Shown piece by piece: positions 1 through 37,203 of a stretch of DNA of 37,203 nucleotides. This DNA is from Nocardioidaceae bacterium (GTDB taxonomy: Bacteria > Actinomycetota > Actinomycetes > Propionibacteriales > Nocardioidaceae), in contig JACCZI010000031.1 of assembly GCA_013696015.1 (NCBI GenBank), positions 1 to 37,203 on the forward strand, in the 5' to 3' direction. How positions within the stretch are numbered: position 1 is the stretch's first letter; every line of letters begins with the position of its first letter. The notes beneath the pieces are model-generated. The model was not told the origin of the DNA, did not search any database, and saw only the letters and a list, made by a program, of their open reading frames with translations. The position numbers were made by a program, and so were the translations under genes.

Positions 1-120
1 CAGGATGCCTTTGCATCCCGGCATGTCGTTGACCTGAGGCACGATGTCGGACTTCATCTTCTCAAGGCCTCGGTCGTAGTCCTCGGCGCTGCCTTCGTAG
101 GTGCTTACACGTGCGTACAT
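1..120 (-). CDS. Partial small protein (N-terminus only), antibiotic biosynthesis monooxygenase (ABM)-like; truncated by left window edge
   Basis: Reverse complement from ATG at 120 reads MYARVSTYEGSAEDYDRGLEKMKSDIVPQVNDMPGCKGIL..., open to the window edge; resembles N-termini of ABM/ferredoxin-like fold proteins. Not in the ORF track. Confidence 0.6.
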   Translation of the reverse strand, partial: MYARVSTYEGSAEDYDRGLEKMKSDIVPQVNDMPGCKGIL

Positions 121-384
121 GGCTGTCTCCAACCGTTGTGTTGGTGCCCGAGCCACTTCGGATGCTCCTCCCTTTGTGTCGAGGCGGCAAGGCATCGTGA
201 AGGCCCGGACCGAAGCGGGAGATCACCGCTGCCCCGGGATGATCCCTAACTTCTCGTCGTCGACGGTGAGGGCGGTGTCGGTGACAGCCCCACTCCGCGT
301 CGACTACAGCGATGACCAGCGCTGGAACCAAGCCCAAGGGCGCGGTCGCAGCGGTGGGCAGCTTTGTAGGTCCGAAGACCCAGG

Positions 385-1845
385 TCAGCGCGTTGGGAGC
401 GGCAGCCGACTGTACGCCGGTGCGACCTCATTGATGGCGTCGCCCATGCGGTGGATCCGCATGGCGTTGGTGGACCCGGCGATTCCGGGGGGGCTGCCTG
501 CCACGATCACGACGAGCTCCCCCTCGGCGATGCGGCCGACGTCGAGCAGGGCCCGGTCCACCTGCATCACCATCTCGTCGGTGTGCTCGACGGTGACCGT
601 CTGAAAGGTCTCGATGCCCCACGTCAGCGCCAGCTGAGAGCGGACCGCGGCAGACGGCGTGAATGCCAGCATCGGGACCGCGGAGCGGTAGCGCGCCATG
701 CGCCTGGCCGAGTCACCGGAGGCGGTGAAGGCGACCAGATAACGAGCCCCGACGGCCTCAGCGACCTCGGCCGCCACCCGGCAGATAATGCCGCTGTTGG
801 TCGTGGGATGCCAGTCGATCGCCGCCATCTGGTGCAACCCGTGGTCCTCGGTCGACTCGATGATCCGTGCCATCGTGTGCACCGCCTGGATGGGGTAGCG
901 ACCCACGCTCGTCTCACCGGACAGCATGACCGCGTCGGCACCATCGAGAACGGCGTTCGCCACGTCGGAAGCCTCGGCCCGGGTGGGTCTCGGCACCTGG
1001 ATCATCGACTCCAGCATCTGGGTGGCCACGATCACCGGCTTGGCGTTGCTTCGCGCCACCGCGATGATCCGCTTCTGCACCAAGGGGACTTCTTCGAGGG
1101 GCAGCTCCACCCCGAGGTCGCCCCGGGCCACCATCACCGCGTCGAAGGCGTCCACGATCTGCTCGAGGTTGTCCACAGCCCGTGGCTTCTCGATCTTTGC
1201 GATGACCGGGACGGAGTAGCCCTCTTCGGCCATGACGCGCCGCACGTCCTCCGCATCGGAGGCCAACCGGACGAACGACAGCGCAACCAGGTCGACACTC
1301 AGGTGTAGCGCCCAGCGGAGATCCTCGATGTCCTTCTTCGACAGCGCCGGGACGCTGACCATGACGCCGGGCAGATTGATGCCCTTGTTGTCGCTGACCG
1401 TCCCCGGGACCTCGACCCTGGTCTCGATGTCGGTCTGGCCGACCGCCACGACCCGCAGCCGTACCCTCCCGTCGTCGACCAGGACCACGTCGTCGGTGCT
1501 GACGTCGCCGGTCAGTCCCGGGTACGTCGTCGAGCACAGCGACCGGTCGCCAATCACGTCGCGCGTCGTGATCGTGAACGGGTCGCCCAGCGCGAGGTCG
1601 AACGGCCCGGCGGCGAAGCGGCCGAGTCGGATCTTCGGCCCCTGCAGGTCCGCCAGGATGCCGATGGCCCGGCCACTGGCGTCGGAGGCGTCGCGGACCA
1701 TCTGGTACACGCGTTCGTGCTCGATGTGGCTGCCGTGGGACAGGTTGAGGCGGGCGACGTCCATGCCTGCATCGACCAGCTCACGGATCCGCTCGGGAGT
1801 CGACGTGGCAGGCCCCAGGGTGCACACGATCTTGGCTCTTCGCAC
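385..1845 (-). CDS. pyk: Pyruvate kinase
   Basis: MRRAKIVCTLGPATSTPERIRELVDAGMDVARLNLSHG..., ...MVARGDLGVELPLEEVPLVQKRII..., ...TQMLESMI...PTRAEASDVANAVLDGADAVMLSGETSVGRYP; classic pyruvate kinase motifs. GTG start. Confidence 0.97.
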   Translation of the reverse strand: MRRAKIVCTLGPATSTPERIRELVDAGMDVARLNLSHGSHIEHERVYQMVRDASDASGRAIGILADLQGPKIRLGRFAAGPFDLALGDPFTITTRDVIGDRSLCSTTYPGLTGDVSTDDVVLVDDGRVRLRVVAVGQTDIETRVEVPGTVSDNKGINLPGVMVSVPALSKKDIEDLRWALHLSVDLVALSFVRLASDAEDVRRVMAEEGYSVPVIAKIEKPRAVDNLEQIVDAFDAVMVARGDLGVELPLEEVPLVQKRIIAVARSNAKPVIVATQMLESMIQVPRPTRAEASDVANAVLDGADAVMLSGETSVGRYPIQAVHTMARIIESTEDHGLHQMAAIDWHPTTNSGIICRVAAEVAEAVGARYLVAFTASGDSARRMARYRSAVPMLAFTPSAAVRSQLALTWGIETFQTVTVEHTDEMVMQVDRALLDVGRIAEGELVVIVAGSPPGIAGSTNAMRIHRMGDAINEVAPAYSRLPLPTR

Positions 1846-1857
1846 AGGTCAAGCGTA
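1846..1857 (-). promoter_or_regulatory. Predicted -10 for leaderless pyk transcript
   Basis: Minus strand TACGCT-tgacct-GTG(1845): 6 nt between -10 and start codon. Confidence 0.5.
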
Positions 1858-1894
1858 GGGGGCCGGCGGGCCGGCCGCCGGGACCAACCGACGC

Positions 1895-2704
1895 TCAGCC
1901 GAGACTTGCTCCGGCAGCGGTTCCGACGGCGTAGGTCAGTGCGGCGGCTGCGCCGCCGAGCAACAGCTGCCGCACGCCGCCGTACCACCAGCTGCGGTCG
2001 GTGATGCGTGTGACCATGGCACCGCAGCCGAACAAGCCGACCAACGACAGCACGACCGCTGGCCACAGCTGCGAGGCTCCCAGGAGGTACGGGAGCAGCG
2101 GAAGGATGGCGCCGACGGCGAACGCCAGGAACGACGAGACGGCAGCTACCGCGGGCGAGGCGAGATCATCGGGGTCGATGCCGAACTCCTCGCGGGCGTG
2201 CACCCGGACCGCGTTGTCCACGTTGCGGTGCACCTGCGCAGCGACTTCGCGAGCCACCCCCGGTTCCACGCCCTTGTCCACGTACATCGCCGCCAGCTCG
2301 GCCTGCTCCGCGTCGGAGTTGGCAAGGATCTCTGCGCGCTCGAGACCCACCTGCTGGCGGGCGAACTCCGACTGGCTGGCGACCGAGGTGTACTCCCCCG
2401 CAGCCATCGAGAACGCCCCTGCTGCCATGCCCGCGAAGCCAGCCAGCACCACCGGCTGCGTGGACGACGCAGCCGTGCCGCCCACCACCCCTGCGATCAG
2501 CGCAAAGTTGGAGACCAGCCCGTCCATGGCGCCAAAGACGGCCGGACGTAGCCAGCCGCCGGTCACGTCGGGATGCTCATGACCGATCCCCACGTTGGCC
2601 GCGGGTTCCTCGGGGCGCGTCCTGCCGACGCCGGTGTCCACCACGTCAGCCAGGCTACGTCGGCGAGGCGTCGGAGTCAGCCAAGGTTTGGCTGTCCTCA
2701 CCAT
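1895..2704 (-). CDS. VIT1/CCC1 family (DUF125) transporter-like membrane protein; true start may be downstream of the listed one because the ORF overlaps lgt
   Basis: ...VFGAMDGLVSNFALIAGVVGG...GMAAGAFSMAAGEYTSVASQSE..., cytosolic helical part, then C-terminal TM pair; typical VIT-family layout. Confidence 0.85.
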   Translation of the reverse strand: MVRTAKPWLTPTPRRRSLADVVDTGVGRTRPEEPAANVGIGHEHPDVTGGWLRPAVFGAMDGLVSNFALIAGVVGGTAASSTQPVVLAGFAGMAAGAFSMAAGEYTSVASQSEFARQQVGLERAEILANSDAEQAELAAMYVDKGVEPGVAREVAAQVHRNVDNAVRVHAREEFGIDPDDLASPAVAAVSSFLAFAVGAILPLLPYLLGASQLWPAVVLSLVGLFGCGAMVTRITDRSWWYGGVRQLLLGGAAAALTYAVGTAAGASLG

Positions 2705-3554
2705 CGTCCGTCGGCGCCTCCTGCACCAACTTCTCGCGACCTCGCGTCCGGCGGCCCACCACCACGAAGTACGCGAGCGCGATGACGAGGAGGACCAGCG
2801 ACGTCCACACGTTCAGCCGGAACGGGCCGAGCTCGTTGGCGTCGTCGATCCGCAGCATCTCGATCCAGGCGCGGCCGGCGGTGTAGGTCACGATGTAGAG
2901 CGCGAAGACCCGGCCATGGCCCAGCTGGAACCGCCGGTCGGCCCACAGCAGCAGCGCGGCGGCCGCCAGGCACCACAGCGACTCGTACAGGAACGTCGGG
3001 TGGAACGTGGCGAACTCCGCGTACTCCGCCGGGCGGTTGCCGGGCTCGATCTCCAGCCCCCAGGGCGCGTCGAGCGGCGAACCGAACAGCTCCTGGTTGA
3101 AGTAGTTGCCCCCGCGCCCGATCGCCTGGGCGATCAGGATCGCCGGGGCCAGTGCGTCGGCCATGGCCGCAAACCGAGCGCCGGCCCGCCGGCAGGCGAT
3201 GTAGCTACCCAGCGCACCCAACGCGACCGCGCCCCAGATCCCGAGGCCGCCCTGCCAGACGTACAGCGCCTGCACCGGGCTCTGCCCGGCCCCGAAGTAC
3301 AGCTCGGGATTGGTGGCGACGTGGTAGATCCGGGCACCGACCAGACCGAACGGAACTCCCCAGACCGCCAGGTCGCTGACCGTGCCGGAGCGACCGCCGC
3401 GGGCCTCCCACCGTCGCTCCCCCAGCCAGATCGCCACGATGACACCGAGGATGATGCATGCGGCGTACGCACGCAGCGGCACAGGCCCGACGTACCAGAT
3501 GCCGTCCGGCGGGCTGGGGATGGTGCCGGGGAGCAGGGAGCCGCCGCTCATCAC
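2655..3554 (-). CDS. lgt: Prolipoprotein diacylglyceryl transferase
   Basis: PLRAYAACIILGVIVAIWLGERRW..., AIGRGGNYFNQELFG, HPTFLYESLWC; multi-TM. ATG overlaps trpA stop (ATGA). Confidence 0.95.
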   Translation of the reverse strand: MMSGGSLLPGTIPSPPDGIWYVGPVPLRAYAACIILGVIVAIWLGERRWEARGGRSGTVSDLAVWGVPFGLVGARIYHVATNPELYFGAGQSPVQALYVWQGGLGIWGAVALGALGSYIACRRAGARFAAMADALAPAILIAQAIGRGGNYFNQELFGSPLDAPWGLEIEPGNRPAEYAEFATFHPTFLYESLWCLAAAALLLWADRRFQLGHGRVFALYIVTYTAGRAWIEMLRIDDANELGPFRLNVWTSLVLLVIALAYFVVVGRRTRGREKLVQEAPTDDGEDSQTLADSDASPT

Positions 3555-4375
3555 GAGGCCGCCGCCCGGCGCCGAACTCCGGCGGCGAGGTCGGCGCTCA
3601 ACGCCGAGACCGCTGCCAGACCGGCGGACCGGTCAGGTGCGTCGAGCAAGCAGCGGACGAACGCTGAGCCGACGATGACGGCGTCGGCGTAGTCCGCCAC
3701 CTCGGCCGCCTGGTCCCCGCTGCTCACGCCCAGGCCGACACCCACCGGGAGGTCGCTGACCCGGCGGACGCGCTCCACCAGCACGGGTGCGGCGGTGCTC
3801 GTCTGCGCCCGGGCACCGGTCACGCCCATCACGGAGGTGGCGTAGACGAACCCGCGGCAGGCCGCCGCCGTAGCGGCGAGACGGGCGTCGCTCGACGAGG
3901 GTGCGACGAGAAACACCCGGTCGAGCCCCGCTGCGTCCGCGGCGTCACACCACTCCTGCGCCTCGTCGGGAATCAGGTCCGGCGTGATCAGACCGGCCCC
4001 ACCGGCGGCGGCCAGCGCCTGCGCGAAGGAGGCGACACCGTACCGCTCGACCGGGTTCCAGTAGGTCATCACCAGAGCGGGCGCACCCGTCGCCGACACG
4101 GCTGAAACAACGTCAAGGACCTGCTTGGTCCGGGTCCCACCGGCGAGGGCTCGCTCGGCCGCCCGCTGGATGGTCGGACCGTCCAGGACGGGATCGCTGT
4201 ACGGGAGTCCCACCTCGAGGACATCGACCCCGGCCGCCACCATGGCGACGAACGCCTGGACCGAGGTGTCGAGGTCGGGGAAACCGGCGGGTAGGTAGCC
4301 TATGAGCGCGGCCCGGCCGTCGTCACGGCAGCGTTGCAGCGTCGCTGCGACACCGGGGGCGGTGCCGGGGCTCAC
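3551..4375 (-). CDS. trpA: Tryptophan synthase alpha chain; GTG start at 4375 overlapping trpB stop (GTGA)
   Basis: [50 protein letters not shown]...; the listed 459-aa ORF is over-extended at its N-terminus. Confidence 0.94.
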
Positions 4376-5604
4376 CCCGAGTCGTCCGGATCTTGCAGCA
4401 GGTCGAACCAGGCGGCGGCGGTTGGCATGTCCTTGTCCCCCCGGCCGGACAGACTGACCAGGATCAGCGCCTCGGGGCCCAGCTCTGGCACCACGTCGAG
4501 CGCGCCGGCGAGCGCGTGCGCGGACTCGATGGCGGGGATGATCCCTTCGGTGCGGCAACACAGCGCAAAGGCCCGCATGGCTGTTGCGTCGTCCACCGGT
4601 CGGTAGACCGCCCGGCCGATGTCGGCGAGATAGGCGTGCTCCGGACCGACTCCCGGGTAGTCCAGGCCGGCCGAGATCGAGTGCGAGTCGATCGTCTGCC
4701 CGTCGTCGTCTTGGAGCAGGAACGAACGCGCCCCGTGCAGGACCCCGACGTCGCCGGCGCTGATCGTGGCAGCGTGCCGCCCGGTGTCGAACCCGTCTCC
4801 GCCGGCTTCGAATCCGTACAGACGCACCGCTTCGTCGGGGACGAACGCGGTGAAGATGCCGATCGCGTTGGAGCCGCCGCCGACGCAGGCGCACACGGCG
4901 TCGGGGAGCCGCCCGTACCTCTCGAGGCACTGGACCCGCGCCTCGTCACCGATGCCGCGGGCGAAGTCGCGCACCATCGCCGGGAAGGGGTGGGCGCCCG
5001 CCGCCGTCCCGAGCAGGTAGTGGGTGTCGTCGACGGTGGCGACCCAGTCGCGCAGCGCCTCGTTGATCGCGTCCTTGAGGGTGCGTGTCCCGGTGGCCAC
5101 CGGCACGACCTGCGCCCCGAGCATCTTCATCCGCGCCACGTTGAGCTGCTGACGCTCGGTGTCGACCTCGCCCATGTAGACGACGCAGTCGAGGTCGAGG
5201 TAGGCGCATGCGGTCGCTGTGGCCACACCGTGCTGTCCGGCGCCGGTCTCGGCGATGATGCGGCGCTTCCCCATGCGCTTGGCGAGCAGCGCCTGTCCGA
5301 GCACGTTGCGCACCTTGTGGGCCCCGGTGTGGTTGAGGTCCTCGCGCTTGAACAGCACCCGCGCGCCCGCGTGGTCGGAGAACCGGGTGGCGTCGTAGAG
5401 CAGGCTCGGCACGCCCGCGTACTCACGCAGCATCCGGTCCAGCTCGCTCCGGAAGTCGGTATCGGCCATCGCCGCCCGCCACGCCTGCTCCAGCTCCTCC
5501 AGCGGGCCGATCAGCGCCTCGGGCATGAACCGGCCGCCGAAGCGTCCGAAGTGGCCACCGGCGTCGGGGAGGACGCTGGGGGATGCGTCGGACGTGACGG
5601 ACAT
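4372..5604 (-). CDS. trpB: Tryptophan synthase beta chain; start re-set to ATG at 5604
   Basis: [42 protein letters not shown]..., [51 protein letters not shown]. Confidence 0.96.
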
Positions 5605-5615
5605 GTCGGTGGCCC

Positions 5616-6419
5616 TCACCGGTGCTTGATCGCCGGGTGCGCTCCCGCCGCGACCAGGTCTGCCACCGTGGACCGTGGATTGCTGCCGCTGACCAGGGTC
5701 TCTCCGACCAGCACGACGTCGGCGCCGGCCCGGGCGTAGTCGATGACGTCGTGCGGTCCTCGCACACCGGACTCTGCGACACGTACGGCGGCGTCCGGCA
5801 TCCGCGGTGCGAGCCGGGCAAAGACACCGCGGTCGATCTCGAGCGAGGCCAGATCGCGAGCGTTGACCCCGATCACCATCGCGTCTGCGTCGACCGCACG
5901 GTCGAGCTCGGCTTCGTCGTGCACCTCGACCAGCGGGGTGAGGCCGATCGAGACGGCTCGCTCCACCAGGGCGACCAATGCGTTCTGGTCGAGCGCCGCC
6001 ACGATCAACAGCGCCATGTCGGCGCCGGCCGCCCGGGCCTCCCACAACTGGTAGGAGCTGACGATGAAGTCCTTGCGCAGCAGCGGGACGTCGACGCGGT
6101 CGCGCACGGCACGCAGGTCGTCGAGGCTTCCGCCGAAGTGTCGTTGCTCGGTCACTACGCTGATGGCCGCGGCGCCACCCTCGGCGTAGTCGCTGGCGAG
6201 GGCTGCCGGATCGGGGATGGTCGCCATCGCCCCACGGCTGGGGCTGGACCGCTTCACCTCGGCGATGATGGAGACTCCGCCGGCGCGGAAGACCGGCAGA
6301 GGGTCGAGTGCACACCGTTGTCCCGAGGCGCGCCGCTTGACCTCGTCGAGTGGCACCGCCGATTCACGCTCGGCGAGATCCAGCCGGACCCCGGCGAGAA
6401 TCTCTTCGAGCACCGACAT
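5616..6419 (-). CDS. trpC: Indole-3-glycerol phosphate synthase
   Basis: [19 protein letters not shown]..., [62 protein letters not shown]. Confidence 0.96.
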
Positions 6420-6512
6420 GGAGTCGTCCTCCCCCTCGAGGTGTTACCTCCGGTCAGGGTATCCGCCCTCCCGACCAGTTCTGGGACGAGGGGTAGGCGC
6501 CCGGCAGCCGCT

Positions 6513-6710
6513 CTAGCGGGAGGCCGGGTCTCCCAACCCGGCCACCGACATGACCTTGCCGATGACGACCGAGAGCGGCAGCAGCGCCACTCCGATCCAG
6601 AACAACACCCAGTGTGGCCCCAGGACCAGTGCGATGCCGCCGAGAGTGAACCCGGCTAGCGCGATGAGAACGCCGGTCCACGCCGCGCGGTTCGAGCCGT
6701 GCCCGGCCAT
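6513..6710 (-). CDS. Small two-TM HGxxPAAW-like membrane protein (here HGSNRAAW)
   Basis: 65 aa MAGHGSNRAAWTGVLIALAGFTLGGIALVLGPHWVLFWIGVALLPLSVVIGKVMSVAGLG...; sits between the Trp membrane protein and trpC as is common in Actinobacteria. Confidence 0.8.
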   Translation of the reverse strand: MAGHGSNRAAWTGVLIALAGFTLGGIALVLGPHWVLFWIGVALLPLSVVIGKVMSVAGLGDPASR

Positions 6711-6750
6711 CGTTGCGCCTTCCTACCCGCTGTCTCGTATCGGGGTCAGC

Positions 6751-7329
6751 CTAGGCGGTCGGGTCACGGCCGGCGTCGAGGGCGTGCCACGGATCGTCGT
6801 CGTCGTGAGAAGCGCCGGCCGCCGCTGGCGACTCGTAGCGAGTGCCCATCACCGACCAGGTGTGACCCCTCCAGGCAGTCGCCCCACCGACGACAGCAGC
6901 GGCCACTGCCCCCGCAACGTCTACCCATCGCCACCAGCTGAGGCTTGTGCCGGAGGTCGCCGCCGCGCCGCCTAGCGCTGCCGGTGAGGCAGCCACGGCG
7001 TCGGCGAGCGCGCTGCGTACGGCGGCGTCGGCCGTGACCGCCACGACCCCGGCGGTCAGCGCCACCACCGCGATCACGACACCGACCACGCGGCGCGGCC
7101 GCCCCGACGTGGCCAGGATCGCCACCGACCCGGCCAGCACCACCAGCGCCAACGCGCCGGTGAGAGGAACCCCCCCTGAGCCGGTCACGGTCACGGTGTC
7201 CGGTGGCGCTCCTGTCGTCCTCACCGCGAGCGAGGCCCACGGGCGGCTGGCGGACCCCAGCATCACGGCACCGGCAGCAACACCGCCGAGCACGGCGAGG
7301 GTGAGGCCCCGACGCGCCGGTTCAGCCAT
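6751..7329 (-). CDS. Trp biosynthesis-associated membrane protein (Trp_oprn_chp-like); probable start at the internal Met at 7329
   Basis: [36 protein letters not shown]...; several TMs, located between hisI and trpC as in actinobacterial trp loci. Confidence 0.75.
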
Positions 7330-7693
7330 CGCGGACCGGCCGGATCGGCACGACGGCGGCATCGAAACAGCTCACGGCACCGGTGTGGCAGGCCGGTCCG
7401 GCCGCGTCGACTCGGATCAGCAGCGTGTCACCGTCACAGTCGAGGCGAACCTCGCGCACGTGCTGGACGTTGCCGGAGCGCTCTCCCTTCACCCAGTACG
7501 CCTGGCGACTGCGGCTGAAGAAGGTGACGTACCCGCTGCTGAGCGTGCGGTGGAGGGCCTCGTCGTCCATCCAGCCCACCATCAGCACCACGCCGGTGTC
7601 GTGCTGCTGGATGACGGCGGGCACCAGCCCGGCCGGGTCCCGCCTGAGCCGGGCGGCGACCTCCGGGTCGAGGGGGCTGGCGGCGGCTGTCAT
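7322..7693 (-). CDS. hisI: Phosphoribosyl-AMP cyclohydrolase
   Basis: [70 protein letters not shown]; diagnostic HisI motifs. Confidence 0.96.
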
Positions 7694-9543
7694 GGCGCCT
7701 CTGTCCGCTGCCCGGTGACCCTCGAGACGGTGCCGAGGTGTGACTGGGCGACCCAGCTCGCGTGCAGTCGGGTGTAGACGCCACCTGCGGCCACCAGCTC
7801 GCTGTGCGGCCCCCGCTCCACCAGTCGCCCGGCGTCGAACACGAGCACGGTGCCCGCCGCCTCGGCTGTCGAAAGGCGGTGCGCAATGGTGACCGACGTC
7901 CGACCGGCGAGCAGTCGACCGAGCGCGGCGGTCAACCGCACCTCGGTCTGCGGGTCGACGGCACTGGTCGCCTCGTCGAGCACCAGAAGGTCGGGGTCGG
8001 CCAGGTAGGCGCGGACCAGGGCGACGAGCTGGCGTTCACCGGCCGACAGCGACTCGCCGCGCTGCCCGACCGCGGTGCGCAGCCCGTTCGGCAGCGTCGC
8101 GTACCAGTCGCCGAGCCCGAGGTCGCTCAAGGCGGCCTCGAGCTCTGTGTCGGTCGCCTCGGCACGGCCGTAGCGCAGGTTGTCCGCCAGCGAGGCGTCG
8201 AAGAGGAAACCCTCCTGCGGCACCATCACGACGTGGTCCCGAAGCGAGCTGAAGCGCACATTCCGCAGGTCGGTGCCGTCCAGGCAGACCCGGCCCTGCG
8301 TCGGGTCCATCAGCCGACACAGCAGCTTGGCGAAGGTCGTCTTGCCCGAGCCGGTCTCTCCCACGACGGCCACCCGGGACCTGGGAGGGACGGTGACGCT
8401 GACGTCATGGAGCACCAGCCCTCCGCCGGGGTAGCCGAAGTCGACGTGCTCGAAGCTGGCGGTGAGGGCACCGGGGCGCAGGTCGACCCCGGACTCAACG
8501 GGGTCGACGACGTCGGCCGGTGTGTCCAGGACCCCGATGACGCGACGCCAGGATGCGACCGCGTTCTGCGCCTCGGTGAGCACCTGGGTCCCCATCTGCA
8601 CCGGGCCCACGAACAGGGAGACCAGGAAGGCGAACGCGACGACGGTGCCGATCGAGAGGTGACCTGCCACACCGAGCCACACGCCTGCCACCACCACTGC
8701 AGCGTTGGCCAGCCCGCCGGCGATACCGGCCGAGGCGAAGGTAACCGCCACCAACCGCTGGGCAGCGATGTTGGCACGCAGGTTGGTGTCGATCGCGGCG
8801 TCCACTCGCGCCTGAGTGCGGCCCTCGACCGCGTGCGTGCGGACCACCGCAGCTCCGACCACGGGTTCGGCGATCACCGACAGCATGTCGGCCACGGTGC
8901 GGCGGACGGTCCCGTAGGCCGCTGTCATGCGTTTCTGGAAGGCGCGCAGGCTCACCATGAGCGGCACGAAGCACAGCCAGACGACGATGGTCAGCTGCCA
9001 CGAGTACACCGCCATGACCACGGTCGCAATCGCGATCTGCCCCGCGCTGACGAGCAACAGCAACCCGTTGAACTGCAAAAACAGCGACACCTGGTCGACA
9101 TCGGAAGTGACCCGCGAGACCAGGGCGCCGCGGCGCTCGGTGTCCTGCGTGAGGACCGGCAGGTCGTGGACATGACGGAACGCCTTGACCCGCAGCTCGG
9201 ACAGCCCGGTTTCAGAGGCTCGGTAGAGGCGCAGCTTCATCCAGAGCGCCGCGCCAGCCGTCACGACCACCATGACGGCGGCCAGGCCGCTGTAACGCCA
9301 GACGGTGCTGCGGTCTGCCCCGCCCGGTGCCAGCAACCCGCCGTCGATGGTCTTCTGGACAACCACCGGGATGATCGCGCTGCCCATCGTCGACACCACG
9401 GCCAGCAGCACCGTCAGGCCCAACCCGTCGCGGAGCGCCGGCGAGAGCGCGAAGCCGCGTCGCAGCACCTGCAGCGGAGCGGTCTCCTCACCACTCCCGA
9501 CCGAGCTCGTGATGCGGTCGGGAGCAGCCGCGGCGGTGCTCAA
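7690..9543 (-). CDS. ABC exporter half-transporter (TMD-NBD), canonical catalytic residues; TTG start overlapping the upstream ABC stop
   Basis: Walker [10 protein letters not shown], signature LSAGERQL, Walker [13 protein letters not shown], switch IAHRL; N-terminal six-TM domain. Confidence 0.93.
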
Positions 9544-11330
9544 CGCGTCACCTGCTCAGCGGCTTGCTCCCGCGCCTGGTCATAGGCGTCGACGATGTCG
9601 CGGTAGGGAGCGGAGCGGCCGAGCAGCTCGGCGTGGTGACCTCGGTCAGCGATCCGGCCGTCGGCGAGGAACAAGACGTCGTCCGCCAGCGCGATCGTCG
9701 CCTTGCGGTAGGCCACCACCAGCACAGTCGCGCCACCCTCACCGGAGGTTCGCTGCCGCAACCCCTCGAGAATGCGCCCCTCGACCTCGGCGTCGACGGC
9801 GCTGGTTGCGTCGTCGAGGACCAGCAGCCGCGGCCGGCGCACCAGCGCTCGCGCCAGCGCCAGTCGCTGTCGCTGTCCACCGGACAGGGTCGTCCCGCGC
9901 TCACCCAGCTGCGCGTCCAGGCCGTCGGGGAGGGCCGCCACGAACCGGTCGGCCTGCGCCACGCGCAGCGCCTCGAGCACCGCGTAGTCGCTGACGTCCT
10001 CGCCGAGCGTCACGTTGCCACGCACCGTGTCGTCGAAGATGAAGGTCTGCTGGGGGACGAGCGCAACGCTCGCCGCCAGAGCCTCGTGACTGAGCTCGCG
10101 GACGTCCCGGCCGTTTAGCAGCACCGCGCCGATGTCGGCGTCCATCAACCGGATCAGCAGCGAGGCGAGGGTGCTCTTGCCCGAGCCGGTCAGTCCGACG
10201 ACCGCCACCGTACGACCGGGCTCCACGTCGAACGACACATCGTCGAGGACGCGCGTCGCCGGGTCGTGCCCGAATCGCAGGTTGCGGACCTCCAGGTGCA
10301 CGGGCAGTCGGCCGGGAACGTTGCCGACGCCGTACTCCATTGACCCGGTGGCGTCGAGCACGGCCCGTACCCGTTGCCATCCGACCACGCTGCGCGGCAG
10401 CTCCCCCAGCACCCAGCCAAAGGCCCGCACCGGGAACGCGATCACCGTGAACAGGTAGGCGACCTGCACCACGTCGCCGGGATCGGCGGCGCCGGACAGG
10501 ACGCGCTCGATGCCGAGCACGACGACGAGCAACACGCCGACGCTGGGCAGTGACTCGAGCACTGGGTCGAACACGCTGCGTACCCGGCCGGCGGCGACGT
10601 TGGCATCGCGCAGCTCGGCACTCACCCGCGCGAACCGTGCTGTCTCCTCGGTCTCGCGGCCCAGTGTCTTGATGACCACCGCGCCGTCGAAGGACTCGTG
10701 GGCGACCGCGCTCACCTCGGCGCGCAGCGCCTGGGCACGGCTGATGCGCGGGGACAAGAAGCGCTGGTAGACCACGTTGATGGCGAACAGCAGGGGGAAG
10801 ACGATTAGCCCCACCACCGTCAGGACCACGTCGGCGGTGAGCATCGCGACCACGCCTACCGCCAGCATCGCCACGACCCCGATGGCCATGGGCAGCGGCA
10901 TCATCGCCCCCCAGACCGCCTCGACGTCAGCGTTGGCGTTGGACAGCAGCTGGCCGGTGGGATGTTGCTGGTGCCACTGCAACGGCAGTGCGAGGTAGCG
11001 TCGGGTGACCCGGCGGCGGTAGTCGGCCAGCAACCGGAAGTAGACGGTGCCGCCGATCAGCCGTCGCCCGATAACCCCGAGCGCCCGCAGCACGGCGACG
11101 CCGAGGAACAGCGCCGTGACGGACAGGGCCAGCCCGACTGCCAGCTCGCCGTCGGCGAAGGACGGCGTGATGACGTTGTCGGTGGCCCACCCCAGCACCC
11201 AGGCGTCGGCCACGGTGAGCCCGCCGTAGACAAGGCTGCCCAGCACCGCGATGGAGAACAGCCCGCGCTGCTCTCGCATCCCGATCGCGAGGATCGCCAG
11301 GCCACGACGCGTGGTTGCTGGAGCGGTCAC
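9540..11330 (-). CDS. ABC exporter half-transporter (TMD-NBD), degenerate catalytic residues; GTG start overlapping the hisF stop
   Basis: Walker [10 protein letters not shown], signature LSGGQRQR, Walker [13 protein letters not shown] (D instead of E), switch region VVAYRKAT (no His). Confidence 0.93.
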
Positions 11331-12112
11331 CGGACGCGCACCGCGGGCGGGACTCTGACGCAGTGCCCCGCCCGCTGGAGCGCCTGCTTCACCTCACGCA
11401 GCTCGAGGTGACCGTCATGGAAGACGCCCGCCGCTAGCACCGCGTCCGCACCGGCCGCCACTGCAGCCGTGAAGTGATCGGGCAGGCCGGCACCACCGCT
11501 GGCCACCAACGGCACGGGGCACACCGCACGGACCGCCGCGATCATCGGCAGGTCGAAGCCGGTCCCGGTGCCGTCGGCGTCCATCGAGTTGAGCAGCACC
11601 TCCCCAGCTCCTCGGCCACAGACCTCCGCCACCCAGGCCACCGCGTCGCGGCCCGTGGACCGCCGCCCGCCGTGGCTGGTGACCTCGAAACCCGACGCTG
11701 CGGCGGGGTTGCGGCGCGCGTCGACGCTCACCACCAGCACCTGTGAGCCGAACCGTTCGGTCACCTCGCTCACCAGATCGGGGCGCGTCACCGCGCCGGT
11801 CCCGACCGACACCTTGTCGGCTCCGGCGCGCAGCAGCGCGTCGACGTCGCGCACCTCCCGGACGCCGCCCCCCACGGTGAGGGGGATGAAGACCTGCTCC
11901 GCGGTGCGGCAGACGACCTCGTAGGTGGTTTCTCGAGACTGCGCCGAGGCGGTGATGTCGAGGAACGTCAGCTCGTCGGCACCGGCGGCGTCGTAGCCGC
12001 GTGCCAGCTGGACCGGGTCGCCGGCGTCGCGCAGACCCGTGAAGTTGACGCCCTTGACGACCCGGCCGTCCGCCACGTCGAGGCAGGGGATCACCCGGAC
12101 AGCCAGACTCAC
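11327..12112 (-). CDS. hisF: Imidazole glycerol phosphate synthase cyclase subunit; GTG start at 12112 overlapping hisA stop
   Basis: [55 protein letters not shown]..., [27 protein letters not shown]; the listed 393-aa ORF is over-extended. Confidence 0.96.
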
Positions 12113-12843
12113 GCGCTCGCCCCCGCCAGCGCATCGAGCGCATCGGGCAGTGAAAACGAGCCCGCATACAACGCCTTGCCGACGATGGCCCCCTCGACGC
12201 CGAGTGGTGCCAGGTCGGCAAGGGCCCGCAGGTCGGCCAGGCTGGAGATCCCACCCGAGGCCACCACCGGCCGGGTGGTGGCGGCGCAGACCGAACGCAG
12301 CAGGTCGAGGTTGGGGCCCTGGAGCGTGCCGTCCCGCATCACATCGGTCACGACGTATCGCGCGCAGCCGTCGGCGTCGAGTCGCTCGAGCACCTCGAAC
12401 AGGTCGCCGCTCTCGCGCGTCCAGCCGCGGGCGGTCAGCGACCTGCCCCGCACGTCCAACCCGACGGCGATGCGGTCTGCGTGCTCGGCGACGACCTGGG
12501 CGCACCATTCCGGACGTTCCAGCGCCGCGGTCCCCAGCGTCACCCGCCGGCAGCCGGTGCTGAGCGCGGCGAGCAGCGACGCGTCGTCGCGGATACCGCC
12601 GGAGAGCTCGACCGCGATGTCGAGACGGGCCACGACGCGAGCCAGCAGGCTGGCGTTGCTGCCACGCCCGAAGGCTGCGTCGAGGTCGACCAGGTGGATC
12701 CAGCGGGCGCCCTGGGCCTGCCAGGCGAGGGCGGCCTCGAGCGGGTCACCGTACGTGGTCTGCGTCCCCAGCTCACCACGCACCAGCCGGATGGCCTCGC
12801 CGCCGGCGACGTCGACAGCCGGGAGCAGCTCCAGCGGCGTCAT
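12109..12843 (-). CDS. hisA: Phosphoribosylformimino-5-aminoimidazole carboxamide ribotide isomerase, PriA-type (possible dual HisA/TrpF)
   Basis: [60 protein letters not shown]..., [26 protein letters not shown]; matches actinobacterial PriA. Confidence 0.93.
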
Positions 12844-12879
12844 GACGGCAACCTTAGGCTGCCGCGAGCAGCCGAGCCG

Positions 12880-13320
12880 TCAGCGGATAGAGCCAGCCGG
12901 CGCCGTGCGCAAGACTGCCTCGAGCAAGGAGGCGACGGCTGGGTCGTTCCGCGTGCCGTCGACGGCGCGCAGCCGCACCGTGTCGCCGTCGCTGTAGGTG
13001 ATGGTGATGTCGTAGCTGAAGAAGTCGCAGCACACCTCGCTCGGCTTGGTGACGACGACGTCGCGCAACCTGCCATTCTCGGCCGCGGCGAACACGTCGT
13101 GGGCACCACGGGTGCCCTCGCGGACCCGCCAGGTCCGCTCACTGCCGGCAATGCCGCCGCTCTGCTGCACGGTCACGCTCGTGACGCCGGTCGACGGCGT
13201 CGTTGTCGACGACGGGCCCGCCTGTGGCGAGTCGTCGCCGGTCGTCTGGCTACCGCAGCCGCCCGTGGCCAGCGCCAGGAGCGTCAGCAGCAGCGCGAGC
13301 GGCCGCGCGAGGGGTGTCAT
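12880..13320 (-). CDS. Small predicted lipoprotein, emfourin-like C-terminal domain (putative metalloprotease-inhibitor fold)
   Basis: ATG at 13320: MTPLARPLALLLTLLALATGGCGSQTTGDD... signal peptide with Cys; C-terminal SVTVQQSGGIAGSERTWRV...CCDFFSYDITITYSDGDTVRLRAVDG resembles the emfourin pattern. Confidence 0.55.
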   Translation of the reverse strand: MTPLARPLALLLTLLALATGGCGSQTTGDDSPQAGPSSTTTPSTGVTSVTVQQSGGIAGSERTWRVREGTRGAHDVFAAAENGRLRDVVVTKPSEVCCDFFSYDITITYSDGDTVRLRAVDGTRNDPAVASLLEAVLRTAPAGSIR

Positions 13321-13385
13321 ACCCGATGAGACGTGCCGGGGGGCGCGACGGTTCCCTGGGGTGTCAGCACAACTCAGCCCAGCCC

Positions 13386-14024
13386 TCAGCACAGCCCGGC
13401 CACCCAGTTGCGCAGCAGCTGTGCGCCGGCGTCGCCAGACTTCTCCGGGTGGAACTGAGTGGCCCACAGCGGGCCGTTCTCCACGGCCGAGACGAACCTC
13501 TCCTGCCCGTACTGGGTCCAGCTGACCAGCGGCGCTGGAAACGGGGGTGTGGTTGTGAGCTGCCAGGAACGCGCCGCATACGAGTGGACGAAGTAGAAGC
13601 GCTCCCCGACCAGGTTCGCGAACATGCGGCTGCTCGCCGGCGCATCGACGGTGTTCCACCCCATGTGTGGCACGACGGGGGACTGCAGCCGCTCCACGTT
13701 CCCCGGCCACTGTCCGCACCCTGGGGTTCGGACGCCGTGCTCCTCCCCCACGTCGAACATGACCTGCATGCCGACGCAGACGGCCAGCACCGGCCGGCTC
13801 CCCGCCAGCCGGACCCCCAGCGCCCGGTCGCCCTGCACCTTGCGCAGCCCCGCCATGCAGGTGGCGTAGGCGCCGACTCCCGGCACGACCAGTCCGTCGG
13901 CGGCGATGGCGGTCGAGTAGTCCGCGCTCAGCGTCGCCTCTGCCCCCGCGCGGTCCATGGCGCGCAGGACCGAGTGGATGTTCCCCGAGCCGGTGTCGAG
14001 CACGACCACGCTGGGCCGACCCAT
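13386..14024 (-). CDS. hisH: Imidazole glycerol phosphate synthase glutamine amidotransferase subunit
   Basis: [33 protein letters not shown]..., LVVPGVGAYATCMAGL, VLAVCVGMQVMFD, TQFHPEKSG; start ATG at 14024. Confidence 0.95.
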   Translation of the reverse strand: MGRPSVVVLDTGSGNIHSVLRAMDRAGAEATLSADYSTAIAADGLVVPGVGAYATCMAGLRKVQGDRALGVRLAGSRPVLAVCVGMQVMFDVGEEHGVRTPGCGQWPGNVERLQSPVVPHMGWNTVDAPASSRMFANLVGERFYFVHSYAARSWQLTTTPPFPAPLVSWTQYGQERFVSAVENGPLWATQFHPEKSGDAGAQLLRNWVAGLC

Positions 14025-14182
14025 CAGCTGCCTCTCACGGTGGCGGCGCCGACGTACAGCAGTCCGAGCGCCACGAGCACCAAGGCCACCGTGAGCCACA
14101 GTGGGCGATGCTGGCGCCGGAGTGCGATCGCACCTCCCATGCAGAAGCCGGCGCCGGCCATCAGCAGCAGGGCCGTCGTCAC
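14024..14182 (-). CDS. 52-aa predicted two-TM membrane protein between hisB and hisH (not in supplied ORF track)
   Basis: GTG at 14182 (overlaps hisB stop as GTGA), stop at 14026-14024 (overlaps hisH ATG as TGATG): [52 protein letters not shown]. Confidence 0.75.
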
Positions 14183-14778
14183 AGCATGCCCTTGGTGCTC
14201 GGCACAGCGGCCTCGCGCGGGTCGAGTGCCACGGCGTCCCGCAGCGCTCGGGCCAGCGCCTTGTACTGCGCCTCAACGACGTGGTGCGGATCACGTCCGG
14301 CGAGCACCCGTACGTGCAGCGTGATCCCCGCCTGGTGCGCCAGCGTCTCGAGGACGTGTCGGGTCAGCGACCCCATGTAGGCACCTGCGATGATCGCGTA
14401 CTCCTGCCCGGCGGGTTCACCGACGTGGACGCAGTACGGGCGCCCGGAGACGTCGACCGCGCACTGCACGAGGGCCTCGTCCAACGGCACCAGAGCGTCA
14501 CCGAAGCGCCGGATCCCGGATTTGTCGCCGAGTGCCTCCCGCAGCGTCTGCCCGAGGACGATCGCGACGTCCTCGACCGTGTGGTGGGCGTCGACCGCCG
14601 TGTCGCCGAGTGCCTCGATCCGCAGGTCGAGCAGCGCGTGCCGCGCCAGGGCGTCGAGCATGTGGTCGTAGAAGGGAATGCCAGTGCTGACGTGCGCAGA
14701 CCCGGTGCCGTCCAGGTCGAGCTCGACGAGCACCTTCGTCTCGCGGGTCACCCGCTCGGCTCGTGCCTGACGGCTCAT
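14179..14778 (-). CDS. hisB: Imidazoleglycerol-phosphate dehydratase
   Basis: [44 protein letters not shown]..., [31 protein letters not shown]. Confidence 0.97.
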
Positions 14779-15851
14779 CGGGCCACCACCTCCTGCAGCG
14801 CGTCACGGAAGATCACCATCTGCTGCGGGGTCCCGATCGTCACCCGCAGCCACCCCGGGAGCTCAGTTTCTCGGACCAGGACCCCCCGGTCGAGCAGGCC
14901 CTGCCACACCGCCGATGCGTCGGGAAACCGGCCGAACATCACGAAGTTGGCGTCGGAGTCGGCCACCGCGAACCCGCTGGCGCGGAGGGCGGCCACCAAC
15001 GAGTCCCGCTCGTCGCGCAGGGTGTCGAGCTGACCGAGCAGCGCCGCGCTGTGCGACAGGGCGACTCGGGCCACTGCTTGGGTCAGCGACGAGAGGTGGT
15101 AGGGCAGCCGCACCAGCCGCAGCGCGGCGACGACGTCGGCCTCGGCGGCCAGGTAGCCCAGCCGCGCCCCGGCAAGGGCGAAGGCCTTGCTCATCGTCCG
15201 GGTGACCACCAGCCGTGGGTAGCGAGGCAGCAGCTCCAGTGCGCTGGGGACACCGGGTCGGCGGAACTCCGCGTACGCCTCGTCGACGACGACGATCCCG
15301 TCGGTGTGTCGCGCCACGGCCTCCACGGTGCTGAGCGGCAGCGCCGTCCCGGTCGGGTTGTTGGGGGAGGTCAGCAGGACCACGTCAGGTCGCTCGGCGT
15401 CCAAGAGCGCCAGGGCGGTGTCGACGTCGATCCCGAAGTCCGCGTCACGGTCACCGCTGACCCACCGGGTGGCGGTCGAGCGCGCGAACTGGGGATACAT
15501 CGAGTACGTCGGCGCGAACCACGCGGCCGTCCGGCCTGGGCCGCCGAAGGCCTGCATCAGCTGCACCATCACCTCGTTGGAACCGTTGGCAGCCCACACC
15601 TGCGTCACCTCCAGCCCGTGGCCGAGATACGCCGCGAGGTCGCCGCGCAGCGCCGTCGCCTCGCGGTCCGGGTAGCGGTTGAGCGTCGCCGCCGACGCGG
15701 CGACCGCGGCCGTCATGTCGTCGATGACGCACGGCGGCGGCGGGTAGGGGTTCTCGTTGGTGTCTAGCCGAACGGCGACGTCGAGCTGCGGCGCCCCGTA
15801 CGGCACTGCCCCGGCCAGCTCCGGCCGCAGCGGCAGGCCGGTCGCCGTCAC
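14775..15851 (-). CDS. hisC: Histidinol-phosphate aminotransferase
   Basis: [20 protein letters not shown]..., [58 protein letters not shown]. Confidence 0.96.
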
Positions 15852-17158
15852 AGTCGCTCCAGGACCGCGGCGGCGTGCGCCGGCAGGTCTTCGGCCTCGG
15901 CCAGGGCAACCACGTGGTGGGCCACCTGGCGCAGCGCCGCCTCGTCGTAGCTGACCACCTGCATCTCGCGCCGGAACGTGCGCACCGACAGGCCGGAGGC
16001 GTAGCGGGCGCAGCCAGCGGTCGGCAGTACGTGGTTGGACCCCGCGCAGTAGTCGCCCAGCGAGACCGGGCTGAACGGCCCGACGAACACAGCGCCCGCG
16101 GAGCGGACCCGTTCGGCCAGCTCAGGGGCGCGGCGCGTTTGGATCGACAGGTGCTCGGCGGCGTACGCGTCGACCAACGCAAGGCCGTGCTCGAGGTCGT
16201 CGACGAGCACGATCGCGGACTGCGGCCCGCTCAGCGAGGCCCGGATCCGCTCGGCATGCTTGGTCGCCGCTACCTGCCGGTCCAGCTCCGTGCCGACCTG
16301 GCGCACCAGCGAGATGCTGTCGGTGACCAGGAGGCTGGCGGCCGCGGGGTCGTGCTCGGACTGGCTGATCAGATCGACCGCCACGTGGGACGCGTCGGCG
16401 CTGTCGTCGGCCAGTATCGCGATCTCGGTGGGACCGGCCTCGGCGTCGACACCGACGTGGCTGGCCAGCAGGCGCTTGGCCGCAGCGACGTACACGTTGC
16501 CTGGCCCAGTGATCAGGTCGACCGGACGGCACTCACCTGCGCCGTAGCCGAACATCGCGATGGCCTGGGCTCCGCCGACGGCGTAGACCTCGGACACGCC
16601 GAGCAGGCCACACGCGGCGAGGATTGTGGGATGCGGCAGCCCGTGGTGCTCGCGCTGAGGGCTGCTGGTGAGCGCAATCTCGTCGACCCCCGCGACCTGG
16701 GCCGGAACCACGTTCATCACCACGCTGCTGACCAGGGGAGCCAGGCCGCCGGGTACGTACAGTCCCACCCGACGTATCGCGACCGAGCGCCTGGTGACGG
16801 TGCCGCCGGGGTGGAGGCGTGTCGTCACGTCGGTGTCACGCTCGGCCTCACAGCTGCGGCGCAGCCGGCGGATCGCCTCTTCGAGGGCGGCCCGCACGTC
16901 GACGTCAACAGTCGCGACCGCACCGGAGATGGCCTCGGCCGGCACCCGCAGCGTCTCTTGCTCCACGCCGTCGAAGCGGCGGGTGGCCGCCGCGACGGCG
17001 GCCAATCCTCGGCGGCGTACGTCCGCGCAGATCGGCGCTACGACCAAGAGCGCCGCCTCGACGTCGAACGAGACGCGCGGCAGCCCTGCCCGGGGGTGCG
17101 CCCGGTAGTCCGGGTGCTCAGCGGGCGCATCCCCTCGCAGGTCGATGGTTCGGATCAC
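15848..17158 (-). CDS. hisD: Histidinol dehydrogenase; GTG start
   Basis: [31 protein letters not shown]-type region, [70 protein letters not shown]. Confidence 0.97.
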
Positions 17159-17171
17159 GGGACCGAGTCTA
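17159..17171 (-). promoter_or_regulatory. Predicted -10 for leaderless hisD (his operon) transcript
   Basis: Minus strand TAGACT-cggtccc-GTG(17158): 7-nt spacing. Confidence 0.55.
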
Positions 17172-17272
17172 CGAAGACCTCCCGACCCTCACGCCAATCT
17201 GCACGTCGGGAGATCCAGCCCGACCAGCGGCCGGCACCCCGGTGGCGGAGCAGGATGCCAATGGCCCGGCAG

Positions 17273-17285
17273 TACGGTTGCCCTT
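17273..17285 (+). promoter_or_regulatory. Predicted -10 for leaderless LON-domain gene transcript
   Basis: TACGGT-tgccctt-GTG(17286): 7-nt spacing. Confidence 0.5.
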
Positions 17286-17960
17286 GTGGGCCTCCGCCTC
17301 CCGCTCTTCTGCCTCAGCTCAGTGCTCTTCCCCGGGATGCGGTTGCCGCTGTACGTTTTCGAGGATCGTTACCGGCGGCTGGTGAGCGACACGTTGGCGG
17401 CGCCCGAACCGCAGCAATGTTTCGGAATTGTGGCGATCCGCGAGGGGTACGAGGTCGGCGCCCGAGGGGTCCAGTCGGCGCATCGGATCGGATGCGAGGC
17501 GCAGATCACCGTGTGCGAGGGGTTGCCTGACGGCAGGTTCGACGTCGAGGTGGCTGGTGTACGGCGGTTTCGGGTGACCGCCCTCGACACCACCGGACCG
17601 TACCTGGTCGGCGATGTCGGCTATCTCGACGAGCGGCAAGGCGAGCAGCCAGCAGTAGCGGCCGCCGCTGCGGCAGCCGCCTTCGAGGCGTACCGCCGGG
17701 AACTGTCCCGCCACCGGGGTGGTCGTATCGGCGAGCTCGTCACCGCAGAACTGCCGCACGACCCTGTCCAGCTGTCCTACTTCTTGGCGTCGACCACGTT
17801 GTTGACACTGCCGGAGCGCCAGGCGTTGCTGGAGGCACCCGATGCGGCGACGCGGCTGCGGCGGGTGATTCACGCGCTGCGGATCGAACAGTCCGCGATG
17901 CAGGCGGTCCCGAGCCTGCCCGCCACCGAGGTGGCGCGGACAGCGTGGTCCCCCAACTGA
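17286..17960 (+). CDS. Stand-alone LON peptidase substrate-binding (N-) domain protein; GTG start at 17286
   Basis: VGLRLPLFCLSSVLFPGMRLPLYVFEDRYRRLVSDTLA...FGIVAIREGYEVG...GCEAQITVCEGLPDGRFDVEVAGVRRFRV; LON-N motifs, no ATPase or protease domain. Confidence 0.9.
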   Translation: MGLRLPLFCLSSVLFPGMRLPLYVFEDRYRRLVSDTLAAPEPQQCFGIVAIREGYEVGARGVQSAHRIGCEAQITVCEGLPDGRFDVEVAGVRRFRVTALDTTGPYLVGDVGYLDERQGEQPAVAAAAAAAAFEAYRRELSRHRGGRIGELVTAELPHDPVQLSYFLASTTLLTLPERQALLEAPDAATRLRRVIHALRIEQSAMQAVPSLPATEVARTAWSPN

Positions 17961-18113
17961 CCGACTCTGCCCCTGGTCGTCCCACCGGATCGCAGCCACC
18001 GGCCTTGATGGCCCGCGAGTCACGCAGTCTGGCCGTACCGGCAGCCGCCGTCAGCAGGTGTGCGCCACTCGCGAAGGTGGTGGTCGGTGTGGCCAGGCGC
18101 CGGGGAGCCGTTG

Positions 18114-19829
18114 TCAGTCGAAGGTGAGTCGCAGCGAGCTGGTCGAGTACCCGTCATCGCCCTGCTGGAGGGTCATACCGAAGGCTCGCATCGGCTCCAG
18201 AATGGCCGCCTCGTCCGCCTCGAACGACGTTGCGACGTCCTCGACCTTGTCGAGGTCGACGTAGAGGACACCTTCGGCGCTGTCAGCGTCCGGCGCGGCG
18301 GTCTGGAAGGCCTCGGAGCTCCCCAGGTCACCGCCCTCGGCGAGCGAGTCCGCGTACGCCTGGTTGGTGGCCACCACCAGACCGTCGTCCGTCTCCGTCG
18401 TGGCTAGAGGGAACGGGGTACCCGACTCCTCCAGCTTCGCCTTCACCCGGCCGACCACGTCCTGGAGCGCTGCCGGGTCGTTCAGGAAGCGCACCCCGAC
18501 GCCCACGCCGGCGAGGCCGGCTGGGGACTGCAGGGACTGCGGCGTGAGTCCCGCGCTGTCCAGCGCCATGGTGACGTTGTCACCGAGAACCGTGCTCAAG
18601 TCCTCCGGCAACATCAGACCCGACTCGGCCTCGAACGCGGTGACGGCCCGGTCGAAGGAGCCCGGCTCGGCCGAGTCGAGGAACCCTTGGAACGACTCCC
18701 AGTACTGGTCGACGTACGGACCACCGTTGGAGATCGACAGCGTCGCCAGGGTCGACTCCGGCAGGTCGACGACAGGGTTGTTGTCCTCGGTCTCGACCTC
18801 CATGTCGCTGTCCACCTGCAGGCTGACCTCGAGGTAGTCGCTGCCGGCGCGGAAGGCGCCGGAGTAGGAGTGAAGTCCCTGCAACGCCGCTGCGAACGTC
18901 GCCTCGGAACCGCCGAAGAGCTGCGGCTGCTCGCGCAACGCGTCGATGTCCACCCAGAACGACGCGACACCCGGCGCTCCAAGCGCGTCCATTGCCTCGA
19001 TGAAGTCGGCGTCGTCGGAGAGCGGCGCGGACTCCGCCTCGTCGGCGAAGTCGGCCGCCAGCTGTGCTGTCTGCGCGATCAGCATGTAGTCACCGACGAA
19101 CTCGATCCCTGACTCCGTGCCGGCCTCCCCGGCCCCGAGGCCGGTGCTGTCGTCTCCGGCGGAGGCAAGGCTGCTGCACTCACTCAGCGCGCCAACAGCA
19201 TCCTGTGCCCGGCCCTGATCGGTGACCTGGATGGTGACCACTGGCTGGAACTCGCCGTCGACAGGCACCACCGCGAAGCCGGCCCGGTCACCGACCCACG
19301 GGGCGAAGTCGTCGTCGTACGACAGCTGGTCACACTCGCTGTCGGCAAGGAAACGCTCGACGATGAGCTGGCGCAGGTCTTCTCGGTCACTGCTGATGCC
19401 GGTCTGCTCCTCGAACTCCGGCAGCCGCCGCAGCAGGGAGAGCAGCGCGATCTTCTGGTCGGCCGACGGGTCGATGTCAAGACGCGTGTACCCGATCGCG
19501 TTTCCCGGCAACGCCGCTGCGGGTTGCGTGCCACCACTGTCGAGCAGCTGGTACGCGGCGAACGCCCCGCCGCCGACGAGCAGAGTCAGGGCCGCCGCCA
19601 CGCCCCCGATGACGAGACCGCGTCGGCGTCCGCCACCTGCTCCTCCGGTCGATGCCGAGCCGCTGCTGAGCCACTCGGGCGGCCCGGCGCCATACGGCGG
19701 CGGTTGGCCCGGAGGCACGCTGGGTGGTGTGCCCCATGCCTGACCCGCTGGCTGCGGCGCACCGTACGGCGGGGGTTCGCCGGAAGATTCGCCCGAAGAT
19801 TCGCCCGGAGGTGGCTGGGTGCTGGACAC
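18114..19829 (-). CDS. DUF3352-like membrane-anchored protein with proline/glycine-rich N-terminus
   Basis: Pro/Gly-rich cytosolic N-terminus, single TM (RRRGLVIGGVAAALTLLVGGGAFAAYQLL), extracytoplasmic domain beginning ALPGNAIGYTRLDIDPSADQKIALLSLLRRLPEF. Confidence 0.75.
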   Translation of the reverse strand: MSSTQPPPGESSGESSGEPPPYGAPQPAGQAWGTPPSVPPGQPPPYGAGPPEWLSSGSASTGGAGGGRRRGLVIGGVAAALTLLVGGGAFAAYQLLDSGGTQPAAALPGNAIGYTRLDIDPSADQKIALLSLLRRLPEFEEQTGISSDREDLRQLIVERFLADSECDQLSYDDDFAPWVGDRAGFAVVPVDGEFQPVVTIQVTDQGRAQDAVGALSECSSLASAGDDSTGLGAGEAGTESGIEFVGDYMLIAQTAQLAADFADEAESAPLSDDADFIEAMDALGAPGVASFWVDIDALREQPQLFGGSEATFAAALQGLHSYSGAFRAGSDYLEVSLQVDSDMEVETEDNNPVVDLPESTLATLSISNGGPYVDQYWESFQGFLDSAEPGSFDRAVTAFEAESGLMLPEDLSTVLGDNVTMALDSAGLTPQSLQSPAGLAGVGVGVRFLNDPAALQDVVGRVKAKLEESGTPFPLATTETDDGLVVATNQAYADSLAEGGDLGSSEAFQTAAPDADSAEGVLYVDLDKVEDVATSFEADEAAILEPMRAFGMTLQQGDDGYSTSSLRLTFD

Positions 19830-19880
19830 GGTGAGTACCTCGATCCGACGGAGCGGTGATCACTTTCGGCGCATAGAATC

Positions 19881-20489
19881 CTACAGGCTGTGACCGCTGC
19901 GACTGGCCATCTGCCCCGAGTTGGCGGAGATGCTGGCGATCACACCGACCAGCGCCGCAACCGGCCAGAGCAGCAACAGACCGCGGGCGTGGACGTCCAG
20001 CCGCTCGGGCACCAAGTCTCCGGTCGAGGCGTCCTGAAGGGCGGTCGCCGGATCCGGCGGACCGAGCGCGATGCCAAGACGCCAGGCGATGATCGCCGCG
20101 ATGCCCGCTGCCACGGCGGCGAGCACGGGGAGCAGCCACCCGACCCGGCCGTACCGCCACCCGAGCAGGCTGCCAAGGGTCAGCCCGGCCACAACGGTGA
20201 TCGCACTGAAGACCACGTCAGGCCCGAACGAGCGGCCAGCTTCGATTGCCCCCATCACCGCGCCGTTCCTCGTGACGACGAACTGCGGGGGGTCGGCCCA
20301 CACCGACCACAGCCACCCTGCGAGGCACCCGAGCACGGCGAAGAGCGCGAGTGTGACCACAGCGCAGCGGGCGAGGTCGGCTCGGCTGGCCCGTGGCTCG
20401 ACGACCGGCGTCGCCATCTGCTGGGCATACGCCCACGGCAGCGGCTCGGCGGGCGCGGCCGGTTGCCCCCCGGGCTCGATCGTGTGCAC
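19881..20489 (-). CDS. Hypothetical multi-TM membrane protein (possibly DUF2567-like)
   Basis: 202 aa with about four hydrophobic helices (VVTLALFAVLGCLAGWLWSVW, VVFSAITVVAGLTLGSLLGW, WLLPVLAAVAAGIAAIIAWRLG, GLLLLWPVAALVGVIASIS). Confidence 0.65.
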   Translation of the reverse strand: MHTIEPGGQPAAPAEPLPWAYAQQMATPVVEPRASRADLARCAVVTLALFAVLGCLAGWLWSVWADPPQFVVTRNGAVMGAIEAGRSFGPDVVFSAITVVAGLTLGSLLGWRYGRVGWLLPVLAAVAAGIAAIIAWRLGIALGPPDPATALQDASTGDLVPERLDVHARGLLLLWPVAALVGVIASISANSGQMASRSGHSL

Positions 20490-20514
20490 GAGGGCCGATT
20501 CTACGTCGGCGGCC

Positions 20515-23500
20515 TCACCGGCTCAGGCAACTTGGGCCCAACAGCGCCTTCAGGTCGGCCATCAGCGACGGCGTCGCGCTGACCCGCATCCGCTCGTCGA
20601 GACGCAGCACCTTGGTCGAGGTCGCCGTTGTCAGCCGCAGCTGCACCTCTGTGACCCCGGGGTGGGTGCCGAGCACCTCCTTCAGGGCATCCACCGTCGG
20701 CGGGGTGCAGCGCGTCGCCGGAAGCGAGATCACCACCGGGCCGAGAGCGGCTCGACCGAGGTCGGGCACCACGACCTCGGTCGCGGTCACTTCTGGCACG
20801 TCGTCGCTGCGACGGAGCCGGCCCTTGACGACCACGATCGCGTCCTCGACGAGCAGCGGTGCCGCCAGCTGGTAGGCCGACGGGAAAAGCATGACGTTGA
20901 CCGCGCCCTCGAGATCCTCCAGCGTCACCACCGCCCAGGTGTCGCCCTTGCGGGTGACCTTGCGCTGGACGGCGGTGATCAGGCCGCCGACGCACACCTG
21001 GGCGTTGTCGGGCCTGGACTCGTCGGCGAGCAGCGTCCCGATCGTGCAGTCGCTAGCCGCCGCCAGCAGGTGCTCGAGGCCCAGCAACGGGTGGCTGGAC
21101 ACGTACAGTCCGAGCATCTCGCGCTCGTAGCCGAGCAGCGTCTGCTTGTCCCACTCGTCCATCTCGGGGATCCGGACCGACACCGCGCCGAAGACGTCGT
21201 CGTCGAGCCCACCGAAGAGCGAGTCCTGACCCATCGCCTCGTTGCGCTTGATGTCGACGTACTGGTCCACCGCGTCCTCGTGGACGGCGACGAGCGCCCG
21301 CCGGCGATGGCCCAACGAGTCGAACGCGCCGGCCTTTGCCAGCGACTCGATGACCCGCTTGTTGCACACGACCGGTGGAACCTTGTCCATGAAGTCGCCG
21401 AAGTCGGTGAACTTGCCCTTGGCGGTGCGGGTGGCCACGACCCCGGCGACGACATTGGCACCGACGTTGCGCACCGCGTTGAGACCGAACCTGACGTCGG
21501 TACCGACAGGGGTGAACGTGGCGTCGGACTCGTTGACGTCGGGCGGCAGCACCGAGATGCCCATCCGCCGGCATTCGCCGAGGTAGATCGCCATCTTGTC
21601 CTTGTCGTCACGGACCGAGGTCAACAACGCGGCCATGTACTCGGCGGGGAAGTTGGCCTTGAGGTAGGCCGTCCAGTACGACACCAGCCCGTAGCCGGCG
21701 GTGTGGGACTTGTTGAAGCCGTAGTCGCAGAAGGGCAACAAAGTGTCCCACAACGCCTTGACAGCCGCCGATGAGTAGCCTCTGTCGGCCATCCCCGAGC
21801 TGAAGCGCTCGTACTCCTTCTCCAGCACGTCGCGCTTCTTCTTGCCCATGGCCCGGCGCAGCAGGTCGGCCTGCCCGAGGGTGTAACCGGCGACCTTGCG
21901 GGCTATGGCCTGTACCTGCTCCTGGTACACGATCAGGCCGAAGGTCTCGTCGAGGATCTCGGCCAGCGGCTCGGCAAGCTCGGGGAAGATAGGGGTGACC
22001 GGCTTGCGGCCGTTCTTGCGGTCGGCGTAGTCGATGTGCGCGTTGGCGGCCATCGGGCCCGGCCGGTAGAGAGCCAGCACTGCTGAGATGTCCTCGAAGG
22101 CGGTCGGCGCCATCAACCGGAGCAACGAGCGCATCGGTGCGCCGTCGAGCTGAAAGACGCCGAGTGTGTCGCCGCGCGCCAGCAGACGGTAGGTCTCGGT
22201 GTCGTCCAGCGCCAACCCGTCGAGGTCGACCACCCGGTCGCGGTTCGCCTTGATGTTGGCCAGCGCATCGTCGATGACGGTGAGGTTGCGCAATCCGAGG
22301 AAGTCCATCTTCAGCAGGCCGAGGGTCTCGCAGGCGCCGTAGTCGAACTGCGTGATGATGGCGCCGTCCTGATCGCGGCGCATGATCGGGATGACGTCGA
22401 CCAGCGGCTCGCTGGACATGATGACCCCGGCCGCGTGGACCCCCCACTGGCGCTTGAGGTTCTCCAGCTGCTTGGCCGTGTCCACGATCGACCGCACGTC
22501 GGCGTCGCTCTCGTACAGGGTGCGGAACCCGCCTGCCTCTCCGTGGCGAGCGGAGCTCTCGTCGAAGATGCCGGACAGGGAGACGTCCTTGCCCATCACG
22601 GCGGGAGGCAGGGCCTTGGTGATCCGCTCGCCCATGGCGAAAGGGAAACCGAGGACGCGCGACGAGTCCTTGATCGCCTGCTTGGCCTTGATCGTGCCGT
22701 ACGTGACGATCTGGGCGACCCGGTCCTCGCCGTACTTCTGCGTGCAGTAACGGATCACCTCGCCACGTCGTCGCTCGTCGAAGTCGATGTCGATGTCGGG
22801 CATCGAGATCCGTTCGGGGTTCAGGAAGCGCTCGAAGAGCAACCCGTGCACCAGCGGGTCGAGCTCGGTGATGCCGAGCGCGTACGCGACGATCGCGCCA
22901 GTCGCCGAGCCGCGACCGGGTCCGACGCGGATGCCTTGTGACCGAGCCCAGTTGATGAAGTCAGCGACAACCAGGAAGTATCCGGGAAAGCCCATCTGCA
23001 GCACCACGCCGACCTCGAAGTCGGCACGCTCCCGGGCCGCCGCGGGGACGCCACCCGAGTAGCGGCGGGCCAGCCCGCGATCGACCTCCGCGACGAACCA
23101 GGTCTCCTCCGTCTCTCCCTCCGGCACCGGGAAGCGCGGCATCAGGTTGCGGCCTTCGGCGAACGCCACGTCGCCGCGCTCGGCGATCAGGAGCGTGTTG
23201 TCGCAGGCCTCGGGCAGGTCGCGCCACACCTCCCGCATCTCCTGCGGCGACTTGAGGTAGAAGTCGTCGGCGTCGAACTTGAAGCGGCTGGGATCGGCCA
23301 GCGTGGTCCCGGACTGGACGCACAACAGTGCGGCGTGACCGGTTGCCTCCTCGGGCCGGGTGTAGTGCAGGTCGTTGGTCGCGACCAGCGGGAGCTGTAG
23401 CTGGCGCGCCAGGCGCAACAGATCGGCACGCACCCGTCGCTCGATGCCCAGCCCATGGTCCATCAGCTCGCAGTAGTAGCTGTCGGCACCGAAGATGTCG

Positions 23501-24033
23501 CGGAGCTCCGCCGCCGCGCGCACCGCCTCGTCGTACTTGCCCAGCCGCAGCAGCGTCTGCACCTCACCCGACGGGCAACCCGTGGTGGCGATGATGCCCG
23601 TTGCATACTCCGAGAGCAGCTCAGCGTCCATGCGGGGCTTATAGAAGTAGCCCTCCAACGAGGCGCGGCTGGCCAGCCGGAACAGGTTGTGCATGCCTGC
23701 CGTGGTCTCCGCGAGCATCGTGATATGCGTGTACGCACCGCCACCGGACACGTCGTCCCCACCACCGTTGCCCCACCGCACCCGGCGCCGCTCGAAGCGG
23801 CTGGTGCCCGGGGTCAGATAGGCCTCGATCCCGATGATCGGTTTGACCCCGTTCGCCTGGGCTGCACGGTAGAACTCGTACGCAGCGAACATCGAGCCGT
23901 GGTCGGTGACGGCCAGCGCAGGCATACCCATGCGCGCCGACTCGATGAACAGGTCCCCGATCCGGGCTGCCCCGTCGAGCATGGAGTACTCGGTGTGGAC
24001 GTGCAGGTGCACGAACGAACCGCTGCTCGACAT
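20515..24033 (-). CDS. dnaE: DNA polymerase III alpha subunit (DnaE1 type, intact PHP domain)
   Basis: [19 protein letters not shown]..., [60 protein letters not shown]-terminal OB domain; no intein seen. Confidence 0.97.
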
Positions 24034-24125
24034 CGGTGCTGGGTCTCCTGCTGAGGGGCCGGAGGGGAAGTGCGCGTCAGCCTACGCCGACCGATGATGC
24101 CGGCCGGGTCCGACACTCGCGGTCC

Positions 24126-24599
24126 TCACGCGGGCCACCGCAACCGGATGTCGGGAGCCCGTTCCTCGTTGCCGGCGCCCCCCGTGCGCTCCACCTCGAC
24201 CAGTCCCCGCCGCAGGTAGAACCGCAGCGCGGCTGCGTTCGTCTGGAACACCCACAGGTCGAACCCGCCGGGTCGCAGCGCCTTGGCCAGCGACAGCAGC
24301 GTGGAGCCGATCCCCCGCCCGACATGGTCGGGCAGCACGTACAGGTGGTCGAGCCAGGAGTCGGCCAACACCAGCACCGCGACGAGCTGACCGGCTGCCT
24401 CGGCCACCCAGACCTCGCGGCTCACCATGGTCTCCGTGGCGAACCAGTGCGCGACCTCGGCGTCTGCGTGGACCCCAGCCGGGATCGCACCTGCATCCTC
24501 GGCGGCGCGCCGGGAGGCCGACAGCACGGCCGCAGCGGCCGCCCCGTCGCTCGGTTCGGCCGGGCGGGCCAACACCACAGCCGGCGCCTCAGGCGACAC
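24126..24599 (-). CDS. GNAT family N-acetyltransferase; probable GTG start at 24599
   Basis: [57 protein letters not shown]; the longer listed ORF runs antisense-free into the upstream pseudouridine synthase gene and is over-extended. Confidence 0.88.
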
Positions 24600-25518
24600 G
24601 GCGGACCACGTCGAGGGCGTGGGCCAGGTCGGTCGGGTACGGGGACTCGTACTCCGCCCAGCTGCCCGTGGCCGGGTGGGGGAACCCGAGCCGCACCGCG
24701 TGCAGCCACTGGCGCTCCAGTCCGGTGCGGCGGGCGAGTGTCGGGTCCGCGCCGTACGTGAGGTCGCCGACACAGGGGTGCCTCAGCGCACTCATGTGCA
24801 CCCGGATCTGATGGGTACGCCCCGTTTCCAGCCGGACCTCAAGCAGGCTGCCGTACCGGTGCGCCTCGAGGGTCTCGTAGTGGGTCACGCTCGGCTTCCC
24901 CGACGCCACTACCGCCCACCGGAAGGTGTGCCGGGGATGCCGGCCAATCGGCGCATCGACGGTCCCGGCGAGCGGATCGGGGTGGCCTTGCACCAGCGCG
25001 TGGTACGTCTTGGTGACGGTGCGCGACCGGAAGGCCCGCTTCAGCGTGGCATACGCCGGCTCCGACTTGGCGACCACCATCAGCCCGCTGGTGCCGACAT
25101 CGAGGCGGTGGATGACACCGGCCCGCTCCGCCGCACCGGAGGTGGCGATCCGGAAGCCGGCTGCGGCCAGGTGGCCGACCACGGTCGGCCCCGACCAACC
25201 CAGGCTGGGGTGGGCAGCGACACCGACCGGCTTGTCCACCACCACGAGGTCGTCATCGTCGTACACGACATGCAGGTCTGGCACGACCGCAGGCACCACC
25301 GCAACCGGACCCGGCGGATCGTCCAGCGTGACCTCGAGCCAGGCAGCCGCGGCCAACCGGTCCGACTTAGCCACGACGACACCGTCGATCCTCACGTTGC
25401 CTGACTCGACGAGCTCCGCCGAACGGGTCCGCGACAGACCGAGCAGGCGGGCCACCCCGGCGTCCACCCGTTCGCCGGCCAACCCTTCGGGCACGGGCAG
25501 CGTCCGTTGCTCAGCCAC
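24589..25518 (-). CDS. RluA/RluD family pseudouridine synthase with S4 domain
   Basis: S4 region [31 protein letters not shown]; catalytic [41 protein letters not shown]. Confidence 0.94.
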
Positions 25519-26068
25519 GTCCGGTGACGCCCACCCCGCGTACGGACTGCAGGATGACCAACCCGGCCGCGACCACGATGGCGCTGTCGGCGACGTTGAA
25601 CACCGGCCAGTGCGGCAGCTGGAGGAAGTCGACGACGTGGCCGCGCAACGGCCCGGGCGACCGCAGCAGACGGTCGGTCAGGTTGCCCAGCGCACCACCG
25701 AGCAGCAGCCCGAGCGCGACCGCCCAGCCGCGGTCGCGCAACCGGGCCGCGGTCCGCACCACGACCACGCAGACCGCCGCCGCGACAACGCTCAGCAGGA
25801 CCGTCAGGCCGGTGGCCATGCTGAATGCGGCGCCCGGGTTGCGGGTCAGGTGCAGCTCCAGGACTCCGGGCACCACCTCGACGTCCGGCCGGCCAGTGAG
25901 GAACTCGACGGCGAGGAGCTTGGTCACGACATCAACGACATAAGTCAGGGCCACTACAACGGCGAAGAGCCGGATCCGGCGCGGCGGAGCGGCTTCCTGG
26001 TCGTGCGGCGCAGGGTCGATGTCGGGGTCACCGGAGGCGCTCAGCGACGCTCCTCGCGCTGCTTGCAT
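25511..26068 (-). CDS. lspA: Lipoprotein signal peptidase (signal peptidase II); start near 26068
   Basis: [63 protein letters not shown]; catalytic Asp motifs. Confidence 0.94.
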
Positions 26069-26598
26069 GTCATGCACAGTGTGGCACGGGGGAAGGCCAT
26101 CAGCCGCTGCTTCCCGATCGGATTGCCGCACGACTCGCAGACCCCGTAGGTGCCATCGTCCAGACGGCCCAGAGCCCGCTGCACCTGGAAGAGCATCTCC
26201 CTGGTGTTGTTGGCCAGGGACATCTCGGCGTCCCGCTCGAGCGTCGTGGACCCCACGTCCGCCTGGTCGTTGCCGGCCCCGTCGCCGGTGTTGCGCAGCA
26301 GGTCCTGCAGATCCTGCTCGACCGACCGGATCTCGAGCCGCAGCCGGCCCTCGTCCGCCTCGAGCTCGCCGCGAACGTCCGCCAGCTCCCGGGCCATCCA
26401 AGGACGCTCGTCGGCCCGGACGACCAGCTTGCGCCCGGTCCGCTTGGCGGGTGCCTTCTTCGCGGGTGCCTTCTTCGCCGCTGTCTTCTTCGCGGGTGCC
26501 TTCTTCGCGGCTACCTGCTTCGGAGCCGGTGCGGCCTTCTTGGCGGGTGCCTTTTTCCGCGGCGACGCCGGCGGCGGTGCCCCCTTCTTGGTCGCCAT
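26041..26598 (-). CDS. TraR/DksA-type C4 zinc-finger protein with Lys/Ala/Pro-rich N-terminal tail; start ATG at 26598
   Basis: MATKKGAPPPASPRKKAPAKKAAPAPKQVAAKKAPAKKTAAKKAPAKKAPAKRTGRK..., C-terminus [35 protein letters not shown]. Confidence 0.9.
   Translation of the reverse strand: MATKKGAPPPASPRKKAPAKKAAPAPKQVAAKKAPAKKTAAKKAPAKKAPAKRTGRKLVVRADERPWMARELADVRGELEADEGRLRLEIRSVEQDLQDLLRNTGDGAGNDQADVGSTTLERDAEMSLANNTREMLFQVQRALGRLDDGTYGVCESCGNPIGKQRLMAFPRATLCMTCKQREERR
26451..26525. repeat. 15-nt tandem coding repeats (AKKAP/AKKTA units) in the zinc-finger protein tail
   Basis: gtgccttcttcgcgg / gtgccttcttcgccg / ctgtcttcttcgcgg / gtgccttcttcgcgg / ctacctgcttcggag. Confidence 0.85.
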
Positions 26599-26655
26599 TC
26601 GCGAGGTCCCCTGACGTCGATGGCGACCCGCGTCGGCGCCGCCTGTTGTGCCGTG

Positions 26656-26684
26656 AGGATAGGGAGCCGGTGGCGCTGCTTCAA
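26656..26684 (-). promoter_or_regulatory. Predicted sigma70-type promoter for the TraR/DksA gene
   Basis: On the minus strand TTGAAG - 17 nt - TATCCT (plus: cttcaa 26679-26684, aggata 26656-26661). Confidence 0.55.
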
Positions 26685-26704
26685 CTTCCCCCGCCGCCCC
26701 TGGG

Positions 26705-26710
26705 TAGACT
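26705..26710 (+). promoter_or_regulatory. Predicted -10 element (TAGACT) for the ileS leader
   Basis: TAGACT upstream of the T-box stem I; the -35 element is unclear. Confidence 0.45.
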
Positions 26711-26732
26711 GACCCGGCCGCAACAGCAGTGA

Positions 26733-26998
26733 CGGGACGAGTAGCCGCGGACTCTGCACCAGCAGCGACCTGGGGACGGTGGGAGCCCAGGGGTGCGCCG
26801 CAGCGAAGATCACCCCCGAGCCGCTGGCAGAACGGCCGGCGCGTGACCGGCTCACTAGACCCAGCAGCGGCAGCCTCGAGAGGGCAGCGGACGTCGCGAG
26901 CGGCGCCGCGGTCAAGGAGGGTGGTACCGCGGGAGGCGTCACCGGCGCCGAGCGTCCCTCCGCAGCGTGAGCTCCTGAGCCGGAGCGCTGACGGAGGA
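26733..26998 (+). promoter_or_regulatory. Ile T-box leader (translational, class II-like) of ileS
   Basis: AGTA 26740-26743; stem GCGG/CCGC, GCACC/GGTGC, CCTGGG/CCCAGG closing a GGTGGGA loop; GAAG-ATC-A with ATC specifier 26809-26811; T-box AAGGAGGGTGGTACCGCGG; alternative pairings of CCCTCCG with the T-box or with the ileS SD CGGAGG. Confidence 0.93.
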
Positions 26999-27002
26999 CC
27001 CG

Positions 27003-30000
27003 ATGACCACCGCAGAGACCGCTCCCGGCCAGGGCGTCGGCTACCGGCCGGTACCGCCGCAGATCGACCTGCCCCAGCTCGAGCGCGACATCCTGGCCCT
27101 GTGGGCCGAGCAGGACACCTTCGCCCGCACACTGCAGCAGACCGCCGGTGCTCGCCGCTGGACGTTCTACGAAGGGCCCCCGACCGCCAACGGCGTCCCG
27201 GGCGTCCATCACGTCGAGGCCCGGGTCCTGAAGGACGTGTTCCCGCGTCTCAAGACCATGCAGGGCTACCACGTCGACCGCAAGGCCGGTTGGGACTGCC
27301 AGGGCCTGCACGTCGAGGTCGGCGTCGAGAAGGAGCTCGGCCTGTCCGGCAAGCAGCAGATCGAGGCGTACGGCATCGCTGCGTTCAACGCGCGCTGCCG
27401 TGCGTCGGTCGAGCGGCACGTCGACGCGTTCGAGGAGATGACCGAGCGGATGGCCTACTGGGTCGACATGTCCGCGGCGTACCGGACGATGGACCCCGCC
27501 TACATCGACAGTGTGTGGTGGTCGTTGAAGCAGATCTTCGACAAAGGGCTGCTCGTCGAGGACCAGCGCATCAGCCCGTACTGTCCCCGCTGCGAGACCG
27601 CGCTGTCCGACCATGAGCTCGGCCAGCCGGGTGCGTACGAAACGGTCGCCGATCCGTCGGTCTACGTCCGGCTGCCGCTGACCTCGGGTCCGCTGGCCGG
27701 GCGGGCTGCGCTGCTGGTGTGGACGACGACACCGTGGACACTGGTGTCCAACACCGCCGTGGCGGTGCATCCCGACGTCGAGTACACCGTGGTCACCGAC
27801 GGCTCGCAACGCCTCGTCGTCGCCGAACCCTTGCGTGAGCAGGTGCTGGGCGATCGCTGGGACGTCGAGCAGCGGCTGCGCGGTGTCGACATGGAGCGTT
27901 GGACGTACGAGCGCCCGTTCGACCTGGTCGACATTCCCGCACCCGCCCACTACGTCGTGCTGGCCACCTACGTCACGACCGCGGACGGCACCGGGCTGGT
28001 GCATCAGGCCCCCGCATTCGGGGCCGACGACCTCGCCGTGGCCCGGGCCTACGGGCTGCCCGTGGTCAACCCGGTCCGAGCGGACGGGCACTTCGCGGAC
28101 GAGGTGCCACTGGTCGGCGGGCAGTTCTTCAAACATGCCGACACCGACCTGATCAACGACCTGGACCGTCGCGGTCGGCTGCTGCGACATGAGACCTACG
28201 AGCACTCCTACCCGCATTGCTGGCGATGCCACACGCCGCTGATGTACTACGCCATGCCGTCGTGGTACATCCGGACGACGCAGGTCAAGGATGCGTTGCT
28301 CCGCGAGAACGAACGCACGGCGTGGTACCCGGACACGATCAAGTGGGGTCGTTACGGGGACTGGCTGCACAACAACGTCGACTGGTCGCTGTCACGATCG
28401 CGTTACTGGGGCACGCCGCTGCCGATCTGGCGCTGCCCCGACGGGCATCTGACGTGCGTCGGGTCACGCACCGAGCTCGCAGGCTTGTCGGGGACCATGC
28501 TCGACGACCCCCATCGGCCGTTCGTCGACGAGGTGACGTTTTCGTGCCCGGAGTGCGGCGAGCCGGCGCGACGTGTGCCCGAGCTCATCGATGCGTGGTA
28601 CGACTCCGGCTCGATGCCCTTTGCTCAGTGGGGCTACCCGACCCTCGACGGATCGGAGGACGAGCTGGACCGGGCGTACCCCGCGCAGTTCATCTGCGAG
28701 GCGATCGACCAGACCCGCGGCTGGTTCTACTCGCTGATGGCGATCGGAACGCTGGTGTTCGACCGGTCCGCGTACGAGAACGTCGTCTGCGTCGGCCACA
28801 TCGTCGCGGAGGACGGCCGCAAGATGTCGAAGCACCTCGGCAACATCCTGGAGCCGATGCCGCTGATGGAGCGCCATGGGGCGGACGCGCTGCGGTGGTT
28901 CATGGCCTGTGCCGGGTCCCCGTGGTCATCCCGCCGTGTCGGACACACTGTGTTGCAGGAGATCGTGCGCAAGGTGCTGCTGACGTACTGGAACACGGTG
29001 GCGTTCCACGTTCTCTACGCCCGCACCGCGGGCTGGACGCCCGCCTCCGGTGCAGCACCCCCCGTCGGTCAACGCCCGGTGCTCGATCGCTGGCTGGCCG
29101 GGCGCACCTCGGTGCTCGTGCGCGAGGTGACCGCGGCGATGGAGGGCTTCGACACCCAGCGGGCGGGCAGCCTGCTCGCCGACTTCATCGACGACCTGTC
29201 GAACTGGTACGTGCGTCGGTCGCGACGGCGCTTCTGGAACGGCGACGTCGCCGCACTCGCCACGCTGCACGAGACGGTGGAGGTGCTGACCCGCCTGCTG
29301 GCACCGCTCACGCCGTTCGTGACCGAACGGGTGTGGCAGGACGCGGTGCGTTGTGTGGACCCGGCTGCTGCGGACTCGGTTCACCTGGCGACCTGGCCCG
29401 AGCCGGACGAGACCCTGGTCGACGACGAGCTCGACGCCCAGGTACGGCTGGCCCGTCGCCTGGTCGAGCTCGGACGAGCCGCGCGGGCGGAGGCCAAGGT
29501 GCGCAACCGGCAACCGCTGCGCCGGGCGCTGATCGGCTCCAGCGGGTGGACGGCGCTGTCCCCCGAGCTGCGCGCGGACGTCGCGGCCGAGCTCAACGTC
29601 GGCTCGGTGGAGTCACTGGCCGCGGCCGACGGGGACCTCGTCGAGCACTCCGCCAAAGGCAACTATCGAGCGCTCGGCCGGCGCTTCGGGAAGCAGACGC
29701 CGACGGTCGCTGCCGCCATCGCCGCCGCCGACGCGGGGGCGCTGGCCGCCGGGCTGACCGCCGGCCGGGCGAGCGTCGAGGTCGACGGTCAACAGGTCGC
29801 GCTGATCCCGGAGGAGGTCATCGTCTCCGAGCGTCCGCGCGAGGGCTGGTCGGTGGTGAACGAGCACGGCGAGACCGTGGCCCTCGACCTCGAGATGACT
29901 CCGGATCTGGTCCGTGCCGGCCTCGCTCGCGAAGCGGTCCGGCTGGTCCAGGAGGCCCGCAAGACAAGTGGTTTCGACGTCAGTGACCGGATCGAGCTGT

Positions 30001-30182
30001 GGTGGGAAGCCGACGGCGAGCTGGCGCAGGCACTCACCGAACATGAGCAGCTGCTTGCGGACGAGGTGCTCGCCACCGCGGTCACCGTCGGCCGGCCGAA
30101 CGACGCCTCGTTGCCCGCTCACGGCGACACCGATCTCCACCTCACGTTATGGATTCGTCGCCCGGCCACACCGGCGGAATGA
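27003..30182 (+). CDS. ileS: Isoleucyl-tRNA synthetase (IleRS2-like, GVHH variant of the HIGH motif)
   Basis: TFYEGPPTANGVPGVHHVEARVLKDVFPRLKTMQGYHVDRKAGWDC..., editing domain LLVWTTTPWTLVSNTAVAVHPD, KMSK loop EDGRKMSKHLGN. Confidence 0.97.
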   Translation: MTTAETAPGQGVGYRPVPPQIDLPQLERDILALWAEQDTFARTLQQTAGARRWTFYEGPPTANGVPGVHHVEARVLKDVFPRLKTMQGYHVDRKAGWDCQGLHVEVGVEKELGLSGKQQIEAYGIAAFNARCRASVERHVDAFEEMTERMAYWVDMSAAYRTMDPAYIDSVWWSLKQIFDKGLLVEDQRISPYCPRCETALSDHELGQPGAYETVADPSVYVRLPLTSGPLAGRAALLVWTTTPWTLVSNTAVAVHPDVEYTVVTDGSQRLVVAEPLREQVLGDRWDVEQRLRGVDMERWTYERPFDLVDIPAPAHYVVLATYVTTADGTGLVHQAPAFGADDLAVARAYGLPVVNPVRADGHFADEVPLVGGQFFKHADTDLINDLDRRGRLLRHETYEHSYPHCWRCHTPLMYYAMPSWYIRTTQVKDALLRENERTAWYPDTIKWGRYGDWLHNNVDWSLSRSRYWGTPLPIWRCPDGHLTCVGSRTELAGLSGTMLDDPHRPFVDEVTFSCPECGEPARRVPELIDAWYDSGSMPFAQWGYPTLDGSEDELDRAYPAQFICEAIDQTRGWFYSLMAIGTLVFDRSAYENVVCVGHIVAEDGRKMSKHLGNILEPMPLMERHGADALRWFMACAGSPWSSRRVGHTVLQEIVRKVLLTYWNTVAFHVLYARTAGWTPASGAAPPVGQRPVLDRWLAGRTSVLVREVTAAMEGFDTQRAGSLLADFIDDLSNWYVRRSRRRFWNGDVAALATLHETVEVLTRLLAPLTPFVTERVWQDAVRCVDPAAADSVHLATWPEPDETLVDDELDAQVRLARRLVELGRAARAEAKVRNRQPLRRALIGSSGWTALSPELRADVAAELNVGSVESLAAADGDLVEHSAKGNYRALGRRFGKQTPTVAAAIAAADAGALAAGLTAGRASVEVDGQQVALIPEEVIVSERPREGWSVVNEHGETVALDLEMTPDLVRAGLAREAVRLVQEARKTSGFDVSDRIELWWEADGELAQALTEHEQLLADEVLATAVTVGRPNDASLPAHGDTDLHLTLWIRRPATPAE

Positions 30183-30424
30183 CGTAGCAAAAGGGCCAGA
30201 TCGAGGGCCGGCGGCGATGAGGTCCGATGCGTACCTCCGTGGGCTCCTCCACCTCCGCAGAGCACGAGTCGCTCCCCCCAGTCGAAGCAGGCGTGCTCGA
30301 GCGAGAAGACGAGCCGCACACCCGACACGAGCGACCCCCATCGCAATGTCGATCGACTCGACCCGCTCCGCGCGGCGGGAGGGGCAATGTCGTCGCCCCG
30401 CCGGCAATCTCATCCGGCGCACGA

Positions 30425-30450
30425 ACGGCCGCCCCCTTCGGGACGGCCGT
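30425..30450. terminator. Possible bidirectional terminator hairpin between convergent ileS and divIVA
   Basis: ACGGCCG-cccccttcggga-CGGCCGT: 7-bp stem with inner CCC-ttc-GGG pairing; no clear U-tract. Confidence 0.45.
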
Positions 30451-30469
30451 CGCGGTTGTCCGGACTGGG

Positions 30470-31219
30470 TCAGCGCTTCTCGTCTTCCCCGAGCAGCGAG
30501 TGGAGGCGGCGCGGGCTGTGCTCGGAGTCGCCTCCGGGCAGCGGAGCGGCAACCGTCTGCTCCCCCTCGAGCTGGGCGAGCTGGCTCTTGAGGTAGCTCT
30601 GCAGCCGGCTGCGGTACTCGCGCTCGAACGAGCGCAGGCGGTCGACCTCTCGGGACAGCCTGTCCCGCTCCTTCTCGAGGTCGCCCAGGAGCTGCTGACG
30701 GCGCTCGGCGGTCTCGGTGTCGAGCTTCTCGGCCCGCATGTGGGCGTCCGACTCGAGCCGGTCAGCCTTGCCGCGGGCTTCGTTCTCGGTGCGCTCGGCG
30801 CCGGTGCGGGCCTCGGCCAAGATCTGGTCGGCCTGGTCCTTGGCCTCGCCCACCAGCTCGTCGGCGTTGCGGGTAGCCAGCTCGAGCAACCGCGCAGCCG
30901 CACCGGACACTTCGCCGATCGTGGCCGGGGCCGCGACGGCGGCCGGTGCGGCGACGGTTTCGGGCGCCGGGGGCGGGGTGGCCTCGACTACCGCAGCCGG
31001 ACGAGGCTGCTCGACCGGGCGCTGCGGGGCGGCAGGGGCGGAGCTCGTCGACGACGCCGCGGTCAGCTTGGAGCGCAAGTCGTCGTTCTCGGCGGCGAGC
31101 CGCTCCAACTCCGTCTCGACCTCGTCGAGGAACTGGTCCACCTCTCCCATGTCGTAACCCTCACGAAGACGAACGGGAGTGAAACGCTTGTTGCGCACGG
31201 CCTCCGGCGTCAGTGGCAT
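30470..31219 (-). CDS. divIVA: DivIVA/Wag31-family polar growth/cell division coiled-coil protein
   Basis: MPLTPEAVRNKRFTPVRLREGYDMGEVDQFLDEVETELERLAAENDDLRSKL; long coiled coil. Confidence 0.95.
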   Translation of the reverse strand: MPLTPEAVRNKRFTPVRLREGYDMGEVDQFLDEVETELERLAAENDDLRSKLTAASSTSSAPAAPQRPVEQPRPAAVVEATPPPAPETVAAPAAVAAPATIGEVSGAAARLLELATRNADELVGEAKDQADQILAEARTGAERTENEARGKADRLESDAHMRAEKLDTETAERRQQLLGDLEKERDRLSREVDRLRSFEREYRSRLQSYLKSQLAQLEGEQTVAAPLPGGDSEHSPRRLHSLLGEDEKR

Positions 31220-31311
31220 CAGATCACCTCAGAATCGAGTGCGGGCAGTATCCGAGTCGGCCCCACGTTATCGCTACCGGTACCCCGTCCGGCAACCGGC
31301 AAATCGACCTG

Positions 31312-31605
31312 TCACCCGAAGAAGACCAGCCCGTTCAGGATCTGTAGAAGGTAGATGGCGACGAACAGCACGACCGGGGAAAGGTCCAGGGCGACCATGC
31401 CGAGCCGCAACGGGGGCAGTACCCGGCGGACCGCCCGAAGCGGAGGGTCGGTGACGGAGTAGATGGCCACACACAGGACGAGAATGGGGCCCCTGGGCCG
31501 CCAGGACCGCGACAGCATCTGCACCCAGTCGAGCACGATGCGGGCGATCAGGATCAACAGGCAAGCCCACAGGACGAAGCCGATGACTTCGCCGGCAAGA
31601 CGCAT
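31312..31605 (-). CDS. YggT family membrane protein
   Basis: GFVLWACLLILIARIVLDWVQML...VLCVAIYSVTDPPLRAVRRVLPPLRLGMVALDLSPVVLFVAIYLLQIL. Confidence 0.92.
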   Translation of the reverse strand: MRLAGEVIGFVLWACLLILIARIVLDWVQMLSRSWRPRGPILVLCVAIYSVTDPPLRAVRRVLPPLRLGMVALDLSPVVLFVAIYLLQILNGLVFFG

Positions 31606-31608
31606 ATG

Positions 31609-32088
31609 TCAACTCTGGTTGAAGAAGCCGCCTTCGGCGATGCGCTGCTTGTCCTCGGCAGCGACCGAGACGTTAGGTGGGGACAGCAAGAACACCTTGT
31701 TGGTGACGCGCTCAATCGTACCGTGCACCGCGAAGACCAGGCCGGCGGCGAAGTCGACGAGCCGCTTGGCGTCGTTGTCGTCCATCTCCGAGAGGTTCAT
31801 GATCACCGGGATGCCCTCCCGGAACTGCTCTCCGATCGTCCGGGCCTCGTTGTAGGTCCGCGGGTGCAGCGTCGTGATCCGCGACAACTCGGCGGAGCGG
31901 ACCGGTGTCGGCGCCGTACGCCGGCGCTCCGCCAGCTGCGTCACCGACGAGCCGGAGGCGACATGCGCCTCGCGCACCGGACGGGTCTCACGAGCGGCGG
32001 TGTCGTGGGCGTCGTAGTCATCATCGAAGCGTTCGGTGTCCTCGAGCAGCCCTAGGTACACACCAACCTTGCGCATCGCGCCAGCCAT
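31609..32088 (-). CDS. sepF: Cell division protein SepF; likely start at MAGAMRKVG (32088)
   Basis: [26 protein letters not shown]... [70 protein letters not shown]. Confidence 0.95.
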
Positions 32089-32150
32089 GGGCTCTCGACC
32101 TCCGGTTGCCTCATTGCCGCGCAGGGCGGTTGCTCTGCGCGACCCTGACA

Positions 32151-32852
32151 TTACCTGTTCGGAGGCCGCTCACCGAGGATCGCGCGGCCTATCCGTACGT
32201 GTGTCGCACCTACTGCTACGGCCGCCTCGAGGTCGCCGCTCATGCCGGCCGAGACGGCCAGCGCGGTGGGGTGGGCGGCCTGGACCGAGGCGGCGACCTC
32301 GGCTAGCCGGGCGTAGGCCCGTGCCGGGTCAGCGGCCAGCGGCGCGACTGCCATGACGCCGCGCAGTCGCAACGCCTCGGCCGCCGCGATTTGGTCGGTC
32401 AGCGCGGGCACCTCGTCGACCTTCGCCCCGGAGCGGCTGTCGGCTGCCCCAGGCGGATCGAGGCTGACCTGCACCAGGCAGTCGAGGTGTCGGCCGGCCC
32501 GGGAGGCACCGTCTGCCAGAGCGTCGACCAGCCGCTCCCGGTCGACCGAGTGCACCAGGTCGGCGTAGCCGGCAACGGCCCGCGCCTTGTTGGTCTGCAG
32601 CCCTCCGACGAAGTGCCAGGTCAGCGGCGCCGCCACCGCCGCCGCCTTGTCACGCGCCTCGGGGTGGCGGTTCTCACCGACGTCGGTCACCCCGAGCTCG
32701 GCCAGCAGCTGCACGTCGGCTGCCGGAAACGTCTTCGTGACCACCACCAGTGTGATCGAGGTGGGGCTCCGCCCGGCCGCCTGCGCGGCTGCCTCGATAC
32801 GGCGTCCGACGCTGGCCAGGCCCGCTGCCAGCTGGTCGCGCCGGGTGCTCAC
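32151..32852 (-). CDS. YggS/PROSC family pyridoxal-phosphate homeostasis protein; GTG start overlapping pgeF stop
   Basis: [30 protein letters not shown]..., [40 protein letters not shown]. Confidence 0.94.
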
Positions 32853-33580
32853 GAGCGGAGCTGCGCCGTGCCGCCGAGCCGGCCGGAGCGCTTCCCCTGC
32901 CGTCGGTAGGAGAAGAGGTCGACATTCTCGTACGTGCACGTCGCGACCTGCGCTGCGACGTCGATGACGTCGATGCCCTCTGCGGCCAGCTGTGCCGCGA
33001 CACCGGCGCCGATGTCGAGACCGGGAGTCCCTCGTCCGGTCGTCGCCCATGCTTGCGGGACCACGCGCGCCACCTCGTCCCGCATTGCGTGCGGCACCTC
33101 GTAGCAGCGACCGCAGATGCGCGGGCCGAGCCAGGCCGTGATGAGGCTTGCTCCCTCCCGGCGCATCGCCGCAGCGGTGGCGGCGACAATGCCGGCCACC
33201 ATTCCCTGGCGGCCGGCGTGGGCGACCGCTACGACCTCTGCCAGCGGGTCGGCGAGAACCAGCGGGACGCAGTCGGCTGCCCGGACCAGCAGCGTGAGCT
33301 CGGGCGTGCTCGTCACCAGCGCGTCCGCAACCGGAATGTCGTCGGGCACGGCGTTCAGCACAGCAACGTCGGCGCCTTTGACCTGGCTCATCCGAACGGT
33401 GCGTTCGGGCCGGGCATCGAGACCCCCGGCGAGTGCTGCGAAGTTGGACCTGACCCGCGCCGGGTCGTCGCCGTTGCTGGTGCCGAGGTTCAACGAGGAC
33501 CAGGGGCCCTCGCTGACACCTCCGTGACGGTCGGTGAACGAGATCTCGACGACACCCATGGAGTCGCGAAAGGCGAACAC
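32849..33580 (-). CDS. pgeF: Multicopper polyphenol oxidase / YfiH-family purine nucleoside phosphorylase
   Basis: FTDRHGGVSEGPWSSLNLGTSNGDDPARV..., ADCVPLVLADPLAEVVAVAHAGRQGMVAGI, GPRICGRCYEV. Confidence 0.93.
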   Translation of the reverse strand: MFAFRDSMGVVEISFTDRHGGVSEGPWSSLNLGTSNGDDPARVRSNFAALAGGLDARPERTVRMSQVKGADVAVLNAVPDDIPVADALVTSTPELTLLVRAADCVPLVLADPLAEVVAVAHAGRQGMVAGIVAATAAAMRREGASLITAWLGPRICGRCYEVPHAMRDEVARVVPQAWATTGRGTPGLDIGAGVAAQLAAEGIDVIDVAAQVATCTYENVDLFSYRRQGKRSGRLGGTAQLRS

Positions 33581-34855
33581 CTACTTCAAGAAGTCCGGGA
33601 CATCGAGCTCGTCGTCGTCGAAGCGGACCGGACGTGGCTGGCGCGCCGGCTGCTGGGGCGCCTGCTGGGCCGGCGCCGAGACCGGCCCGGAACCCGGAGC
33701 GTTCCCAGGTGCCGGCGCGTTTGCACCGACCGGCACCGGCTGGGCCGGCATCCGAGGGCGAACGGGGTCCGGTTGCGGCGCCGGCGGGATCCGCTCCGGC
33801 TCCTGCCGCGCTGGCCTGGCCGCGCTCGCACCCTGAGGGCTCCCGGTCGGACGTTGTGGCGGACCTGAGTCCCGACGCAGCGCCGGCTGCCCGATGTCAC
33901 GCCGCTTGGGAGTCCCACCGTCGAAGCCTGCGGCGATCACCGTCACCCGGACCTCGTCGCCAAGGGCGTCGTCGATCACCGCGCCGAAGATGATGTTGGC
34001 CTCGGCGTGCGCGGCCTGGCTGACCAGAGCAGCCGCCTCGTTGATCTCGAAGAGGCCGAGGTCGGAGCCGCCGGCGATCGACAGCAGCACACCGTGCGCG
34101 CCGTCGATGGACGCCTCGAGCAGCGGGCTCGACACCGCCATCTCAGCCGCGGCCACGGCGCGCTCCTCACCGCGAGCGGAGCCGATGCCCATCAGCGCCG
34201 AACCAGCGTCGGACATCACCGACTTAACGTCGGCGAAGTCGAGGTTGATCAGGCCCGGCGTCGTGATCAGATCGGTGATCCCCGAGACGCCTTGCAGCAG
34301 CACCTGGTCGGCCTGCTTGAAGGCGTCCAGCACACTGACGCTGCGGTCGCTGATCGAGAGCAGCCGGTCGTTGGGGATGACGATGAGGGTGTCGACTTCC
34401 TCGCGCAGCGAGGCGATGCCGTCCTCCGCCTGGTTGGCCCGGCGACGTCCCTCGAACGAGAACGGTCGGGTGACCACACCGATCGTCAGGGCGCCGATCG
34501 AGCGGGCGATCCGGGCGACCACCGGCGCGCCGCCGGTGCCGGTCCCGCCGCCCTCGCCGGCGGTGACGAACACCATGTCGGCGCCCTTGATCACCTCTTC
34601 GATGTCATCGGCGTGATCCTCGGCAGCCCGGCTGCCGACGTCGGGGTTGGCCCCGGCACCCAGCCCTCGGGTCAGCTCGCGACCGATGTCGAGCTTGACG
34701 TCGGCGTCGCTCATCAGCAGCGCCTGCGCGTCGGTGTTGATGGCGATGAACTCCACGCCACGCAATCCGACCTCGATCATCCGGTTTACCGCGTTGACGC
34801 CGCCGCCACCGATGCCGACGACCTTGATAACCGCCAGATAGTTCTGCGCTGCCAC
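33581..34855 (-). CDS. ftsZ: Cell division protein FtsZ; probable GTG start at 34855
   Basis: [45 protein letters not shown]..., [14 protein letters not shown]-terminal [13 protein letters not shown]. Confidence 0.97.
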
Positions 34856-34950
34856 GGCGCGCACCTTCCGTTTGATGTGGTGGCCGGCCCCTGGTGGGAG
34901 CGGCATCTGGACTCGGCTGTGCGGGGAAGGTCGTCGGTCTCCGTTTCCTC

Positions 34951-34967
34951 ACCCTCAACTTGAGGGT
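34951..34967. promoter_or_regulatory. Perfect 17-nt palindrome in the ftsZ upstream region; possible MerR-type (FtsR-like) operator
   Basis: ACCCTCAA-c-TTGAGGGT, flanked on the ftsZ-sense strand by TTGACA (plus tgtcaa 34976-34981) and TATAAC (plus gttata 34966-34971). Confidence 0.6.
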
Positions 34968-35197
34968 TATAGTTATGTCAACCTAGCGACTGTGCAGCAA
35001 CGTAGGTCGGGAGCTCGCGAGGTTCAACGAGCGCGCGGGCGTGTCGCGCGCCGCATCTAAATAGTCAGGGCATGGCCGACCTTGTCAGCACGGCCCGCGC
35101 GCCGCCACCGGCGACCCTCACCTACGCCGTTCGGTGGTCGGCCAAGGCGTCGAGGTTTTGACGATTCCGATGTTGAGCTGGGGCCATGAGCGCGGCG

Positions 35198-35935
35198 TCA
35201 GGACCGCGTGGTCGGCTGCTCGGGGACGCTCACGTCGTAGACGCGAGCCTCGATGTCCAGCAGCGCTGCGAGGACGTCGGCCTTGCGGGGCGAGGCATCT
35301 GCGCTCCCCCAGAGCACCTCGTCGCCGTCGCGCAAGGCGAGCACGATGGAGTCGATGCTGGACAGCTCGACGTGGTCGACCCGGCGGGCGATGCCCGGTT
35401 CCAGCGAGCTCACCACCTCGGCGACCTCCGCGAGGGCGGCGTCTCGACCTTCCGGGGCGAGGTTTTCCACGCGGACGAGCGGTAGCCGGTGTGGCGCCGA
35501 ACGCAGCCGGCGGAAGAGCACGCCCTCGTCGTCGATCGCGGTGTAGGTGTCGCCCTCGACCACCACCGCGACCGCGGTGCTCTCCACCACCTCGATCCGC
35601 ACCCCATGCGGCCAGGCACGCCTGACGGTGGCCTCGGCGATACCGGGCACCTGCTCAAGCCGCTGCTCAGCCGCTGCGGTGTCGACCCGCGCCAGCGGTG
35701 TGTCGGGTGCGATCGCGGCCGCCTGCTCGACCTGTGCGCTACTGACGTGCTGCACCCCGCTGATGCGGACGTCGCGCACCCCGAGCCAGGTGGAGACGAG
35801 CATGACCCAGGTCGCGAACGCCACCAGGGCGAGCCCGGCCACGGCTCCGAGCAGCCAGCGCATGGCATGCAGCCGGCTCACCAGCCGCCGCCGGAGGAAG
35901 TGGTCACGCGACGTCTCAGGCCGGATCTCAGGCAT
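35198..35935 (-). CDS. ftsQ: Cell division protein FtsQ (POTRA/FtsQ domain)
   Basis: N-terminal TM, VRDVRISGVQHVSSAQVEQAAAIAPDTPLARVDTAAAEQRLEQVPGIAEATVRRAWPHGVRIEVVESTAVAVV; between murC and ftsZ. Confidence 0.93.
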   Translation of the reverse strand: MPEIRPETSRDHFLRRRLVSRLHAMRWLLGAVAGLALVAFATWVMLVSTWLGVRDVRISGVQHVSSAQVEQAAAIAPDTPLARVDTAAAEQRLEQVPGIAEATVRRAWPHGVRIEVVESTAVAVVVEGDTYTAIDDEGVLFRRLRSAPHRLPLVRVENLAPEGRDAALAEVAEVVSSLEPGIARRVDHVELSSIDSIVLALRDGDEVLWGSADASPRKADVLAALLDIEARVYDVSVPEQPTTRS

Positions 35936-37203
35936 GTCCGGGCTCCCGGACCTTGGCGGCCAGCAGCTCCAGCAGCCGTGGTCCGACGGTGGTCACGTCA
36001 CCGGCTCCGAGCGTCAGCACCAGGTCACCAGGTGCGGCAGTTCGGGCGAGCACCGCGGGTACGGCTCGCAGGTCCGGCTCATAGTGGACCACCCCGTCCG
36101 GCAGCGTCACCGCGTCCGCGACGAGCTCCCCGGTGACGGATGGATCGGGCTCCTCGCGAGCGACGTAGACGTCGGTCACGACCACGGCGTCGGCCGCCGA
36201 GAGGGCCGCGCCCATCGCCGCGGCGAAGATGCGCGTGCGTGACACCAGATGAGGCTGGAAGCACACCACCAGCCGGCCGCTGCCGGTCAGCGTCCGGGCG
36301 GCGGCGATATCGCCGGCGATCTCCGTCGGATGGTGGGCGTAGGAGTCGTAGACCTCAACGCCGGCAGATTCGCCCTTGTGCTCCATGCGACGCTTCGTCC
36401 CCTCGTGGCTCGCCATGCCACGAGCCAGCGCATCGAAGTCGAAGTCCAGCTGCAGCCCGGTCGCCAGGGCAAGGGCCGCATCCAGCACGTAGTGGCGGCC
36501 GGGGATCTGCAGGTCGACCCGGCCGAGGACCGCGCCGTCGCGCACCGCCGAGAACGCCGACCCGTCACGCCCCAGGCGTACGTCGATGACCCGGACGTCC
36601 GCCTCAAGACCGGTGCCCACCCGGATCGTGGTCAGCCCGCGCCCGGCGGCCTCGCCGGCCAACGTGGCGGCACCGGGGTCGTCGCTGCTCGCGACCAGGA
36701 AGCCACCGAGGACGATGCGGTCGAGGAAGGCCGAGAAGGCCTCGCGGTACGCGTCCTCGGTGCCGTAGCTGTCGAGGTGGTCGGCCTCGATGTTGGTCAC
36801 GACCGCCCCGGTCGGGCTGTAGGTCAAGAAGGCGCCGTCGCTCTCATCCGCCTCGGCCACGAAGAGGTCGCCGCCTCCTAGATGGGCGTTGTGGCCGGTG
36901 CCGGTGAGGTCGGCGCCGATGGCGTACGACGGGTCTGCGCCGGCTGCCTGCAGCGCCACGGCCAGCAGTGAGGTGGTGGTGGTCTTGCCGTGGGTGCCCG
37001 TGACCGCGAGCAGCGTCCTCCCGGCCATCACCGACACCATCGCGGCCGACCGCGGCCAGACCCGCAGGCCGCGACGCCGTGCCGCCACTACCTCGAGGTT
37101 GTCGTCGCGGATCGCTGTCGACACCACGACGGTGTCGGCTCCCGCGACGTGTGCGGCGTCGTGGCCGACGAAGCAAAGCGCACCGAGACCGCGCAGGGCG
37201 TCC
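35928..37203 (-). CDS. murC: UDP-N-acetylmuramate--L-alanine ligase, partial (5' end beyond right window edge)
   Basis: VTGTHGKTTTTSLLAVAL, ADESDGAFLTYSPTGAVVTNIEADHLDSYG, YDSYAHHPTEI; the frame stays open to the edge (...DALRGLGALCFVGHDAAHVAGADTVVVSTAIRDDN). Confidence 0.96.
   Translation of the reverse strand, partial: DALRGLGALCFVGHDAAHVAGADTVVVSTAIRDDNLEVVAARRRGLRVWPRSAAMVSVMAGRTLLAVTGTHGKTTTTSLLAVALQAAGADPSYAIGADLTGTGHNAHLGGGDLFVAEADESDGAFLTYSPTGAVVTNIEADHLDSYGTEDAYREAFSAFLDRIVLGGFLVASSDDPGAATLAGEAAGRGLTTIRVGTGLEADVRVIDVRLGRDGSAFSAVRDGAVLGRVDLQIPGRHYVLDAALALATGLQLDFDFDALARGMASHEGTKRRMEHKGESAGVEVYDSYAHHPTEIAGDIAAARTLTGSGRLVVCFQPHLVSRTRIFAAAMGAALSAADAVVVTDVYVAREEPDPSVTGELVADAVTLPDGVVHYEPDLRAVPAVLARTAAPGDLVLTLGAGDVTTVGPRLLELLAAKVREPGHA

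Follow-up and report, generated by a model that had tools for sequence, protein, structure and literature searches.

A type-2 isoleucyl-tRNA synthetase with a swapped GVHH signature in the divIVA-dksA slot of a Nocardioidaceae bacterium

The window, by which we mean the whole 37,203-nucleotide stretch of Nocardioidaceae DNA analyzed here, carries genes in the order ftsZ-yggS-sepF-divIVA-ileS-dksA-lspA-rluD-dnaE, with ileS on the strand opposite to that of divIVA and dksA (Table 1). The true start of lspA lies further downstream than that of its open frame, because the 5′ part of the frame overlaps the dksA frame. The ileS frame opens with ATG at 27003 and encodes 1059 amino acids with no internal stop. 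Its product scores 855.8 bits against the TIGR00392 ileS profile, whose cut-off is 621.4, and matches Pfam families PF00133, PF08264 and PF19302. The best PDB match is the Thermus thermophilus type-2 enzyme (1ile, E 1.2e-256); Priestia megaterium IleRS2 (8c8w and related entries) is matched at E about 1e-250, and type-2 enzymes rank ahead of all type-1 enzymes. The C-terminal DUF5915 domain was found, and our main tree splits the window enzyme from IleRS1 at SH-aLRT 100. By its sequence, the protein is a full-length type-2 isoleucyl-tRNA synthetase (IleRS2).

Table 1. Genes and features around ileS in the window, with the evidence for each.
Feature	Position	Strand	Evidence
dnaE, DNA polymerase III alpha	20515..24033	-	PF07733, PF17657
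rluD-type pseudouridine synthase	24589..25518	-	PF00849
Open frame containing lspA (signal peptidase II)	25511..26401	-	PF01252
DksA/TraR-type zinc-finger protein, divergent from ileS	26041..26598	-	PF01258, E 9e-14
Probable T-box leader of ileS, translational type	26716..27002	+	RF00230, specifier, T-box sequence, hairpin
ileS, type-2 isoleucyl-tRNA synthetase, 1059 aa, DUF5915 C-terminal domain	27003..30182	+	Open frame, TIGR00392, Pfam
GVHH, swapped class I HxGH signature, residues 67-70	27201..27212	+	Codons read; aligned with HVGH of 1ile
GWDCQGLHVE, residues 96-105 (H100Q and P103H)	27288..27317	+	Alignment; GWDCHGLPVE in almost all relatives
KMSKH, second class I signature, residues 607-611, fifth residue His not Ser	28821..28835	+	Alignment
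DivIVA-type protein, convergent with ileS	30470..31219	-	PF05103
sepF, YggS-like (Ala_racemase_N), ftsZ	31609..34906	-	PF04472, PF01168, PF00091

The stretch upstream of ileS is a probable T-box leader. All three elements sought were found: an Ile specifier, ATC (AUC), at 26809-26811; a T-box sequence, GGGTGGTACCGCGG, at 26919-26932, with a chance expectation of 0.04 per window in shuffles when one mismatch is allowed; and a hairpin at 26954-26999 (-26.2 kcal/mol, z -2.7) that covers the Shine-Dalgarno sequence at 26993-26997. A permissive search matched RF00230 at 26720-26827 (32.4 bits, E 2.2e-5), and at the Rfam gathering score of 93 there is no match in the leader. Folded alone, the stem I and antisequestrator segments are no more stable than expected (z 0.9 and -0.5), so the assignment rests on the conserved elements and the sequestrator hairpin. 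Translational T-boxes upstream of actinobacterial ileS are already known (PMC1262725); the window leader shares their Ile specifier, T-box sequence and Shine-Dalgarno-sequestering hairpin, but it scores under the Rfam gathering value and is known here from its sequence elements. It probably senses uncharged tRNA-Ile and would control ileS expression at translation.

The preliminary description had reported GVHH where the class I signature HxGH is expected, and this is borne out by the codons, ggc gtc cat cac in frame with the ATG, which give G67-V68-H69-H70 in the context ...YEGPPTANGVPGVHHVEARV... Pairwise alignment lays these residues onto H54-V-G-H57 of T. thermophilus IleRS2 (1ile), so the motif is not misplaced. 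With Gly first and His third and fourth, it is of the swapped type written G/AXHH (Gly or Ala at position 1, His at 3 and 4).

We examined how widespread the motif is. The phylum sample comprised 109 loci, in which G/AxHH is the commonest IleRS2 form and HYGH the main alternative; the few IleRS1 sequences read carry HxGH or HxGT. Among the nearest named relatives, G[ATV]HH was read directly in 80 of 80 (79 motifs being readable in the alignment), and KMSKH is likewise present in all 80. In the main tree, of 126 rows with the motif columns excluded, the window IleRS falls in a 22-row KMSKH clade (SH-aLRT 100) with Streptomyces griseus, Kribbella and Aeromicrobium, its nearest neighbors being the enzymes of two Nocardioidaceae MAGs (L038 and L039). 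A second, smaller tree is concordant, with less support for the nearest branches. S. griseus IleRS2 (L099) is 66% identical to the window enzyme, which thus shares a clade with the GXHH enzyme cited for a millimolar Ki. Alignment and phylogeny with IleRS1 and IleRS2, proposed earlier as a check, therefore place the enzyme inside the GxHH clade, and its earlier reading as a real active-site variant of that IleRS2 class stands. Because relatives share the motif and the trees group them, GVHH is inherited and fixed; its conservation in the nearest relatives and, as G/AxHH, in most sampled IleRS2 of the phylum rules out an origin by chance or sequencing error. The window comes from a draft assembly of 317 contigs, where an artefact made from canonical HVGH might be suspected, but GxHH and the same flanking residues occur in all close relatives, independent isolates and MAGs alike, and we give an artefact practically no probability.

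Some sampled enzymes carry other forms of the signature. Two IleRS2 (L020 and L029, from G104 and G071; family f13) have canonical HIGH and are nested in a GxHH family at SH-aLRT 96-98; from this placement, HIGH is read here as a natural reversion, outside Deinococcus-Thermus. Another (L155, G036) has GVHN, a swapped motif in which the fourth His is lost too. Four deep-branching IleRS2 (L186-L189, from G141, G101, G121 and G109; families f43 and f44) have GVHH or AVHT, with KMSKS altered to EFSKS, EMHYS, DMHYS and EMHGS, GPI or GPV in place of GPP, and GFDCQGLW, that is, Gln at the position of window residue 100 but Trp at that of 103; each is the sole strong ileS match in its genome, and these genomes are 90-97% complete. 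They may represent the minor IleRS2 clade of Brkic et al. 2023 (PMC10485003). Three IleRS1 (L193, L194 and L195, from G015, G119 and G048) have HLGT or HVGT, with Thr in place of the fourth His; every IleRS1 sampled in the published survey had HXGH (PMC10485003).

Copy number was examined in the window genome (2.3 Mb) and across its order. A second ileS, which the preliminary description had proposed looking for, is absent from the PF00133 matches in this 84.6%-complete assembly, where the others are ValRS, LeuRS and MetRS. Among 59 genomes of the order, classed by identity (neighborhoods and most motifs were read in 40 loci), 25 have the GxHH type only, the window's included; 23 have the HYGH type only, including 16 of the 18 in the window's family; and the remaining 11 carry both types. 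The dual genomes are G153, G159, G163, G168, G172, G174, G179, G187 and G202 (L239-L256), and by identity class also G193 and G199. In all nine that were examined, it is the GxHH-type gene that sits between divIVA and dksA, with the HYGH gene at another locus. An upstream T-box sequence is absent from the second copy in all five Kribbella-like genomes examined and present in all four examined from family f51. Two further genomes (L259 and L260, from G152 and G175) have an HYGH-type ileS in the exact divIVA-dksA slot that holds the GxHH ileS of their relatives, an apparent in-place replacement. HYGH IleRS2, typical of Mycobacterium-like and most Nocardioides-like Actinobacteria, resemble the window enzyme in being type 2, often with a T-box and sometimes in the same genome or slot; they differ in their canonical signature and separate clade, and are about 40% identical. 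A limited literature search turned up no account of a single genome carrying two IleRS2 types, which is weak evidence of novelty. With 84.6% completeness and 11 of 59 genomes dual, a second ileS could be missing from the window assembly; we infer, provisionally, that the window ileS is the cell's only IleRS.

The swapped motif might instead be a recent horizontal acquisition, a resistance allele gained under exposure to mupirocin, as the patchy distribution of GxHH and HYGH IleRS2 across the order, and the movement of ileS2 between lineages exemplified by plasmid-borne mupA, would allow. Against this, S. griseus, Kribbella, Aeromicrobium and the two nearest Nocardioidaceae MAGs all have a GxHH ileS between divIVA and dksA, placed and oriented as in the window, and both trees group the window enzyme with those of Propionibacteriales and Streptomyces. 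Among plasmid records, the only one with a close homolog was an 11.85-Mb Nonomuraea entry, evidently a chromosome, and the exchange seen at the slot in G152 and G175 ran in the opposite direction, HYGH into the GxHH position. We reject a recent mobile acquisition of ileS on the strength of synteny, tree and plasmid search, and we hold the resistance-allele reading to be very improbable. A chromosomal, syntenic slot and a probable T-box leader mark a housekeeping ileS, not a resistance cassette. Sequence, class, clade, gene neighborhood and leader elements were all observed directly, and we are highly confident that the window encodes the normal housekeeping IleRS of a Propionibacteriales actinobacterium, passed down vertically and belonging to the swapped-G/AXHH class of IleRS2.

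The biochemistry of this class has been described. Of 163 IleRS2 surveyed by Brkic et al. (2023; PMC10485003), 86 carried the non-canonical G/AXHH, and the swap was shown to lift the Ki for mupirocin into a range from tens of micromolar to millimolar; these kinetics agree with the link between GxHH in an IleRS2 subset and strong mupirocin resistance that the preliminary description had mentioned. The Deinococcus radiodurans enzyme (ALHH) has a Ki of 6.6 mM, lowered 823-fold by changing ALHH to HVGH, and S. griseus IleRS2 is cited as an enzyme with millimolar Ki (PMC10485003). Conversely, GVHH put into canonical IleRS2 raised the Ki about 200-fold or more, from 0.20 to 35 micromolar in T. thermophilus and from 1.08 to 460 micromolar in P. 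megaterium, at a loss in kcat of at most 10-fold (PMC10485003). Crystal structures place the third His of the P. megaterium mutant where the first His usually lies; the shifted motif of IleRS2 leaves space for adenine, and the change is not accepted by IleRS1 (PMC10485003).

By analogy with these homologs, His69 would take over catalysis from the usual first His, and hyper-resistance, with a Ki near millimolar, is expected because its bulk should clash with bound mupirocin. The window enzyme shares with the G/AXHH IleRS2 of S. griseus and D. radiodurans the swapped signature, the IleRS2 domain plan and the kept catalytic and editing residues, and lies in the S. griseus clade; it differs in having Val second in the motif and a rare Q100/H103 pair. 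It resembles canonical HXGH IleRS2 (1ile; P. megaterium 8c8v) in domain order and sequence, aligning over long stretches at E below 1e-240, but these have HVGH, not GVHH, and are 10^2- to 10^3-fold more sensitive to mupirocin (PMC10485003). The staphylococcal plasmid-borne MupA and MupB are also of the IleRS2 class; they are about 35% identical and encoded by a mobile second gene, whereas the window ileS is chromosomal. The window protein scored 718 and 690 bits against the MupA and MupB models, for which the NCBIfam cut-off is 1900, and on these scores both identities are rejected. The mupirocin insensitivity predicted in the preliminary description is thus upheld as an expectation for the enzyme, which on tree placement and published GXHH kinetics is expected to be almost insensitive; insensitivity of the host organism is a further inference, as a second ileS may lie in the unassembled part of the genome. 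The trait is best read as intrinsic resistance of a housekeeping enzyme.

The preliminary description had also taken the rest of the enzyme to be intact. This holds for KMSKH, which is fixed in the Streptomyces/Propionibacteriales GxHH clade as sampled, KMSKS being the usual form elsewhere in the phylum, and for the editing-domain stretches TTTPWTL (241-247) and GTGLVHQAPAFGADD (329-343). It holds as well for P59, D98, W532, Q570 and W574, aligned with T. thermophilus P46, D85, W518, Q554 and W558, which we take to be isoleucine-site residues, Asp85 presumably binding the amino group. What was overlooked is H100Q and P103H, which adjoin Asp98, the counterpart of Asp85. In a comparison of about 200 sequences, both changes recur in L039 alone; it is from an independent genome and about 72% identical, and the two positions are otherwise nearly invariant. 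Such changes, together with GVHH, KMSKH and the incomplete assembly, might point to an inactive or repurposed enzyme with an eroded active site, another IleRS serving the cell. Yet the remaining substrate-site and editing residues are intact, strongly conserved columns deviate at only eight positions across 1059 amino acids, T-box and synteny are retained, and the Gln/His pair recurs in the independent genome of L039; we see scarcely any chance that this reading is right, and keep to that of a housekeeping IleRS.

Other class I synthetases of the window genome also depart from their signatures. The sole MetRS found (G000:C289:9380-10975; L006:805-2403, P0002) has PSIGNAY. His is first in the motif in 56 of 58 readable MetRS of the same type in the phylum (such as HIGH, HIGS or HLGH). 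SIGN recurs in one other MetRS (L316, G208), 77% identical and from the genome of L038, so in the window genome it is not an error. Both HIGH histidines are absent from this lineage. Ser-Ile-Gly-Asn resembles TIGN, the motif of bacterial TrpRS. The window-genome MetRS further has H301N, R339K, D232N and G49Q, none of them in L316; it could be degenerate, or the assembly may lack a second MetRS. A limited literature search found no description of SIGN in MetRS, again weak evidence of novelty. The ValRS (L330; G000:C271:10800-11700) has HVGS; among the six ValRS of its type that were read from the order, five have HVGH and one HPGH. That H100Q/P103H is a second active-site remodeling after GVHH, forming with MetRS SIGN and ValRS HVGS a genome-wide loosening or retuning of class I signatures, we consider unlikely; if true, it could stem, for example, from the pressure of natural synthetase inhibitors.

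As the standard form of its clade, described in 2023, GVHH is not remarkable in itself, and the swap is already explained by that work. With the window enzyme, the known GXHH IleRS2 gain a member from the Nocardioidaceae, and in Streptomyces, Kribbella and Aeromicrobium GxHH is the normal form rather than an exception. The survey leads are genomes with both GxHH and HYGH enzymes, a natural return to HIGH within a GxHH family, HYGH taking the place of GxHH at one chromosomal slot, and a MetRS lineage lacking both HIGH histidines.
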